A DNA stretch of 64,000 bases from Bacteroidota bacterium (GTDB lineage Bacteria > Bacteroidota > Bacteroidia > Chitinophagales > Chitinophagaceae). Under the pieces are notes generated by a model. The model saw only the letters and a list, made by a program, of their open reading frames with translations. It ran no database searches and had not been told where the DNA came from. The translations under genes were made by a program, and so were the position numbers. Location of the stretch: assembly GCA_018266615.1 (NCBI GenBank), contig JAFEAB010000096.1, positions 124,001 to 188,000 on the forward strand, in the 5' to 3' direction. Of the stretch, positions 1-64,000 are shown one piece after another. Within the stretch, counting starts at the first letter, position 1, and every line of letters starts with the position of its first letter.

Positions 1-1375
1 ATGGATTGCGAAGTGTAACATTATCCAGAACCGAACCACTGAATAGGTAAACATCCTGTAAAACCACCCCAATTTTTGACCGAAGGAACCCAAGTTTATA
101 ATTATTTATGTCTTCTCCGTCAATTTTGATTTGGCCTTGTTGCACCTGGTACATCCTGTTAATTAAACTGATAATGGATGTTTTTCCACTTCCGGTATGG
201 CCCACCAGGGCTAGTGTTTCGCCGGGTTTAAGATGAAAGCTGATATTTTTTAATACCGGCAGGGCCGGATTGTAGCCGAACCAAACCTGGTTAAAACTTA
301 CTTCGCCCCGGAGGTTCGTTGGCTGGTAATTCCCTGTATCCGGAGTCACATCCGGATTATCTAATACCGCAAACACTCTTTCACTGGCAATCATCCCCAT
401 TTGCAACACATTAAATTTATCTGCAATTACCCTGAGCGGCCTGAATAATAAGTTTATGCACAAAATAAAGGCTGTAATAATACCTCCTGCCCTGGATGCC
501 ACTTCGGGGCTAACACCCAACGATTCTTTAGCAGCCCACCAAACCAACAACCCAATCGAAAAAGCAGAAACCAATTCTACCACAGGAAAGAAAACAGAAT
601 AGGCAAAAATTGCCCGGATATTAGCATTCCGGTGTTGCTTATTGATATCCCTAAATTTTTGGCCCTCCCTTTCTTCTGCAGCAAAAGCCTGAACCAGGAA
701 CATCCCGGTAATGTGTTCCTGCACAAAGGCGTTCAGGGCGGCCACGGCATTTCGTACTTTTATAAATGACTTGTTCACACTTTCTTTAAACAGGTAGGTA
801 GCAATAATCAAAATGGGAAATGGCGAAAGGCAGATGAGGGTGAGTTTTACGTCTACCCAAAACATATAACTCAGAATAGAAATAATCGAAAGGAGGTCGG
901 CAATAATGGGAATCAACCCATTACTGAAAATATCGTTAACCGATTCAATATCATTTATCGTACGGGTGGTGAGGGTACCAATAGGGGTTTTATCAAACTG
1001 AGAAAGGTTCAGACCCAAAATTTTATTGTAGGTAGATACGCGCATATCCCGAACCACATTTTGTCCCAGAGAAGCCGTGATAAAACTGAAAAAAAAACGG
1101 GCCGTAGTTTCTACCAGGAGAAGGAAAATCTGGAAAATGGTTATTTCCAATAAAAATGCACCGGGATCCGAAAAGAAATAACCGGTAGTTGATTTATTTA
1201 GTCCTACGTTGATGGATACCTGAATTAAAAACGGCCTTACAGGAGAAAGCAGGGCAAGAAATACCGCCAAAAACAGAGATAAAAAAAACTGGCTCCTGTA
1301 AGGTGCGGCAAACCGGAAAACTCTTTTCAGCAGCGCCAGATCAAAAACCCTTTTTGCCTTCCGGGGTGAACTCAT
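1..1375 (-). CDS. ABC exporter, MsbA-like, fused permease-ATPase (3' end beyond window)
   Basis: This reading frame starts at the ATG at 1375 and runs off the left edge, so only about the first 458 residues are visible. An N-terminal six-helix exporter domain is followed by the nucleotide-binding domain, with Walker A GHTGSGKTS at about residues 391-399 and the Q-loop segment VVLQDVYLFSG close to the edge. The ABC signature and Walker B would lie outside the window. Type IV half-exporters of this kind usually flip lipids or export drugs or peptides; the substrate cannot be read from the sequence. It begins 16 bases after the stop of the upstream 739-codon gene, so the two are probably cotranscribed. 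Confidence 0.9.
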   Translation of the reverse strand, partial: MSSPRKAKRVFDLALLKRVFRFAAPYRSQFFLSLFLAVFLALLSPVRPFLIQVSINVGLNKSTTGYFFSDPGAFLLEITIFQIFLLLVETTARFFFSFITASLGQNVVRDMRVSTYNKILGLNLSQFDKTPIGTLTTRTINDIESVNDIFSNGLIPIIADLLSIISILSYMFWVDVKLTLICLSPFPILIIATYLFKESVNKSFIKVRNAVAALNAFVQEHITGMFLVQAFAAEEREGQKFRDINKQHRNANIRAIFAYSVFFPVVELVSAFSIGLLVWWAAKESLGVSPEVASRAGGIITAFILCINLLFRPLRVIADKFNVLQMGMIASERVFAVLDNPDVTPDTGNYQPTNLRGEVSFNQVWFGYNPALPVLKNISFHLKPGETLALVGHTGSGKTSIISLINRMYQVQQGQIKIDGEDINNYKLGFLRSKIGVVLQDVYLFSGSVLDNVTLRNP

Positions 1376-1391
1376 ACCGCAAAGTTATGGC

Positions 1392-3611
1392 TTACTCCCC
1401 TTCGGTCTTTTTATTGTATGCTTTAATAAAAATAGCACCGAGGTTTTTATATGGTGGAATATAATCTTCCCAACTTTCCCGGATGGCGCGGCTGGGGTCG
1501 TTAGAAAATAATTTCCCCAGGGATGCCCACATGTTTTTCCAAATAATGGGCTGCCCCGATTCGATGGTTTGGTTCAGGTAATTCAGAATGGGGCGGTTAA
1601 TTTCTCCGGCCCCAATTTCTTTGGTAGAAATGATGTGTGCATCCGGATTATTTTCAATGATGTCATTCAGGTTTTTGTATCCTCCACAGGAACCAAGCAC
1701 TACTATTTTTGCATCGCCGGGCATGCGTTTAATGGTACGGGGAAGCCAATAGCTATGGCCCCGGTGAACCACTATGGATGGATGGAGGTTATTCTCTTCC
1801 AGGTATCGGTTTAGATGAATTTGAGCGCTGTCATCGAGGTTGGCATCATTATCGAGCGGGCGGTTGGCAAAAATCCAAACATTCCCTTTCAGGGAATTGA
1901 TTTCGTACCATTCTTTCTTTGGGGTGATCTTCCATTCTTTGGGAGAAAAGGAAGCGATAAAAGCGGGGAAAAATGTTTTCCCATCTTCATCGCCATACCA
2001 GAAAACCTGCTGAACCACTTTTCCATTTTCATCCCTTAATTCTTTGTTGGTAACCTCAAAAATGGATGGTATGCCCAATACGCTGGTCAGATCAATGTGG
2101 TTACTGGTATCTGCAGAAAGAAAAATAGATTTCAGTAACCCATAAATAATTTGACCCCGGGAATTACCCTGGGCAATCGCCTGCTGTTCGTTTTCGATTA
2201 CATACCCGAGAATAGAAGATTGCAACTTTTTATTATTAATGCTGCTATACGAGTCGGCTACATCTACCGCATCCTCCAGGTTTCCGGTTTCATCCAGCCG
2301 GGCTACAAAAGCTTTCATGACCAGTTCCGATTTTTCGGGCGGCATGGTTTTAAGGAAGGTATCCAGTTTATTGTAATTGGCCGCCATCTTCAAAAACTTC
2401 CTGAAAAAATCGAAATGTACGGATAGTAATAAAGAATCGCCACTGGGTTTACTCCCCATCAACTCGAGCAGCCTGCTAAAACTATGTTTATAACTGGATG
2501 TATAAATATCATTTTCACCCATCACCATCATATAATACAAGCCCTGAGCCGATAAAGGCTGAATAGCCCGCATCCGGACAGCGAGGTTGTTTTCTTCGTG
2601 CAGGTTATTGATGGGGGTGATGAAATGTTGAATTGCCTTATTCTTTAGGGTTTCTCTTAACCCATTGGGGCCAAACATCGCTACGGGCGTATCGCGCAAG
2701 GGGGGGGCCATCCTTTTAAAATATTCAATCTCCGTTTTTACCAATAGTTTATAATACCCCACACTATCGTAATTGGTATCGGAAGTGCCCACAAATCTTT
2801 TAATGCTATCGATGGTAAGTTTTCCGGAAAGCAGGTTATCTAAAAAAGGGAAATAAAACAAGGCATGGGGGGTCTGGCTCAAATCAGCCACTGCCTTTAC
2901 CAGTTTATCTGCATTCCGGTGAATGAGTTTTCCTTCAGGAGAAGAAATAGATTGTGCATAGGTATAAAGCTGAACCGGATTTGTTTTTGCGGCAATTACA
3001 ATCAGGCTGTCGGCAAAGGGTTTATCGGCAAAGGGCCGGATGGTCTGCAAAATTTTATCGGGGTTTTCCTCACAAAATTTGAGGTACACGATATCCCTCG
3101 CCTCATTAATTGCCGGATTATCTACAAAAACATCTGTAATTATTTTGGCGATTTCATAATTGGCGGAAGATATCAGCGGCACTATGCTTTCCTTTTTCGC
3201 CTGGGCCCGCATGCTCTCTTCAAATACATTTAGGAGGTCGGGGAAAACGACCGGGTTTAATTCATGCCTGCGCCATCTCAGCCTGAATTCGCGAAGCATA
3301 TTTTCAATATAGTTGAGATACCTGATTTTTTCATTATTCGTTTTAATATCCGCATTAATCTCCACCCAATCCTGCAGGGCTTTCACCCTTCTGAAAAGCG
3401 CATCATTTAACTGCAGGTTAATGGTTTCATTTTTACCAATCCGCAATTGGCTGTCTAATTTCCCATCCGCCTTATCATATAATTTCAGTTCATTATTAAT
3501 TTTATCGTGCCATAGCCTGCGTTGAATCGGTACCACAATAGTGGTATCGTCAAGTGCAAAAGCCGGCAAAGAGGCCAGAATAAATAAAATAAAAAGATAA
3601 AAAGGTTTCAT
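1392..3611 (-). CDS. Exported protein with a C-terminal caspase/CHAT-like His-Cys pair
   Basis: A 739-residue protein with a clear Sec signal peptide (MKPFYLFILFILASLPAFA). Most of the chain is predicted helical and matches no family I recognise. Near the C-terminus a hydrophobic strand leads into VVHRGHSYW (His616, His619), and about 25 residues later another leads into VVLGSCGGY (Cys642). Strand-His-Gly and strand-Cys-Gly blocks in this order are the hallmark of clan CD cysteine peptidases such as caspases, gingipains and CHAT proteins. I know of similar uncharacterised Bacteroidota proteins, but that is recall and no search was run. The coding strand has a run of eight C at 2700-2707. It sits directly upstream of the ABC exporter gene. 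Peptidase function is inference. Confidence 0.8.
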   Translation of the reverse strand: MKPFYLFILFILASLPAFALDDTTIVVPIQRRLWHDKINNELKLYDKADGKLDSQLRIGKNETINLQLNDALFRRVKALQDWVEINADIKTNNEKIRYLNYIENMLREFRLRWRRHELNPVVFPDLLNVFEESMRAQAKKESIVPLISSANYEIAKIITDVFVDNPAINEARDIVYLKFCEENPDKILQTIRPFADKPFADSLIVIAAKTNPVQLYTYAQSISSPEGKLIHRNADKLVKAVADLSQTPHALFYFPFLDNLLSGKLTIDSIKRFVGTSDTNYDSVGYYKLLVKTEIEYFKRMAPPLRDTPVAMFGPNGLRETLKNKAIQHFITPINNLHEENNLAVRMRAIQPLSAQGLYYMMVMGENDIYTSSYKHSFSRLLELMGSKPSGDSLLLSVHFDFFRKFLKMAANYNKLDTFLKTMPPEKSELVMKAFVARLDETGNLEDAVDVADSYSSINNKKLQSSILGYVIENEQQAIAQGNSRGQIIYGLLKSIFLSADTSNHIDLTSVLGIPSIFEVTNKELRDENGKVVQQVFWYGDEDGKTFFPAFIASFSPKEWKITPKKEWYEINSLKGNVWIFANRPLDNDANLDDSAQIHLNRYLEENNLHPSIVVHRGHSYWLPRTIKRMPGDAKIVVLGSCGGYKNLNDIIENNPDAHIISTKEIGAGEINRPILNYLNQTIESGQPIIWKNMWASLGKLFSNDPSRAIRESWEDYIPPYKNLGAIFIKAYNKKTEGE

Positions 3612-3759
3612 GCAGGTGGACGGGACTTTCGCCCCCTTATTGCAAGATAATAATTTTAGTTGCTGAACCTCTCATTTATTAGGTCTAACAAGGATCCGGG
3701 ATAACAATTTGATAATATTATAACGTCCGCTTAACGAATAACCGATGCGGGTTAAAGAT

Positions 3760-3767
3760 TACATTTG
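3760..3767 (+). promoter_or_regulatory. Bacteroidota -7 box (TACATTTG) for the PhoB-like gene
   Basis: This is an exact TAnnTTTG match ending 7 bases before the ATG at 3775. It implies an almost leaderless mRNA and excludes the longer in-frame start at 3745, which lies upstream of the box. Confidence 0.5.
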
Positions 3768-3774
3768 CCCCGAT

Positions 3775-4449
3775 ATGAATGAATATAAAATTCTGATTGT
3801 CGATGACGAGCCGGATATCCTTGAGATTCTGGAATTTAACCTGGCCGCCCAGGGTTACCAGGTAACCCGGGCAAATAATGGAAACGAGGCACTCGAAAAA
3901 GCAAAAAAAATACAGCCTCACCTCATTATCCTGGATGTAATGATGCCGGGAAAAACGGGTATCGAAGTATGTCATATCCTGCGAAGCAACCCGGCATTTA
4001 ATGAAACTTTAATTGTATTTCTAACGGCGCTTTCGGATGAGAATTCGGAAATCACCGGGTTGGAATCGGGATCGGATGATTACATCAGCAAACCGGTAAG
4101 CCCCCGGGTGCTGGTATCTAAAATAAATGCCCTTTTCCGCAGGGTGGTAAAAGAAGAAAAAGGATTGATTCAAACGGGGGATTTAACCATTAACCGCGAA
4201 ACGTACTCGGTTCAATACCAGCAACAGGATATTACCCTGGTTCGCAAGGAATTTGAGTTACTTTCCCTTTTGGCCGGCGCGCCCGGCAGGGTCTTTTTGC
4301 GGGATGAAATACTGATCCAAATTTGGGGTACCGATGTAATTGTTGGCAATCGTACCATCGATGTTCATATCCGGAAAATCAGGCAAAAACTGGGTATCGA
4401 TTGTATCACTACGGTAAAGGGAGTGGGGTATAAATTTGAAGTGCCCTAA
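3775..4449 (+). CDS. OmpR/PhoB-family response regulator
   Basis: A 225-residue two-domain regulator. The receiver domain has the acidic pair Asp10-Asp11, the phospho-acceptor Asp54 in ILDVMMPGK and the conserved Lys in YISKPVSP. The C-terminal winged helix carries GNRTIDVHIRKIRQKLG, typical of PhoB-like DNA-binding domains. The frame is open to 3745, but the promoter box at 3760-3767 favours the start at 3775. The likely partner kinase (5585-6682) lies downstream beyond a small gene and a repeat array. With the DUF47 and PiT genes that follow, a role in phosphate response is likely but inferred from context. Confidence 0.9.
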   Translation: MNEYKILIVDDEPDILEILEFNLAAQGYQVTRANNGNEALEKAKKIQPHLIILDVMMPGKTGIEVCHILRSNPAFNETLIVFLTALSDENSEITGLESGSDDYISKPVSPRVLVSKINALFRRVVKEEKGLIQTGDLTINRETYSVQYQQQDITLVRKEFELLSLLAGAPGRVFLRDEILIQIWGTDVIVGNRTIDVHIRKIRQKLGIDCITTVKGVGYKFEVP

Positions 4450-4939
4450 CCTTAACCTGTTTCGGGAATATTTATATTATTTGAACCATAAAAATTGCAA
4501 TGAGGGGATTTCTATTTTTTGTTTTTTTGCCATTTCTCACATTTCCCATGCGCAGGATTATAGCGGAATTTGGAGAGGAAGTTTTACATACTACCCATCC
4601 AGCTTCGAGACTGCCATTGTATTAGAAATAGCATTAAATGCCGACAGTTCGCTTAAAATTAAAAGTTACACGCTTGTTAAAGATGTCTATGAGAAAGACT
4701 CCATTATGATTTGCAAGGTGAACGTGGTGCGAAAAAAAGGTAGAAAATTAGTAATTGAAGAAATTGGCGCCTCAGTCGCCGACACCCTTGGTCTTCAAAC
4801 AATGATCCTTACTTACCAGGAAAAAGGGGGTTACGAATATTTAGAAGGCAGGTGGTACAGCAAATTAAACAGGAATTTAAGGAGTTCGGGCAGGATTTCA
4901 TTTGTGAAGATAAAAAAATATAAAGAGGGGGATAATTAA
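4436..4939 (+). CDS. Small exported protein, signal peptide apparently frameshifted at a poly-T tract
   Basis: The open frame begins at 4436 inside the 3' end of the regulator gene, but that N-terminus looks unnatural. A better start, the ATG at 4500, is in another frame and encodes MRGFLFFVF before reaching a run of seven T (4522-4528). With eight T the frames would join as MRGFLFFVFFAISHISHAQ followed by DYSGIW, an ideal signal peptide with a cleavage site. The mature part (about 125 residues) is rich in beta-strand patterns, with GIWRGSFTY and LEGRWYS suggesting a lipocalin-like barrel; its function is unknown. The indel could be an assembly error, a mutation or a slippage switch. Confidence 0.65.
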   Translation: MKCPNLNLFREYLYYLNHKNCNEGISIFCFFAISHISHAQDYSGIWRGSFTYYPSSFETAIVLEIALNADSSLKIKSYTLVKDVYEKDSIMICKVNVVRKKGRKLVIEEIGASVADTLGLQTMILTYQEKGGYEYLEGRWYSKLNRNLRSSGRISFVKIKKYKEGDN

Positions 4940-5584
4940 AATAGATCTATTTCGGCCGGGTCTCCCTTTAAAATAATATGACAGGCTACCTTAATATTTG
5001 CAGGTTGGGTAACTGGTACATGAAGTCAGGATCAGGAATCCTTGATAAAAGTAACTTCAGTTTCCGATTATCGGATTTGAAATATATTCAGGCAGTTTGC
5101 GGTCCCCACCCCGGGGGTAAAAATAGCTCGAAAAAATATTGAAGCGAAAAAATTTGACTGTTGAATTTTCAGTTTGACAATGCTCCTGTTTAGTTTGAAG
5201 TAGAGGGGAGAATTTATCATGGCCACAAATGCACGAATGAAAGAACTATAGCCACAAATGCACGAATGAAAGAACAATAGCCACGAATGCACGAATGAAA
5301 AAACAATGGCCACGAATGCACGAAGGAAATATTAGTAGCCACGAATGCACGAATGAAATATTAGTAGCCACGAATACACGAATGAAAAACAATGGCTACG
5401 AATGCACGAATGAAAAATGGAGGAATCAAATACCTGTTACCGGTTTTTAACCTTTCCTGATTGAATAATCCACTCAGCACTGAGGCGGCTCTTCCAAAAA
5501 GCATCCATTTGGGAAAAGTAAAATTGAAATATTTACCTGATAACACGGTTAAATTATTGGGGGAGGAAAAATAAAATTAATTCC
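4940..5584. other. 645-bp non-coding stretch between the regulator and kinase genes
   Basis: The stretch holds the tandem array at 5222-5419 and otherwise shows no convincing gene. The open frames on the minus strand here are by-products of the repeat. A possible kinase promoter (TCCATTTG, one mismatch to TAnnTTTG) lies near 5503-5510. Confidence 0.6.
5222..5419. repeat. Seven tandem copies of a 29-bp repeat (GCCACGAATGCACGAATGAA...)
   Basis: Copies start at 5222, 5251, 5280, 5309, 5338, 5367 and 5395. The first five are exactly 29 bp, the sixth is 28 bp and the last is cut short. The first 20 bases are nearly invariant apart from G/A and C/T changes; the final 9 vary between forms ending GAACAATA, AAACAATG and ATATTAGTA. 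Each unit holds the internal near-repeat CACGAATG-CACGAATG. A 29-bp period is not a multiple of three, which argues against coding. From memory, similar ATTCGTGCATTCGTGGC strings recur in intergenic DNA of Bacteroidota and other environmental genomes; not verified. Confidence 0.9.
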
Positions 5585-6682
5585 ATGCCAATCTCTATTC
5601 GTACCAAACAAATTACTGAACTTTATAGTAATATGCCCCTGCAAAAAAATCTTTCTCCCCAGCAACTGGCCGCGCTTACTGCCTTTGGGCTGTCGGTACC
5701 CATCTCTCTTATTTTTTTATTCTTTAAACCGGAATGGTGGGTGGTACTTATTTTGTTCGGACTGATTTTCGCTGGAAGTTATTTGTTGATCCTCATCACC
5801 CTGCAAACTTTTATTTACCGGAAAATAAAACTGATTTATAAATTAATTTATCAAACCAAGGCTACCAAACGCGAAGAATTTTATTTCAAAAATATCCTTC
5901 CTCAAAAAGGGATTGATGAGGTAAGAAAGGATGTGGAAGCCTGGGCCGAACAAAAAACGGCCGAAATAGAATTGCTTCGGCAAAACGAAAACTTCAGAAA
6001 GGAATTCTTACAAAATCTCAGCCACGAATTGAAGACTCCGATTTTTGCCATTCAGGGTTATGTAGACACACTTTTGAATGGGGCATTGCACAACAACGAA
6101 GTGAACACCCGCTTCCTTTCAAATACCTCAAAAAATGTGGACCGGCTGGTCACCCTGCTTAATAGCCTGGATGAAATATCCAAGCTCGAAACCGGAGAAC
6201 TGCCCTTAACCAAAGAAAATTTTATCATCCAGGACCTGGTAAAAGAAATTTTTGAATCCTTACAACTAAAAGCAGAAGAAAAAGAAATAAAATGCATCAT
6301 TAAAAAAGGGTGTGAACAACCCCTTACGGTTTTTGCAGATAAAGAAAAGATTCGGCAGGTATTGGTAAACCTGACGGATAATGCCATTAAATATGGCAGA
6401 CCCAACAGCTCCGTGGAAGCCGGGTTCTATAATGTAGATGGGAAGCTGGTGTTGATTGAAATCAGTGATGAAGGAGATGGCATTTCCGAGGAACACCTAC
6501 CCCGGCTATTTGAACGTTTTTACCGGCCCGATCATACCCGGAGCCGCAAAGTGGGAGGCAGCGGGCTCGGCCTGGCCATCTGTAAACACATTATTGAAGC
6601 CCATGGCCAGGCAATTCATGTGCGAAGTACCGTAAATGTGGGCTCCACATTTGGATTTTCACTTCCCGTTAAACAGGGATAA
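5585..6682 (+). CDS. PhoR-like sensor histidine kinase
   Basis: A 365-residue kinase with two N-terminal membrane helices (about residues 32-47 and 51-76) joined by only a few residues, so there is no periplasmic sensor domain. The dimerisation domain has FLQNLSHELKTP with His147. The ATPase domain shows the N box NLTDNAIKYG, G1 DEGDGI, the F box ERFYRPDHTRSR and G2 GGSGLGLAI. This minimal layout is common in PhoR-type kinases that sense through transporter/PhoU contacts. The frame also has an ATG at 5633. A small hairpin (AGGGA/TCCCT, 6675-6687) followed by ATTTT overlaps the stop codon and may end the transcript. Confidence 0.9.
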   Translation: MPISIRTKQITELYSNMPLQKNLSPQQLAALTAFGLSVPISLIFLFFKPEWWVVLILFGLIFAGSYLLILITLQTFIYRKIKLIYKLIYQTKATKREEFYFKNILPQKGIDEVRKDVEAWAEQKTAEIELLRQNENFRKEFLQNLSHELKTPIFAIQGYVDTLLNGALHNNEVNTRFLSNTSKNVDRLVTLLNSLDEISKLETGELPLTKENFIIQDLVKEIFESLQLKAEEKEIKCIIKKGCEQPLTVFADKEKIRQVLVNLTDNAIKYGRPNSSVEAGFYNVDGKLVLIEISDEGDGISEEHLPRLFERFYRPDHTRSRKVGGSGLGLAICKHIIEAHGQAIHVRSTVNVGSTFGFSLPVKQG

Positions 6683-6834
6683 TCCCTATTTTAACCTGCC
6701 TGATAGTACCCACCGGCTATCGGTTCGGATTCCATTTGAACAGCCCGGAGTTCAAACTTGCCGGCACCCCGATTATCCTGTGTTAAGAAATTATTACCAA
6801 TTTCATTTCAGGGAATAAGGGCTGCCACTCACCC

Positions 6835-6842
6835 TATTTTTG
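6835..6842 (+). promoter_or_regulatory. -7 box (TATTTTTG) for the PhoU-like gene
   Basis: An exact TAnnTTTG match 18 bases before the ATG at 6860. It lies inside the longer open frame beginning at 6758 and so supports the shorter protein. Confidence 0.45.
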
Positions 6843-6859
6843 CATCAAAATTGCACAAC

Positions 6860-7507
6860 ATGGTGATGAATTCCGTTTTAAAGTTTTTTCTGCCAAGAGA
6901 TAAAGTATTCTTCCACTTATTTGAAGCGGTGGCAGAGGAACTGGTGAAAATGGGCAACAAACTGAAGGAAGTGGTAAATGAGCCCGATTTCGAAAACCGC
7001 GGAAAGCTGATTAAGGAAATTGAGGATATGGAGCACGTTAATGATGAACTCACCCATCAAATTTTTACGGAGCTGGGAAAAAACTTCATCACCCCCTTCG
7101 ACCGGGAAGATATTCATTACCTGGCTTCCTCCCTTGATGATATTGCTGACTACATGTATGCAGCCGCAAAAAAAATCAATTTTTACCATGTAAACCCCAA
7201 TGATATTGGGATACAAAAAATGGCCGACCTTATTGCACTTGGTTGTAAGCAGGTACACAAGGCCGTTACGGAATTACGGAACATGAAAAATATCCGGCAG
7301 ATTACGGATGCACTGGTTGCCATTAACAGCATCGAAAATCAGGGTGATGATATTTTTGATATGAGTATTGAACGACTTTTTGCCACCGAACCGGATGCAA
7401 AGGAGGTAATTAAGAAAAGAGAAATTTATCAGGTACTCGAAATCGTTACAGATAAATGCGAAGACGTCGCTAACGTTATCGAATCCATCATCATTAAGTA
7501 CGCCTAA
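6860..7507 (+). CDS. DUF47 family, PhoU-like phosphate transport regulator
   Basis: A 215-residue, almost entirely helical protein beginning MVMNSVLKFFLPRDKVFFHLFE. PhoU/DUF47 proteins form three-helix bundles that bind metals through acidic clusters; here these resemble EIEDMEHVNDELTHQIF, SSLDDIADYMYAAAKK and VTDKCEDVANVIE. The family is regularly encoded next to PiT permeases and is thought to modulate their activity. The permease starts 20 bases after this stop, so the pair is probably one operon. The start at 6860 was chosen because the residues encoded upstream (6758-6859) are unlike the family and contain the promoter box. Confidence 0.9.
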   Translation: MVMNSVLKFFLPRDKVFFHLFEAVAEELVKMGNKLKEVVNEPDFENRGKLIKEIEDMEHVNDELTHQIFTELGKNFITPFDREDIHYLASSLDDIADYMYAAAKKINFYHVNPNDIGIQKMADLIALGCKQVHKAVTELRNMKNIRQITDALVAINSIENQGDDIFDMSIERLFATEPDAKEVIKKREIYQVLEIVTDKCEDVANVIESIIIKYA

Positions 7508-7527
7508 CTACCTGATCAAACCCGGAA

Positions 7528-8736
7528 ATGACATTTTTAGTTATCATCATCATCCTTGCCTTAGTTTTCGATTACATCAATGGTTTTCACGATTCGGCCA
7601 ATTCAATAGCCACGATCGTTTCAACCAAAGTGCTTACCCCGGCGCAGGCGGTAATGTGGGCTGCGGCCTTCAACTTTGCCGCATTCTTTATTTTTAAGGA
7701 TCATGGAGTAGCTAATACCATCGCCAAAACCGTAAAAACGGAGGTGATAAGCGGACACGATATGATGGTTGTAATCCTGGCCGGGTTGCTGGCCGCCATT
7801 TTCTGGAACCTGGTAACCTGGTGGTATGGTATCCCTTCTTCCTCTTCTCACACGCTTATTGGTGCCTTTTCGGGAGCGGCAGTTGCCTTTGGAGGCCTCA
7901 ATTCCATCAACCCGGATCCCATCATTAAAACCGCCCTGTTTATTTTTCTTGCACCGATTATCGGTATGTTGATTGCATTAATCATTTCCCTTTGGTTTAT
8001 TCATGCATTCAGAAAAGGGTTTGTGCCGGTACTGCTTGCGATTGTCGTTTTTATTTTGATTGGGATATTCCTGTATCATAACCTGCAACTGGATGATACA
8101 AAATTCAAAACTCACTTTCATAATTATTACCTCCGTGTAATTTTTCACTCGGCCAATTTTAAATGGATTTTGCTGGCAATGATATTGGCCATAATGGCCT
8201 GTTTCACCCTTTTCCTTCATTTCCTGAATGCACACCGGGCCAATGTATGGTTCAAAAGGCTGCAATTGGTTTCCTCTGCCGTTTTCAGTATTGGCCATGG
8301 AGGAAACGATGCCCAAAAAGTAATGGGGATTATTATGGCTGCGTTGATTGCATACGACCCTTCACATTACCAACTAAGCCACATGGTATGGTGGGTGCCA
8401 CTGGCCTGTTATACCGCCATGGGGCTGGGAACCATGAGTGGCGGTTGGAAAATTGTAAAAACGATGGGTACCAAAATTACCAAGGTTACCCCTTTTGAAG
8501 GGGTAGCAGCAGAAACAGCCGGCGCAATTACCTTGTTCCTTACCGAATCATTTAAAATCCCCGTAAGTACCACCCATACCATTACGGGTTCAATCATCGG
8601 GGTGGGAGCCACCCGCAGGATTTCGGCAGTTAGGTGGGGTGTTACCGTGAACCTGCTTTGGGCATGGATATTAACGATTCCAGTTAGCGCTGCCATCGCC
8701 GCCATTCTTTTTTATATCCTTCACTTTTTTCTTTAA
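7528..8736 (+). CDS. PiT family inorganic phosphate permease
   Basis: A 402-residue polytopic membrane protein with the two signature repeats of PiT transporters: FDYINGFHDSANSIAT near the N-terminus and FSIGHGGNDAQKVMGII in the second half, plus PSSSSHTLIGA and PVSTTHTITGSIIGVG in the paired repeats. These permeases import phosphate (as metal-phosphate) with proton or sodium coupling. A hydrophilic stretch near residues 185-215 separates the halves. It lies directly after the DUF47 gene and two genes after the PhoR-like kinase. No pstSCAB genes are in the window, so this may be the transporter tied to the two-component system. Confidence 0.93.
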   Translation: MTFLVIIIILALVFDYINGFHDSANSIATIVSTKVLTPAQAVMWAAAFNFAAFFIFKDHGVANTIAKTVKTEVISGHDMMVVILAGLLAAIFWNLVTWWYGIPSSSSHTLIGAFSGAAVAFGGLNSINPDPIIKTALFIFLAPIIGMLIALIISLWFIHAFRKGFVPVLLAIVVFILIGIFLYHNLQLDDTKFKTHFHNYYLRVIFHSANFKWILLAMILAIMACFTLFLHFLNAHRANVWFKRLQLVSSAVFSIGHGGNDAQKVMGIIMAALIAYDPSHYQLSHMVWWVPLACYTAMGLGTMSGGWKIVKTMGTKITKVTPFEGVAAETAGAITLFLTESFKIPVSTTHTITGSIIGVGATRRISAVRWGVTVNLLWAWILTIPVSAAIAAILFYILHFFL

Positions 8737-8767
8737 GGGTTTATATCCGGGCTTACCCTCTTTTTTG
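8735..8767 (+). terminator. Possible weak terminator after the phosphate permease gene
   Basis: AGGGT (8736-8740) and ACCCT (8755-8759) can pair around a 14-base loop and are followed by CTTTTTT. The stem is short and the loop long, so this is tentative. Confidence 0.3.
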
Positions 8768-8813
8768 TTTCTTTGCAATCATCTTTAGGGATTGAACTGA
8801 TTTGAAGCATCTC

Positions 8814-9863
8814 ATGAAAAAAATTCTGGTTACCGGAGGAAGCGGTTATATCGGGTCACACACCATCATCGACCTTTTACAAAATGGGTTTGAGGTTATT
8901 TCTGCCGATAATTTCAGCCGCAGTTCTCCTGATATTTTCATCGGTATAGAAAAAGCCACCGGCGTAAAGGTGAAAAATTATGCCATCGATCTTTGCAACT
9001 TCGATGATACCCATGCGGTATTCCAGGAAAACCCCGATCTTGCCGGGATCATTCACTTTGCCGCATTTAAAGCAGTGGGCGAATCGGTAGAAACCCCATT
9101 ACTTTATTTTGAGAATAACCTGGTCAGCCTGCTTAATATTTTAAAATGCGCCGGCGAATTTAAAGTACCCCATTTTGTATTTTCTTCCTCCTGCACAGTT
9201 TATGGAAACCCAAAAGAAATTCCGGTAACGGAAAATTCTCCGTTTGAAGAAGCCGAATCAAGCTATGGCTATACCAAGCAAATGGGAGAAAACATAGTAA
9301 CAGAGAGTTATAGAACGTTGGGATTAAAAGCCTCCTTATTACGATATTTCAACCCGGTTGGGGCACATCCTTCCAATGAAATTGGCGAAATACCAATAGG
9401 AAAACCGGCCAACCTGGTGCCTGCCATTACTCAAACTGCTATTGGTAAACTTCCCGAAATGAAAGTCCATGGTAATAATTACCCTACCCGGGATGGAAGT
9501 TGTATTCGTGATTATATTCATGTGTCGGATATTGCCCACGCCCATACCCTGGCCCTAAAACACCTCATGCAAATAAATAAGAAAGAGGTTTGTGAGGTTT
9601 TTAACCTGGGTAGTGGTACCGGTTATACTGTTTTAGAAGTAATTGCTGCTTTCGAAAAAGTTAGCGGACGGAAATTAAAATATTCTATTGGACCCCGCCG
9701 CCGTGGAGATGTAGTAGCAATATTTGCAAATAATGACAAAGCAAAAAACATTTTAGGTTGGAATCCTGTTTTCAACTTAGACCAAATGATGGCAACCGCC
9801 TGGAATTGGGAATTAAAACTGCAGGAATTGGAAATCAAAAACGGACCAAAAAACTTTAATTAA
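8814..9863 (+). CDS. galE: UDP-glucose 4-epimerase
   Basis: A 349-residue extended SDR enzyme interconverting UDP-glucose and UDP-galactose. It shows the NAD-binding GGSGYIGSH at the N-terminus, SSSCTVYGNP, the catalytic Tyr-Lys in SYGYTKQMGE, the LRYFNPVGAHPS segment and RDYIHVSDIAHAH, all diagnostic of GalE. An in-frame TTG at 8802 is possible, but the ATG at 8814 gives the usual MKKILVTGG start. It ends 20 bases before the transketolase-half gene, with which it may be cotranscribed although the pathways differ. Confidence 0.93.
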   Translation: MKKILVTGGSGYIGSHTIIDLLQNGFEVISADNFSRSSPDIFIGIEKATGVKVKNYAIDLCNFDDTHAVFQENPDLAGIIHFAAFKAVGESVETPLLYFENNLVSLLNILKCAGEFKVPHFVFSSSCTVYGNPKEIPVTENSPFEEAESSYGYTKQMGENIVTESYRTLGLKASLLRYFNPVGAHPSNEIGEIPIGKPANLVPAITQTAIGKLPEMKVHGNNYPTRDGSCIRDYIHVSDIAHAHTLALKHLMQINKKEVCEVFNLGSGTGYTVLEVIAAFEKVSGRKLKYSIGPRRRGDVVAIFANNDKAKNILGWNPVFNLDQMMATAWNWELKLQELEIKNGPKNFN

Positions 9864-9883
9864 TTATCATTCAACCATAAATA

Positions 9884-10846
9884 ATGAATAAACTGGCAGA
9901 TATTACCGTAACAGGAAACAAGGATACCCGGAGCGGGTTTGGAGACGGGATTCTGGAAGCCGCAAAAACAAACAATCAAATTGTGGCCCTTACCGCCGAC
10001 CTGGCCGGATCGATGAAATTGAACGAATTCATGAAAGAATTCCCCGATAGATTTGTTCAATGCGGTATTGCCGAAGCTAATATGATGGGTATTGCAGCCG
10101 GCTTAACCATCGGCGGGAAGATTCCCTATACAGCTACTTTCGCCAATTTCAGTACAGGGCGGGTGTATGATCAAATTCGCCAAAGCATTGCTTACAGCGG
10201 AAAAAATGTAAAAATTTGTGCCTCCCACGCTGGTTTAACCCTGGGTGAAGATGGGGCTACTCACCAGATTTTAGAAGATATCGGTTTAATGAAAATGCTA
10301 CCGGGTTTAACGGTGGTTGTTCCCTGCGATTATGCCCAAACCAAAGCAGCTACCAAAGCCATTGCAGAATTTGATGGGCCCGTTTACCTCCGCTTCGGCC
10401 GGCCGGTATGGCCAATTTTTACCAAGGAAGCAGATTTCGTTTTGGGGCAGGCACAGCACTTTTCCGAAGGAAAAGATGTTTCCATATTTGCGTGCGGGCA
10501 CATGGTTTGGAAAGCCATTGGAGCCGGAAAAACCTTATTGGAAAAAGGAATTGAAGCGGAAATTATTAATATTCATACCATAAAACCACTCGACGAAAAA
10601 GCCGTTTTAGCCTCCATTAAAAAAACAGGTTGTGTTGTTACCGCCGAAGAACATAATTATATAGGCGGACTGGGCGATTCGATTGCCTCCGTTGCTTCCA
10701 GAGAATGGCCCGTACCCATCGAATACGTAGGGGTGAAGGATTCATTTGGCGAAAGCGGAAAACCCAACGATCTGCTTGTTAAATATGGATTGGATGCTGA
10801 GCATATTGTGGCCGCAGCCGTAAAAGTGATGGCCAGGAAAAAATAA
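9884..10846 (+). CDS. Transketolase C-terminal subunit (split transketolase)
   Basis: A 320-residue protein covering the pyrimidine-binding and C-terminal domains of transketolase. VQCGIAEANMMGIAAGL carries the conserved Glu that activates thiamine diphosphate, and SHAGLTLGEDGATHQ and VYLRFGRP are typical of this half. The N-terminal subunit that binds the diphosphate is not in the window, although in many genomes the halves are adjacent. A DXS-like or other two-subunit ketolase is less likely from the motifs. A strong terminator follows. Confidence 0.87.
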   Translation: MNKLADITVTGNKDTRSGFGDGILEAAKTNNQIVALTADLAGSMKLNEFMKEFPDRFVQCGIAEANMMGIAAGLTIGGKIPYTATFANFSTGRVYDQIRQSIAYSGKNVKICASHAGLTLGEDGATHQILEDIGLMKMLPGLTVVVPCDYAQTKAATKAIAEFDGPVYLRFGRPVWPIFTKEADFVLGQAQHFSEGKDVSIFACGHMVWKAIGAGKTLLEKGIEAEIINIHTIKPLDEKAVLASIKKTGCVVTAEEHNYIGGLGDSIASVASREWPVPIEYVGVKDSFGESGKPNDLLVKYGLDAEHIVAAAVKVMARKK

Positions 10847-10875
10847 GCCAGATCTTAACTTAAACTTTTGTGAAC

Positions 10876-10910
10876 AAAACCAATCTTTTGCGATTGGTTT
10901 TATTATTTTA
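10876..10910 (+). terminator. Rho-independent terminator after the transketolase half
   Basis: A perfect 10-bp stem AAAACCAATC/GATTGGTTTT (10876-10885 and 10892-10901) with loop TTTTGC, followed by TTTTATTATTTTA. Confidence 0.85.
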
Positions 10911-10932
10911 GAGCAACTCTATACCAACTGAG

Positions 10933-11484
10933 ATGGCAATACAACTTGATGACAAGGAGCTGTTGGATCAGTTTCGTTCCGAACAAACCAAAGAACAGGC
11001 GTTTACCAAAATTATTCAGAAATACCAGGAACGTCTCTACTGGCATATCCGCAGGATGGTAATTGGACATGAGGATGCCAATGATGTTTTACAAAATATG
11101 TTTATCAAAGTTTGGAAAAACCTACACAATTTTAGGGAGGACAGCCAGTTGTTTACCTGGCTTTACCGAATAGCCACCAACGAAAGCCTCACCTACCTGC
11201 AACAACAGAAAAAAAGAATGGCCTACTCCTTGAGCGATGACGAAAGCCCATTGATAAATAAAATAAAGGCCGATGAGCATTTTGATAGCCAGCGACTCGA
11301 GTGGAAACTTCAACTTGCCATACAAAAGCTTCCCGAAAAGCAAAGAACCGTTTTTAACCTCCGATATTTTGAAGAAATGCCGTATGAGGAAATGAGCAGG
11401 GTACTGGAAACCAGTGAAGGCGCCTTAAAAGCCAGTTACCACCATGCGGTTAAAAAAATTGAGGAGTTTATTAAAAATCGTTAA
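10933..11484 (+). CDS. ECF-type RNA polymerase sigma factor
   Basis: A 183-residue sigma-70 family protein. Region 2 contains GHEDANDVLQNMFIKVWKNL and the -10-binding FTWLYRIATNESLTYLQ; region 4 has LPEKQRTVFNLRYFEEMPYE followed by a helix-turn-helix with SEGALKASYHHAVKKI. Region 3 is absent, as in ECF factors. The next gene starts 35 bases on and encodes a single-pass membrane protein in the position where an anti-sigma factor is usual, and a small periplasmic protein follows, suggesting an envelope-stress module. Confidence 0.92.
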   Translation: MAIQLDDKELLDQFRSEQTKEQAFTKIIQKYQERLYWHIRRMVIGHEDANDVLQNMFIKVWKNLHNFREDSQLFTWLYRIATNESLTYLQQQKKRMAYSLSDDESPLINKIKADEHFDSQRLEWKLQLAIQKLPEKQRTVFNLRYFEEMPYEEMSRVLETSEGALKASYHHAVKKIEEFIKNR

Positions 11485-11519
11485 ACTATTTGGCCTTAAA
11501 ATGGTCTGAAAGCCGCATT

Positions 11520-12380
11520 ATGAAACAAAATCCGGAAATAGAACAGGAGTTACGGGAATTGGATTCATTCCTTGCGGGCTTGGGTGTAACCCACCCCTTC
11601 CGTGTTCCTTCCGGTTATTTCAACACAGTTGCCCACGATGTATTACTCTCCGTTTCTCCGCGGGAGTTGAAAACAGAAGGTTCAGTTCCGGCTGGTTATT
11701 TTGACGGATTGGCTTCTCAGATTCTCAATAGGATTCAGGAAGAAGAATTTTCTTCCCCCTCCGAAATCCTTTCGGATGTTTTAATGAGCCTTCCAAAAAT
11801 TGCCCCCTTTTCAATTCCTCCGGGATATTTTGAATACCTGCCCGGAATTATCCAAAACAGGATTAAAGAAGAAGAAGGAATAGAATTTCTTTCCCCTGAA
11901 CTTCTTTCCGTAAAATTCAATAACCCATATTCCTTACCTGCCAATTATTTCAATCAATTTTCTGATACGGTTATACGGGAAATAGAAAAGAAAAATACTC
12001 CGGTTGTTAGGATGGCCCCAGGCCGTTCCATTTTTAAATATGCGGCGGCGGCGGTGATTACGGGGTTATTGGGATTGGCTCTTTTCTCTAATTATGGCAA
12101 CAAAAAATACAGCAACAACACAGCATCCATAAATGAGGCTACTATGAAAACCGCTCAATCCATTATTCAAAAAGGCGAATTTGATGCCGTTCTTTCTTCC
12201 TTAAGTGATCAGGATATTGTGGATTACCTCCAGCGAAGCGGTGAGGATGTAAATGCAGCGCTTGTGGCTTCTGTTGCGGCTTCCAATAAATTACCGGATC
12301 AGATGGAGTATATTTTGGATGACCATACCCTCAACAGGGTATTGGATGGAGTGATAAAAGATTATACTTATTCAAACTAA
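11520..12380 (+). CDS. Single-pass membrane protein with four PxGYF motifs, probable anti-sigma factor
   Basis: A 286-residue protein with a long cytoplasmic N-terminal part, one membrane helix at about residues 172-190 and a short outer domain of about 95 residues. The N-terminal part contains four spaced motifs of one type: RVPSGYF (28-34), SVPAGYF (55-61), IPPGYF (99-104) and LPANYF (139-144), each followed by an amphipathic helix. I know the motif from proteins encoded beside ECF sigma factors in Bacteroidota, but no function is established to my knowledge. The frame is open from a TTG at 11490; the ATG at 11520 fits better. The role as anti-sigma factor is inferred from position and topology. 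Confidence 0.75.
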   Translation: MKQNPEIEQELRELDSFLAGLGVTHPFRVPSGYFNTVAHDVLLSVSPRELKTEGSVPAGYFDGLASQILNRIQEEEFSSPSEILSDVLMSLPKIAPFSIPPGYFEYLPGIIQNRIKEEEGIEFLSPELLSVKFNNPYSLPANYFNQFSDTVIREIEKKNTPVVRMAPGRSIFKYAAAAVITGLLGLALFSNYGNKKYSNNTASINEATMKTAQSIIQKGEFDAVLSSLSDQDIVDYLQRSGEDVNAALVASVAASNKLPDQMEYILDDHTLNRVLDGVIKDYTYSN

Positions 12381-12390
12381 TTTTGTTTTC

Positions 12391-12801
12391 ATGAAATACT
12401 TATTCCTTGTTGCCTTTCTATTCACCGGCATTTCGTTTTCGCAAGCGCAGGATAATGAGAATCCGGCTAAAAAAGAACAACGCATCCAGGCACTATATGT
12501 GGCTTATATAACCGAACAATTAAATCTCACAGAATCGGAGGCACAAAAATTCTGGCCCCTGCAAAAGCAATACGATAATGAAATAAAGGCAGTAAATCCA
12601 AACCTGGGAGAGCTTGACAGGCAACAGGCAATTTTGGATGTAAAAAAAAGATATCAGGATCGATTTATTAAAATATTAGGCAATGCCCGAACTGATGATT
12701 TCTTTAAAAAAGATGTGGAGTTCAGAAAAAAATTAATTGAACAGTTAAGAAAAATCAGGCAGGAAAGGCAAAACGAACGAAGGCAAAACCGGAACCATTA
12801 A
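12391..12801 (+). CDS. Small periplasmic CpxP/Spy-like protein
   Basis: A 136-residue protein with a signal peptide (MKYLFLVAFLFTGISFSQAQ) and a helical, highly charged mature part ending in an Arg/Gln/Asn-rich tail. LNLTESEAQKFWPLQKQYD resembles the LTxxQ motif of CpxP/Spy periplasmic chaperones and zinc-resistance-type sensors. It follows the ECF sigma factor and putative anti-sigma genes, and a sensor or chaperone role in that module is plausible. The box TAATTTTG at 12378-12385 overlaps the preceding stop codon but leaves too little room for a leader, so it may be coincidental. Confidence 0.75.
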   Translation: MKYLFLVAFLFTGISFSQAQDNENPAKKEQRIQALYVAYITEQLNLTESEAQKFWPLQKQYDNEIKAVNPNLGELDRQQAILDVKKRYQDRFIKILGNARTDDFFKKDVEFRKKLIEQLRKIRQERQNERRQNRNH

Positions 12802-12812
12802 ATCTGTTATTT

Positions 12813-12838
12813 AACCCCTGAAACCCCAGGGGTTTTTT
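12813..12838 (+). terminator. Strong Rho-independent terminator ending the sigma operon
   Basis: An 8-bp perfect stem AACCCCTG/CAGGGGTT (12813-12820 and 12827-12834) with loop AAACCC and a run of six T including the end of the stem. Confidence 0.9.
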
Positions 12839-13130
12839 CATATAAAATAACAAAACTTCCCCTATTTAAAATGCTGACCAGTTGAATCTAAAATACAATC
12901 GGGTATAAACATAAATTGTATAGCTTCCAGGGGATACCTCACCCGGATGACTGCATTTTTTGCACGGATGCGTTGGGTGTATTATGCATTCTTTATGCCT
13001 CAATTCTAAATCCATAATTTATTTCTGTCTTTCTATTCAGATTTCTGAAACGGTACCCGCCAACGAATACTTTTTGAAACGATTAAAAATGACATTTAAA
13101 AAAAATTTCCGGATATATTTTTTTTTAATA
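12839..13130. other. Non-coding stretch between the sigma operon and the candidate small RNA
   Basis: No gene-like frame is seen on either strand. The sequence is AT-rich. The rest of this gap, up to the hydrolase gene at 13219, holds the promoter box and candidate small RNA listed separately. Confidence 0.5.
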
Positions 13131-13138
13131 TAACTTTG
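13131..13138 (+). promoter_or_regulatory. -7 box (TAACTTTG) with no protein gene downstream
   Basis: An exact TAnnTTTG match on the plus strand. The next gene to the right is on the opposite strand, so the only visible product is the short RNA ending at the hairpin at 13167-13201. Confidence 0.45.
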
Positions 13139-13144
13139 ATGCAG

Positions 13145-13201
13145 GTGTTTTTCATAGGTTAGCAACGGCCAGCTCTTTTTAGGGCAGGCCTCATTTTTTT
13201 T
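13145..13201 (+). ncRNA. Candidate small RNA of about 57 nt
   Basis: Between the box at 13131-13138 and the minus-strand hydrolase gene lies a hairpin with arms GGCCAGCTCT (13167-13176) and AGGGCAGGCC (13181-13190). It has a four-T loop, one A-A mismatch and one G-U pair, and eight T follow at 13194-13201. The T-run shows that the terminator serves a plus-strand transcript, yet the previous plus-strand gene already ends at its own terminator about 360 bases earlier. A short standalone RNA is the simplest reading. The 5' end is estimated from the promoter box; no known RNA family is recognised. Confidence 0.45.
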
Positions 13202-13218
13202 GGGGATACCCGAAATAT

Positions 13219-13968
13219 TTAGGAAGAAAAAATATGGGTTGGATACTTAATATCATGATAAAACAGAAAGGTCCAATTTCCGGCGATTCCCTGCTCCTTC
13301 CATTTCGTTCTAAGCTGCATACTTTTCCTTCCATCAAAATCATACTTTGCCACAAACCGGTTTTTCATTTGCTGTAACTGGGGAGCTACATCGCCTCCAA
13401 AGAAAAACACCTGGCCATCTTCAATAAGTTTATAAGCGATATGTTCGGGGCTATGCGCTCCGGTATGTTCAAAAAAAATTCCGCTTTTAATTTCTCCACT
13501 TTGCCCATTTAAATAATGGAGTTGCGGGTGGTTTTGGATGAGGGCATATTGCGCAGGAAAATAGGAGGTGCTTTTTCCACTAAGGGCCAGATCCATTTCT
13601 TTCTGGTAAATACAATATCTGGCATTCTTAAAAGTTGGTTGAACGATGCCGTCACTTCCTGCATATTCCAGTCCGCCAGCATGATCTTTATGCAGGTGGC
13701 TCAACAATACCAGGGTTACATCAGAAGGATTAAAACCCTGTTTCAAAATATTTTGATGCAGTTGCAAATTCCCGTTTTCTAATTTAAATCCCAGACCGGT
13801 ATCCAGCAATACCAGTTCATTTTTCATCCGCACTAAAAAGGGTTGTACTTCAACCAGGATACTTCCGGTGGGCCTTTCAAGCAAATTATCGGTTTGCTTA
13901 TTAAAAGGCACAAATTCTTTGGTTCTGTCTACCGTAAAACTTCCCTCACTGAGTGGAAAAATATCCAT
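13219..13968 (-). CDS. Metallo-beta-lactamase-fold hydrolase
   Basis: A 249-residue cytoplasmic enzyme with the metal-binding motif HLHKDH (His91, His93, Asp95, His96), the preceding VLLDTGLG, a later His in EHTGAHSPEHIAY and FFFGGDVAP. This pattern fits the lactonase/glyoxalase II-like branch of the superfamily; the substrate is unknown. It starts 12 bases after the rodA stop and is probably the last gene of the rod-shape operon, although no functional link is obvious. Confidence 0.83.
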   Translation of the reverse strand: MDIFPLSEGSFTVDRTKEFVPFNKQTDNLLERPTGSILVEVQPFLVRMKNELVLLDTGLGFKLENGNLQLHQNILKQGFNPSDVTLVLLSHLHKDHAGGLEYAGSDGIVQPTFKNARYCIYQKEMDLALSGKSTSYFPAQYALIQNHPQLHYLNGQSGEIKSGIFFEHTGAHSPEHIAYKLIEDGQVFFFGGDVAPQLQQMKNRFVAKYDFDGRKSMQLRTKWKEQGIAGNWTFLFYHDIKYPTHIFSS

Positions 13969-13980
13969 GGGTAAAAATGT

Positions 13981-15330
13981 TTAACGTAATACCATTTGCC
14001 TGTCGCTGTCCAATTTAATCAGAATAAAAATCAGGATGGTGAAAGTAAGCAGGGAAGATCCTCCATAACTCATTAACGGAAGCGTAATTCCGATAACAGG
14101 AGCCAGGCCAATCGTCATACAAATATTTATGGCTACGTGAAAAAAGATGATACCTACTACTGAATAAGCATATACTCTCGAGAAGGTGCTTCGTTGCCGT
14201 TCGGCGATGGTAACCATTCGAAGCATCATTCCAAAATAAAGCAGCATCAAAAATACAGATCCGGCAAATCCAAAATTTTCGCCTACGGAGGTAAAAATAA
14301 AATCGGTGTGCTGTTCCGGCACAAAGTCGCCCTGTGTTTGCGTGCCTTTTAAAAAGCCTTTTCCCAAAACGCCGCCAGAACCAATGGCAATCTTAGATTG
14401 CTTTACGTTATAATTTTCAAGTTTCTTTGATTTCTTGGATGGATCGGTGGCCGGGTTAAGATTGGCGGTGCTATCGCTTACAAAGGGGTTATCGCGGCCT
14501 ACCAGACTGAAAATTCGATCGGCCTGGTACTTTTGAAACACATGCCTGAACATAAATGGAACCACAAAGCCCACAAAGGATACGGCCAGCAGCCACAAAC
14601 CAACAATCAGCATCAACCAGCCTTTATCCCTTTTAATTTTTCTTCGGGAAAAATAAATAATCAACCCCGCCAGGATGCTCATCGCAATTATCAGACTGGA
14701 GGCCGGGAAAAGCAGGGTTACCACCAATAATACGCCAAGTGAGGCGCCGGCAATCAGGTACCCCGGTGGTAGGCCTTCGCGGTACATTGGAATTAAAAAA
14801 GAGAAATATACCAGCGCCAGCCCTGTTTCGTTTTGCAGGATGGAGAACACAGCCGGGAGAAAACAAATGCCTGCGGCGATTAGTTGAGATTTTGGTTTTG
14901 AAAAATCGGTTTCACTTCGGGAAAGATATTTTGCAAGGGCGAGGGCGGTGAAAATTTTACAAAGTTCAACCGGTTGCAGATTCATGAAACCTAATGGGAT
15001 CCAGCTATGCGAACCATTTACATTTTTCCCGATGGCAAAAGTGGCCAGCATAAGGATGACCCCAAAAATGTATAATAGGTTTGGCGTGGCAGTAAAAAAC
15101 TTACTGTCCATCAGCAAAATAAAAATCGCAAGGACAATACTAAGTCCAAAAAAAATCAATTGCTTGCTGTAATTCTTTTTAAACTCGAACAGGCTTTTTA
15201 AAACATCGTCATCGGTTTTAAACTCAACAGAAAAAATACAAATCAGGCCAAAGACCACCAGGATTACATAGAGCCAGATCAGGATCCAGTCTTTGCCTTT
15301 CGCGATGGTGGTATTTACCGGTTGGTTCAT
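13981..15330 (-). CDS. rodA: SEDS peptidoglycan glycosyltransferase RodA
   Basis: A 449-residue membrane protein of the FtsW/RodA/SpoVE family with about ten helices. MNLQPVELCKIFTALALAKYLS, LQNETGLALVYF and the C-terminal ITLPLMSYGGSSLLTFTILI are family signatures. The central segment around residues 260-310 has a long periplasmic loop, and GSGGVLGKGFLKGTQTQGDF with VPEQHTDFIF follows, as usual. RodA polymerises glycan strands together with PBP2, whose gene ends 15 bases upstream of this start. Confidence 0.93.
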   Translation of the reverse strand: MNQPVNTTIAKGKDWILIWLYVILVVFGLICIFSVEFKTDDDVLKSLFEFKKNYSKQLIFFGLSIVLAIFILLMDSKFFTATPNLLYIFGVILMLATFAIGKNVNGSHSWIPLGFMNLQPVELCKIFTALALAKYLSRSETDFSKPKSQLIAAGICFLPAVFSILQNETGLALVYFSFLIPMYREGLPPGYLIAGASLGVLLVVTLLFPASSLIIAMSILAGLIIYFSRRKIKRDKGWLMLIVGLWLLAVSFVGFVVPFMFRHVFQKYQADRIFSLVGRDNPFVSDSTANLNPATDPSKKSKKLENYNVKQSKIAIGSGGVLGKGFLKGTQTQGDFVPEQHTDFIFTSVGENFGFAGSVFLMLLYFGMMLRMVTIAERQRSTFSRVYAYSVVGIIFFHVAINICMTIGLAPVIGITLPLMSYGGSSLLTFTILIFILIKLDSDRQMVLR

Positions 15331-15345
15331 GGGTTTACTAAAGTA

Positions 15346-17475
15346 TTAATTCCGTGGAATTGAGTCGTGTATGGCTACCCTCTTTCGGCTCTCCGGCAAA
15401 ATGGCCTGCTGCTGTGAGGTCGCAGAATCTTTGGCAGGTTCTGGTGGGACCGGCTTAACAGGTTTCTTTTCTTCTTTCAGGTTATCGATGATTTCGGTCG
15501 GGTCTTCATTTTCGATACCTATCGAATCCCGCAATATTTTAATGTATCCTTTTGCCAGCAAATAGGCGGTATCTCTACGGTGCATCAACGAATCCTGTGT
15601 CTTCATCATAGCCAGAATCCGGGGGGGCATCAGGTTTAGATTTGAATAATATTCCAATCGCTCCAGCCTCTTTTTGTCGGTAATAGAGTCTTTTAAATAT
15701 TTCTCCAGCATAAAGCCTACGATGGGGGCGGCATAAGTACCTCCAAACCGGCCACTATTTTCCACCACGCACATGATGGCGATTTTCGGGTTCTCCCGGG
15801 GTGCGAATCCGCAAAAGAAAGCGTGGTTAGGTTGTTTCACGCCCCGGTAATAATTTTCCACGGTTCCGGTTTTCCCGCAAATAGCAATGCCCGGCACTTT
15901 TGCCCCCATCCCTGTGCCCCGGTCAACTACCCCCTGCATACCATCGTGTACGGCTTCAAAAATACTGTCGGGTATATCGATGGTATTGATCCTTTCCTTA
16001 AACTTATCAAGCAGGTGAAATTTATCACCTCCTTCTATGGAATCCACAATATGAGGAATGTGGTACCATCCTTTATTGGCGATGTAGGCCATTTCGTTTG
16101 CCACCTGGATGGGAGTAACATCCACTTCTCCCTGGCCGATGCTCACCGACCGGAAACTACAGAAATTCCAATGGCCTTTTCCAAACACTTTATCGTAGGT
16201 AGCGGGGGTTGGTATATTTCCTTTTTTTTCGGAAGGCACATCCACTCCCAGACGATGTCCTAACCCGAACGCATACATGTATTTATCCCAGACCCGGAGG
16301 CTGCTGTCTACATTCGGGTAAATGGGATTATTAATTACCCGTTGCATTACATTGGCAAAATAGGTGTTATCGGAAACTGTAATGGCATGCCTCAAATCGA
16401 AAGTTCCGATATCCAAACAACGCATCGGTTTACCGCAGCCATAAAATGCGCCACCGCAACTAAAGCGGGTTTCAGTGGTAATAACCCCTTCGTGCAACCC
16501 AATAAGCGCCTGAAGCGTTTTAAATGTGGATCCCGGAGAATAGGTAGCACTTACAGAACGATTTAGCAAGGGCAATGAGGGATCCAGTAAGAGTTGTGAA
16601 ATATGCCGTTTACGGTCGGAGCCGGTAAGAAAGCTGGGTTTATAGGTAGGGCTGCTTACCATGCACAAAATGCCTCCGGTGCGGGGGTCCACGGCTACGA
16701 TGGAACCCAATTTATTTTGCATTAGTTTTTCACCCAACGCCTGCAGATCAATGTCAAGGGAGGTAAACATATTTTGCCCTGCGATGGCTGCCGTATCATA
16801 AATACCTCCTTCCAGCCTTGCGGTAAGTCTGTTTTTGTTATCCCTTTTCCAGTATTCAATACCCCGTTGGCCCATTAACACCCTTTCGTACGTTCTTTCA
16901 ATGCCTGTTTTACCGGCATAATCGCCAATTAAATACCCCTCCCCCTCATGTTGTTTTAAGAAATTAGAATCCACTTCGGATAAATATCCCAGAATATTTC
17001 CTCCTGCATCGTAGGGATAATCCCGAATTGGGCGTTCCTGCAAGTAATAGCCTGGTGCAAAGCGGTACATGTTTTCATTGATCATGGCCATTTTCTCTTC
17101 CGAAAGCAAGGCCTCAAAAACGGAGGGCCGGTAGCTTCTGTTTTTAATAATGGCGGTAATAATGCGCTTATGAAATTCTGCAGAATCGATATTCAGGATT
17201 TTACACAACAAGGCCGTGTCTGAACCTTTGATTTTGCCGGGGACGACCATTAAATCGTAAATAGTAGTATTCTGCAAAATGGGTTTCTGGTTGCGATCGA
17301 AAACAATTCCTCTATCTGGATATATAACCTTTCTGAAAATACCCTGGTCTTCGGCAAGGATTTTATACTTACTGGTTACAACCTGAAGTGTAAAAAGCCG
17401 GACTACAATAATCAGGAACATCCCCACTAAAATGAGGCGAACCACGTTCTTCCTCGATTGATTAAATACAGGCAC
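15346..17475 (-). CDS. mrdA: Penicillin-binding protein 2 (rod-complex transpeptidase)
   Basis: A 709-residue single-pass membrane protein starting at a GTG. It has an N-terminal membrane helix (RLILVGMFLIIVVRLFTLQVV), the pedestal domain with YDAGGNILGYLSEV, and the transpeptidase domain with the SxxK box STFK, the SDN box in TVSDNTYFANV and KTG in CGKTGTVENY. It cross-links lateral-wall peptidoglycan as RodA's partner. The C-terminus extends about 60 residues past the domain as a Lys/Pro-rich charged tail. A TAAATTTG box at 17511-17518 suggests an internal operon promoter. Confidence 0.94.
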   Translation of the reverse strand: MPVFNQSRKNVVRLILVGMFLIIVVRLFTLQVVTSKYKILAEDQGIFRKVIYPDRGIVFDRNQKPILQNTTIYDLMVVPGKIKGSDTALLCKILNIDSAEFHKRIITAIIKNRSYRPSVFEALLSEEKMAMINENMYRFAPGYYLQERPIRDYPYDAGGNILGYLSEVDSNFLKQHEGEGYLIGDYAGKTGIERTYERVLMGQRGIEYWKRDNKNRLTARLEGGIYDTAAIAGQNMFTSLDIDLQALGEKLMQNKLGSIVAVDPRTGGILCMVSSPTYKPSFLTGSDRKRHISQLLLDPSLPLLNRSVSATYSPGSTFKTLQALIGLHEGVITTETRFSCGGAFYGCGKPMRCLDIGTFDLRHAITVSDNTYFANVMQRVINNPIYPNVDSSLRVWDKYMYAFGLGHRLGVDVPSEKKGNIPTPATYDKVFGKGHWNFCSFRSVSIGQGEVDVTPIQVANEMAYIANKGWYHIPHIVDSIEGGDKFHLLDKFKERINTIDIPDSIFEAVHDGMQGVVDRGTGMGAKVPGIAICGKTGTVENYYRGVKQPNHAFFCGFAPRENPKIAIMCVVENSGRFGGTYAAPIVGFMLEKYLKDSITDKKRLERLEYYSNLNLMPPRILAMMKTQDSLMHRRDTAYLLAKGYIKILRDSIGIENEDPTEIIDNLKEEKKPVKPVPPEPAKDSATSQQQAILPESRKRVAIHDSIPRN

Positions 17476-17510
17476 AGCATGGGGGTTTAGAAAAAAGAGG
17501 TTTCAGAATG

Positions 17511-17518
17511 CAAATTTA
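17511..17518 (-). promoter_or_regulatory. -7 box (TAAATTTG on minus strand) for mrdA-rodA
   Basis: An exact TAnnTTTG match in the 78-base mreD-mrdA gap, 35 bases before the mrdA GTG. It implies that mrdA-rodA can be transcribed separately from mreBCD. Confidence 0.45.
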
Positions 17519-17553
17519 CTTATCGTAATTACAAAATCCCAATTGTAGTTCTG

Positions 17554-18087
17554 TCAGGCTGTATTAGTACGAAATTTTTGTTTTCTGTTTACAACCAATT
17601 CAGCCAGTAAAATTAATGCAAGGGTGACCAGGGTAGACAGCACTGTTTTTGAAATAAAATACCAGGCATCGCCAAATTGCCAGGCTTCCAACAGAAATAA
17701 CCAGGCATTGTGCAGGAGCGATAATATACCGGCATAAATGCTGTAAGGAAGAAGGCCACCCATACTTTTAACGGAGGGTTCATCGTAATTGGCCTCCCCA
17801 TCCTCCTGCGAGATGAGTAAATTGATAATAAAGGGCCGGAGGTAGGCAATCAACACACAGGCGGCCATATGAAAACCGGGATGATGGCGAAAACTGTCGA
17901 TTGCAAAACCCAGGCAGGCGGCCAAAATCATCAGGAGGGTCCGGTTAATCCGAAAGGGTAGCCATAGGATAAATAAGAAATATATATAGGGGGTTATCAT
18001 CTGGTGCAACCGGATATTGTCCAGCACCAGGGTCTGTATTAGAACAAGCAGGACAAAGCGAATAATATTTTTTGGAATGGTGGCCAT
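17554..18087 (-). CDS. mreD: Rod shape-determining membrane protein MreD
   Basis: A 177-residue protein with about five membrane helices (for example FVLLVLIQTLVLDNI at the start and TLVTLALILLAELVV near the end). Sequence conservation in this family is low, and the call leans on its position between mreC and mrdA, its size and its topology. It links the cytoplasmic MreB filament system with the elongation machinery. It starts 5 bases after the mreC stop, suggesting tight coupling. Confidence 0.87.
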   Translation of the reverse strand: MATIPKNIIRFVLLVLIQTLVLDNIRLHQMITPYIYFLFILWLPFRINRTLLMILAACLGFAIDSFRHHPGFHMAACVLIAYLRPFIINLLISQEDGEANYDEPSVKSMGGLLPYSIYAGILSLLHNAWLFLLEAWQFGDAWYFISKTVLSTLVTLALILLAELVVNRKQKFRTNTA

Positions 18088-18092
18088 TATTA

Positions 18093-18947
18093 TTAATGAG
18101 ACTTTTTTAAACTATCGAGCAGCCGATCAACAGAAATCTGCTGGGCGTTATCAATAGCATACCCATAATTCAGGTTGTTGAAATCGGCAAAGGACCTTAA
18201 TTTAATCAGAAAATTATTGGTGCTTTTTTCTGAGAAGATTTCTTCCACCCTTCCAATAAGAAGTCCGGCCGGGAAACTGGTACTGAACCCACTGGTAATC
18301 ACGGTATCGCCCACCACCACTTTGGCACTCTTGGGGACGTTACTCATGTTGAGGATGTTGGGTGTTTGTCCGTTCCAGCTAATCGTGCCGGTTTCCCCCG
18401 TTCGTTTTAATTTTCCGCTCAGTCTGGTATCCTTATGAAGGAGCGACATGACCACCGCATAATCGTTGGATACGGACGTAATGATACCTATTACGGCATT
18501 TCCGGGGGTAATGATTCCCATTCCCACCCTTAGCCCTTTGCCAGTTCCGCTTGAGAGAATAATAAAATTATTAGGCTGTGCCACTGAGTTTGCCACCACC
18601 TTCACGGTGCGGTACGTAAACTTACGGTACTTCGTAAGCGAATCTATCCGAAGGGTATCAATAACCGCGTTGGGGATAGAATCGGGAATTTCAAAATCCT
18701 GCCTCAGTTTGTTGTACAGCATTTCATTTGCATTGGCAAGAGAATCGTTTATGCGTTTGAGTTTGAAATACCTTGAAAAATTATTGAATTGTTTATTTAC
18801 CTGACCCGTAACCTGGTTTGCCGTTTCACCAAAAACCGCCTCATGATATTTACTGTAATGAACAATTAAATAGATGGCAAAGCCCTGTAATAACAAACAG
18901 AACAGCAGGTTAAAATGGCGGCTGATAAAAAGGAAAATATTTCGCAC
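18093..18947 (-). CDS. mreC: Rod shape-determining protein MreC
   Basis: A 284-residue protein with one N-terminal membrane helix (LLFCLLLQGFAIYLIV), a short coiled-coil near residues 55-85 and two beta-barrel-rich domains carrying the MreC pattern ILSSGTGKGLRVGMGIITPG and VVGDTVITSGFSTSFPAGLL. It starts at a GTG; no in-frame ATG precedes it closely. MreC activates PBP2 in the periplasm. The mreB stop lies 46 bases upstream. Confidence 0.93.
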   Translation of the reverse strand: MRNIFLFISRHFNLLFCLLLQGFAIYLIVHYSKYHEAVFGETANQVTGQVNKQFNNFSRYFKLKRINDSLANANEMLYNKLRQDFEIPDSIPNAVIDTLRIDSLTKYRKFTYRTVKVVANSVAQPNNFIILSSGTGKGLRVGMGIITPGNAVIGIITSVSNDYAVVMSLLHKDTRLSGKLKRTGETGTISWNGQTPNILNMSNVPKSAKVVVGDTVITSGFSTSFPAGLLIGRVEEIFSEKSTNNFLIKLRSFADFNNLNYGYAIDNAQQISVDRLLDSLKKSH

Positions 18948-18993
18948 CGGCTGTAAAAATTTAGATACGTGGCCAGGGATGGCAACACCGAAA

Positions 18994-20019
18994 TTACCGC
19001 ATTACAAAAGGATAGCGGTCGTAATGTTTCAGGGCAATTCCGGTTCCGCGTACAACGGATTTAAGCGGATCGTCTGCCACATGAACGGGTAGTTTAATTT
19101 TTGCGGCAAACCGCTTATCCAGGCCTCGAAGCAGAGCTCCACCTCCGGTGATATATAACCCACGGCGATAGATATCCGAAGCCAGTTCGGGAGGGGTGGT
19201 TTCCAGCGCCCTCAGGATGGCTTCCTCAATTTTGAAAATACTTTTATCAAGGGCTTCTGCTACTTCCTGATAACTCACCATTACCTGTTTTGGAATACCC
19301 GTAACCAGGTCGCGGCCATTTACCGGAATATCTTCCGGAGGGGATTCCAGATCTTTCAAAGCTGCGCCAACCTGAATTTTTATTTGTTCAGCCGTACGTT
19401 CTCCTATCAACAAGCTGTGATAGCGGCGTAGTGCTTCCATTATATCAGCGGTGAATTCATCACCTGCTACCCGGATGCTTTGATCGCATACAATTCCCGC
19501 AAGGGCAATCACGGTGATCCCGGTGGTACCTCCGCCGATATCAATAATCATGTTTCCTACCGGCTCTTCCACATCAATTCCAATCCCAAGCGCAGCAGCC
19601 ATCGGTTCATGAATCAGGTACACCTCTTTTGCTCCTGCCTGTTCGGCGCTATCTCGTACCGCCCTTTTTTCCACTTCAGTAATACTGCTGGGGATGCAAA
19701 TCATCATCCGCCAGCTTGGTGCCCACAATGGCTTTTTGGGATAAATCATTTTAATCATCTCCCGAATCATTAATTCGGCAGCATTAAAATCGGCAATTAC
19801 CCCATCGCGCAGGGGGCGAACAGTTCGAATACTTTCATGGGTTTTTTCATGCATCATTAACGCCCGTTTACCCACTGCAAGGAGGTTCTTCGGGTTATTC
19901 CTGTCGAGTGCCACAATGGATGGTTCATTTACCACCACCTCGTCATTATGGATGATAAGGGTGTTGGCAGTACCAAGATCTATGGCAATTTCCTGTGTGA
20001 AAAAATTAAATATTCCCAT
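18994..20019 (-). CDS. mreB: Actin-like rod shape protein MreB
   Basis: A 341-residue actin homologue. It has phosphate-1 IDLGTANTLI, phosphate-2 MIIDIGGGTTGITVIAL and the adenosine motif YITGGGALLRGLDKRF, and it starts MGIFNFFTQEIAIDLGT as in close homologues. It is the first gene of the mreBCD-mrdA-rodA cluster. The 150-base gap upstream to purD contains no exact TAnnTTTG box, so its promoter is not identified. Confidence 0.96.
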   Translation of the reverse strand: MGIFNFFTQEIAIDLGTANTLIIHNDEVVVNEPSIVALDRNNPKNLLAVGKRALMMHEKTHESIRTVRPLRDGVIADFNAAELMIREMIKMIYPKKPLWAPSWRMMICIPSSITEVEKRAVRDSAEQAGAKEVYLIHEPMAAALGIGIDVEEPVGNMIIDIGGGTTGITVIALAGIVCDQSIRVAGDEFTADIMEALRRYHSLLIGERTAEQIKIQVGAALKDLESPPEDIPVNGRDLVTGIPKQVMVSYQEVAEALDKSIFKIEEAILRALETTPPELASDIYRRGLYITGGGALLRGLDKRFAAKIKLPVHVADDPLKSVVRGTGIALKHYDRYPFVMR

Positions 20020-20170
20020 GTTAGATTATACCAAAACTGCTTTAATTGTAATGCTGGCAAAGTTGAATGAAAATATTGGATTAAACAACCTGCATATCTT
20101 GAAAATATAAACGATAAAAATCCGGAAAATGATTCCTGAAAAACAAAATCCGGCATGCTAATAAATTTAG

Positions 20171-21466
20171 CTATTGCCTGTTTAATTCTACAAATTCAAA
20201 TCCTATATCATTTCGAAAATACATGTCTTCAAAAGAAATTTGTTCCAGGGCATACACCGACTGTTCAACCGCCTCCGTAACATTACTCCCAAAACTGGTA
20301 ATGGCCAGCACCCGGCCTCCGGAAGTAACCGGAATATTATTCTCTAATCTTGTTCCCGCATGGAATACCAGGCTGTCTTCCAAATTAAACCGATCAAGTC
20401 CCTGGATGGGATATCCTTTTTCGTAAACGCCGGGATACCCGCCACTTACCGCTACTACGGTTCCGGTGCAGCGTGGATCAGTTTGGATAACCATACTTCC
20501 CAGCGTACCATTATGTACCGCGGCAAACAGATCGAACAGGTCATTTTGAATTCGGGGAATTACCGATTCTGTTTCCGGGTCGCCCATGCGGCAATTGTAT
20601 TCAATTACATAAGGGCCTTTCCGGGTAATCATCAATCCAAAGAAAATAAATCCTTTGTAATCCAGTTTATCGGATGCTAACCCATTAATGGTGGGAACTA
20701 TTATTTTTTCCTTTATTTTTTGTTCCAGGTTTTTATCAAAAAAGGGAACGGGGCTAATGGATCCCATGCCGCCCGTATTTAATCCGGTATCTCCGGCGCC
20801 TACCTGTTTATAATCTTTGGCTTCGGGAAGCAAAACAAAATCTTTTCCATCTGTTAATACAAATACACTTACCTCTATACCGGAAAGAAATTCTTCCACA
20901 ACTACGGTTTTACCTGCTTCACCAAATTTTGCGCGTTGCAGAATGAGTTCAAATTCTGCCAGGGCTTCAATATGGCTATGGCAAATAATTACCCCCTTTC
21001 CGGCTGCCAGTCCATCTGCTTTTATCACTATGGGCAGAGGATGGTTACGGATGTATTCGCTTCCCTCTTTCAGGGTTTCCAGGGAAAAGTGGCGGTAGGA
21101 AGCAGTAGGGATACCATGCTTTTCCATAAAGGCTTTAGCAAAAGATTTACTGCCCTCCAGTTTAGAGGCAGCTAAGCCGGGACCAATCAATTTGACGTTT
21201 TTAAGTTTTGCATCAGCAGAAAAAAAGTCTACAATCCCTTTTACCAGGGGCTCTTCGGGCCCCACAATCACATAGCTGATATTTTCTTCCAGACAAACCT
21301 TGCCTATAGCCTCAAAATTGGTGGTGGAAATTGGAAGGTTGGTTCCCAGCGAGGCGGTTCCGGCATTCCCAGGCAGGATGAAAATCTGGTTTACCTTTTT
21401 ACTCTGCTTTAATTTCCAGGTAAAGGTATGTTCGCGCCCTCCGCCGCCAATAATCAGGATATTCAT
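20171..21466 (-). CDS. purD: Phosphoribosylamine-glycine ligase
   Basis: A 431-residue ATP-grasp enzyme that makes glycinamide ribonucleotide in purine synthesis. It has the N-terminal IIGGGGREHTFTWKL, the family-typical GLAAGKGVII in the ATP-grasp fold, ARTP-like central segments such as TGGMGSISPVP, and YNCRMGDPETESV, which is diagnostic. Length is normal. It is not functionally tied to mreB downstream. A TAATTTTG box lies 30 bases upstream of the ATG. Confidence 0.96.
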   Translation of the reverse strand: MNILIIGGGGREHTFTWKLKQSKKVNQIFILPGNAGTASLGTNLPISTTNFEAIGKVCLEENISYVIVGPEEPLVKGIVDFFSADAKLKNVKLIGPGLAASKLEGSKSFAKAFMEKHGIPTASYRHFSLETLKEGSEYIRNHPLPIVIKADGLAAGKGVIICHSHIEALAEFELILQRAKFGEAGKTVVVEEFLSGIEVSVFVLTDGKDFVLLPEAKDYKQVGAGDTGLNTGGMGSISPVPFFDKNLEQKIKEKIIVPTINGLASDKLDYKGFIFFGLMITRKGPYVIEYNCRMGDPETESVIPRIQNDLFDLFAAVHNGTLGSMVIQTDPRCTGTVVAVSGGYPGVYEKGYPIQGLDRFNLEDSLVFHAGTRLENNIPVTSGGRVLAITSFGSNVTEAVEQSVYALEQISFEDMYFRNDIGFEFVELNRQ

Positions 21467-21496
21467 TTTAATTAGCTAAGGTTTTTTGAGGTTATA

Positions 21497-21504
21497 CAAA
21501 ATTA
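21497..21504 (-). promoter_or_regulatory. -7 box (TAATTTTG on minus strand) for purD
   Basis: An exact TAnnTTTG match 30 bases upstream of the purD ATG at 21466, in the divergent purD/POT gap. Confidence 0.45.
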
Positions 21505-21637
21505 ACAATTAGCTTTAGTGTTACCTTAAAATTGTTATCAATGGAATTAAAAAAAGGGAAACTACCCATAGTACTTAAATTAAATTTCCTATTTTGAGCA
21601 ACTCAAATAATCATAAATACCAAGTAAAATAACGCGT

Positions 21638-23419
21638 ATGAATCAGCCGGTCAGGGCAGGGAAACATCCCAAGGCTCTTTTTGTATTGTTCCTTACCGAA
21701 ATGTGGGAACGGTTTGCCTACTATTTAATGGTTGGTATCCTGTTACTATATTTAATTGACACAAACACGGGAGGGAAGGGATTAAACCAAAGAGTGGGTG
21801 CCGATATTGTAGGAAGTTTCATAGCATTGGTTTACCTCACTCCATTTATTGGTGGCCTTATTGCCGACCGCTACCTGGGGTATATTAAATCCATTTTTTT
21901 AGGCGGGGGATTGATGGCATTGGGATATTACTGCCTTGCGATTCCAGGAAATACAGCCATGGTAATTGCCCTCACCATGATCATCATTGGTAATGGATTT
22001 TTTAAACCGAATATTTCTACTATCCTGGGTAATATTTATAACCGGGAAGACCTGAAACCATTAAAAGACAATGCCTATAATATCTTTTATATGGGTATTA
22101 ATATAGGCGCCTTTGTTTGCAATTTTGTTGCGGCATACCTGCGAAATAAATATGGCTGGGGATATGCATTCGCAGCAGCGGGTGTAGGGCTCACTATCGG
22201 CCTCATTGTTTTAGCAATGAACCTGAAACATGTGCGGGAAGGGGATGTAAAGAAACCACCACAACCCGAAGACATGCCCTTATCAAAAATTTTCGGCTAT
22301 GTATTTCTGCCAGCTATCATCGCTGCCGTTATCGGATGGATTCTTCCCAAGATGATTTTTGGCACAACCCTCATGGGTAGCCAGGCAAATGATGCTTTTA
22401 TTTTTGCCTGTCTCCCCATTATCGCATTTTACATTTCCTTATGGGTGAAAGCCCAGGGGCAGGATAAACGTGGAATCGGAGCCCTTCTTTTCATCTTTGG
22501 TATCAGCATTATTTTCTGGACGATATATAACCAAAACTCGACCGGGTTAACTATTTGGGCCGAAAAACATACAGACCGAACCGCTTCAGAAACCACGGCC
22601 CGAATAACCGGGAATATTTTCCCCCTGCAACAGGTTTCTGATACGCCCCGACTGGTAGAAAAAGTAGATGAACACTTTGTGAATGTGAAGGATAAGAGTA
22701 CCATTGTTAGTTACGACAGCCTTGTTTCCATTACAAAAACAGGAGAACGGACAGATACCACAAAACAGGTTTATGGCATTACTGCCAATGGAAATAAGGT
22801 GGATCCTGGTTCGCATAACGTGTTGGTGATGGGGCCTGATCCGTATTTTAATAACGTTCCCAAAGATGAATGGCCGCAGGGTAAGACCATTAAATTGGTG
22901 AATACCGAATTATTCCAATCGATAAACCCCCTATTTATTGTAGTTCTTACCCTGATATTTGTTCCGCTATTTGCCTTCCTTCGAAAAAGAGGTAAAGAAC
23001 CTACAACCGCATCCAAATTTGGAATGGCCTCCTTTATTGCTGGCCTGTCTGCCCTGGTGATGGTGTTTGCTATCATGTCAGTTCCTTCTATCTATGGTTA
23101 TAAAACATCTCCGGCCTGGTTGTGGGGAACCTATTTTGTATTCACCATCAGTGAAATTTTCCTGAGCCCCATTGGCCTATCGCTGGTATCCAAATTATCT
23201 CCGTCGAGGCTTACCGCTTTAATGATGGGAGGGTGGTTTTTATCTACTTCCATAGGTGGAAAAATTGCAGGGGTAATGACGAGTTTCTGGGACGATTTTA
23301 CAGATAAGAAAATATTCTTCCTGATATTGGTTATCGCCGCATTTATTGGCGGAATATTAATTTATTCGCGTTTAAAATCCTTAAATGCCATTGTGAAAGA
23401 AAAGACGGGAAGCGCATAA
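21638..23419 (+). CDS. POT family proton-coupled peptide transporter
   Basis: A 593-residue membrane protein with the POT signature ExxERFxYY (EMWERFAYY, residues 21-29), GGLIADRYLG and FYMGINIGAF. It imports di- and tripeptides with protons. An approximately 120-residue hydrophilic segment (about residues 308-428) lies between two late membrane helices, far longer than loops in Escherichia coli POT proteins. The gene is followed by a strong terminator and then a second peptide-transporter gene of an unrelated family. A near-match promoter TATTTTG lies about 45 bases upstream. Confidence 0.92.
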   Translation: MNQPVRAGKHPKALFVLFLTEMWERFAYYLMVGILLLYLIDTNTGGKGLNQRVGADIVGSFIALVYLTPFIGGLIADRYLGYIKSIFLGGGLMALGYYCLAIPGNTAMVIALTMIIIGNGFFKPNISTILGNIYNREDLKPLKDNAYNIFYMGINIGAFVCNFVAAYLRNKYGWGYAFAAAGVGLTIGLIVLAMNLKHVREGDVKKPPQPEDMPLSKIFGYVFLPAIIAAVIGWILPKMIFGTTLMGSQANDAFIFACLPIIAFYISLWVKAQGQDKRGIGALLFIFGISIIFWTIYNQNSTGLTIWAEKHTDRTASETTARITGNIFPLQQVSDTPRLVEKVDEHFVNVKDKSTIVSYDSLVSITKTGERTDTTKQVYGITANGNKVDPGSHNVLVMGPDPYFNNVPKDEWPQGKTIKLVNTELFQSINPLFIVVLTLIFVPLFAFLRKRGKEPTTASKFGMASFIAGLSALVMVFAIMSVPSIYGYKTSPAWLWGTYFVFTISEIFLSPIGLSLVSKLSPSRLTALMMGGWFLSTSIGGKIAGVMTSFWDDFTDKKIFFLILVIAAFIGGILIYSRLKSLNAIVKEKTGSA

Positions 23420-23439
23420 TCGAATCCTATATTTATTTC

Positions 23440-23466
23440 AGGCGATACAAATTGTATCGCCTTTTT
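23440..23466 (+). terminator. Rho-independent terminator between the two peptide transporter genes
   Basis: The stem GGCGATAC/GTATCGCC (23440-23447 and 23453-23460) with loop AAATT is followed by TTTTTTATTT. Confidence 0.88.
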
Positions 23467-23498
23467 TATTTAATTTCCTTTTTCCAAAACCAACTGCT

Positions 23499-25538
23499 AT
23501 GTCTGAAAAGAAGTCTTTCCAGCCTTTTGTACCTGCCAGCGAGAATATGCGCGAGCTTACCGTTAAATCCATTCTCCTGGGAAGCCTTTTCGGCGTAATC
23601 TTTGGCGCTGCCACCGTGTACCTCGCTTTAAAGGCAGGGCTTACCATTTCGGCCTCCATTCCTATTGCCGTAATAGCAATTACCCTGGGCCGTAAATTTT
23701 TTAAAACCACCATTCTCGAGAATAATATTATCCAAACAACCGGTAGCGCCGGCGAAAGTATTGCGGCGGGAGTAGCCTTTACCCTCCCGGGGTTTCTGTT
23801 TCTATCTTCGCCCGACAGTGCCAGTTATTTTAATTACCTCACTATATTAATCCTGGCCATTGTAGGAGGAATTCTTGGCACCCTGCTAATGATTCCTCTC
23901 CGAAAAGCGCTTATTGTAAATGAACACGACACCCTTCCCTACCCAGAAGGGACGGCCTGTGGCGACGTACTGAAAGCCGGCGAAAAAGGAGGCGACTTTG
24001 CAAAGACGGCTTTTTGGGGGCTTGGTGTTGCTTTTAGCTATGCCATACTACAAAAAATACTTCATGTAATTCATGAAACGCCCACTTTTATGACAAAGCA
24101 GGCGAATAAATTTTTCCCCTCAGCAAAAATCAGTGGCGAAATCACTCCCGAGTATCTGGGTGTTGGCTATATTATTGGCCCAAAAATTTCCGGTGTTTTA
24201 GTCGCAGGCGGTGTGTTGAGCTGGCTTGTATTCATCCCGCTGCTGGCATCCATTGTACCCGCAGATACGATTGCCACTCAATTGGTAAAATTGGGGTACC
24301 TGGCAGACATAACCAAAGATGGTGGCAAGGGAGGATGGAACGCCGCTACCCATACCTTCTCCGATTATTCGTCGGCGTTATATTACGCATTTATTCGGCA
24401 GATTGGAGCCGGCGCAGTGGCGGCAGGTGGTATAATTACATTGATCAAAACAATTCCAACTATTGTCTCTTCTATCAAAGGAAGTATCGGCTCCATAAAA
24501 TCGGCAGGTGCAGAAGGAAGTAATATCAACCGTACCGAAAGAGACCTGAGTTTTAAAGTGGTAGGTTTTGGAAGTCTGGGTTTGATTATCCTGATTGCAG
24601 TGCTCCCTCAGATACCCGGAGAAAATATAATCGAAAAAATATTGATCGGGATCCTGGTCATTGTTTTTGGCGCCCTGTTTGTAACCGTTTCCTCCCGCAT
24701 TGTGGGGCTAATCGGATCATCGAACAACCCCATCAGCGGGATGACGATTGCCACGGTAATGGGCACCAGCTTAATTTTTATGGCGGTTGGCTGGACAGGA
24801 CAACTATATGAGCCGCTTGTGTTGGTAGTGGGTGGAATGATCTGCATTGCGGCAGCTAATGCGGGCGCCACCTCTCAGGATTTAAAAAGCGGTTATATTG
24901 TAGGTGCCACTCCACGCAATCAACAGATAGCGCTTTTTGTTGGCGCCATTGTCTCTTCCATCGTTATAGGCATCACCGTTAAATATTTAGATAACCCATC
25001 CAGCGAACTGGTGGCCCAGGGAATTCATCATTCCATTGGTTCAGAAAAATTTCCTGCACCACAGGCTACGTTAATGGCTACCCTCATAAAAGGCATCTTA
25101 TCCTTCAACCTCGACTGGCAGTTTGTATTTGTTGGAATTTTTGTGGCGGTTGTAATGGAGCTCTGTGGTATTCGTTCTCTCAGCTTTGCCGTAGGCGCGT
25201 ACCTGCCGCTCTCCACTACCCTGCCTATTGCCATAGGCGGTTTAATTAAAGGATTGGTTGATTACCGGAAGAAAAAACAAAATATTGTTACTACTCCCGA
25301 AGAAGATGAATTAGGAAAAGGAAGCCTTTTTGCCACCGGGTTGGTTGCGGGCGGAGCGGTGGCCGGTGTGGTTATTGCCATCATTGCCGGTAGTAACAGT
25401 GGAGAAAAATTCCTGGGGAAAATAAGTCTCGAACATGGTATTGTGGGCGCTACAAGCGAAGGGATTTATGCCTTGTTGGGTGTAGGCTTTTTTACAGCGC
25501 TTGGAATTTTGTTGTATAAGGTGGCCATGAAGAAATGA
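23499..25538 (+). CDS. OPT family oligopeptide transporter
   Basis: A 679-residue protein with about 15 membrane helices. RELTVKSILLGSLFGVIFGA, YLALKAGLTISASIPIAV and GSAGESIAAGVAFTLPGF match the bacterial OPT proteins, which import oligopeptides or metal-chelate complexes. PYPEGTACGDVL is a family-typical loop motif. No periplasmic binding protein is encoded nearby. Its position after the POT gene suggests shared use in peptide uptake, although the terminator between them indicates separate transcription. Confidence 0.9.
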   Translation: MSEKKSFQPFVPASENMRELTVKSILLGSLFGVIFGAATVYLALKAGLTISASIPIAVIAITLGRKFFKTTILENNIIQTTGSAGESIAAGVAFTLPGFLFLSSPDSASYFNYLTILILAIVGGILGTLLMIPLRKALIVNEHDTLPYPEGTACGDVLKAGEKGGDFAKTAFWGLGVAFSYAILQKILHVIHETPTFMTKQANKFFPSAKISGEITPEYLGVGYIIGPKISGVLVAGGVLSWLVFIPLLASIVPADTIATQLVKLGYLADITKDGGKGGWNAATHTFSDYSSALYYAFIRQIGAGAVAAGGIITLIKTIPTIVSSIKGSIGSIKSAGAEGSNINRTERDLSFKVVGFGSLGLIILIAVLPQIPGENIIEKILIGILVIVFGALFVTVSSRIVGLIGSSNNPISGMTIATVMGTSLIFMAVGWTGQLYEPLVLVVGGMICIAAANAGATSQDLKSGYIVGATPRNQQIALFVGAIVSSIVIGITVKYLDNPSSELVAQGIHHSIGSEKFPAPQATLMATLIKGILSFNLDWQFVFVGIFVAVVMELCGIRSLSFAVGAYLPLSTTLPIAIGGLIKGLVDYRKKKQNIVTTPEEDELGKGSLFATGLVAGGAVAGVVIAIIAGSNSGEKFLGKISLEHGIVGATSEGIYALLGVGFFTALGILLYKVAMKK

Positions 25539-25627
25539 TGATATCACTTAGCCACTTATAATCAAACCAACCATTATTTAAACTTTTTAAATTCAAAGAC
25601 CAATATTATTTTCAAAATCCGGGAAGT

Positions 25628-25652
25628 TGTAACAATAGAATTCATTGTTACA
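25628..25652. repeat. Perfect 9-bp inverted repeat in the convergent OPT/HAD gap
   Basis: TGTAACAAT and ATTGTTACA pair exactly around the 7-base loop AGAATTC. No T-run follows on either side, so it is only a weak bidirectional terminator candidate and might be a protein-binding site. The rest of the 249-base gap shows nothing recognisable. Confidence 0.55.
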
Positions 25653-25787
25653 TATAAAATTGCCGGAAGCTTTCTTTAAGAAATTATCTATAACGCAGGT
25701 TTAATCGGGTAGAAAAACTTTCAACATAAAATTAATCATCCCAAATTACCGGCTGTTATAAATCCAACGGAAGCATTTACTTAAAAA

Positions 25788-26486
25788 TTACAGCAATCCT
25801 TCCAACTCACTTAAATGAGTGATACAAAAGGTGGGTTGAACCTTCACTTCCGCATTGATGTGATTAACAAATACAGAATCCATCCCGGCATTGATGGCAC
25901 CCTGGATATCCGCTGCCTGGTTATCGCCAATCATTATTGATTCCTTCAATTCAGCGCCGGTGGCACGTAACGCGTACTCAAAAATTTCTTTTTCGGGTTT
26001 CAGGCTATTGCTCGATTCGGATGTGATCAGTTGCGAAATATATTTATCCAGCCCGCTGTTCCGCACTTTACTCCATTGTGTTCTTTCAAATCCATTGGTG
26101 ATGAGATGGATTTTATACCCTTTGGCCAGCAGGTACTCCAAAATTTCGTTGCTGTAAGGGAATAAATTTTTCTGTACCGGTAAAATTTCAAGATAACGGG
26201 CACTCAGATCTTTGGCTAATCCCTCATCCCCATTTTTAAAATCGAGAAGCGTACGCCACATTCGTTTCCATTTTAACTCATCGGCACGAATAAACCCTTT
26301 CTCATACCGCTCCCACAATACCTGATTATGATGGATGTACCGGGAATGAAAATCCTCAAAACCCAGGTTAAGCTTTTCATCCAAAGAAAACTCCTGAAAT
26401 AATTCCGTCAGTGAAATTTTTGCATTGGTCTCGAAATCCCAAAGGGTATGATCGAGATCGAAAAACAGGTGCTTATATTCGGCCAT
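25788..26486 (-). CDS. HAD-family hydrolase, YjjG-like nucleotidase
   Basis: A 232-residue HAD phosphatase. Motif I is FDLDHTLWDF with the nucleophile Asp and the general acid Asp two residues later, motif II is LITNGF, the motif III Lys is in SLKPEKEIF and motif IV is IMIGDNQAADIQGA. The large helical cap after motif I fits the YjjG/PynA group of pyrimidine nucleotidases. The frame is open to 26528, but a promoter box at 26526-26533 covers that start, so the ATG at 26486 (MAEYKHLFFDLDHT) is preferred. Confidence 0.87.
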   Translation of the reverse strand: MAEYKHLFFDLDHTLWDFETNAKISLTELFQEFSLDEKLNLGFEDFHSRYIHHNQVLWERYEKGFIRADELKWKRMWRTLLDFKNGDEGLAKDLSARYLEILPVQKNLFPYSNEILEYLLAKGYKIHLITNGFERTQWSKVRNSGLDKYISQLITSESSNSLKPEKEIFEYALRATGAELKESIMIGDNQAADIQGAINAGMDSVFVNHINAEVKVQPTFCITHLSELEGLL

Positions 26487-26525
26487 TTGAAATATTAAAG
26501 CGTGTTGGTATGTACCTTTAAACTG

Positions 26526-26533
26526 CAAACATA
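26526..26533 (-). promoter_or_regulatory. -7 box (TATGTTTG on minus strand) for the HAD gene
   Basis: An exact TAnnTTTG match 39 bases upstream of the preferred ATG. It covers the alternative start at 26528, which settles the start choice. Confidence 0.45.
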
Positions 26534-26548
26534 CAATAAAGCAAAGCG

Positions 26549-27247
26549 ATGAATGTAGTAATTACCGGAGCCTCCCGGGGTATTGGCAAAGCGATTGCTG
26601 AAATATTCCTGGAAAATGGGCACTCCATTTATACCTGTAACCAATCTGAAAACCGGATACAGGAAGTATTAAAAGAGTGGAAAAGCAAATTTCCTGACAC
26701 CATAATTGAACATTATACTGCCGATTTATCCATCGAAAAGGAGGTGAGAGAATTTGCAGCATGGGTAAATAAGCAAGGCCCTGTTCATATCCTGGTAAAC
26801 AATGCCGGCATTTATTTACCCGGTAATTGTTTTAATGAACCGGAAGGAAGCCTCCAAAAAATGATGGCGGTGAACTTTTATAGTGCCTACCACCTTACCC
26901 GAGCCTTGTTGCCAAACATGATGGAAAGAAATAGCGGTCATGTTTTTAATTTATGCTCCATTGCGTCATTGCACGCTTATGAGGGGGGCGGAGGTTATAG
27001 TGTCAGTAAATATGCACTCAAGGGGTTCACCGATAACCTGCGGCACGAAATGAAAACACGAGGAATTAAAGTGACAGGCGTGTACCCGGGTGCTGTACAT
27101 ACCGATTCGTGGTCGGGATTTGATAACAGCAGCCACCGCATCATGGAGGCTTCTGATATAGCCCGGATGATTTATGCGGCATCCCGCCTTAGCCCCCAGG
27201 CCGTAGTGGAAGAAATTATCATCAGGCCACAACGGGGTGATTTATAA
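26549..27247 (+). CDS. Short-chain dehydrogenase/reductase
   Basis: A 232-residue classical SDR with the cofactor loop TGASRGIGKAI, the NNAG motif (ILVNNAGIY), the catalytic Ser in LCSIASLHAY and YxxxK in YSVSKYAL. An NADP(H)-type reaction on an unknown substrate is likely. Annotations such as 3-oxoacyl-ACP reductase would be guesses. It is divergent from the HAD gene with a 62-base gap and is followed by the BatD-like gene on the same strand after 82 bases. Confidence 0.87.
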   Translation: MNVVITGASRGIGKAIAEIFLENGHSIYTCNQSENRIQEVLKEWKSKFPDTIIEHYTADLSIEKEVREFAAWVNKQGPVHILVNNAGIYLPGNCFNEPEGSLQKMMAVNFYSAYHLTRALLPNMMERNSGHVFNLCSIASLHAYEGGGGYSVSKYALKGFTDNLRHEMKTRGIKVTGVYPGAVHTDSWSGFDNSSHRIMEASDIARMIYAASRLSPQAVVEEIIIRPQRGDL

Positions 27248-27305
27248 TTAACAGTTTATTAGCCCTGTTACCCTGTTAAAGATCCCAACTGCCAGCCGGT
27301 CAGCC

Positions 27306-27313
27306 TAATTTTG
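27306..27313 (+). promoter_or_regulatory. -7 box (TAATTTTG) for the BatD-like gene
   Basis: An exact TAnnTTTG match 16 bases before the ATG at 27330, giving a very short leader. Confidence 0.5.
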
Positions 27314-27329
27314 TACCTGCTTTTCAATA

Positions 27330-29186
27330 ATGAGGTTTATATTTTCAATCCTGATTTTTACTTTTTTCTCTACCAGTGGGTTCACACAACCGAAAGCCGT
27401 ACTAAGCGCTTCACCGGATAAAATTGGTAAAAATGAAAATTTTACACTGCGGATAAGCGTTTCAGGAATGGATGCCATACTTGATATTTCAATTCCCGCC
27501 CTGGAAAAATTTTCTGTCATAAGTGGCCCCATGCACGAAAGCAGCAGCGCCAATATGAATGGAAAATTAACTCAATCCACCGGCATTTCCTTTGAAATTA
27601 AACCAAAAGCAACCGGGACATTCATTATTGGCCCCGCCAGGGTAAGGTTACGTTCGGGCGATATTCTTACAAATAAGGTAACCGTTACCGTTACTAACAG
27701 CACAACAAGTAGTTCTTCCCAATCTTCAATCCACAGCCTGTTCGGCACCGACTTTTTTGAAGAACCACAACCGCAAATTGCCTTTTCGGATATGGTGCTT
27801 AAAAAGGGAGAAGATATTACCCAAAAAATTAACCGGAATATGGAACTCCGGCTCCAAATCAATAAGGCATCCTGCTATGTGGGCGAACCGGTGCTGGCAG
27901 AATATAAATTATACTCCAGACTCCGGAGCGACAGCCGGCTTATCCGGACTCCTTCCTTTAATGGTTTCTCCGTTATAGACATACCGGATTCGAACCAGAG
28001 CGATTTCAAAATAGAAAAATTAAATGGGAAGGAATATAATGTGTATAGTTTACGAAAAGCGCAATTGTATCCCTTACAGGCTGGAACCTTCCCGCTCGAT
28101 CCTATGGAGGTTGAAAACAATATTCAATTCATCAAAGAGGAATACCTCAGGCAGGCAAAGAAACAGGGAAACTTTTGGGGGGGGGACCCTTCCTTGTTTT
28201 TACCGGCAGATGCGTACGTAAATCAAAAAATGGTTTTGCGCAGTACTCCTGTAACCATCCTGGTAAAACCCCTTCCCGATAGCAATAAACCGGTTGATTT
28301 TGCAGGCGCTGTAGGAAATTATTCCATTACTGCCCGGTTAGAGAAAAATAATTTCGGAATCAACGAAACAGGTAAGCTAACCCTAACCATTTCCGGAGAA
28401 GGGAACCTTCCCTTATTGACTGCACCAAAAATTTCCTGGCCTAATGGAATAGAATCATTTGACCCGCAAGTGAAATCGAATTTTTCTACTACCACCGTCC
28501 CAATTAGTGGAAATAAAGATTTTGTTTATTATTTCTCCCCGAACCAGCAGGGGAAGTTTTTATTGCCCTCTGTTTCCTTTAGTTATTTCAATCCTAAAAC
28601 TGGAAAATATCAATCTGCAAAAACCAATCCTATTCCATTTGAAGTGGGTAAGGCAGTAGCCAATCCGTTCACAAACCCTGTTTTTGTGAAGGCCAATAGG
28701 CCAACCGGGATTAATCAAATTTTTTACCATCGCTGGTGGATTATTATCGGGTTTGCGTTGATCTCTTTAACAGGACTTCTTATCTGGGTAATAAAAACTG
28801 GAAATAAACAGCATAATGCCGTAGCCAACCATCCGGCAATTGAACCCGAACCCTTTGCCACACCGGTTTCAACAGAAAAAGACTTCCTTTCAGGCGTTCA
28901 ATCCAGCATGAACTCAGATAATTCCAAAGATTTTTATAGGTTACTTTTATCCGCATACAAACAGTTCTTATCTGAAAATTTTCAATTACCCACTTCTGTC
29001 ATTACTCCATCAAACATCAAAATGGCTTTAAAAGAAAAAGGAGTTCCCACGGATGAAATAGCGCCGGTGGAAGAGATCCTGAGAGAAATTGAAGCGTGCG
29101 TATATATGCCGTATGAAAAGGGAAATCAGATGGACCGGTTATTTTTACAAACTAAAAACAGTATCGAAAAGCTCACTCGCCATTAA
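27330..29186 (+). CDS. BatD-family protein
   Basis: A 618-residue protein with a signal peptide (MRFIFSILIFTFFSTSGFTQ), a long beta-rich periplasmic part built of repeated Ig-like segments (SPDKIGKNENFTLRISVSG; FEIKPKATGTFIIGPARV; ASCYVGEPVLAEYKLYS), one membrane helix near residues 467-488 and a cytoplasmic tail of about 130 residues. This is the layout of BatD from the Bacteroides aerotolerance operon. No moxR, batA, batB, batC or batE gene is nearby, so the gene stands alone here. A run of nine G at 28177-28185 lies in the coding sequence. Its stop is 4 bases from the convergent regulator's stop. Confidence 0.85.
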   Translation: MRFIFSILIFTFFSTSGFTQPKAVLSASPDKIGKNENFTLRISVSGMDAILDISIPALEKFSVISGPMHESSSANMNGKLTQSTGISFEIKPKATGTFIIGPARVRLRSGDILTNKVTVTVTNSTTSSSSQSSIHSLFGTDFFEEPQPQIAFSDMVLKKGEDITQKINRNMELRLQINKASCYVGEPVLAEYKLYSRLRSDSRLIRTPSFNGFSVIDIPDSNQSDFKIEKLNGKEYNVYSLRKAQLYPLQAGTFPLDPMEVENNIQFIKEEYLRQAKKQGNFWGGDPSLFLPADAYVNQKMVLRSTPVTILVKPLPDSNKPVDFAGAVGNYSITARLEKNNFGINETGKLTLTISGEGNLPLLTAPKISWPNGIESFDPQVKSNFSTTTVPISGNKDFVYYFSPNQQGKFLLPSVSFSYFNPKTGKYQSAKTNPIPFEVGKAVANPFTNPVFVKANRPTGINQIFYHRWWIIIGFALISLTGLLIWVIKTGNKQHNAVANHPAIEPEPFATPVSTEKDFLSGVQSSMNSDNSKDFYRLLLSAYKQFLSENFQLPTSVITPSNIKMALKEKGVPTDEIAPVEEILREIEACVYMPYEKGNQMDRLFLQTKNSIEKLTRH

Positions 29187-29190
29187 AGGG

Positions 29191-29895
29191 TTATTCTGTG
29201 AACTTATATCCGATTCCCCTTACCGAATGAAAGTGTTTAGGATTTCTGCTGTCGGATTCAAAGTATTTACGAAAACTTAAAATAAAATTATCGATGGTCC
29301 GCGTAGTAGGGTAAACATTATATCCCCATACGGACTGTAAAATTTTTTCCCGGCTTACTACCTCGCCCTTATTTTCGATGAGGAGTTTGAGGAGCATAAT
29401 TTCCTTTTTGCTCAACGAAAATTTTACCCCATTCCTGCCGGAGGCTTCCAGGGCTTTAAAGTCTATTCTGTTCTTTCCAAATTCAAAGGTATCGGCAACC
29501 GGTTGTGTTCGGGTAATTTGTTCGCTTTTCACCAGTAATTTTTGTACCCGAAGCAATAATTCTTCGAGGTTAAATGGCTTTGTGAGGTAATCGTCTGCCC
29601 CCTTCTTTAACCCCAAAACCCTGTCGGCGCTGCTGTTCTTAGCACTAAGGATCAAAATAGGAATTTCTTTGTTATTTAGCCGGATGGTTTCACAAACAGA
29701 GATACCATCAATTTCAGGGAGCATCACATCCAGGATAATCAAATCGAAATATTCCTGCTGTACAATTCGAAGTGCGCTTGCCCCATCAAACACGCCACTC
29801 ACCTCATACCCTTCTAACTCTAAGTTCAGTTTAAGGGCATCGTGCAGGTTGTCCTCATCTTCCACTAACAGGATGGAATATTTTTTTTCAAGCAT
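29191..29895 (-). CDS. OmpR-family response regulator
   Basis: A 234-residue regulator with acidic residues Glu12-Asp13, phospho-acceptor Asp56 in LIILDVMLPEIDG and Lys in DDYLTKPFNLEELL, followed by a winged helix with NVYPTTRTIDNFILSFRKYF. The histidine kinase gene ends 6 bases upstream and is the evident partner. The pair resembles the RprX/RprY system of Bacteroides, which I can support only by general architecture. The stimulus is unknown. Confidence 0.9.
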   Translation of the reverse strand: MLEKKYSILLVEDEDNLHDALKLNLELEGYEVSGVFDGASALRIVQQEYFDLIILDVMLPEIDGISVCETIRLNNKEIPILILSAKNSSADRVLGLKKGADDYLTKPFNLEELLLRVQKLLVKSEQITRTQPVADTFEFGKNRIDFKALEASGRNGVKFSLSKKEIMLLKLLIENKGEVVSREKILQSVWGYNVYPTTRTIDNFILSFRKYFESDSRNPKHFHSVRGIGYKFTE

Positions 29896-29901
29896 GATAA
29901 A

Positions 29902-30873
29902 TCACAGGTTTTTAAATCGGGTTTCAAAGATAGTTCCCCGAGGTTGGTTCGCTTCAATGAAAATAGAAGCCCGGTGAACATTCAACAAGCGTTTTACGAG
30001 GTAAAGCCCGAGTCCCGTCCCTTTCGATTTCCGGGTAGCCTCATTGCCTATCCGGTAAAATTTTTTAAACACATTCACTCTTTCTTCGGCAGGTATCCCC
30101 GTTCCCTGATCGGCCACTCTTACAAAAATTTCTTCTTCAATTAAACCGGCTGATAGTTCAACGGATTTATCTTTTGGGCTGTACTTACAGGCATTGTCCA
30201 TCAGGTTACTAAACAGCATTTGAAGCATAAATGAATCCCCAATCAGGGACAACCCGGGTTGTATTACTTCCTGGAATTTCCGTTCCGGGTACCGTGATTT
30301 ATAATCCTGTACAACCTGGTTGAGCATCGCAGAGAAATCTATATTTTCCGGAGTAAACCGGTGCACTCTCCCTTCGAGTTGAGAAGAAATGAGCAGGTTA
30401 TTACACAGCATATTGAGGCGGTTGGTTTCCTCCAACGAGCTTTGAATTAGCCGCTGTTGTTGTGTTTCATCCAGCTTTCGTTTTTGCATGGTTTCCAGGT
30501 TCAGTTTAGAAACTGAAATAGGGGTCTTTAGCTCGTGGGTAATGGCGATCATGAAATTTTGCTGCTCCCGGCTTTGTTTAAGTTCCCGGTTTACTGCCCT
30601 GTAAATATAAATGGCTGCTGCCACCACAAGCAGTAAGAATATGAGGCCTTCGCCTATATACTGTGTACTTTTTCTTTGTTTTTCTTTAATGATGAGATTA
30701 TAGCCGGTTTCATACGCAGGTTGCTCTGTCCTCAATTCAGATATCCTCAGGAGCGCCATTTCATTATTCTGTCTTTCAAGGGCAATATACCACCATACCA
30801 GCGCTGCCAGGATGTAAAGGAGCATCATCCAGTAAATTACAAATATGAAATTGATCTTTAGTGAACGGGGCAT
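29902..30873 (-). CDS. Sensor histidine kinase partner of the OmpR-family regulator
   Basis: A 323-residue kinase with membrane helices at about residues 10-30 and 74-92 enclosing a periplasmic domain of only about 43 residues. The H box FMIAITHELKTP carries His113, the N box is NLMDNACKYSP, G1 is DQGTGIP, the F box is FKKFYR and G2 is KGTGLGLYLVKR. There is no HAMP or PAS domain. It starts 12 bases after the NAD kinase stop and overlaps nothing, so it probably sits in one transcript with nadK and the barrel gene. Confidence 0.9.
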   Translation of the reverse strand: MPRSLKINFIFVIYWMMLLYILAALVWWYIALERQNNEMALLRISELRTEQPAYETGYNLIIKEKQRKSTQYIGEGLIFLLLVVAAAIYIYRAVNRELKQSREQQNFMIAITHELKTPISVSKLNLETMQKRKLDETQQQRLIQSSLEETNRLNMLCNNLLISSQLEGRVHRFTPENIDFSAMLNQVVQDYKSRYPERKFQEVIQPGLSLIGDSFMLQMLFSNLMDNACKYSPKDKSVELSAGLIEEEIFVRVADQGTGIPAEERVNVFKKFYRIGNEATRKSKGTGLGLYLVKRLLNVHRASIFIEANQPRGTIFETRFKNL

Positions 30874-30885
30874 AGCGAAGCCTGA

Positions 30886-31764
30886 TCAGTTTCGTTTATC
30901 GAGTCCCCAGGAAAGTTTATTCCGGAGGGTTTGCAGGAAATTATTTTCGTTGAGCCGAACCAGATTAACGCCAAATGTTTCCTTTTTAATGGCAATTTGA
31001 ATTTCTTTGGGAACCGCTTCCCGCCTGCTGTCGAGAGTAACCAAAAATCCATCCGTCCGGCCTTCAATTTCAAAAGAAACAATATTGTTATCGGGCACCA
31101 CAATGGGCCGGATGTTCAGGTTATGCGGAGCAACGGGTGTAATCACAAAACTAGCACTATCAGGGAAAACCACGGGGCCGTTACAACTTAAGGAATACCC
31201 GGTAGAGCCGGTTGGTGTAGCAACAATCAATCCATCCGCCCAATAGGTATTTAAAAATTCTCCATTGAGGTAGGTGTGGATTTTAATCATGGGCGAATTA
31301 TCCTTCTTGTGCAACGAAAATTCGTTCAATGCATAAGGCGTTTCGCCAAATAAGGGGCTATTTGCATCCAGATGAATCAGGGTACGTTTATCGAGTACAT
31401 ACTTCCGGTTCATAAGGGCGTCCAACGCCAGGTGAAGGTCTTCCTTACCGATATTTGCTAAAAAACCAAGCCTTCCATAATTCACACCCAGTATAGGAAT
31501 ACCCGAATCTTTAACCAGGGTAACTGTATCCAACATGGTTCCATCTCCTCCCAAACTGATGATGCACTCCACATCGGGATCCAGCCCTTCGGTTTCATTA
31601 AAGGTAGAATAAGTGCTTTCGAAATTTACGGAAGCATAAATTTTATTAAAGAAATCCTGGTAGAAAACGGGATGGGCTCCATAGCTTTTCAGTTCACCAA
31701 GCAACAGCTTAATGTCGGTTAACTGATTATTCTCTATGCCCCGGCTGTAAATAGCTATTTTCAT
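30886..31764 (-). CDS. nadK: NAD kinase
   Basis: A 292-residue enzyme that phosphorylates NAD to NADP. It has the catalytic GGDGT motif (residues 72-76) in IISLGGDGTMLDT, NYGRLGFLANI, LNEFSLHK, DGLIVATPTGSTGYSLSCNGP and APHNLNIRPIVVPD, all conserved in the family. Length is normal. It lies between a barrel protein gene and a two-component pair; the CBS-barrel-nadK order suggests a housekeeping operon. Confidence 0.96.
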   Translation of the reverse strand: MKIAIYSRGIENNQLTDIKLLLGELKSYGAHPVFYQDFFNKIYASVNFESTYSTFNETEGLDPDVECIISLGGDGTMLDTVTLVKDSGIPILGVNYGRLGFLANIGKEDLHLALDALMNRKYVLDKRTLIHLDANSPLFGETPYALNEFSLHKKDNSPMIKIHTYLNGEFLNTYWADGLIVATPTGSTGYSLSCNGPVVFPDSASFVITPVAPHNLNIRPIVVPDNNIVSFEIEGRTDGFLVTLDSRREAVPKEIQIAIKKETFGVNLVRLNENNFLQTLRNKLSWGLDKRN

Positions 31765-31778
31765 GAAATTGAAGAAAA

Positions 31779-33344
31779 TTAAAACCCTCCCTTCAGGTGT
31801 AAAAATAACCCGTTTTCCCCTAATTGGTTGAAACTATACTCGAAGCTTACGTTTACATCATAAAGTGATATCACATCCAAACCAAAACCATAACTGTAAA
31901 GAAACCGGTTATTTAACCGGGACTCCAGGGCGGGTTTAATATAACTATACCCGGCATCGGTATATGATTTAGCATAAAAATTAAATGGAATAAAGGGGAC
32001 CTGGCGGATATTGAAGGGAACATTTATTTTAAACCCGAATAATTTTTTCCTAACCGTATAACTGGCAAGCGCTCCTGCCACTCCATCAATTACATAATAC
32101 TCCAGCCCCCGGAGATTCACGTCGCCATACCCAAAGTTTCGAAGGTTTATATAAGATTGATCAAATGGCAATTTCAATCTTCCTGTTAATTGCAGTGAAT
32201 GGAATATTCCGGCTTTTTTAAATAAGGGGGAATACAGGTTATATGTAGCTGCTATTCCCAGCATATTAGTGCTTCCGTTCCACTGGAATCCCCGTTTAAC
32301 AACACTCACCCCATAAGTACGGCCTTTCAATGGATAATTTATATTGTCGGTTCGGGAGTATTGAAAGGCAAAAGAAAGATCCACCAACGATTGATACGGT
32401 TTGGGTTGGTTGAAATAACCGGGGTTGTACCGGGCACTAATGACACTATCACCCACATCAATATACTGATAGGTAATGGCATAGCTTGTGCGCTTGTAAT
32501 ACCCTCTTTTGCGGCTATACCCCAGGCCCAGGCGGATGTTATTTCGTACATACCCTCCCGGCTTATACCAAACAAGGGCATTTTTATACGTAGTACGGAA
32601 TGGGGTTCCCTGGTTTTGTGTAAACCCGGCATTCACATGGAACCCTTCTGTAAGGCCCGGGTTACTGTACGGGGTACTATATGAAAAAGTAATACCCCGG
32701 GTAAACCCATTTATTAAATAGATCTTTAGCTGATCGCCCCTTCCCGAAACATTATAATGAACGAGTTTGGCGCCATAAACCACCCGGTCAAAATCGGCAT
32801 GATACACTTTCACCCACTCATTAAAATTGCGATCGGTTAGTTGAAACTGGGGAATGGGATAAATAAACCACTTTTCTCTCACGTTAACGCTTAGCAGCAT
32901 AGAGCTATCGTTAACTAAGACCGATTCAATATTAACCTCTGAAAAAAGGTTCAGGTTATAAACTAAAGATTTTGACTGGGATAATACATTAGATAGCCTG
33001 GCATACCGAATGGTATCCCCTTCTTTCAGCAACATCTCCCTTAATATGATATAGGTCTTCGTCTTTTTATTTCCACTCACTTTAATTTCCATTACCTTCA
33101 GTACGCTACCCGAATCGACCCGAATATTTTGGGTATTGGGAAAAAACACTTCCGGATCAGGAACTTCCTGTGCCAATACGGAACCGGAAAGGCCTAAAAG
33201 CACCATAAGGAAACGCAGCGCAAAAATCTGTTTTAATTGAATGGAAGGAGAGTAGGGCAAAATATTTTCCAAATCAGATTTCGAGATAGTGCATGAAGTT
33301 GCGGTAATTCCTGTCAATATCATTTTCAAACTGCTCCATTCCAA
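31779..33344 (-). CDS. Omp85-like outer-membrane barrel protein with one POTRA domain
   Basis: The frame encodes a POTRA-like domain (LKVMEIKVSGNKKTKTYIIL through the early residues) and a C-terminal barrel of about 16 strands ending in LHLKGGF, a classical terminal Phe. It resembles the smaller BamA/TamA relatives rather than BamA itself, which is encoded at 55396-58137. The start is unresolved: the signal-peptide core LRFLMVLLGLSGSVLAQ begins near 33224, but no good ATG gives a normal n-region. Candidates are ATGs at 33206 (too short a signal), 33323 and the frame start at 33344. The last two overlap the 3' end of the CBS gene. Confidence 0.8.
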   Translation of the reverse strand: MEWSSLKMILTGITATSCTISKSDLENILPYSPSIQLKQIFALRFLMVLLGLSGSVLAQEVPDPEVFFPNTQNIRVDSGSVLKVMEIKVSGNKKTKTYIILREMLLKEGDTIRYARLSNVLSQSKSLVYNLNLFSEVNIESVLVNDSSMLLSVNVREKWFIYPIPQFQLTDRNFNEWVKVYHADFDRVVYGAKLVHYNVSGRGDQLKIYLINGFTRGITFSYSTPYSNPGLTEGFHVNAGFTQNQGTPFRTTYKNALVWYKPGGYVRNNIRLGLGYSRKRGYYKRTSYAITYQYIDVGDSVISARYNPGYFNQPKPYQSLVDLSFAFQYSRTDNINYPLKGRTYGVSVVKRGFQWNGSTNMLGIAATYNLYSPLFKKAGIFHSLQLTGRLKLPFDQSYINLRNFGYGDVNLRGLEYYVIDGVAGALASYTVRKKLFGFKINVPFNIRQVPFIPFNFYAKSYTDAGYSYIKPALESRLNNRFLYSYGFGLDVISLYDVNVSFEYSFNQLGENGLFLHLKGGF

Positions 33345-33936
33345 AATTATAAACTACCTGGTACTCGTATCTTTCAAAAGTGGAAATTACCGTGGATATT
33401 TCCCGGTTGTTTAGATGCAGGGTTACTGTGAGCAGGCCCGAATCGGGATTTGTGGTACTGTTGAGGTGAAGGATTGTGCAATCATTACTTTCCACAATCC
33501 GGCTGATTTCTGAAATGGCAAACTGGGAACGTTCCATTTCAAGCACAATGATTCCTCCAATTTCGTTTGCTCCCGAAAAATTACCCAACGCTTTCAGTAA
33601 ATCGGCGGTAGTGATGGCTCCAAAATATTTATTATCGGCATCAATTACCGGCACTACATTCGTATCAAATTGAATGCTGCAATTGACAGCGATAAGAAAG
33701 TGAGCCGAACTGGGTACAGCGGCGGCAATCAGATGCTCCTGGAGGTGTTCCAGGTTCACCTGCCCTCCTTCTATATCCAGTAGGTCATCTTCTGAAATCA
33801 GCCCGATGAATTTATCTTCATTCACCATGGGCAGGTGGGTTACTTTAAAATCGCTGATAAGCTGGAGCGCCTTCTTCAGGGAATCGGAAGGTTTAAGTCG
33901 GGGAATATTTTGATTAATGAGATCTGCGGTTAACAT
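33274..33936 (-). CDS. CBS-CBS-ACT domain protein, AcuB-like
   Basis: A 220-residue cytoplasmic protein with a tandem CBS pair (about residues 1-125; DFKVTHLPMVNEDKFIGLIS and NVVPVIDADNKYFGAITTAD) followed by an ACT-like domain (EISRIVESNDCTILHLNS and LLTVTLHLNNREISTVIST). Such proteins bind adenine nucleotides and act as energy or ligand sensors. It is the first gene of the run leading to the barrel gene and nadK. Its 3' end overlaps the open frame of the barrel gene by up to 71 bases. Confidence 0.85.
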   Translation of the reverse strand: MLTADLINQNIPRLKPSDSLKKALQLISDFKVTHLPMVNEDKFIGLISEDDLLDIEGGQVNLEHLQEHLIAAAVPSSAHFLIAVNCSIQFDTNVVPVIDADNKYFGAITTADLLKALGNFSGANEIGGIIVLEMERSQFAISEISRIVESNDCTILHLNSTTNPDSGLLTVTLHLNNREISTVISTFERYEYQVVYNFGMEQFENDIDRNYRNFMHYLEI

Positions 33937-33977
33937 GCCGGTGAATTTTTGTTCCGGTAAATTATTTAGCTGGCCGG

Positions 33978-34757
33978 TTATTCGACCGTAGCAGCCTTTT
34001 GGCTCAATTTAGCAAGAAAGGATTCAAGGATACTGTTAAATTCGCCAGGCACTTCCATCATGGGGGCATGGCCGCACTTATCAATAAAATGCAACTCACT
34101 GTTGGGAATCAGCCGATGAAATTCTTTTCCAACAAACGGGGGTGTAATGGTATCATTATTACCCCAAATCAGGCAGGTAGGCTGTGTGATATGATTTAAT
34201 TCTTCGCCCAGGTTGTTTCGAATGGCACTTTTTGCCAGGGCAATAATTTTAATGACTTTTAGCCGGTTGTTTGTAATTTCAAATACTTCATTTACCAACT
34301 CATCGGTAGCCATCTTAGGATCGTAAAAAGTTAATTCGGTTTTTTTACGGATATATTCCTTATCGCCTCTTTTTGGGTATGTATCTCCCATCCCGTTTTC
34401 GAACAACCCCGAACTCCCCGTAAGAATCAGGGATTTAATCCGAACCGGGTGTTTCAACACATGCAGCAGGGCCACATGGCCTCCCAGCGAATTTCCCATC
34501 AGGTGAATATCCGTATAGTCCCGCTGTTCAATAAACCGGTGTACAAATTTCTGAAGGCCACCAACGGAGGTATGGAGCAGGTCGAGTTCAAGCAGCGGAA
34601 GCATGGGCACTACCACCCGGTTCGTTTTTCGGAAATGAGCTATCAAATCAGAAAAATTACTCAAAGCCCCAAAAAGGCCATGCAGGAGCATCAGGGTTTC
34701 ACCATTCCCTTCCTCGATAAACTTGAATTTCCCGTCTTGTTTTATTTCGTAGCTCAT
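33978..34757 (-). CDS. Alpha/beta hydrolase
   Basis: A 259-residue serine hydrolase with the oxyanion loop LLHGLFGALSNF, the nucleophile elbow GNSLGG (Ser90), a probable acid Asp in WGNNDTITPP and the catalytic His in CGHAPMMEVP. It has no signal peptide. The substrate is unknown; the fold covers esterases, haloperoxidase-like and C-C hydrolases. It lies 41 bases upstream of the CBS gene on the same strand. Confidence 0.87.
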   Translation of the reverse strand: MSYEIKQDGKFKFIEEGNGETLMLLHGLFGALSNFSDLIAHFRKTNRVVVPMLPLLELDLLHTSVGGLQKFVHRFIEQRDYTDIHLMGNSLGGHVALLHVLKHPVRIKSLILTGSSGLFENGMGDTYPKRGDKEYIRKKTELTFYDPKMATDELVNEVFEITNNRLKVIKIIALAKSAIRNNLGEELNHITQPTCLIWGNNDTITPPFVGKEFHRLIPNSELHFIDKCGHAPMMEVPGEFNSILESFLAKLSQKAATVE

Positions 34758-34842
34758 TTATGCTAAACCTATGATAAAGAATATGCTCAGGCAACTCCTG
34801 AATCGTCTAAAATTACAGCAAATAAAACGAATGCTTTCATCA

Positions 34843-35379
34843 TTAGTTTATTTTGTTTCCGGCATCTTCAAAAAACTTCCTCAGGTCCTCAAAAAGGTTC
34901 CCCAAAAACGGTATAAATTCCCCCAGTTTATCCAAAATTAGCGGAGCAAGTGACGCTATCGAAGGATAAAAAACTGATTTTTCACATGTATTTTCTGAAA
35001 TTATTTGGAGGTTCCGCAGGTAAAATAGCAATACACTCCAAATGACAGAGACGACCAATACATAAATGCCGGCACCCGCAATCCGGTTTGCCCAACCCAG
35101 CATGGCCAAATCCATGGTACGCGAAATCATGCGGGCAAACAGGGACAGAAAAATTGTCACCGCCAGAAAGACAATGAAAAATGAAATGGCTGGCAGCCAC
35201 CTGCCATTTATGTGACCGGATGTTGAAATATGTTGAGCAACTTTTGCCGACAGGGCCATAGCAGCGGCTATCCCAATAATAAACCCCACCAAAGAAAATA
35301 CTGCAATGATGATCCCCTGGCGAAAACCTTTGATGATTGCCAGAATCCAGGAAACAACCAGGAGAAGGTCAATCAACAT
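34843..35379 (-). CDS. CvpA family membrane protein
   Basis: A 178-residue protein with four membrane helices; LIDLLLVVSWILAIIKGFRQG at the N-terminus is the CvpA/colicin V production signature, followed by VFSLVGFIIGIAAAMALS. The C-terminal tail is amphipathic. CvpA affects envelope integrity in other bacteria; its molecular role is unclear. It starts 3 bases after the yqeY-like gene stop, so the two are probably coupled. Confidence 0.87.
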   Translation of the reverse strand: MLIDLLLVVSWILAIIKGFRQGIIIAVFSLVGFIIGIAAAMALSAKVAQHISTSGHINGRWLPAISFFIVFLAVTIFLSLFARMISRTMDLAMLGWANRIAGAGIYVLVVSVIWSVLLFYLRNLQIISENTCEKSVFYPSIASLAPLILDKLGEFIPFLGNLFEDLRKFFEDAGNKIN

Positions 35380-35382
35380 TCT

Positions 35383-35832
35383 TTATGCTAAAAGTTCCTT
35401 AACAATTCCGCTAATGGTTTTTCCATCCGCTTTCCCGGCTAATTGCTTCGATGCAATGCCCATTACTTTTCCCATATCAGTAGCGGTGGCAGCGCCTGTT
35501 TGTGAAATTATTTCTTTCAGGGCATTCCTGATTTCTTCCTCCGACAACTGCTTCGGAAGGAACCGTTCAATTACCAACATCTCCTCCCTTTCCTTTTTTG
35601 CCAGGTCTTCACGTCCCTGTTTTTCAAAAATATCCAAGGAATCGCGGCGTTGTTTCATCATCTTTTGCAAGAACTTTAATTCCGTCGCCTCATCAATCTC
35701 ACCCCCGGCACCCGGTTCTGTTTTGGCTTTAATAATTTCAGCTTTTATAGCCCTTAACCCTCTCAGGCTGGCTTCATCTTTCGCTTTCATGGCCTCCTTC
35801 ATGGAATCCATGATTTTCTTTTCAAGCGACAT
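35383..35832 (-). CDS. GatB/YqeY domain protein
   Basis: A 149-residue helical protein homologous to the C-terminal tRNA-binding domain of GatB. MKAKDEASLRGLRAIKAEI, RRDSLDIFEKQGREDLAKKE, FLPKQLSEEEI and MGKVMGIASKQLAGKADGK are characteristic of YqeY. The function of the standalone form is not established. It sits between gldC and cvpA on the same strand. Confidence 0.92.
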   Translation of the reverse strand: MSLEKKIMDSMKEAMKAKDEASLRGLRAIKAEIIKAKTEPGAGGEIDEATELKFLQKMMKQRRDSLDIFEKQGREDLAKKEREEMLVIERFLPKQLSEEEIRNALKEIISQTGAATATDMGKVMGIASKQLAGKADGKTISGIVKELLA

Positions 35833-35853
35833 ATTAGAAAATTTTAAAGGTTA

Positions 35854-36198
35854 TTATTTCTGTTCTTTCAATTGCAAGGCATGAAACTTTTTAATGAAAT
35901 TATTCGCAAACGTCTTCATGTCGGTACTCAGTTCCTGTTGTTGGGTTGCCCGTTGAAATGTCTGGGCCATAGCCATCATCATTTGGTGAAAAAAATCGGC
36001 CATTTCATCAACCATCATATTTTTTGTCCATAAATCGAGGGTAAGGGCCGACCTGTCCTGTTCATCCCAGAACCCGACACACATGGCTTTGGCCTTCTGC
36101 ATCATTTCGGCGGTAGAATCGGTAGCATTCCAGGTGATGGATTCCGTGATATTTTCGGCATCCCGAAGTACTTCAATGGTGATTGTAGATTTTTGCAT
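35854..36198 (-). CDS. gldC: Gliding motility protein GldC
   Basis: A 114-residue cytoplasmic protein of the GldC family with ESITWNATDS, ALTLDLWTKNMMVDEMADFF and FHQMMMAMAQTFQRAT. The alternative upstream start lies inside the promoter box, so the ATG at 36198 (MQKSTITIEV) is chosen. GldC occurs widely in Bacteroidota, including non-gliding species, and its role is not essential for the motility motor in Flavobacterium. Confidence 0.9.
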   Translation of the reverse strand: MQKSTITIEVLRDAENITESITWNATDSTAEMMQKAKAMCVGFWDEQDRSALTLDLWTKNMMVDEMADFFHQMMMAMAQTFQRATQQQELSTDMKTFANNFIKKFHALQLKEQK

Positions 36199-36219
36199 AT
36201 GCTTCCTTTTTAGGGATGG

Positions 36220-36227
36220 CAAAGTTA
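36220..36227 (-). promoter_or_regulatory. -7 box (TAACTTTG on minus strand) for gldC
   Basis: An exact TAnnTTTG match 21 bases upstream of the ATG at 36198. It overlaps the longer frame's TTG start. Confidence 0.5.
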
Positions 36228-36236
36228 AGCATATTC

Positions 36237-37304
36237 CTATGGAGTTAAGGAAAGGATGGCGCTCAGCCGGATGGCAGTGGCCGTAATTGACCTTTGGTTA
36301 CAAATCGCTGACAGGTAAAGATCCCTTGCAATTTTCCGGGATTCATTTTTATACAAATTCATCATTTGGAGGCTGATCATTTCTTCATTATACGGAGAAT
36401 AAACGGCACCCTCCAAATAAATATCCCTCCAAAAGGGGTGCTCTGTGCAAACCAGGGATTTCCTGGCCAGCAATAATTGTTCTGTCAACTCATCTGCCAG
36501 CAACGCCTCCGGGAAGTACAGGGAGGCATAGGCTTCATAAAAGTATGCAAGGCCTTCCCGCCAATGGTTTATGGGAATAACTGCCAGGTGGGTTTTTAAT
36601 TTATAAGCCGAAAGCAGAGATTCCACCTTACCAATTAAATGAGAGGGAACTATCAGTTTCAAACTCATTGCCGAGCGCTGGCGCTTTTTAAAAAGCGTAA
36701 ACGCCTTAATTAGAATGCGCAGCCGCTGCATATCGGCAGAGCATACCGGCGCGGTAAAATAAGCGGCATCATCCGCTTCAACCAATTCATTTTCTTTATT
36801 TCCTGTGTTTACGGGTGGAGGGAGTAATTGAGTTTGGATGCTTACCGAAAACTGCCGGGGTAAACCTACAGCCGAATCATTCCCTGGAACCAAAACGGAT
36901 TTTGCCTGGTGAAAGCAGGACGATAGTTTCCTGCGGCTGATTCCAAAGGAGGAGTTATTCAACAGGTGAAGGTCGGTAAGCCAGACAAAATATGGAATTT
37001 CATTTAGGGAAGCATCAAACGGCTGGAGCGATAAAAACGCTGTTGCCTTTTCCTTTTTGAGAATCCCGGGCAGTTTAAATTGGTACCAATAATACTGTAA
37101 TAGTCGGTTTTTAATAACCGGTTTGACCCATTTGATTTGAAGATTGGAGGGCATCATCCCGGCATTTTCCAGCGCAGAATCCATATAAAAAATAAACCGG
37201 GACTCCTTTTCCATTTTGGCCAATTCAATCAACACAGAAATTTGCGAACTGGTGTGGGAAGCAATATGGTAACTGCTTTGGGGGATATGGACAACCAATA
37301 CCAT
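36237..37304 (-). CDS. Probable glycosyltransferase (GT4/GT-B-like), degenerate
   Basis: A 355-residue protein that fits a GT-B fold loosely: an N-terminal Rossmann-like half (IPQSSYHIASHTSSQISVLI), a middle acceptor-side segment PYFVWLTDLHLLNN and a C-terminal half with LIVPSHLIGKVESLLSAYK, FYEAYASLYFPEALLADELT and LLARKSLVCTEHPFW. The usual GT4 E-x7-E motif is not clear, so the donor site may be altered. It starts 5 bases after the gldE-like stop and probably shares its transcript. The target glycan is unknown. Confidence 0.55.
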   Translation of the reverse strand: MVLVVHIPQSSYHIASHTSSQISVLIELAKMEKESRFIFYMDSALENAGMMPSNLQIKWVKPVIKNRLLQYYWYQFKLPGILKKEKATAFLSLQPFDASLNEIPYFVWLTDLHLLNNSSFGISRRKLSSCFHQAKSVLVPGNDSAVGLPRQFSVSIQTQLLPPPVNTGNKENELVEADDAAYFTAPVCSADMQRLRILIKAFTLFKKRQRSAMSLKLIVPSHLIGKVESLLSAYKLKTHLAVIPINHWREGLAYFYEAYASLYFPEALLADELTEQLLLARKSLVCTEHPFWRDIYLEGAVYSPYNEEMISLQMMNLYKNESRKIARDLYLSAICNQRSITATAIRLSAILSLTP

Positions 37305-37309
37305 ATGCT

Positions 37310-38599
37310 TTATCGGAGCAGTTTAAACTTTACAAGTTCAATCCGGGTGTCCGTAACATCCATCACTTCAATTTCAAAATTATCAATAATGATCCTTTCT
37401 TTTTTCCGTGGGATGGAGCCGTTGCTTTGAATAATAAACCCCGAAAGCGTTTCTGCCCCCCCTTCGTTATGGAATGGTAAATGATATTTTTCGCTGAGGT
37501 AATCTAACTCTAAGCGTCCACTAAATAGAAATTCGCCATTTGAAACTTGCTGTTCCACCAGCTTGGCCGCCTCATCATACTCATCTTCAATTTCACCAAA
37601 GATTTCTTCCAGCAGGTCTTCCATGGTAACAATTCCGGCTGTTCCGCCAAACTCATCAATCACCCAGGCAATACTTTTCCGCTCTGTACCGAACCGGCTC
37701 ATGAGGTCGGTTGCCAGCATACTTTCGGGAACAACCGGGATGGGCTTCATGATTTCCTTTATCGTTTGAGGATGACGAAAAAGGTCTAACTGATGTACAT
37801 ATCCCAGAATGCTATCAATATTATTTTCATAAACCACCAGTTTACTTAATTTGGTATCTATAAACTTCTTCCTTGCTTCTGAAATAGGAAGGTTGATATT
37901 TACACTTACAATTTCTTTCCGGGGTACAAGGCATTCGCGAAGGCGGACATCTTTCAATGAAAGTGCATTCTCGAATAACTCCTTATTAAGCTCCGAGCTT
38001 TCTTCTTCATCCGGGTTTTTGCTTTGCTGAAAATAATTTTCCAGATCTACCTTGCTAAAGGCCGGCCTGTTTTCGTACACCTTTACATTGAAAATATATT
38101 TCAATATCCATTCGCAAATACTGATAAACCCGGCAGACGTAGAAGAGAAAAGGTTATAAAACAACAAGGCAAAATTGGTAACCACGCCAGAGCGCAGCAT
38201 TTGATTACTTTTCGCCCTAAACCAGGCTCTGCTTGCAAATTCAACAAATAAAAGGATGGAAAAAGAAATAACGGTTTCAACCAGGATTTTAAGAAACTTT
38301 ACATAGCTGTTCAATGATAACGGCAATTGCGACTCGATCCACTTCCAAATAGGAAACAACAGGTTTCCCACCATTAACCCATATAGGATAATAACCAGGT
38401 TTGCTGCCACCAGGAGCATCCCTATAAACCGGGTTGGATTTTCTTTAAACGCATCCCAGGTTTTGCCACTGGCAATCCCCTGCTTTTTATTTAACTGAAT
38501 GGATAGTTTGTTCACCGAAAGGAAGGCCGATTCGAGCCCCGAAAAAAAAGCTACCAGCAGAATTGAAACAAATATTGAAATAAGCACCGGCCAATCCAT
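37310..38599 (-). CDS. gldE: CNNM/CBS/CorC-HlyC transporter-like protein, GldE-type
   Basis: A 429-residue protein with an N-terminal CNNM (DUF21) membrane domain of about four helices (LISIFVSILLVAFFSGLESA), two CBS domains (DVRLRECLVPRKEIVSVN; IDEFGGTAGIVTMEDLLEEI) and a C-terminal CorC/HlyC domain. The order and length match GldE of the gliding machinery set; a plain magnesium/cobalt efflux role of the CorC family is equally possible. Genes gldC and gldH in the same window support the GldE name. It lies downstream of gmk on one strand. Confidence 0.8.
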   Translation of the reverse strand: MDWPVLISIFVSILLVAFFSGLESAFLSVNKLSIQLNKKQGIASGKTWDAFKENPTRFIGMLLVAANLVIILYGLMVGNLLFPIWKWIESQLPLSLNSYVKFLKILVETVISFSILLFVEFASRAWFRAKSNQMLRSGVVTNFALLFYNLFSSTSAGFISICEWILKYIFNVKVYENRPAFSKVDLENYFQQSKNPDEEESSELNKELFENALSLKDVRLRECLVPRKEIVSVNINLPISEARKKFIDTKLSKLVVYENNIDSILGYVHQLDLFRHPQTIKEIMKPIPVVPESMLATDLMSRFGTERKSIAWVIDEFGGTAGIVTMEDLLEEIFGEIEDEYDEAAKLVEQQVSNGEFLFSGRLELDYLSEKYHLPFHNEGGAETLSGFIIQSNGSIPRKKERIIIDNFEIEVMDVTDTRIELVKFKLLR

Positions 38600-38630
38600 A
38601 CCTTAAAAATAAGAAAAACAGGAAAGATGG

Positions 38631-39206
38631 CTAATTATTAAGGAATTCTCTAACCATTTGTTCGGCCTCGCGGCATGCCTTTTCCAGGGAGTCGTTCACC
38701 ACTACCCGGTCGAAATGATCATGAAAAGACAATTCATAGGTGGCTTTATTAATGCGGGCATTCAACGATTCGGTGGTTTCGGTACCCCGCCCCATGAGTC
38801 TTTCCTTTAACGCCTCTACGGAGGGTGGCTGAACGAAAATACTAAGGACATTTTCGGGGTATTGCTGGCGGATATGAAGAGCCCCCTTTACGTCAATATC
38901 CAGAACCGGGACTTTATGTAAAGCCCAGATTCTTTTTAATTCCGATTTCAACGTGCCATAATATTTCCCTTCATAAACCATTTCCCATTCGGCAAATTCT
39001 TTTTGTTGAATTTTATGTTTGAATTCTTCCTCCGGGATAAAATGGTAATCTACCCCATCAGTTTCATTCTCTCTACGTTTACGCGTAGCTGCAGATACCG
39101 AGAACATCAGCACCGGAAATACCTTCATCAGGTAATGCGTGATGGAAGTTTTTCCGGCGCCGGAAGGTGCGGTAATAATGAGTATTTTCTGGTGAATCGA
39201 ATCCAT
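38631..39206 (-). CDS. gmk: Guanylate kinase
   Basis: A 191-residue enzyme converting GMP to GDP. It has the P-loop APSGAGKTS, SVSAATRKRRENETDGVDYHFI with the GMP-binding Ser and Arg residues, FAEWEMVYEGKYYGTL and DIDVKGALHIRQQYP. Length is typical. It starts 2 bases after the murA stop, so murA-gmk is an operon. Close linkage of a cell-wall gene with nucleotide synthesis is common in Bacteroidota. Confidence 0.95.
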   Translation of the reverse strand: MDSIHQKILIITAPSGAGKTSITHYLMKVFPVLMFSVSAATRKRRENETDGVDYHFIPEEEFKHKIQQKEFAEWEMVYEGKYYGTLKSELKRIWALHKVPVLDIDVKGALHIRQQYPENVLSIFVQPPSVEALKERLMGRGTETTESLNARINKATYELSFHDHFDRVVVNDSLEKACREAEQMVREFLNN

Positions 39207-39208
39207 GA

Positions 39209-40516
39209 TTAATCTTTGCGTACAATATCGGCGCCCAGTTTTCTTAATCGTTCATCAATAAACTGGTAGCCTCTGTCGATCTGTTCAATATTCTGAATGG
39301 TACTTTTTCCTTTTGCACTAAGAGCTGCAATTAGTAATGCCACGCCTGCCCTGATGTCTGGGCTGCTCATGGTTATCCCGCGGAGTTGTTGTTCCCGCTC
39401 CAACCCAATTACAACGGCCCGGTGCGGATCGCATAAGATGATTTGCGCCCCCATCTCTATCAGCTTATCAACAAAGAAAAGCCTGCTTTCAAACATTTTT
39501 TGATGGATGAGCACACTGCCATTTGCCTGGATGGCGGTTACCAGCACAATACTCAGCAGATCGGGGGTGAAACCCGGCCAGGGATGGTCGTAAACACTCA
39601 GGATGGCTCCATCAATATACTTGGAAACTGTATAGGAATCTTGCGCAGGGATATGGATATCATCTCCTGAAAATTCCATTTTAATACCCAGTTGCTGAAA
39701 TTTTTCCGGAATAATACCGAGGTGTTCCACGCCCGCATTTTTAATGGTAATGGCGCTTTGAGTAAGAGCGGCAAGACCAATAAAACTACCCACTTCAATC
39801 ATATCGGGTAGGATGGTATGCCGGGTGCCATTCAAATGAGCTACACCCTCTATTACCAACAGGTTACTTCCAATTCCAGAAATGCGTGCACCCATTTGCG
39901 TTAGCATCCTGCATAATTGCTGGATATATGGCTCGCAGGCGGCATTATATATACGGGTTTGTCCTTTTGCGAGCACAGCCGCCATTAAAATATTGGCCGT
40001 ACCGGTTACGCTGGGCTCATCCAGTAACATATCGGCACCCTTCAATTCCTCCGTAAATATTTTGAAAAAGCCCGATTCACTTTCGTAATTAAACCCTGCA
40101 CCCAGTTTTTGAAACCCGTTGATGTGGGTATCGAGTCTTCGGCGGCCAATCTTATCGCCTCCCGGTTTGGGAAGATAAGCCCGCTGGAACCGGGCGAGAA
40201 GCGGACCTGCAAGCATTACGGAGCCGCGCAGGCGCCCACTTTTTTTATGGTAATCGGTACTGTTCAGGTATTCCACGTTCACTTCGTCGGCCCTAAAAAC
40301 GGCAGTATGCCGGTCAACCCGGGTCACCTTTACGTTCATTTCCTGCAAGAGTTCAATTAACAGATTTACATCAATTATATCAGGGATATTATGGATTGTA
40401 ACTTCTCCTTCTGTTAGCAGGACGGCACTTATAACCTGCAGGGCTTCATTCTTTGCTCCCTGCGGGGTAATTTCACCCGATAATTTATTTCCGCCTCTTA
40501 CCTCAAATACTGCCAT
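39209..40516 (-). CDS. murA: UDP-GlcNAc 1-carboxyvinyltransferase with Asp at the Cys115 position
   Basis: A 435-residue enzyme for the first committed step of peptidoglycan precursor synthesis. GAKNEALQVISAVLL with catalytic Lys22, the loop LPKPGGDKIGRR, LDTHINGFQKLG and MIEVGSFIGLAALTQ confirm the family. The catalytic loop reads PGGD (Asp121, codon at 40154-40156) where Escherichia coli has PGGC with Cys115, the residue alkylated by fosfomycin. Asp at this site is known to permit catalysis and confer fosfomycin insensitivity in some bacteria. It has its own promoter box at 40542-40549. Confidence 0.95.
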   Translation of the reverse strand: MAVFEVRGGNKLSGEITPQGAKNEALQVISAVLLTEGEVTIHNIPDIIDVNLLIELLQEMNVKVTRVDRHTAVFRADEVNVEYLNSTDYHKKSGRLRGSVMLAGPLLARFQRAYLPKPGGDKIGRRRLDTHINGFQKLGAGFNYESESGFFKIFTEELKGADMLLDEPSVTGTANILMAAVLAKGQTRIYNAACEPYIQQLCRMLTQMGARISGIGSNLLVIEGVAHLNGTRHTILPDMIEVGSFIGLAALTQSAITIKNAGVEHLGIIPEKFQQLGIKMEFSGDDIHIPAQDSYTVSKYIDGAILSVYDHPWPGFTPDLLSIVLVTAIQANGSVLIHQKMFESRLFFVDKLIEMGAQIILCDPHRAVVIGLEREQQLRGITMSSPDIRAGVALLIAALSAKGKSTIQNIEQIDRGYQFIDERLRKLGADIVRKD

Positions 40517-40541
40517 GATTTTCCGCTCCTGTGTTATTCCG

Positions 40542-40549
40542 CAAACGTA
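40542..40549 (-). promoter_or_regulatory. -7 box (TACGTTTG on minus strand) for murA
   Basis: An exact TAnnTTTG match 25 bases upstream of the murA ATG, directly beside the terminator of the preceding gene. Confidence 0.5.
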
Positions 40550-40552
40550 AAT

Positions 40553-40582
40553 AAAAAACCCTGATGCGATTATACATCAGGG
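40553..40582 (-). terminator. Terminator of the DUF4290 gene
   Basis: The stem CCCTGATG/CATCAGGG (40559-40566 and 40575-40582) with an 8-base loop is followed on the minus strand by six T. It abuts the murA promoter box. Confidence 0.85.
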
Positions 40583-40607
40583 GAATAAAATTTATTGCCG
40601 GAAAGAA

Positions 40608-41279
40608 TTAATACCGTTTTTTAAAATTCCGGTTATTATTCCGGTTAGAGCCACCCCGGTTTCCTCCATTATTGCGGCTGAAGTTACGTTTGTACCGGTC
40701 TCTTCCCCCCGAACCATAATCATCCCGTTCGGGCATTTCGTTACGATGCTTCACAAAAGGGCGGTTGTTGAACTCCAGTTGCCCCTTGGTAATTGTACTG
40801 AGTTCATTTTGAATGGCATCATCGTGTACAAGTTCCTTGTGCCAGTTACTATAGGTGAGTTTCATATAATAGGCAATGATATTGGCAAATCCCTGGCGTT
40901 TTTCCGGATTTTCTTCTGCAAGCGCCTTCTCTATTACCGACTCCAGGTTTCTTCCCAAGTGGTTGTATTTGGGATATCTTTTGGGATAACTGAGGTGTTG
41001 TGGTTTTGCCCGGATGGTTTCTTTAGAAGGGATTGGGTATGGGCTGTCAACATCTAATTCAAAATCGCTGATTATAAAAAGATGGTCCCACAACTTATGC
41101 TTATAATCTTCCATATTTTTAAGCTGGGGGTTGAGGAAACTCATCAATTCAATAACAGCGTTTGCGCTTTTCTGTCTGAGTTCCCGGTCTTCAATTTTTA
41201 CCAGCTTATCCACCATCTTCTGAATATGCCGGCCATATTCCCGCATCAGAAGGTCATTTCTCGTCGTATTATATTCCAT
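40608..41279 (-). CDS. DUF4290 protein with Arg/Gly/Asn-rich tail
   Basis: A 223-residue cytoplasmic protein. Residues 1-185 form a helical domain (LLMREYGRHIQKMVDKLVKI; VIELMSFLNPQLKN; LWDHLFIISDFELDVDSPYP) that I recognise as DUF4290, restricted to Bacteroidota and of unknown function. The last 25 or so residues are low-complexity, rich in Arg, Gly and Asn (RNNGGNRGGSNRNNNRNF), like tails of RNA-binding proteins. It has its own promoter box and terminator and so is monocistronic. Confidence 0.85.
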   Translation of the reverse strand: MEYNTTRNDLLMREYGRHIQKMVDKLVKIEDRELRQKSANAVIELMSFLNPQLKNMEDYKHKLWDHLFIISDFELDVDSPYPIPSKETIRAKPQHLSYPKRYPKYNHLGRNLESVIEKALAEENPEKRQGFANIIAYYMKLTYSNWHKELVHDDAIQNELSTITKGQLEFNNRPFVKHRNEMPERDDYGSGGRDRYKRNFSRNNGGNRGGSNRNNNRNFKKRY

Positions 41280-41300
41280 TTATAACTTATAATTAATCAA

Positions 41301-41308
41301 CAAATTTA
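41301..41308 (-). promoter_or_regulatory. -7 box (TAAATTTG on minus strand) for the DUF4290 gene
   Basis: An exact TAnnTTTG match 21 bases upstream of the ATG at 41279. Confidence 0.5.
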
Positions 41309-41334
41309 ATTAGAAAAGGGGCAATTAACAAGGA

Positions 41335-41757
41335 TTAGCGCCGGTGGTACCGCCAGGTATAAAGCGTAGCCACAAGGATACCAAAACTATCCGCGGCCCA
41401 ATCGAGCAGATCAAAACTCCTGGAAGGGATAAAGAATTTCTGGATAAACTCGGTTGTTATCCCCCAAATACACATGGACACGGCTATTCGGATAAAATAA
41501 TGGCGTTTAAATTTTTTATAAAGGTCTGAATTGGCAATTGGCAATAATAAAAGAAAGGTAGTGATGCCAAAAATAAAGAAATGGGCGATCTTGTCGGCAA
41601 AACTGATCTGGAGCCATTCTTCATCCTGCGGAAAGCTGTCTTCGGGTAAAACCAGAAGAACCACTAAAATCACAAAGGAAATAATCCCCGGTAAAAATTT
41701 AGCAGCCGATAATTTGCGGTCCGTAAAATTCCTGTCTTTCGAAAATTTTCTAAGCAT
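41335..41757 (-). CDS. VanZ-like membrane protein
   Basis: A 140-residue protein with four membrane helices, among them FVILVVLLVLPEDSF and IAHFFIFGITTFLLLLPI. The pattern DKIAHFFIFG and the later EFIQKFFIPSRSFDLLDWAAD is the VanZ-like family core. Function is unknown outside teicoplanin resistance in enterococci, and no van genes are present. It starts 8 bases after the gcvH stop and is presumably cotranscribed with it. Confidence 0.82.
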   Translation of the reverse strand: MLRKFSKDRNFTDRKLSAAKFLPGIISFVILVVLLVLPEDSFPQDEEWLQISFADKIAHFFIFGITTFLLLLPIANSDLYKKFKRHYFIRIAVSMCIWGITTEFIQKFFIPSRSFDLLDWAADSFGILVATLYTWRYHRR

Positions 41758-41765
41758 TTCGCCTT

Positions 41766-42143
41766 TTATCCCACAAGTTTCTGGTATCCGGCAGCATCCA
41801 TCAATTGGGCCACATCGCCCGGGTTAGCCACTTTCATTTTCACCATCCAGCCATCGCCATAGGGGTCGCTGTTTACCAGTTCGGGATTGGATTCCAGTTT
41901 AGCATTAACTTCTGTAACCGTACCGGCAACCGGTAAAAATAGATCGCTTACCGTTTTAACCGCTTCTACGGTTCCAAAAATTTCTTCGGCATGAAGCGCT
42001 TTTCCAACGGCGTTAATATCAACAAAAACAATATCCCCCAATTCACTTTGGGCAAAATCCGTGATTCCAATGGTAGCGATATCGCCGTCCAGATTTAGCC
42101 ATTCGTGGTCTTTGGTGTAACGAAGGTTTTCAGGAAAATTCAT
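41766..42143 (-). CDS. gcvH: Glycine cleavage system H protein
   Basis: A 125-residue lipoyl carrier protein. The lipoylated Lys63 is in [16 protein letters not shown], and RYTKDHEWL and [15 protein letters not shown] are typical. It shuttles the methylamine group between the P and T proteins. The other gcv genes are not in the window, as is usual for scattered gcv genes in this phylum. No exact promoter box is seen upstream; a 7-base variant (CAAGATA on plus) is. Confidence 0.95.
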
Positions 42144-42188
42144 TTGGTATGATTTTTTATGCGTGCAAGATAAAAAAACCCTGCGGGC

Positions 42189-42956
42189 TTATTTGATAAT
42201 TTCCATGTACATCCGGATATCAACCAGCGGCCGGTCGTATTGGTTTCGGGGGGCATGCGAAATTTTTGAAATCACATCGAGGCCAGATTCCACTTCGCCA
42301 AAAACTGTGTAGTTTCCGTCGAGAAAAGGAGTACCCCCAACCGTTTTATAAATTTCCCGTTGTTCGGGGCTGTATTTTATTCCGTTCCTGAGTTCTACAT
42401 TGTTTAATTCCTGGTCGGTAAATGTGCGTCCTTCTACCAGATAAAACTGGCAGGCGCTGCTGGCTTTTGCCGGGTTATTATCCCGGGCACCGGCTAAGGC
42501 CCCCTTTTTATGAATAAGCTCCGGCCTGAATTCGGCAGGGATCCGCTCCATGTCTCCACCGCCATTACCCAACATTTCATTGGGCCCGGCGTTTTTGCTG
42601 CCAGGATCTCCACCCTGAATCATAAACGCAGGGATAACGCGGTGAAATAACAGGCTGTCGTAAAAATGTTCGTTTACCAATTTCACAAAATTGTCGCGAT
42701 GCAATGGGGTAGAATCGTAAAGCTTCACGATGATAATTCCTGAATCGGTGGTAATTTTTATCCGGATGGAATTGTCCACAACCGGTGCTACCGGAAATTT
42801 CTTCTTGGGTTCCTTTTTTAAACCGGCCAAAGGTTCCGCCTGGGAGTTTTGGATTTTAGAGGATTTTGTTTCTACTTTCTTTTCCTGGGCCTGGGAGCTG
42901 AAGGCAATCAACAACCCGATGCAGGATAGCAAAATGTACGTGTGAATTTTTTTCAT
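42189..42956 (-). CDS. Exported cyclophilin-type peptidyl-prolyl isomerase
   Basis: A 255-residue protein with a signal peptide (MKKIHTYILLSCIGLLIAFSSQAQ), a Lys/Glu-rich linker to about residue 60 and a cyclophilin domain. FHRVIPAFMIQGGDP carries the active-site Arg and Phe-region, and SSACQFYLVEG and YTVFGEVESGLDVI follow. An approximately 35-residue insert between the core strands (ELNNVELRNGIKYSPEQRE) is common in Bacteroidota versions. It probably assists folding of periplasmic or outer-membrane proteins. Confidence 0.93.
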   Translation of the reverse strand: MKKIHTYILLSCIGLLIAFSSQAQEKKVETKSSKIQNSQAEPLAGLKKEPKKKFPVAPVVDNSIRIKITTDSGIIIVKLYDSTPLHRDNFVKLVNEHFYDSLLFHRVIPAFMIQGGDPGSKNAGPNEMLGNGGGDMERIPAEFRPELIHKKGALAGARDNNPAKASSACQFYLVEGRTFTDQELNNVELRNGIKYSPEQREIYKTVGGTPFLDGNYTVFGEVESGLDVISKISHAPRNQYDRPLVDIRMYMEIIK

Positions 42957-42971
42957 AAATTAAAATGCCGC

Positions 42972-42979
42972 CAAATCTA
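42972..42979 (-). promoter_or_regulatory. -7 box (TAGATTTG on minus strand) for the cyclophilin gene
   Basis: An exact TAnnTTTG match 15 bases upstream of the ATG at 42956. Confidence 0.5.
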
Positions 42980-43138
42980 CCAAGTAAAAGCTAACCGGGC
43001 AAGAGGAGGTAAAGTATGGGTACAATTTAACAATTTCAATTATTGGTGGTCTTGATTATTCCTTATTCAAACATAATCTTCCGGGAAACGGCAATCCAAG
43101 AAAAGGAACTTTGCTTTGGGAAAAAAATACACCCGCCT

Positions 43139-43486
43139 CTAAAATCCAATTTTTTGAAAATAATGGAGGACATGGTCCTTCAAAAAATTTTCCTGTTCAG
43201 CCAGGTTATACTCCGGCAGGGGTTTGAGTTGGGTAAAATGGGGCCATCCATCCGCATCCAACCCATCATTGCGGTAATACCCGCTTTCGGTTAACAGGGT
43301 ACAAATGGCGATATGCATCAGATCCTGCTTCTGTTCTTTATCAAATTTCTGTGCGCCATGGCCTAATTCCTGAACGCCAATTAACAGCAGCACCCCATTC
43401 ATATCCGGTTTAATATCAAACTTTTCCTTTAGTTTAATTCTGAGTTTCAACCACCTCACCTGTAAATCTTCTTCAACATGTTGCAT
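43139..43486 (-). CDS. Conserved hypothetical protein beside serS
   Basis: A 115-residue cytoplasmic protein that I recognise only as a Bacteroidota conserved hypothetical. Visible features are the central LLLIGVQELGHGAQKFDKEQK, a helix with two His/Cys residues (DLMHIAICTLL) and a hydrophilic C-terminus. The frame is open from a TTG at 43492; the ATG at 43486 is preferred. A TAATTTTG box at 43490-43497 is so close that the ATG would lie at or before the transcription start, so either the box is not used or translation starts further in. It is divergent from serS. Confidence 0.7.
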   Translation of the reverse strand: MQHVEEDLQVRWLKLRIKLKEKFDIKPDMNGVLLLIGVQELGHGAQKFDKEQKQDLMHIAICTLLTESGYYRNDGLDADGWPHFTQLKPLPEYNLAEQENFLKDHVLHYFQKIGF

Positions 43487-43489
43487 ACC

Positions 43490-43497
43490 CAAAATTA
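43490..43497 (-). promoter_or_regulatory. Possible -7 box (TAATTTTG on minus strand) for the hypothetical gene
   Basis: An exact TAnnTTTG match, but only 3 bases from the ATG. Either a chance match or evidence for a later start. Confidence 0.3.
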
Positions 43498-43517
43498 CGG
43501 ATTCAGTTTTTGACGAT

Positions 43518-43525
43518 TATCTTTG
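43518..43525 (+). promoter_or_regulatory. -7 box (TATCTTTG) for serS
   Basis: An exact TAnnTTTG match 20 bases before the ATG at 43546. Confidence 0.5.
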
Positions 43526-43545
43526 CCCCACATTTTTAGTGCTAT

Positions 43546-44817
43546 ATGTTACAGATTACTACCCTTCGGCAGGATCCCGAGCGAGTAAAAGAAAGGCTTG
43601 GACTGAGGAATTTTCCCCAACCCGGGCTTGTGGATGAGTTACTACAGGATGATGAAAATATCCGGCTCCAAAAAGGGATAACCGAAAAATTGCAAGCTTC
43701 CCTGAACAGCATTTCGAAAGAAATCGGTATGCTGATGGGTAAGGGGGAAAAAGCCGCTGCGGAAGCCAAAAAGGAAGAGGTGGCCGGATTGAAAAAAGAA
43801 CTGGCTGCTGAAGCAGACAAGCTTTCGTTATTAGAACATACTTTCAACAGCAGGTTGCTGCAACTTCCAAACCTGCCGCACCAGTCGGTACCGGCGGGAA
43901 AAACGCCCGCCGACAATCAGGTGGTGCGTGAAGGAGGAACAAAACCCGACCTGGCCTCAGATGCACTTCCTCATTGGGAACTGATAAAAAAATACAACCT
44001 GATTGATTTTGAAACCGGATCCAAACTTACAGGAAGTGGATTCCCCTTATATAAGGGCAAGGGCGCAAAACTTCAACGGTCGTTAATCCAGTTCTTTCTG
44101 GATTATAATACCTCTGCGGGTTATACCGAATACCTTCCCCCCTTGATGGTTAACGAAGCCACTGCCTACGGTACCGGTCAGTTGCCCGATAAGGAAGGTC
44201 AGATGTATCATATTACCGAGGATGGATTTTATATGATCCCTACGGCAGAAGTACCGGTAACTAATATTTTCAGGGATGAAATAGTGAAGGCCACCGACCT
44301 TCCGGTAAAAATGACAGCCTACACGCCGTGTTTTCGCAGGGAAGCGGGAAGTTTTGGAGCCGATGTAAGAGGCCTGAACCGTGTTCACCAATTCGATAAA
44401 GTAGAAATTATTCAACTTACAGAGCCATCTTTAAGTTATATCACCCTCGATGAAATGGTGCTGCATGTTGAACGTCTGTTGCAGTTCCTGGAATTACCCT
44501 ACCGCATACTTCGTTTATGCGGTGGCGATATGGGTTTTACTTCTGCCCTTACCTACGATTTTGAAGTGTATAGTGCAGCACAACAAAAATGGCTGGAGGT
44601 AAGTTCGGTAAGTAATTTTGAAACCTTTCAAACCAACCGCATGAAGATCCGGTATAAAGAGGAGGGTGGAAAAACACAACTGCTTCACTCACTCAACGGA
44701 TCCTCTTTGGCGCTGCCAAGAATTGTGGCTGCCCTGTTGGAAAACAATCAAACCGCAGAAGGAATCAACCTGCCACAGGCGTTGCACACTTATTTTGGCG
44801 AAGCCACCATTAAATAA
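43546..44817 (+). CDS. serS: Seryl-tRNA synthetase
   Basis: A 423-residue class II synthetase. The N-terminal coiled-coil that grips tRNA-Ser spans about residues 30-100. Class II motif 2 is FRREAGSFGADVRGLNRVHQF and motif 3 is LNGSSLALPRIVAALLENNQ; TAEVPVTNIFRDEI lies between. The stop codon abuts the convergent psd stop with no intergenic base, so the two transcripts must overlap at their 3' ends. Confidence 0.97.
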   Translation: MLQITTLRQDPERVKERLGLRNFPQPGLVDELLQDDENIRLQKGITEKLQASLNSISKEIGMLMGKGEKAAAEAKKEEVAGLKKELAAEADKLSLLEHTFNSRLLQLPNLPHQSVPAGKTPADNQVVREGGTKPDLASDALPHWELIKKYNLIDFETGSKLTGSGFPLYKGKGAKLQRSLIQFFLDYNTSAGYTEYLPPLMVNEATAYGTGQLPDKEGQMYHITEDGFYMIPTAEVPVTNIFRDEIVKATDLPVKMTAYTPCFRREAGSFGADVRGLNRVHQFDKVEIIQLTEPSLSYITLDEMVLHVERLLQFLELPYRILRLCGGDMGFTSALTYDFEVYSAAQQKWLEVSSVSNFETFQTNRMKIRYKEEGGKTQLLHSLNGSSLALPRIVAALLENNQTAEGINLPQALHTYFGEATIK

Positions 44818-45477
44818 TCAGGAAAAGGTAGCCAGTACCGAAACCCCGCCCTGTACCACCTGGTTTAGCTGTACATTCACTTTAACATCCGGAGGAAGGA
44901 GCAGGTCTACCCTGCTGCCAAACTTAATAAAACCAAGCTCTTCACACTGGTTAACTTTTTGCCCAACTTCCAGGTAATTAACAATGCGCTTGGCCAATGC
45001 GCCGGCAATTTGTTTTACTAAAACCTGGTATTTTCCTTTTTGTATAACCGAACTGTGCCGTTCATTTTCGGTAGATGACTTGGGATGCCAGGCTACCAGG
45101 TATTTCCCTTTATGATACTGGTTGTATATAACCTCGCCAGCAACCGGGCAGCGGTTTACATGCACATTAAGCGGACTCATGAAGACAGAAATCTGCAGGC
45201 ATTTTGCATTAAAATACTCCGTGTCAAAAACCTCTTCTATTACCACTACTTTACCATCGGCAGGAGCAATAATCTGGTCATCATTAATTGTAAGTTTCCT
45301 CGATGGGATCCTGAAAAACGAAATAATCAGCAGGAAAACAGCCAGGGTAATCATAAAGATTCCGGCGCTTATCCATACGGGTAGGGCTGGGAGAAACCAG
45401 AAGATAATGAGGTTAATCGCACCAAATAACAAGGTGGCTACCGCAATTGACTTATATCCTTCCCGGTGAATGGTCAT
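44818..45477 (-). CDS. psd: Phosphatidylserine decarboxylase proenzyme
   Basis: A 219-residue membrane-associated enzyme making phosphatidylethanolamine. Two N-terminal membrane helices are followed by IAPADGKVVVIEEVFD, ISVFMSPLNVHVNRCPVAG and the self-cleavage site FGSRVD, where Ser188 would become the pyruvoyl group, leaving an approximately 32-residue alpha chain. The size fits the short archaeal-type Psd form (PssA-linked) rather than the long form of Escherichia coli. It lies 52 bases downstream of cdsA, an earlier step in the same lipid pathway. Confidence 0.94.
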   Translation of the reverse strand: MTIHREGYKSIAVATLLFGAINLIIFWFLPALPVWISAGIFMITLAVFLLIISFFRIPSRKLTINDDQIIAPADGKVVVIEEVFDTEYFNAKCLQISVFMSPLNVHVNRCPVAGEVIYNQYHKGKYLVAWHPKSSTENERHSSVIQKGKYQVLVKQIAGALAKRIVNYLEVGQKVNQCEELGFIKFGSRVDLLLPPDVKVNVQLNQVVQGGVSVLATFS

Positions 45478-45529
45478 GGCGCAAAATTGAAGAGCGAAAA
45501 TACAACAATGGAAGCGATTCGGGGGGATC

Positions 45530-46414
45530 TCAAAGCATAAGATTCACATAGGCCCAAACAAAGGGTGTGGCCAAAATGAGCGAGTCGAACCGATCGAGAA
45601 ACCCACCATGCCCTGGCATAAAACTCCCGCTGTCTTTCAATTCTGCAGTTCGTTTTAACCGGCTTTCCAACAAATCGCCAAAGGTACCTGCCACCGCGGC
45701 AATAGCCGAAATGGCTATCCAATGTGGCCATGCGATATGGGTAGCCACTGGGATGAAGTACCCGGCCAGTGATATGGTAATGATACAGAGGATAATTCCA
45801 CCAATGGTTCCTTCCCAGGTTTTTTTGGGCGAGATGGCAGAAAGTTGAGTGCGGCCCAAAAAAGAGCCCACCAGGTAAGCCATCGTATCGTTAATCCAGA
45901 TAGAAAAAATCATTCCGCAAACCACAATTTTTCCAATTGGCACATTCAGCAGGTTTCCGCTCACATCAAATAACCGAAGGTTCATAAGTAATGCAAACGG
46001 AACAGAGAGATACACAAATCCGGAAAGAAACAGGTATTTATGCCCATGTAAATTTTTATATCTGCCTGAAATAATAAATAGAGAAAGCAGGGGAAGAACC
46101 AACCACGATATAAGTATCATCCAGGATACCCAGCCAAACCCTCCCAGCCCAAAATGTTGCGAGAAATAATCAACAGCTCCCGTTAAAACTAATATAAGCC
46201 CGCAAATAACCAGGAAGGCAGCAACAATTTTTTTGGATGGGGCTTTAATAATTAATGAGATGATTTTTACAAACTCGTACCAGCATCCGCCGGCAATTAT
46301 TCCAAACAACAAAAGAAATAAGGGAAATGTCCATAGCAATCCCGTAAGCATTACAGCTACAAATACCAGTGCCGTTAATGCCCTGGTTTGAAATACTGCC
46401 TTGTTAAATGCCAA
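45530..46414 (-). CDS. cdsA: Phosphatidate cytidylyltransferase
   Basis: A 294-residue enzyme with about eight membrane helices making CDP-diacylglycerol. SRLKRTAELKDSGSFMPGHG is the CDP-diglyceride synthetase signature and lies near the C-terminus as usual. It begins with a TTG 12 bases after the stop of the CPBP protease gene; I see no in-frame ATG nearby. With psd it forms a phospholipid-synthesis pair. Confidence 0.94.
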   Translation of the reverse strand: MAFNKAVFQTRALTALVFVAVMLTGLLWTFPLFLLLFGIIAGGCWYEFVKIISLIIKAPSKKIVAAFLVICGLILVLTGAVDYFSQHFGLGGFGWVSWMILISWLVLPLLSLFIISGRYKNLHGHKYLFLSGFVYLSVPFALLMNLRLFDVSGNLLNVPIGKIVVCGMIFSIWINDTMAYLVGSFLGRTQLSAISPKKTWEGTIGGIILCIITISLAGYFIPVATHIAWPHWIAISAIAAVAGTFGDLLESRLKRTAELKDSGSFMPGHGGFLDRFDSLILATPFVWAYVNLML

Positions 46415-46426
46415 TGTAAAACGGGT

Positions 46427-47416
46427 TTAAATATTTAAAAAAGGGTGTTGAGATTTAGCCTGATCCAACAATTCGGATTCCCTTTGGGCAATCCGTTCCA
46501 CATTGGTTCGCGAATATTTATCGAGAAGCAGGGTAAAAAATAAAATCAAAATAAATGCTAAGACCCCACCCCACCAGGTCACATCGGGATCCATCTTATG
46601 GACATCTACCGTTTTTCCTTCTTTGCCCAGATAAAACATTTGTGTTACGGCAATTAAATTATTCAAAAAATGAGCAATGATGTTTACCCAAAGGTTTTTC
46701 GTTTTATAAAACATCAATCCCAAAATAAAACCCAGGATAAGCCGGCTTACAAAGAGATAAACCGATAAATGAATCAGGCTAAAAAGAATGGCAGTTACCA
46801 AAATTCCCAAAAAGGCATTCTTCCACCATTTAACCAACAGGTTTTGCAATGCACCCCGAAAGAAAATTTCTTCAAACAGCGCAGGGAAAAATGCAATAAT
46901 AAAAATGGCAACAATATATTCTCCCCACCCCTTCAGGTTGCTTAAAACTGCCACCTGCTTATTATACTCATCTTCCAGGCCGGCGGCATAGTGGTTGAGA
47001 GCAGGGTAATGGCTTATCACCGATTTGGTGAAATCGGTGATGGGCAAGGCCATGATATTGGCAAAAAATATCAACAAAAATCCAAAGAACACCTGCCTTG
47101 CATTCAGGTAATGATTGAAACCCATCCACCAAATTTTTGGCCCATTTACCAACAGGCTAAATAAAATGGCTGGGATAAACATTAAAGAAAAAGTACCAAC
47201 AAGCTGGATTGCTCTGGTATAGTTCACATTCTCCGGTTTCGCCATTGCTTCAACCAACTGCTTGGGTACTTGTTGAAAGGAGGTGCCCTCCGGAACCATC
47301 ATCATCCCAATAACCATTTGGATAACAGCCGTTAATACAAATCCTGACCCTAAAAAGACCATCAGGAAGGCCAGTTGTGTCCATCCGCTATATCCCTTAA
47401 TGCTTCTGTATTCCAT
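46427..47416 (-). CDS. CPBP-family intramembrane metalloprotease
   Basis: A 329-residue protein with about eight membrane helices. The catalytic pattern EEIFFRG (in FPALFEEIFFRGALQNLL), a second His in FSLIHLSVYLF and HFLNNLIAV are the CPBP (CAAX protease and bacteriocin-processing) motifs. The frame extends to 47488, but the ATG at 47416 (MEYRSIKGYSGW) is the natural start; a near-match box AATTTTTG precedes it by about 11 bases. Substrates of bacterial members are mostly unknown. Confidence 0.87.
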   Translation of the reverse strand: MEYRSIKGYSGWTQLAFLMVFLGSGFVLTAVIQMVIGMMMVPEGTSFQQVPKQLVEAMAKPENVNYTRAIQLVGTFSLMFIPAILFSLLVNGPKIWWMGFNHYLNARQVFFGFLLIFFANIMALPITDFTKSVISHYPALNHYAAGLEDEYNKQVAVLSNLKGWGEYIVAIFIIAFFPALFEEIFFRGALQNLLVKWWKNAFLGILVTAILFSLIHLSVYLFVSRLILGFILGLMFYKTKNLWVNIIAHFLNNLIAVTQMFYLGKEGKTVDVHKMDPDVTWWGGVLAFILILFFTLLLDKYSRTNVERIAQRESELLDQAKSQHPFLNI

Positions 47417-47435
47417 TGCCTTACAGCAAAAATTG

Positions 47436-47443
47436 TAAATTTG
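47436..47443 (+). promoter_or_regulatory. -7 box (TAAATTTG) for dusB
   Basis: An exact TAnnTTTG match 25 bases before the ATG at 47469. A TTG at 47416-47418 with a 17-base spacer could serve as the -33 element. Confidence 0.5.
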
Positions 47444-47468
47444 CTGCCGCAATATACAACGCATTGTT

Positions 47469-48506
47469 ATGCCCTCGATAGGTTCCATTCAACTACCCGT
47501 TTTTCCCTTGTTACTTGCACCCATGGAGGATGTCAGCGATCCCCCGTTCCGAAGCTTGTGTAAAATAAATGGCGCCGATCTGATGTACAGCGAATTCATC
47601 AGTAGCGAAGGGCTTATCCGGGACGCTATTAAAAGCCGGAAGAAACTTGATTTTGAGGAAGAGGAAAGGCCCTTTGGTATTCAGATCTTTGGGGGGGATG
47701 AGGAAGCCATGCAAATGAGCGCCAGGATTTGCGAGACAGTTAACCCCGACCTGGTAGATATCAATTTTGGTTGCCCAGTAAAAAAAGTTGTGAGCAAAGG
47801 AGCAGGAGCCGGGGTATTGAAAGACATAGACCTGATGGTAAAACTCACCAAAGCGGTAATAGATGGAACCTCGCTTCCCGTAACGGTTAAAACCCGGCTC
47901 GGCTGGGACGACCAATCGAAAAATATTGAAGAAGTAGCGGAACGTCTGCAGGATATTGGGGTGAAGGCAATCACCATCCACGGCCGCACGAGGTGCCAGT
48001 TATATAAAGGAGTTGCCGATTGGAGTTTAATTGGAAAAGTAAAAAACAACCCCCGGATAAAAATACCGGTTTTTGGCAATGGCGATATTGACAGCCCACA
48101 GATGGCGCTTGATTATAAAAAACGATACGGAGTTGATGGGATCATGATTGGCCGGGCCGCTATCGGTTATCCCTGGATTTTCAGGGAGATAAAACATTTT
48201 TTACAAACCGGTGAAACCCTTCCCCCGCCCACTTTGGAAGAAAGAGTGGAGGTATGCAAAAAACATCTCGACAAATCAGTTGCATGGAAAGGACCGATTG
48301 TAGGGGTAAATGAAATGCGCAGGCATTATACTAACTATCTCAAGGGCCTGCCCGGCATTAAAGATTTCCGGTATAAATTAGTTACGCTTCATAACCCGCC
48401 AGATATTCATGCGGTGCTCGATGAAATGCTCTTGCATTATAACGGATACCAGTTCGAAAGAACCCCGATTGAAATTATTAACTACCACGAGAAATGCCCC
48501 TTGTAA
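47469..48506 (+). CDS. dusB: tRNA-dihydrouridine synthase
   Basis: A 345-residue flavoenzyme. APMEDVSDPPFRSLC at the FMN site, INFGCPVKKVVSKGAGAGVL with the catalytic Cys, TVKTRLGWDD, ITIHGRTRCQLYKGVADW and VDGIMIGRAAIGYPW are diagnostic, and the subgroup looks DusB-like. It reduces uridine in tRNA. The stop lies 1 base from the stop of the convergent membrane-protein gene. Confidence 0.94.
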   Translation: MPSIGSIQLPVFPLLLAPMEDVSDPPFRSLCKINGADLMYSEFISSEGLIRDAIKSRKKLDFEEEERPFGIQIFGGDEEAMQMSARICETVNPDLVDINFGCPVKKVVSKGAGAGVLKDIDLMVKLTKAVIDGTSLPVTVKTRLGWDDQSKNIEEVAERLQDIGVKAITIHGRTRCQLYKGVADWSLIGKVKNNPRIKIPVFGNGDIDSPQMALDYKKRYGVDGIMIGRAAIGYPWIFREIKHFLQTGETLPPPTLEERVEVCKKHLDKSVAWKGPIVGVNEMRRHYTNYLKGLPGIKDFRYKLVTLHNPPDIHAVLDEMLLHYNGYQFERTPIEIINYHEKCPL

Positions 48507-48507
48507 T

Positions 48508-49020
48508 TCAGGAAATCTTCATTGCCCGGATTCCATCCAGGTATTGTATTATCCGAAGGGAGGCAAGATAATCGGCAGAAAGTACAACAAGACTGGCAAT
48601 TGCTATGCCGGTTCCCAATCCGAACAAAAAAGCAGATCCTGCCTTATAGTAATAAAGGAAAATGAAAACTGAACCTGTTACCAATAAAACCAATTCAATC
48701 ACCAGGCGCCAGGAAAGGTTCTGTTTTAACTTTTCCAGCCGGGGCAATTCTTCATGCTGCAATCGGGGAGGATTCATATCATACGCATAAACCATTGCTT
48801 TCCGCTGGTTGTCTGACAGCCTGTACTTGGAATAGCCGGTTGAAAGCGCCACAACCAATAAAATAACAAAGGGGAAAAATGCCCCTTTTGAAAAATCATT
48901 CTTCTGCACAATCCAAAATACGAGGGCGCCTGCAAATAATACGGCAGCAATTATCATCAGCCACATAGCAGAAGATTTTTCTGCCATAAAATATTTTTCT
49001 ATTTCTGCCTTGCCGAACAT
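48508..49020 (-). CDS. Hypothetical four-helix membrane protein
   Basis: A 170-residue protein with two hairpins of membrane helices (about residues 19-38 and 47-62; 106-124 and 127-147) joined by a charged cytoplasmic or periplasmic stretch (NQRKAMVYAYDMNPPRLQHE). No family is recognised. It starts 14 bases after the glutathione peroxidase stop and may be the last gene of the aldehyde dehydrogenase-peroxidase transcript. Confidence 0.7.
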   Translation of the reverse strand: MFGKAEIEKYFMAEKSSAMWLMIIAAVLFAGALVFWIVQKNDFSKGAFFPFVILLVVALSTGYSKYRLSDNQRKAMVYAYDMNPPRLQHEELPRLEKLKQNLSWRLVIELVLLVTGSVFIFLYYYKAGSAFLFGLGTGIAIASLVVLSADYLASLRIIQYLDGIRAMKIS

Positions 49021-49034
49021 AATTGTTAATCAAT

Positions 49035-49625
49035 TTAATGATTCCTGATCATTGCCATCAAAATTTTATTGCGGGGAGATATGCCCGAAGGGAAAGAGGC
49101 CATTAAATCTCCCTCTTCGCTAACCAGGTATTTCCAAAAATTCCATCCCGGAGCAACCCTGTTCCAACCATTCTTTTCCGGATGAGAAAGCCATTGGTAC
49201 AGGCAAGACTGATTGGGGCCTTTAACTACATTGCTCTTTTGAAGAATCGGGAACGACACCCCATACTGCATCTGACAAAATTGTTCAATCTTTTCAGCTT
49301 CCAGCATTTCCTGGTTTTTAAAATCATTACTGGGGATAGCCACCATATTGAGGACATCCTTATGGATACTGTATAATTTCTGCAATTCACCCAGTTGGGC
49401 GGTAAACCCACAACCTGAAGCGGTGTTAATAATAAGTAATTTCTTACCTCTGAACCCATTGAAAGAAAATGGTTTACCATGAATATCTTTTTCACGAATT
49501 TCATACAATGAAACAGGAGCATGGATCTGATCTGAATTTACCTGTATCCCCTTTTCAGCAGAATTTTTTGAAGCCTGCATGATCAGCGGATAAACCCACT
49601 TTAAAATAGATTGCTTAATTCTCAT
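49035..49625 (-). CDS. Glutathione peroxidase family protein (Cys form)
   Basis: A 196-residue thioredoxin-fold peroxidase. NTASGCGFTAQLGELQKLY carries the peroxidatic Cys72 (TGT/TGC codon, not selenocysteine), and WNFWKYLVSEEGDL is the conserved WNFxK block. An N-terminal extension of about 30 residues (MRIKQSILKWVYPLIMQAS) may be a membrane anchor. Bacterial Cys forms generally use thioredoxin to reduce lipid hydroperoxides. Its ATG overlaps the TGA of the aldehyde dehydrogenase gene (ATGA), indicating translational coupling. Confidence 0.9.
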   Translation of the reverse strand: MRIKQSILKWVYPLIMQASKNSAEKGIQVNSDQIHAPVSLYEIREKDIHGKPFSFNGFRGKKLLIINTASGCGFTAQLGELQKLYSIHKDVLNMVAIPSNDFKNQEMLEAEKIEQFCQMQYGVSFPILQKSNVVKGPNQSCLYQWLSHPEKNGWNRVAPGWNFWKYLVSEEGDLMASFPSGISPRNKILMAMIRNH

Positions 49626-50998
49626 CCGCCAATTATTTTTTTAAACCAGAACAATTTTCCTTTATACGTTGGGTAACGAATGGAGGGATCGGGCCAGGCA
49701 GGCATTTTCAGAACGGCTTTGAGATGCGAAAAGGTATCAAAACCATATTTACCGTGGTACTTTCCAATACCACTGTTTCCCCTCCCGCCAAAGGGGAGAG
49801 AGGGATTTGTGAGATGAAGGCTGACCGTATTTACACAGGCACCACCGGAATGGATATTTTGTAGCCAGAATTGCTGCCGCTTTGAGTTCGAAGAAAATAC
49901 ATAGGCAGCCAGCGGATGATCGTTCCTTCGGATAATGGCCAATGCCTCCTCATCTGTAGAATAACTGATTACCGGAAGCAGGGGTCCAAAAATTTCCTCC
50001 TGCATAAAGGCATCTTCCAAATTAACCGGATACAATATAGCGGGTTCTATATAAAGATCGGCCTCCCTGTATCCGCCTCCACTATAAACATTTCCATACT
50101 GCAAATATTGTAACAGCCGTTGGAAGTGGTTTTGATTAATGATCTTCCCATAATCATAACTCCGGGAAGGGTCGTTGCCAAAAAAAACAATTACAGTTTG
50201 CTTCAACGCATACAAAAATTTTTGAACTACAGATTGGTGAACCAGGACATAATCAGGCGCTACACACATTTGGCCTGCATTCGAATACTTGGCCATGGCA
50301 ATGCGTTTTGCCGCCACCGTTATATTTGCGTCTGCATCAATCACCACCGGCGATTTTCCTCCCAGCTCAAGGGTTACTGGCACCAGTTCTTTTGCAGCCA
50401 TTTGGTAAATTGTTTTGCCTACGCGGGTACTGCCGGTATAAAATACATGATCAAACCTGAAATGATTCATCATGTCTGGGATCACTTCTTTCCCATCGCC
50501 CGTAATAACCTGTATATAATCGGATGAAAAATTCTCTGCGATAATCGTTTGCACGAGTTTTTCTGATGCAGTGGCAAACTCAGAGGGTTTCAATACAACA
50601 CAATTCCCGGCAGCTATGGCCGCTACCAGCGGGCAAAGGATTAACTGAAACGGATAATTCCAGGGGCCAATAATTAATACCACCCCCAGGGGTTCGGATA
50701 CTGCATAACTTCTTCCTGGAAAATTGAGCCGATTGGTAGGCACCGGTTGCGGGGAAACCCACCCGCTAAGATGCTTAAGTGCGTGGTTTATTTCGGAAAG
50801 CAAAAAACCATTTTCAGTAACCCAGGTTTCTTCGGGACTCTTTTTTAAATCGAATTCTAACGCATCAAAAATTTGCGATTCATATTTTTTAATGGCTGCC
50901 TTCAGCTTCTTCAATTGTTCGATACGGAATGTTACCGGCAGGGTAACATTCGTTTGAAAGAAACTTCGCATTAAAACCAGGCTGTCAATATAACTCAT
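49622..50998 (-). CDS. Class 3-type aldehyde dehydrogenase
   Basis: A 458-residue NAD(P)-dependent enzyme. The catalytic Glu is in TLELGGKSPVVI and the nucleophile Cys in NAGQMCVAPDYVLVH; VLIIGPWNYPFQLI and FTGS-like FYTGSTRVGKTIY bind cofactor. Length and motifs fit the fatty-aldehyde (ALDH3) branch. The frame is open to 51187, but the ATG at 50998 (or the one at 50971) gives the normal N-terminus. Coupling with the peroxidase suggests joint detoxification of lipid-peroxidation products. A near-match box TAACTTTA lies at 51017-51024, interlocked with the tadA promoter. Confidence 0.92.
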   Translation of the reverse strand: MSYIDSLVLMRSFFQTNVTLPVTFRIEQLKKLKAAIKKYESQIFDALEFDLKKSPEETWVTENGFLLSEINHALKHLSGWVSPQPVPTNRLNFPGRSYAVSEPLGVVLIIGPWNYPFQLILCPLVAAIAAGNCVVLKPSEFATASEKLVQTIIAENFSSDYIQVITGDGKEVIPDMMNHFRFDHVFYTGSTRVGKTIYQMAAKELVPVTLELGGKSPVVIDADANITVAAKRIAMAKYSNAGQMCVAPDYVLVHQSVVQKFLYALKQTVIVFFGNDPSRSYDYGKIINQNHFQRLLQYLQYGNVYSGGGYREADLYIEPAILYPVNLEDAFMQEEIFGPLLPVISYSTDEEALAIIRRNDHPLAAYVFSSNSKRQQFWLQNIHSGGACVNTVSLHLTNPSLPFGGRGNSGIGKYHGKYGFDTFSHLKAVLKMPAWPDPSIRYPTYKGKLFWFKKIIGG

Positions 50999-51001
50999 GC
51001 G

Positions 51002-51009
51002 TACATTTG
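51002..51009 (+). promoter_or_regulatory. -7 box (TACATTTG) for tadA
   Basis: An exact TAnnTTTG match 22 bases before the tadA ATG, within the 33-base gap to the divergent aldehyde dehydrogenase start. Confidence 0.5.
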
Positions 51010-51031
51010 TATATAAAGTTACGCAGCCCAA

Positions 51032-51469
51032 ATGACGGATGAGCAATATATGCAGTTGGCCCTTGCGGAGGCGAAATTGGCCTTTGAAAAAGAAGAAATA
51101 CCAATTGGGGCCCTGGTGGTGCAAAACCATAAAATTATTGCCAGGGCACACAACCAGGTAGAGTTGCTGAACGACAGCACAGCACATGCAGAAATACTTG
51201 CCCTAACTACGGCCTTCAATCATTTGGGAAGTAAGTACCTAACCGATGCTACCTTGTATGTAACCATCGAGCCTTGCCTGATGTGCTGTGGGGCGCTTTA
51301 CTGGAGTAAAATTGGAAGGATCGTTTATGGCGCCCCGGATGAAAAGAACAGTTACCGGAAATATACGGGGACTACCCATCCTTTCCACCCTAAAACAATT
51401 ATTTCGGGTGGTGTACTGGCTGATGAGGCCGCCTGGTTGATGAAACAATTTTTTTTGGCCCGTAGATAG
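51032..51469 (+). CDS. tadA: tRNA adenosine deaminase-like nucleoside deaminase
   Basis: A 145-residue zinc deaminase with HAE (His52, Glu54 in [10 protein letters not shown]) and PCLMC (Cys82, Cys85) motifs. It starts [18 protein letters not shown], and [19 protein letters not shown] is characteristic of TadA, which forms inosine at tRNA position 34; guanine deaminase is a less likely alternative. It is divergent from the aldehyde dehydrogenase gene. Confidence 0.87.
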
Positions 51470-51523
51470 TCCGGATAACAATATTTTTCAGAAAATCCCG
51501 CTCCCGCTCAAACTTTATGGCTT

Positions 51524-51531
51524 TACATTTG
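51524..51531 (+). promoter_or_regulatory. -7 box (TACATTTG) for the superoxide dismutase gene
   Basis: An exact TAnnTTTG match 44 bases before the ATG at 51576, the longest plausible leader of the plus-strand set. Confidence 0.5.
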
Positions 51532-51575
51532 TATATACAATACACCGATTTTTAAACCCGATAAAAAAAGAAACT

Positions 51576-52181
51576 ATGGCATTTACATTAGCTCCATTAC
51601 CCTATGCCTATGATGCATTGGAACCTCATATCGATAAAGAAACTATGCACATACATCATGATAAACATCACCAGGCCTATGTGGACAATCTGAATAAAGC
51701 GATTGCCGGTACCCCAAACGAAAATAAATCTTTGGATGAACTGGTTAAACAAGCCGGCACCATTAGCGCTGCCGTTCGCAACAACGGAGGCGGACACTGG
51801 AACCATGCTTTCTTTTGGGATAGTTTATCGCCAAAGGGAGGCGGGAAACCCGGTGGTAAGCTTGCCGATGCCATAAATAGCGCATTTGGTTCCCTCGAAG
51901 GACTGGTTGAAAAATTTAACCAGGCAGGTGCCACCCGATTCGGTAGCGGCTGGGCCTGGCTCCTCGTAAAAGACGGTAAACTGGAAATTAGCTCTACCCC
52001 TAACCAGGATAACCCGTTAATGGATGTGGCTGAAACAAAAGGCACTCCTGTTTTTGGAGTGGATGTATGGGAACATGCTTATTACCTGAAATACCAGAAT
52101 AAAAGAGCCGATTACCTGAAGGCTGTTTGGAATGTGGTTAACTGGGATAAGGTAAGTGAAAGATTTGCTGCGGCAAAATAA
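51576..52181 (+). CDS. Mn/Fe superoxide dismutase
   Basis: A 201-residue SOD with metal ligands in [30 protein letters not shown] and [20 protein letters not shown] (two His, Asp, His). The segment TPNQDNPLM has Gln-Asp where Mn-type enzymes do, so a manganese or cambialistic enzyme is more likely than a strict iron one. No signal peptide. It follows tadA by 106 bases and ends at a strong terminator, so it is a single-gene unit. Confidence 0.95.
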
Positions 52182-52198
52182 GAATTTCTTACATTTTG

Positions 52199-52237
52199 AA
52201 AGAAGCTGTTTCGATAAATCGAAACAGCTTCTTTTTT
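52199..52237 (+). terminator. Strong terminator after the superoxide dismutase gene
   Basis: A perfect 13-bp stem GAAGCTGTTTCGA/TCGAAACAGCTTC (52202-52214 and 52219-52231) with loop TAAA, followed by six T. Flanking A-T pairs lengthen the stem further. Confidence 0.95.
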
Positions 52238-52348
52238 CCTGCGAATAGAACATCCTGAAAGAAATTAAAAACAGGAACGCGAATATTTCAAATTTTTATA
52301 GCCCTCCAATTCAACTTTGAAAAAATTTAATAAGGGGAAAGAAAGGAG

Positions 52349-52579
52349 TTATGGAACGGGGTCATATCCATGTCCTCCCCAGGGATGGCAACGGCTGATG
52401 CGTTTGATGGAAAGCCAAAATCCTTTAATCAAACCATGCTTTCGAAATGCATCAAGGGCATAATTAGAGCAGGTGGGTGTAAACCTGCACTTCGGACCAA
52501 TTACCGGCGAAATGACATACTGGTAAAATTTTATCAGTAACACAAATGGAGAGATTAATATCTGTCTAATGAGGTTCAT
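52349..52579 (-). CDS. yidD: Membrane protein insertion efficiency factor YidD
   Basis: A 76-residue protein with an N-terminal hydrophobic helix ([18 protein letters not shown]) and the conserved [19 protein letters not shown] and [13 protein letters not shown]. It overlaps the 3' end of rnpA by 14 bases, as usual in this cluster. It aids YidC-dependent insertion. Confidence 0.95.
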
Positions 52580-52955
52580 TTATAAATCCGGAAATCTTTT
52601 CCAATAATGTTTTAACTGCTTTTTCAACCTGAGAAAAAACCGGCATCTCCGTGCCCGTATAAATAATCACAAAGGCAATCCCCCGAGAATCCTTCCTTTC
52701 GAAAAGGATTGATTTATGTTGGCGGTATGCCTCTCGCATCAGTCTTTTAATCCGGTTACGGTGTACTGCCTTTTTAAAATTCCGCGAGCTAACGGATACT
52801 GCTAATCGAACGCCTTCATCGGCTGGCACACGGAGCCAAAGGCACCGGAATGGGAATTGGTTTAACTTATTTCCGGAGGCAAAAAGCAGTTGGATACCTT
52901 TCCGGCTTTTCAGTTTCTCTTCCTTTCCAAACTTGTATTTATGCAACCCCTGCAA
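52566..52955 (-). CDS. rnpA: Ribonuclease P protein component
   Basis: A 129-residue basic protein with the RNR motif [16 protein letters not shown] and the N-terminal [14 protein letters not shown]. It has no in-frame ATG; a TTG at 52955 or 52946 is the likely start. It lies between rpmH and yidD, which overlaps its end. It binds RNase P RNA, whose gene is not in the window. Confidence 0.93.
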
Positions 52956-53026
52956 ATGGAATGGCTTTATGTAAAAATAGCCCTTGCGTGGGCAAAGGCT
53001 AAATTATTATTCGCTTACGATCCGGT

Positions 53027-53194
53027 TTACTTCTTTGAACCGTGTTCGTCGGAAATTGTAAGTTTATAACGGCCCTTTGCACGGCGGCTGGCCAAAACCT
53101 TACGGCCATTTGCATCCTGCATACGTTTACGGAATCCATGTACGGTTTTCCGGCGGCGGGTATGGGGCTGATACGTTCTTTTTTTACCTGGCAT
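53027..53194 (-). CDS. rpmH: Ribosomal protein L34
   Basis: A 55-residue protein, read directly from 53194 to the TAA at 53027. Motifs [39 protein letters not shown] and TISDE are L34. It carries a short N-terminal extension (MPGK) and a C-terminal extension of about six residues compared with Escherichia coli L34. Its stop is about 70 bases upstream of the rnpA start. A promoter box at 53276-53283 gives a leader of about 75 bases. Confidence 0.95.
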
Positions 53195-53275
53195 GATTCT
53201 GCTTTTTTCCTTTTACAAATTTGATTTCATTTCTAGCCAACAGGTCACCATCCCTGCTGTTCCGTGAAAGGACGG

Positions 53276-53283
53276 CAAAGGTA
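53276..53283 (-). promoter_or_regulatory. -7 box (TACCTTTG on minus strand) for rpmH-rnpA-yidD
   Basis: An exact TAnnTTTG match. The leader starts near CCGTCCTTTCACGG, a small 4-bp hairpin, and is one of the longest in the window. Confidence 0.5.
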
Positions 53284-53353
53284 AGGAGCAAAACTGAGAA
53301 TTAATCGGTAATGGAATTATTTTTTGTCGTTTCTATTTCTGATTATCAGCTAT

Positions 53354-54172
53354 TTATGGTAAATGAGCTTTTTTTGAACGGATAGGATGCCCAAAAAATG
53401 AGCTCCCGTGTGTGTCAAAATCATTTATATCCCCGGTGGTAAAAAATTCCCGCCCCCCCATTTTAGTGCAACGGCTTGCAATTTCGGGATGGCGTTCCAG
53501 ATAATCTACCAGGCTTTGTGCAACAATTGCACCCTGCGATACTATTTTAACTGCGGTGGGAATATAGGCTCTTATTCTGGGTTCGAGGAGTGGATAATGA
53601 GTACAGGCTAATAGGAGGGTATCAATCTTTCCATCTGCCGCCAGGATATTATCCAGGTTTTCTTTGATAAAATATCCGGCACCTTCCGAATCAGCCTCCC
53701 CGTTTTCAACCAGCGGTACCCACATGGGACATGCCTCCTGGCTCACCACCAGATGGGGGAAGAACTTTTGAATTTCCAACAGGTAGGATTGCGATTGCAC
53801 CGTGCCTGTGGTACCCAACACCCCTACATGGCCGGTGGAAGAATAATTACCGATTACTTCTGAAGTGGGCCGGATTACACCCAGTACTCTTTTAGAGGCG
53901 AATTTCCCTACCAGTTTTTTTTGTTGAATGGTTCGCAATGCTTTGGCAGAGGCCGTATTGCAGGCCAGGATAACTAACGGGCACCCTTGTTCGAAAAACC
54001 ATTGCACTGCCTGCCAGGTGTATTCAAATACAGAATCAAAATCACGGGAACCGTAAGGGGCACGGGCATTATCTCCGAGGTAAATAAAATTGTATTCCGG
54101 TAATGATTTTACAATTTCTTTCATTACCGAAAGCCCGCCATAACCGCTATCAAAAATACCAATGGGTTGCAT
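53354..54172 (-). CDS. murI: Glutamate racemase
   Basis: A 272-residue enzyme making D-glutamate for peptidoglycan. IGIFDSGYGGLSVMKEI with the active-site Asp-Ser, VILACNTASAKALR with catalytic Cys71 and LLACTHYPLLEP with the second Cys are all present. The ATG lies 6 bases after the TATTTTTG box, so the mRNA may be leaderless. It is the last gene of the envelope run on the minus strand. Confidence 0.95.
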   Translation of the reverse strand: MQPIGIFDSGYGGLSVMKEIVKSLPEYNFIYLGDNARAPYGSRDFDSVFEYTWQAVQWFFEQGCPLVILACNTASAKALRTIQQKKLVGKFASKRVLGVIRPTSEVIGNYSSTGHVGVLGTTGTVQSQSYLLEIQKFFPHLVVSQEACPMWVPLVENGEADSEGAGYFIKENLDNILAADGKIDTLLLACTHYPLLEPRIRAYIPTAVKIVSQGAIVAQSLVDYLERHPEIASRCTKMGGREFFTTGDINDFDTHGSSFFGHPIRSKKAHLP

Positions 54173-54178
54173 GCATCA

Positions 54179-54186
54179 CAAAAATA
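54179..54186 (-). promoter_or_regulatory. -7 box (TATTTTTG on minus strand) for murI
   Basis: An exact TAnnTTTG match ending 6 bases before the ATG, indicating a leaderless or nearly leaderless transcript. It sits against the hairpin that ends the OmpH transcript. Confidence 0.5.
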
Positions 54187-54188
54187 AC

Positions 54189-54213
54189 AAAGCCACCCGA
54201 GTAAGGTGGCTTT
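54189..54213 (-). terminator. Hairpin between the OmpH gene and murI
   Basis: A perfect 9-bp stem AAAGCCACC/GGTGGCTTT with a 7-base loop, followed on the minus strand by GTTATTTTTG. The T-rich tail doubles as the murI promoter box, so its efficiency as a terminator is uncertain. Confidence 0.6.
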
Positions 54214-54232
54214 ATAATAAAGTGCAAGAATA

Positions 54233-54760
54233 TTAATTCTTCTTTGGCGTTGCAGCCGCCGGAGTATCTTTAATTCCTAATTTCTTTTTTACCAAAGGAA
54301 GCAGGTCATCGCCCGGAGGGCCCACAATTACAGCAGATGCTTCCAGTACATACTGGTAGCCGCTTTCCTTGGCCACGCCTTTAACTGTTTCCAGTGCTTT
54401 TTCGTGAATGGGAGCCACCAATTGTTGTGCTTTTGCCTGATACATATCCTGGGCTTGTTGGTTCCAGTTTTGCACTTTCTGGTATAAGCCAATTAATTCA
54501 TTCCGTTTAATTTCCTTCATGCTGTTTGTAAGCTTCACCGAGTCTTTCACAAAGGCGCTGTCCCGGGCGGTTAAATCGGCCATCATATCCTGCCCTTGCT
54601 GCGCGAGAGAAGCCTGGTACTCTTTCAATTCTTTATCAGCTTTATCGGCCTCAGGCATACTGCCAATCAATTCATCCAGGTTGATGTAACCAACCTTTTG
54701 TTGTGCGGATACCGTAAAGGAAACAAATGCCAGCATACCCGCTACGATAAATTTTTTCAT
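54233..54760 (-). CDS. OmpH/Skp-family periplasmic chaperone (second copy)
   Basis: A 175-residue protein with a signal peptide (MKKFIVAGMLAFVSFTVSAQ), a beta-strand core KVGYINLDELIGSMPE and a long helical arm (residues about 45-110), the Skp tentacle layout. It holds unfolded outer-membrane proteins. A related copy lies 83 bases upstream and bamA beyond that, so both chaperones probably serve the BAM complex. A short Ala/Pro-rich tail ends the chain. Confidence 0.87.
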   Translation of the reverse strand: MKKFIVAGMLAFVSFTVSAQQKVGYINLDELIGSMPEADKADKELKEYQASLAQQGQDMMADLTARDSAFVKDSVKLTNSMKEIKRNELIGLYQKVQNWNQQAQDMYQAKAQQLVAPIHEKALETVKGVAKESGYQYVLEASAVIVGPPGDDLLPLVKKKLGIKDTPAAATPKKN

Positions 54761-54843
54761 TTCTTTTTTTTCGTTTAATAATATAGTTCAGATAAAGTCT
54801 TTCAAAACCGGTTTAATGCTGCCTGCTAAAATCCTGTTATCAA

Positions 54844-55356
54844 TTATTTAACACCCAGGATTCGCAGGATATCTTCACTCTTATCCAGTTTTGGGTCGGC
54901 AAAGATAACGGTAATTCCTTCACTTTTATCAAGAATGAAATCGTACTGTTTTTCCGTAGCCAGCCGCTGTACTGCATTGTAAACCAGGTCTTGAATGGGT
55001 TTGATGAGCTCCTGCCTTTTTTTAAAAAGGTCGCCTTCAAATCCAAACCTCCTGCGCTGGAGATCGCGAAGCTCCTTCTCCTTGTTATACAATTCATCCT
55101 CTCTCTTTTGCTTCAACTCATCGGTGAGCATAATCTTTTCCGCATCAAAATCCTTAAACATCTTATCCAGGGCCGCCTGTTTTTGGTCGATTTCCTGCTG
55201 CCAAAGGAGGCTAAACTGGTCCAGCCGTTTTTGCGCATCTTTATATTCCGGAATTTTTTCCAGGATAAATTTGGAATCTATCACCGCATAGCGTTGGGCA
55301 TCTACTGCCATCACCATAAACAGCAACCCTAAGGTTAGTGAGATAATCTTTTTCAT
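54844..55356 (-). CDS. OmpH/Skp-family periplasmic chaperone (first copy)
   Basis: A 170-residue protein with a signal peptide (MKKIISLTLGLLFMVMAVDA), the core RYAVIDSKFILEKIPEYKDA and a long, charged coiled region (QKREDELYNKEKELRDLQRR). It begins 39 bases after the bamA stop and shares little direct identity with the second copy. Paired Skp genes behind bamA are usual in Bacteroidota. Confidence 0.88.
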   Translation of the reverse strand: MKKIISLTLGLLFMVMAVDAQRYAVIDSKFILEKIPEYKDAQKRLDQFSLLWQQEIDQKQAALDKMFKDFDAEKIMLTDELKQKREDELYNKEKELRDLQRRRFGFEGDLFKKRQELIKPIQDLVYNAVQRLATEKQYDFILDKSEGITVIFADPKLDKSEDILRILGVK

Positions 55357-55395
55357 ATTTTTTCAATTGAATATCGACAAGATAGGAAATTGTGG

Positions 55396-58137
55396 CTATT
55401 CAGGCTCCTGGCCCAGCATGAATGTAAATTTGGCGGCGCCTTTCAATCCCGTAGACTGGTTATACCGGTCGAAACCGATTCCATAATCAAATCCCAGTAA
55501 TCCAAACATGGGCAGATAGAACCTGGCTCCCAAACCGGCAGCACGCCTAAGCCGGAACGGGTTATAATCTTTAAAACTATACCACCCGTTGGCTGCCTCA
55601 AAAAAGGCAAGGCCATAAATGGTGCTGCTGGCAGCCAGGCTAAACGGATATCTTAGCTCAACCGTATATTTATTAAAGATGGTAAAGTATTCGGATGGGG
55701 TAATTCCCTCCGGATTAACCTTCGGATTCGAACTCGAATAAATAGGATATCCTCTTTGTGCAATAATATCATATCCCAATAAGGCCTGGGTATTGCTCAA
55801 CCCGGCATCTCCCAATTGGAATCTTTCAAACGGAGAAACATCCAGTTTCTGATTGTATTTTCCGATAAAACCAAACTTGGCTGCCGCTTTCAAAATAAAC
55901 TGTTTATTCTTGTCCTCTCCACGCCCCCTTCCAATTGGCATATACCACTCTGCATTCACCCGCCATTTATGAAATTCCGGCAATTCGTATTGGGAGAAGT
56001 TGGCATTTGTGATTCCCAGGTAAGAATAAGGAAGGGTAAACTGACCGCTTGCCATCAGGGTGGAACCTGAAGTAGGGAATATAGGATTAGGCCCTGCTGA
56101 ATTACGCAACAGGGTAATTTTCAAACTTACGTTGGTAGAGTTTACATTCTTTAACCCTTTGAAGCCGCTAACCGCATAATTCTTCAATTTATATTGCTGT
56201 AAGTTCAAAGAATAAATGAGGTTGAAGAAATCATCGGGTTTCTTCAATTGTTTACCCAAAGAAATGCCGAATCCTATGGTTTTAACATACGAAGTATCAC
56301 CGCATGATTTACAATAGGCCCCAAAAGCATCGTAGGTATTGGCATACTTGGTATTATAATAGCTTAGGGAAAAAGAATTCCTCTTTTTACCACCCAGCCA
56401 GGGCTCGGTAAAGGAGAAACTATACGACCGGTATGCGCGTCCGTTAGACTGCACCCTGGCGCTCAGCTTTTGCCCATCGCCGGTAGGAAGCGGATCCCAG
56501 GTCGATTTTTTAAGGATGTTTTTAATGGAGAAATTATTGAAGGTAACACCCAGGGTTCCGGTAAGGCCGATGCCTCCGCCGAAACCAGCCGAGAGTTCGA
56601 GCTGGTCAGCAGATTTTTCTTCTACCTGCCAGTTAATATCTACTGTGCCATTATCTGAATTTGGTACAATTTGCGGGTTAATGGTTTCCGGGTTGAGGAA
56701 GCCGAGCTGCGACAATTCGCGTTGGGTTCGAATAACATCCGATCTGCTGAATTTTTCGCCGGGAATAGTACGCATTTCCCGGAGGATAACATAATCCTTA
56801 GTTTTATCGTTGCCTGAAACCGTTATTTTTCCATAGGTAGCCTGCGGACCCTCCGTCATGCGCATTTCATAATCGATGGTATCGTTATATACCGCAGTTT
56901 CCACGGGATCTACATGGAAAAACAGGTAGCCGTCGTCCTGATACAGACTCCCCACATCTCCACCTTCCATCGATAATTGTTTACCGAGGCGTTTATTGAG
57001 CAGATCGAGGTTATATGTATCACCTTTATGAATGCCGAGAATAACGTTTAGGAGGGAGTCGGAATATTTCGTGTTACCTGTCCAGGTAATATTACCAAAA
57101 TAATATTTCTTCCCTTCGTGAACTTTGATGTCGATATTCAGGTTGCCCCTGGCGCTATCGTTGCTATAAAAGACAGTATCGGCCAATATTTCAGCATCCC
57201 GGAACCCTTCGGCATTATAAAAGGAAAGAACTTTCTCCTTGTCTTCCCGGTATTTTTTGACGTTAAATTTTGAACCGCTGAAAAATTTAATCCGAACATA
57301 GGGATCCATGAAATCGCGTGTAGTCGTTGGCGAAAGGTAACCGGTAGCTTTCATGTATTCAGAAAAACTCATGCTTTTGGATGAGTCGCCATAAGGGCTG
57401 ATTACTTTTTCGGGGAACAGGGTAACCCGTGTCATTTCTTTGGTCCCCTTCATTTGCTTTTTAAGCTTCAGATCGCTGTATTTTTCATTGCCGGTGAAGT
57501 TGATGGAGTTCACCCGCACTTTGCTATTCTTCCTGATAAAAAAAGTGAGGCTAACGGCATTGGCCACCCCCGGAACTTTTTCCTCTACAACATTAACCGT
57601 TGCATTCCGGTATCCCTTATCATCATAAAATTTCCGGATTGCTTCAATGGCATTCAGTTTCATGTTTTCTGAAAGCACCCTGTCTTTCAATAAACCTACT
57701 TTTCCTTCGAGGTCTTCTTTTTCCCCTTTTCGAATACCTACAAATTTAAAATCAAGAAGCCGGGGCCTTTCGGTGATAGCTATCTCGAGGTTTATATGAT
57801 TATCGTTGGTAAGTTGGGTAATATAAATTTCCACATCGGCCACAAGGCTTTGCTTCCAAAGTTTTTCTATGGCCTTGGAAAACATATCGGAACCGGGAAG
57901 GGTCACTTTATCGCCCACCGCCAGTCCCGAAATAGAAATAATGAGGTTGGGATCAAAGGATTTTGCTCCTGAAACTACAATGGACCCAATTGTGTAGGGC
58001 TTGGGATATTTTGCCGTTGTAATATTAAGCAGGGCCGGATCTACCGATTTGGCACTGGAATCAACCTGAGCACTACTCCATTGCGCTAAAAATGAAAAAA
58101 GTATGAAAAGCAATGCGCTTTGGCAGGTCCTGTGCAT
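55396..58137 (-). CDS. bamA: Outer membrane assembly factor BamA
   Basis: A 913-residue Omp85 protein with a signal peptide (MHRTCQSALLFILFSFLAQ), five POTRA domains over about residues 50-500 (for example GSIVVSGAKSFDPNLIISISG and YGKITVSGNDKTKDYVILRE) and a C-terminal barrel with a VRGF/NRGY-like GAFYCK loop region and GYDIIAQRGYPIY. The barrel ends AKFTFMLGQEPE, so a four-residue tail follows the last aromatic strand instead of the usual terminal Phe. The frame extends to a TTG at 58161; the ATG at 58137 gives the better signal peptide. It lies between uppS and the Skp genes. Confidence 0.94.
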   Translation of the reverse strand: MHRTCQSALLFILFSFLAQWSSAQVDSSAKSVDPALLNITTAKYPKPYTIGSIVVSGAKSFDPNLIISISGLAVGDKVTLPGSDMFSKAIEKLWKQSLVADVEIYITQLTNDNHINLEIAITERPRLLDFKFVGIRKGEKEDLEGKVGLLKDRVLSENMKLNAIEAIRKFYDDKGYRNATVNVVEEKVPGVANAVSLTFFIRKNSKVRVNSINFTGNEKYSDLKLKKQMKGTKEMTRVTLFPEKVISPYGDSSKSMSFSEYMKATGYLSPTTTRDFMDPYVRIKFFSGSKFNVKKYREDKEKVLSFYNAEGFRDAEILADTVFYSNDSARGNLNIDIKVHEGKKYYFGNITWTGNTKYSDSLLNVILGIHKGDTYNLDLLNKRLGKQLSMEGGDVGSLYQDDGYLFFHVDPVETAVYNDTIDYEMRMTEGPQATYGKITVSGNDKTKDYVILREMRTIPGEKFSRSDVIRTQRELSQLGFLNPETINPQIVPNSDNGTVDINWQVEEKSADQLELSAGFGGGIGLTGTLGVTFNNFSIKNILKKSTWDPLPTGDGQKLSARVQSNGRAYRSYSFSFTEPWLGGKKRNSFSLSYYNTKYANTYDAFGAYCKSCGDTSYVKTIGFGISLGKQLKKPDDFFNLIYSLNLQQYKLKNYAVSGFKGLKNVNSTNVSLKITLLRNSAGPNPIFPTSGSTLMASGQFTLPYSYLGITNANFSQYELPEFHKWRVNAEWYMPIGRGRGEDKNKQFILKAAAKFGFIGKYNQKLDVSPFERFQLGDAGLSNTQALLGYDIIAQRGYPIYSSSNPKVNPEGITPSEYFTIFNKYTVELRYPFSLAASSTIYGLAFFEAANGWYSFKDYNPFRLRRAAGLGARFYLPMFGLLGFDYGIGFDRYNQSTGLKGAAKFTFMLGQEPE

Positions 58138-58233
58138 CAATTGGTTTTTAACGTGCGGCAAATTAAAGGCAATAATTAAAAGGAATTGTTAAAGGAAAGG
58201 GGAGAATAGGCGTTCCATAGCGGGTTGAGATAA

Positions 58234-58977
58234 TTAGTTTTTCACCTGTTCGCCCGTTTTTCCAAACCTGCGTTCCCGGTGTTGATAATCGATGATGGCC
58301 TGGTACAGTTCTTCTTTCCGGAAATCGGGCCAGCGGGTCTCCGTAAAGTATAATTCGGCATAAGCAAGCTGGTAGAGAAGAAAATTACTGATCCGGTACT
58401 CACCCCCGGTTCGAATCATAAGTTCGGGGTCGGGAAAATTGCTGGTACTAAGGTATTTTTGAATCTGATCGGTATTAATATCCTCCGGCAACAGGTTCCC
58501 CTTTTTCACTTCCCTGGCAATTTGTTTAATGGCGTTTTCAATTTCCCACCGGGAGCTGTAGCTTATGGCCATAATAAGGTTGAGCCCTGTGTTTGCCGAA
58601 GTTTCTTTCAACGCTTCTTCCAACTCTGCCCGGGCTTCGGGCGGGAGCATACCTACGTCTCCGATTACATGCAGGCGAATATTATTCTTATTTAGTGTAG
58701 GCACCTCCTTACGGATGGTATCTACCAATAGTTCCATCAGGCCCGAAACTTCATAGGCAGGTCTGTCCCAATTTTCAGTACTGAACGCATACAGGGTAAG
58801 GTAACCAATTCCGATTTCTGCCGCTCCTTCCACAATATTTCGCACACTTTCTACCCCATGCAGGTGACCAAACAAGCGGTCCTCCCCTTTTTCTTGTGCC
58901 CAACGGCCATTCCCATCCATAATGATGGCAATATGTTGGGGGAGTTTGGAAGGATCGATACGCTCTCTTAATAACAT
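58234..58977 (-). CDS. uppS: Undecaprenyl diphosphate synthase
   Basis: A 247-residue cis-prenyltransferase making the lipid carrier for wall and glycan synthesis. HIAIIMDGNGRWAQEKG with the Asp, FGHLHGVESVRNIVEGAAEI, YAFSTENWDRP and RTGGEYRISNFLLYQLAYAE are family motifs. The RTSGE block reads RTGGE, a Ser-to-Gly change that I recall in other Bacteroidota. Its promoter box at 59003-59010 probably drives uppS, bamA and the two Skp genes together. Confidence 0.95.
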   Translation of the reverse strand: MLLRERIDPSKLPQHIAIIMDGNGRWAQEKGEDRLFGHLHGVESVRNIVEGAAEIGIGYLTLYAFSTENWDRPAYEVSGLMELLVDTIRKEVPTLNKNNIRLHVIGDVGMLPPEARAELEEALKETSANTGLNLIMAISYSSRWEIENAIKQIAREVKKGNLLPEDINTDQIQKYLSTSNFPDPELMIRTGGEYRISNFLLYQLAYAELYFTETRWPDFRKEELYQAIIDYQHRERRFGKTGEQVKN

Positions 58978-59002
58978 GGGCTAACCTTTGCCTGAATGGC
59001 CG

Positions 59003-59010
59003 CAAAAGTA
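59003..59010 (-). promoter_or_regulatory. -7 box (TACTTTTG on minus strand) for uppS-bamA
   Basis: An exact TAnnTTTG match 25 bases upstream of the ATG at 58977. Confidence 0.5.
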
Positions 59011-59049
59011 CGTCATTTGAAATAAGATAAAAGAAATATGCTATCCTTA

Positions 59050-59922
59050 TTAGTTACTGGGGCAACGATAGCTGATTATATTAAAGGAAACCCCAATTTC
59101 GGCCATCAGATATTGGTCCTTTTGTTTGCTCCAACCGCGTTGACGGCCTTCTCTTCCCAGGGGGTTAAGCGGATCAAGTTCATACGAACGATCCTGCATT
59201 AGCATAGCAATGGTTGGCTGGCCATTCGGCCCCGGAGGAAAATTATTGGCATCGGTTCCATATCCGGCACCGGCATAGGTGGTACTTACATCATCCAGGT
59301 AATCGGTAGTGGTAAACCGATGGCATACTTCGATATTGAGATTGAATCTTTCGGAGATATTGTATTTAATCCCCACTCCAAACGGGATACACATGGCCAT
59401 GGTAGAATATTGTTTTCTACCCATATAACCGGTATTCTGCCCTTCGGTACCCAGGGGGCGCAGGTATTCTTTCTTTCCGTTGTATAAGGCATAGGGGTCG
59501 TATGAAAAAGCACCCACACCCAGGGTTACATAGGGAGTAAAACCATAATCGGGGTTGCCGGGTATGAACTTAAAGAAATTAAAATCGCCCTGAATGGCTA
59601 TCTCCCAAATATTGGAATTGAAGCTAAGGTTACGCTGGCGCTGGTACTCATTCTTGCTGTACACATCGCTATATCCCAATTGGGCAAAGTGGGCGCCCAC
59701 CCGAAGGCCTACATAATTTCCAAATTGTTTGCGGAAGAAAATACCGGCTGCCGGTTTGGGTCGGTTTAGCCTGGCCCTTGTATTTAGATCTCCAAAATAA
59801 TGGGCAATACCGGCGGAAATGCCAAATTCGCCCTTTTGTACATACTCATATTCGTTGCGCTGGCTGGAGGCAGTGCCCCAAATACAAACAGCGAGAAGTG
59901 CCAACAGAAAATAACGATTCAC
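59050..59922 (-). CDS. DUF6089 outer-membrane protein
   Basis: A 290-residue protein with a GTG start, a signal peptide (MNRYFLLALLAVCIWGTASSQ) and a beta-barrel of about eight strands, among them FGISAGIAHYFGDLNTRARL, YVGLRVGAHFAQLGYSDVYS and FGVGIKYNISERFNLNIEV. DUF6089 proteins are typically encoded directly upstream of uppS and bamA in Bacteroidota, as here, but have no established function. An uncommon inserted loop (residues about 200-250) follows the RFTTTDYLDDVSTTYAG strand. Confidence 0.86.
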   Translation of the reverse strand: MNRYFLLALLAVCIWGTASSQRNEYEYVQKGEFGISAGIAHYFGDLNTRARLNRPKPAAGIFFRKQFGNYVGLRVGAHFAQLGYSDVYSKNEYQRQRNLSFNSNIWEIAIQGDFNFFKFIPGNPDYGFTPYVTLGVGAFSYDPYALYNGKKEYLRPLGTEGQNTGYMGRKQYSTMAMCIPFGVGIKYNISERFNLNIEVCHRFTTTDYLDDVSTTYAGAGYGTDANNFPPGPNGQPTIAMLMQDRSYELDPLNPLGREGRQRGWSKQKDQYLMAEIGVSFNIISYRCPSN

Positions 59923-60057
59923 TTAATAATAATTGTTGGTTATAAAATGCGGATCGAAAATAAGGTAAAAAAACTTGCTATACAGGAGGCTTTGAATGAT
60001 TTTAGTTTATTAACGCTGCGGAAACTGAAAATTACATATCCTTCCTGAAAATTTTTG

Positions 60058-60543
60058 TTAACTATCGGAGCCATTTTTTTGTACCCTGATCCCGACACTC
60101 ATAATACCAGGCAGGGGGTTATCTCTCATAATCTGGTTTATTTCGTACCGGTACTCACCCGGTTTCGAAAATTTGTGCATGAAAATCAGCTTTCGCATTT
60201 CCCAGATATCATTCATTCCGGATCCCTCCCACCCTCCCGCATCATCTGCAAGTGGAAGGTTTATTTTCCTTATTCGCATACTGTCTCCCGGATCCTGAAA
60301 GCCCAGGTTTAACCAAATATTACTATACCGGTAATTATCGGTATGCCGCAGGACTACATAAATATTATAAGAAGATACCGTATCCGAAATGATGAAACTG
60401 CCCTTCACCGTATAATTATGCTGCCATTTAAAACCCGGAATGCGTGTATTTTGCTCGTGGAGCTTTATTGGCGTACAACCGGAAAAAAGGGACCCTGTTC
60501 CCCAAAAAATAATACCTAATAAGATGCCGGAGCTGCGCTTCAT
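60058..60543 (-). CDS. gldH: Gliding motility lipoprotein GldH
   Basis: A 161-residue lipoprotein beginning MKRSSGILLGIIFWGTG with the lipobox FSGC (cleavage before Cys). The mature part contains YNIYVVLRHTDNYRYSNIWL, DDAGGWEGSGMNDIWEMR and YRYEINQIMRDNPLPGI, the GldH family pattern. The frame extends to 60597, overlapping yicC; the ATG at 60543 leaves a 10-base gap to the yicC stop and a proper signal. GldH is needed for gliding in Flavobacterium; its presence does not prove motility. Confidence 0.88.
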   Translation of the reverse strand: MKRSSGILLGIIFWGTGSLFSGCTPIKLHEQNTRIPGFKWQHNYTVKGSFIISDTVSSYNIYVVLRHTDNYRYSNIWLNLGFQDPGDSMRIRKINLPLADDAGGWEGSGMNDIWEMRKLIFMHKFSKPGEYRYEINQIMRDNPLPGIMSVGIRVQKNGSDS

Positions 60544-60553
60544 AACTAAACCG

Positions 60554-61429
60554 CTAAAGTACATTAAGAACCTGTTCTTTTGCTTTTTCCAATTCATCTT
60601 TCATTTTCACCACGCATTTTTGAATAGACGCATCGTACGCTTTGCTGCCGGTTGTATTTATCTCCCTCCCCATTTCCTGCAAAATAAAGGACAGCTTCTT
60701 TCCCTTTCCGGGGTCATTGCCCTTTAAAACTTCAAAGAAATATTCGCAATGCTGCCGGAGGCGAATCTGTTCTTCATGGATATCGATCTTTTCTATATAA
60801 TAAATCAGTTCCTGCTCGAGGCGGTTTCCATCGGTATGTTCTTTCCCCACATATTCGTTGAGCAGGGCAACAATTTCCTGCCGGATCTTTTCTTTTCGTT
60901 TGGGTTCCAGCTTTAGGATTTCCTCCTCCTGCTTTTCGATCCTACTAATACGGTTCACCAGATCTTTCTCAATGGAAGCGCCTTCTTCTTCTCGGTGTTT
61001 ATTCAATTCTTCGAGGGCCTTTAGGAGCACCTGTTTAAATCCATTGAAACTCTTTTCATCCAACATGTCTGTGGAAGGAGTCACCACTTCAGGCAACCGG
61101 AGTAAGGCGGCCAGCACACTCTGGGTATCTATATTTAAATCATTTGCCAGCTCGGCAATTTGTTTATAGTACGAACGAATCAGTTCTGTATTCAGGTTAA
61201 CCGGTTTAGCTGTTCCATTTTGTTTAAGGCTGATGTAACAATCAACGGTGCCGCGCAGCAATTGCTCCTGGAGTATAGAGCGGATATCAAACTCGTAAGG
61301 CTTAAGCAATGCCGGCAATTTCAACTGCAATTCAAGTTGTTTACCATTCAGGGTTTTAATCTCCACCAGAAAAGTGGTATCTCCAATTATTTGTTCCGCC
61401 CTTCCAAAACCGGTCATTGATTTTATCAT
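60554..61429 (-). CDS. YicC family endoribonuclease
   Basis: A 291-residue protein with the N-terminal MIKSMTGFGRAE signature, the helical middle and the C-terminal FILQEMGREINTTGSKAYDA block that is diagnostic of YicC/YloC proteins. They act as RNases or RNA-decay factors on small RNAs in Enterobacteria. It heads a minus-strand run with gldH. A candidate small RNA or attenuator lies between 61504 and 61581, upstream of it. Confidence 0.92.
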   Translation of the reverse strand: MIKSMTGFGRAEQIIGDTTFLVEIKTLNGKQLELQLKLPALLKPYEFDIRSILQEQLLRGTVDCYISLKQNGTAKPVNLNTELIRSYYKQIAELANDLNIDTQSVLAALLRLPEVVTPSTDMLDEKSFNGFKQVLLKALEELNKHREEEGASIEKDLVNRISRIEKQEEEILKLEPKRKEKIRQEIVALLNEYVGKEHTDGNRLEQELIYYIEKIDIHEEQIRLRQHCEYFFEVLKGNDPGKGKKLSFILQEMGREINTTGSKAYDASIQKCVVKMKDELEKAKEQVLNVL

Positions 61430-61447
61430 ACACGAAATGATTTATTG

Positions 61448-61454
61448 CAAGGTA
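61448..61454 (-). promoter_or_regulatory. Possible promoter (TACCTTG on minus strand) for yicC
   Basis: A 7-base variant of TAnnTTTG with one T missing, 19 bases upstream of the yicC ATG and downstream of the hairpin-terminator. If used, yicC does not need readthrough of that terminator. Confidence 0.3.
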
Positions 61455-61503
61455 ATCTTTCTCGGCGGTGAAGAATCGTTTTCGTTGAGATGGAATATTT
61501 TTG

Positions 61504-61581
61504 AAAATAAAAAAGCCCGGTTTGCGACCGGACTTATTATATGGATGGGTTAGTAAGTACGGGGATATAAATTCCCCTACA
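61504..61581 (-). ncRNA. Candidate small RNA (or yicC leader attenuator), about 75 nt
   Basis: On the minus strand a TAATATTG box (61582-61589, one mismatch) with a TTTG at 61607-61610 and a 17-base spacer would start transcription at about 61580. The RNA would open with a hairpin GUAGGGGA/UCCCC-UAC (61557-61580, one bulge) and end at AGTCCGGT/ACCGGGCT (61514-61534, one G-U pair, 5-base loop), followed by a T-run (TTTTTTATTTT). The next gene on this strand, yicC, begins 75 bases further on. A free small RNA and a premature-termination leader are both possible. No known RNA family is recognised. Confidence 0.45.
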
Positions 61582-61589
61582 CAATATTA

Positions 61590-61765
61590 AAAAGATTTTT
61601 TGCTATCAAAAAAATTTTTTCAAACTATTTTATTAACATTTTAAAATTGCCTGTGGAAATCAAAATTGAAACAGGAGGTTTAAGACCCCACTTTGAATCA
61701 TTAATGATTAGCTGGATATTTAATTTCCTTCTGGCGAATATTCGGCTAGCAATTGTAAAGGATAT
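61590..61765. other. Non-coding stretch upstream of the lpxD-like gene
   Basis: AT-rich sequence with no gene-like frame, lying between the two opposing promoters. It is part of a 359-base gap whose other contents are listed separately. Confidence 0.5.
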
Positions 61766-61773
61766 TACATTTG
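61766..61773 (+). promoter_or_regulatory. -7 box (TACATTTG) for the lpxD-like gene
   Basis: An exact TAnnTTTG match 15 bases before the ATG at 61789. It covers the alternative in-frame TTG at 61771, which is therefore rejected as start. Confidence 0.5.
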
Positions 61774-61788
61774 CTGAAATTTATCGCT

Positions 61789-62745
61789 ATGCGTTTTCCT
61801 GCTCCTGTTTCCGTTGAATGGATTGCTTCATTGATTCATGCCGAACTTCATGGTAATAAAAAGGGCCTGGCAACTGGCATCAATGAAATACATAAAGTAG
61901 AACCGGGAGATTTGGTTTTTGTAGATCATCCTAAGTATTATGACAAGTGCATCCACAGTTCTGCCAGCTTTATCATCATCAATAAACCGGCCGATATACC
62001 CGAAGGGAAAGCGTTATTGATAGTTGAAAACCCCTTCGAAGCATATTGTAAAATTGTAAATCACTTCCGGCCTTTCGAAAAACCATCAGGAATGATCAGC
62101 CCCTCTGCAGAAATTGGTGAGGGTACCATCATCTTTCCCTCTGCCTTTATTGGCAACCAGGTGCAGATAGGAAAAAACTGCATCATCCATCCGCAGGTAA
62201 CTATTTTAGATCATTGTATCCTTGGGGATAATGTTATCATTCAGGCATCCACCGTGATAGGAGGAGATGCTTTCTATTATAACAGTAAAAAGGACCGGGA
62301 AGTATGGTATAGGAAAATGCCCAGTTGCGGAAGAGTTATCATCGAAGACTTTGTAGAAATTGGTGCAAGCTGTACTATCGACCGGGGCGTAAGCCACGAT
62401 ACACTAATTGGCAGGGGAACCAAAATAGACAATATGGTACATATTGGGCACGACAGTATAATTGGAAAGAATTGTCTGATTGCGGCACAGGTAGGTATAG
62501 CGGGTGTAGTAAATATAGAAGACGGCGTTACGCTTTGGGGGCAGGTAGGCGTAAGTAAAACGCTAACCATTGGGGAAAATGCAACGGTATTTGCACAAAG
62601 CGGAATTCCAAAATCGATTGAAGGCAACCAACAATATTTTGGCTCTCCCGCCGAACCGGCCAAAGTGAAAATGAAAGAACTTGTCTTTATGAAGCGCCTC
62701 CCCGAAATGTGGGAGAAGCTAAACAAGCTGTCCTCAAAAGGTTAA
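61789..62745 (+). CDS. lpxD: LpxD-like UDP-3-O-acylglucosamine N-acyltransferase
   Basis: A 318-residue left-handed beta-helix acyltransferase. The N-terminal uridine-binding domain (residues about 1-100; [15 protein letters not shown]) precedes many hexapeptide repeats from [19 protein letters not shown] to [34 protein letters not shown] holds the catalytic His, and GGDAFYYN is the lpxD-like GxxGFG region with changes. It makes the tri-acyl step of lipid A. It may be a second paralogue beside a main lpxD elsewhere. It overlaps the convergent downstream gene by 12 bases. Confidence 0.85.
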
Positions 62746-63840
62746 AGAGATATAATTATACGGTAATTGATCGGCTACCTTCGACCATCCCCAGTAGGCA
62801 CTCATGGTAATATCATCCTGATCGAAATAAAAACCATTTTGTTCTATAAATAAGGTTTCTCCAGGAGCAATATTCACCAGCGAATATTCAAAATCTCTAT
62901 TCTCCTCCGGATTTTCCCGTAAATACGTTTCCTCCGGTTTTTCGTTTAAATACAGCACTACCAGGTTATGTTGGCTGGGATTAATGCTCACCACCTGGGT
63001 ACTATCATCCTTAAAATAATTTAATGCCTGGTAAAGATTTTTTAAAGGCAACGCGGTATCCTTTCCCAAATAATTAAGTACATATTGAACTTGAAAACCT
63101 TCTTCCTCTACCCGTTTTTGATAAAGACTGCGCATAAAATGAAGAATAGATCCGCGGTATGCTTTTTCTCTTTTGCTTACCCATACCTGTCGTTGATCGT
63201 CATTTACCGGAATAAGTTCCTCAAATAAAGGATTGCCCGTATAATAAGCCACCTGTGTATTGTATGCATACGTAAAGGAATCCAGGGCATAATGTACCGT
63301 ATATCCCAAGGCACGATTCTCAACCAGTATCGGTTCTTCAGAAGTTACCTTCAGGCGGTTGCGCTTTCGGGAAAAAAAGAAATGCAATTTTTCCGGATTT
63401 TTTATACTGCAATCTTTGCTGTTTTCCGATTTGCCAATAAAATTTTCAACAAAGAAATTTCCATACTTCTCCCAACCGTTCTTCACTTCGGTTGTGGCAA
63501 TAACCGCAACGGCCTCCATTTCCTTTTCCTTTGGCTTCAAGGAGAAACTAAGGTTTTGGTTTTGAGTATCCGATGAAGTAATGCGCCTCCTCTCCGTTCC
63601 AAAACCCGTAAAACTTACAATTAAATCATATCCGCCGGGTGGGAGGTACAGGTTGAATTTTCCATCGGCTCCGGTGGTAGTCCCGATGGTGGTGTTTTCA
63701 GCAAAAACAGAAGCTCCCTGCATCGGCTGGTTATTATCGAGGTTCATTACCTGCCCCGATACAACAAAGTAATTTCCCTGCGAAAGCGCATTATTAGATG
63801 CAAAAAGGGAAGAAATGAAAAGTATAAGGAATATTCTCAT
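62734..63840 (-). CDS. Exported CarboxypepD_reg-like domain protein
   Basis: A 368-residue protein with a signal peptide ([20 protein letters not shown]). It opens with a beta-sandwich CarboxypepD_reg-like domain (residues about 22-100; [39 protein letters not shown]), common at the N-terminus of TonB-dependent receptors but here followed by about 260 residues without a plug or barrel. That part resembles proteins of the same build in Bacteroidota; its function is unknown. Its stop overlaps lpxD. The epimerase-like gene ends 35 bases upstream. Confidence 0.78.
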
Positions 63841-63875
63841 CTTTTTGTAATTGATTTAACCCAGGCGAATGTAAA

Positions 63876-64000
63876 TTATGGTTTGTTAAGTTTTTGTTGC
63901 ATAGAAGCGGCTACTCTTTTTATGGTTTCGTCAATGGAGGTAAACGAAAATTCAGGAAAAGCATTTAAGATCTTTTGGTTGCAGTATTTACTTTCTCTTA
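63876..64000 (-). CDS. C-terminal end of an NAD-dependent epimerase/dehydratase-like protein (5' end beyond window)
   Basis: Read from the right edge, the frame gives ESKYCNQKILNAFPEFSFTS then IDETIKRVAASMQQ and ends at a TAA (63876-63878). The pattern SN.KI..AFPEF.F..ID.TI is typical of the last helix of extended SDR reductases such as dihydroflavonol reductase-like proteins. Only 40 residues are visible, so the call is provisional. Confidence 0.6.
   Translation of the reverse strand, partial: RESKYCNQKILNAFPEFSFTSIDETIKRVAASMQQKLNKP

Follow-up and report, generated by a model that had tools for sequence, protein, structure and literature searches.

We analysed a window of 64,000 nucleotides (the whole stretch of DNA under study) and, within it, the region between two divergent genes, yicC (60554..61429, minus strand; TIGR00255, 192.6 bits against a cut-off of 167.5; PF03755 and PF08340) and lpxD (61789..62745, plus strand; TIGR01853, 273.5 bits against a cut-off of 242.5). 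This region contains a predicted small RNA of about 74 nt, here named RNA-A, located on the minus strand at 61507..61580, with yicC as the next gene downstream. A covariance model (R1), built on 28 relatives' sequences of which the window copy is itself one, matched it at 61507-61589 with 89.6 bits, and the next best place in the window scored 15.4. RNA-A is kept in relatives (see below); its predicted median length is 74 nt and the window transcript would run from about 61580 to 61508.

The putative promoter is formed by a -7 element, TAATATTG (61582..61589, minus strand), invariant in the alignment of 28 sequences, and a -33 element, TTTG (61607..61610, minus strand), located 17 bases 5' of it within a T-rich block that is conserved at fixed spacing. 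The consensus that PMC7366714 states for the main Bacteroides sigma factor is TTTG / TAnnTTTG at -33/-7. Transcription is predicted to start at about 61580, the first base of a 5' hairpin, GUAGGGGAA...UCCCCGUAC (61557..61580, minus strand), which folds and has 98.1% of its cells paired over 27 distinct sequences. The core of RNA-A, GUACUUACUAACCCAU (61545..61560, minus strand), follows; its unpaired part, UACUUACUAACCCAU, is complementary to a second element, RNA-B, and the complementarity with the RNA-B of the same genome (G000:C59) extends over 16 nt. By prediction the core is mostly unpaired (mean unpaired probability 0.64-0.93 per base in 75 genomes), and it is invariant or nearly so among relatives. 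An intrinsic terminator (61508..61535, minus strand) closes the element with a 9-pair stem at 61535-61513, which survives base changes in relatives, and a U-tract. Sequence and folds thus place the promoter pair, the hairpin at the predicted first base and the terminator where the preliminary description had put them. A leader peptide in RNA-A was considered and rejected on reading the sequences: the frame that opens at the 5' GUG runs into a UAG stop in the window copy, as in others, and the hairpin varies in length.

Two further boxes lie upstream of the promoter on the minus strand. Box 2 (61630..61638) reads TGTTAATAA in the window and TGTGAATAA in most relatives, and its reverse complement resembles the DnaA box, TTATNCACA. 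Box 1 (61652..61659) reads TTTCCACA in the window and TTATCCACA in many relatives. The window copy has no strict DnaA box, box 1 being degenerate and box 2 not strict. The RNA-A promoters of the main clade, separated here from deep lineages by sequence form and not by a tree, present two inverted boxes at fixed positions: reverse-strand TTWTN[AC]ACA occurred in 70/70 loci, with 62 box-2 matches at one position, and the strict forward form TTWTNCACA in 39/70, against 0.45 in shuffles. Of the 12 occurrences of the tight box pair in 20 genomes, 11 were at RNA-A.

Distribution and conservation of RNA-A

Scans of positions 57000-64000 gave no excess of either promoters (16 found, 17.2 in shuffles) or terminators (10 found, 8.4 in shuffles), and the fold of the 107 bases was mildly better than shuffles (z -2.03; 5/200 equally good). 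With scans at chance level and a fold that surpasses shuffles only slightly, the motifs by themselves carry little weight; conservation, not motif scanning, is what decides that RNA-A is real.

A search with the yicC protein gave matches in 142 of 147 genomes of the same family, and the best 30 of these 142 loci were examined. In 28 of these best 30, the 16-mer TACTTACTAACCCATC (at most one mismatch) was accompanied by the promoter, hairpin and terminator described above, so that relatives retain the promoter, the 5' hairpin, the core and the terminator of RNA-A. Two loci lacked the 16-mer (L015 and L027), and the genome of L015 (G068) has RNA-A elsewhere. An apparent second copy beyond lpxD in L008 and L009 was discarded as a chance match of low complexity. 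In the alignment of 28 sequences (27 distinct), 92.1% of the cells of the consensus structure pair, against 84.6% in shuffles, with 0/500 shuffles reaching the real value. The 5' hairpin is mostly invariant and the terminator has five pairs changed on both sides, a number of both-side changes that, counted over RNA-A, is not above that of shuffles (121/500).

Searches with the covariance model delimited the distribution of RNA-A. At the level of the order, 60/248 genomes matched at E <= 0.001, all 60 in one family, f1, and no f1 genome was among the 20 misses listed out of 188. A class sample gave 9/295 matches, seven of them in f1; the other two (L065 and L067, 41.8 and 36.6 bits) were terminators with neither promoter nor core. 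Outside the family the search is of limited sensitivity: for each genome it scored 15-18 out of some 2000 candidates selected in a first step. Pattern searching of a fully listed phylum sample found RNA-A in 12/12 f1 genomes, and the 8/333 genomes outside f1 that matched the pattern did not have the RNA-A form on reading, leaving 0/333. A set of 30 f1 genomes, which includes the already known carriers G018 and G028, gave 27 genomes with a match at E <= 0.05, 26 of them confirmed by reading. Among the matches listed, the named contigs bearing the exact pattern were for the most part labelled as Chitinophagaceae, as the genera Chitinophaga, Niabella, Niastella and Sediminibacterium, or as uncultured Bacteroidota; from these labels we infer that f1 corresponds to Chitinophagaceae. 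Chitinophaga pinensis is one named species that has the locus. Judged by its sequence, this element is very likely a genuine gene for a small RNA, present in nearly every Chitinophagaceae genome examined. The proposal of a candidate small RNA in the preliminary description is strongly supported by a promoter, two hairpins and an invariant core conserved across the family, and the poor conservation of the hairpins that would have counted against it was not what the comparison of yicC upstream regions revealed: both are conserved. One genome, G036, has a second RNA-A-like sequence (L336, G036:C27:6761-6825; 37.2 bits) with ATTACTAACCCATT before its terminator.

RNA-B and other carriers of the core complement

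A 12-mer complementary to the RNA-A core occurred at 54 places in 20 genomes, against 17 for the reversed control. RNA-A itself accounted for 19 of them, and the other 35 comprised 19 copies of RNA-B, five sites 3' of recA, one copy of a third element (RNA-C) and 10 remaining places. Because these 10 are fewer than the 17 of the reversed control, the 12-mer search of the 20 genomes yielded no ordinary mRNA target of RNA-A. At one locus, L325 (G289), the 12-mer complement and a hairpin with a T-rich tail stand just after another open reading frame.

RNA-B is a second conserved, predicted small RNA; it is about 58 nt long, begins with GAAUUUAAUGGGUUAGUAAGU and lies directly upstream of radA. It presents a promoter, TTGTAATTTAG, an invariant stretch, GAATTTAATGGGTTAGTAAGT, and its own terminator at the end; AUG-GGU-UAG in it would form a two-codon start-stop frame. 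In the source genome it is located outside the window, at G000:C59:9453, before radA (L295:1453-1540). An RNA-B model matched, at E <= 0.1, 40/40 f1 genomes of a first set, which includes three genomes already known, and 35/40 of a second. On reading, 36 matches of the first set and 32 of the second were upheld. Those not confirmed were G125, G350, G031 and G099 in the first set and G033 (degenerate), G079 and G092 in the second, in which the model had no match in G005, G075, G090, G046 and G095. In all, a good RNA-B was confirmed by reading in 84 genomes. The gene radA follows on the same strand in 76/85 loci (the 85 include G033), and the protein encoded downstream passes the RadA cut-off. 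The main-clade promoters of RNA-B also carry boxes similar to those described above: the relaxed form was found in 46/58 and the strict forward form in 33/58, against about 0.5 expected.

Both RNAs were present in 83 genomes, with a contiguous match of 11-21 nt, usually 14-16, except in G028, where it is 8. Over a 14-pair core in 82 genomes (the count left out G033, with its degenerate RNA-B), 1137/1148 cells were standard pairs; with permuted partners the mean was 1134.1 and the maximum 1136, and 0/5000 permutations reached the real count. The predicted duplex energy averaged -24.3 in 79 genomes, against -11.1 for shuffled RNA-A; 8/790 shuffles reached the weakest real duplex and none reached the median. 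Sequence changes in the partners point both ways. In G105 both partners changed, from C-G to U-A, with 15 nt of complementarity kept, which is one clear compensatory change; in G026 and G115 a core pair changed to G.U; and four divergent genomes (G082, G088, G014 and G113) have complementarity that continues into the GAAUUU segment of RNA-B. These cases speak for RNA pairing. Against strict pairing speak G018 and G116, where both partners changed at one pair to give an A.A mismatch, and G028 and G001/G101, where RNA-A changed and RNA-B did not. Covariation support for the pairing is thin. RNA-B keeps GAAUUU unpaired with RNA-A in most genomes and must thus be under another constraint.

The core complement was also found in other contexts. 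In 5/20 genomes (G034, G345, G126, G289 and G003) it occurs with an adjoining terminator in the region after recA (loci L297, L308, L313, L315 and L323; RecA identity was tested for L313). RNA-C was recognized in seven deep-lineage genomes (L292, L487, L488, L493, L494, L495 and L496), where reading of the sequence suggests a loop, CUUAC...GUAAG, with GAUGGGUUA in it and a terminator after it. An Hsp20 gene is found near RNA-C (Pfam tested in L292 only).

RNA-B-like elements are present in viral sequences as well. A metagenomic phage with terminase and tail genes, L520, carries one at 8861-8951 (42.3 bits), and another (44.0 bits) occurs at L521:2049-2135 and L523:3106-3192, which by sequence are one virus. 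A 17-mer screen of viral contigs gave six contigs, about the number due to chance by a rough estimate, and two of them, representing one virus, passed the terminator test, which misses L520 with its longer loop. Three further patterns gave no other viral contig passing it, and the RNA-A 16-mer was found at 23 places in viral contigs, none with a promoter. From their sequence, the phage elements are possibly decoys for the host RNA.

Possible functions of RNA-A

By sequence, RNA-A has its own promoter and terminator, an accessible conserved core and a conserved partner encoded elsewhere, as a trans-acting small RNA would, and RNA-B, as a sponge would, contains a sequence complementary to the pairing region of RNA-A. 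Because its core is exactly antisense to the conserved RNA-B, RNA-A looks like one half of a two-RNA circuit and not like a switch of yicC. We therefore regard it as probable that RNA-A is a base-pairing small RNA, independently transcribed and terminated, that acts in trans with RNA-B as its main partner, either target or sponge. In the predicted transcript of about 74 nt, the 5' hairpin would guard the end, the unpaired core would pair in trans and the terminator would end the transcript. If both RNAs are transcribed, the core would form a duplex with RNA-B in the cell, and the outcome could be mutual sequestration or decay, RNA-B being a sponge of RNA-A, or an altered expression of radA and recA. 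RNA-B might in the latter case be a leader through which RNA-A touches radA, and the region after recA would offer the same complementary site in some genomes. The position beside radA and recA, taken as position only, makes a link to recombination attractive.

We consider it unlikely that RNA-A is mainly a cis leader or attenuator of the downstream gene (an RluE-like gene, then yicC), with the short RNA as a by-product and the core sensing something else. The gene order, where the flanks reach, is lpxD<-RNA-A->[RluE-like]->yicC in 56 distinct loci, and the gene next after RNA-A is RluE-like in 29, yicC in 23 and neither within 600 nt in four. The RluE-like protein is a pseudouridine synthase, so named because it scores below the RluE cut-off (157 bits against 284) yet passes the general TIGR00093 cut-off. 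Its start codon is at most 20 nt from the U-tract in 19/29 loci, which leaves no room for another promoter, so that at these loci it is probably transcribed by read-through of the terminator. Likewise, radA starts 68-79 nt after the RNA-B start in 12/76 loci. However, the same core is kept where yicC comes next with a -7 motif of its own: TAnnTTT was found after the terminator, about 23-58 nt before the ATG, in 21/23 yicC-first loci (4.0 in shuffles). In the window, where yicC begins 79 nt past the U-tract, this probable -7 element is the variant TACCTTG (61448..61454, minus strand). RNA-A also outlives its RluE-like neighbour, since it is kept where the close gene is gone: among 25 genomes, chosen to include some without a close RluE-like gene, such a gene (at least 62% identity) was found only in the five that have it at the locus, and the other 20, which keep RNA-A, have matches of at most 38% identity. 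Finally, no alternative antiterminator was seen in the minimum-energy or consensus folds of RNA-A.

A wider role for RNA-A is quite doubtful: a hub in which the DnaA-like boxes would tie replication state to homologous recombination through the radA leader and the recA 3' site, and which the RNA-B-like decoys of phages would disable.

Compensation alone, as in G105, cannot tell RNA pairing from a DNA motif that the loci have in common: a simultaneous change of both copies fits equally well with a 14-mer that is a protein-binding site at several loci. Such a DNA motif is nevertheless a very unlikely explanation. The 14-mer sits inside short predicted transcripts; relative to transcription, the core complement points the same way in RNA-B, RNA-C and the recA region and the other way in RNA-A; in all three partner contexts it is adjoined and followed by a terminator; G.U-compatible changes occur; and promoters, hairpins and terminators are conserved too.

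The preliminary description had proposed an attenuator as one possibility, with autoregulation by YicC as an attractive idea. The place of yicC directly after RNA-A in the window agrees with this idea, and PMC10793500 describes YicC as cleaving across a 26-mer hairpin and mentions that others have reported a preference for GUG. The 5' hairpin of RNA-A (61580-61557 in the window) starts near GUG, and the base of the hairpin reads GUG in most copies, which leaves processing of RNA-A by YicC a possibility on sequence grounds. Autoregulation of yicC did not hold up and now appears highly improbable: with a -7 motif of its own in nearly all yicC-first loci, yicC would seem not to depend on read-through of the RNA-A terminator, the pseudouridine synthase gene is first or intervenes in 29/56 loci, RNA-A occurs away from yicC in L054, and the core matches RNA-B.

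A replication origin or DnaA titration site with secondary RNA features, to which a pair of inverted 9-mers resembling DnaA boxes, fixed in their spacing and next to an AT-rich stretch, had pointed, can be practically dismissed, because in two single-contig genomes the sampled GC skew turns from minus to plus away from RNA-A (between 865 and 1038 kb in G317, with RNA-A at 1358 kb; between 501 and 668 kb in G022, with RNA-A at 966 kb), which rules out an origin at the locus, and because in deep lineages the boxes drift to TTNTCAACA or vanish and are absent from RNA-B.

Comparison with known systems

A search of Rfam 15 with the window and eight RNA-A, RNA-B or RNA-C loci gave no match at the gathering cut-off. 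The best sub-threshold match, Trp_leader (RF00513), shares a terminator followed by a U-tract, but its 24.6 bits fall short of the gathering score of 41, and no trp gene adjoins RNA-A. Open-licence full texts, searched by words and by motif letters, yielded no paper on RNA-A or RNA-B (the motif letters turned up two human papers with no relation to it), and the pair looks like an undescribed two-RNA circuit. If the pairing is real, it would be unusual in that two small RNAs encoded at separate places have stayed complementary throughout an entire bacterial family, with sites for the partner at radA and recA and similar elements in phages. The analysis corrects an obvious but unsupported link to YicC and provides short, exact and testable sequences in a phylum with few worked-out small-RNA mechanisms.

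GibS of Bacteroides thetaiotaomicron (PMC7366714) is, like RNA-A, an intergenic, trans-encoded small RNA of Bacteroidota with a conserved single-stranded seed. Nonetheless, GibS has 145 nt and another promoter type and pairs with mRNA translation starts, whereas RNA-A is shorter, at about 74 nt, and finds its best complement in another small RNA. A resemblance also exists to Rli51 of Listeria (PMC11394854), a leader with a terminator that has an additional action in trans and to which another small RNA binds, but the genes are unrelated and Rli51 has a predicted antiterminator, of which none was seen in RNA-A. Parallels in arrangement are ChiX-ChiZ and IspZ-OxyS of E. coli (PMC7815308), where small-RNA sponges derive from prematurely terminated 5' UTRs and sponging was shown experimentally. 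There, as with RNA-B, the sequence complementary to a small RNA's pairing region resides in a short RNA that is terminated ahead of a gene. The E. coli systems are partly Hfq- or Rho-dependent, while RNA-A and RNA-B are known from sequence, so that the likeness is one of arrangement and not of compared sequences; and, unlike those systems, RNA-A and RNA-B are both leader-like in some genomes.
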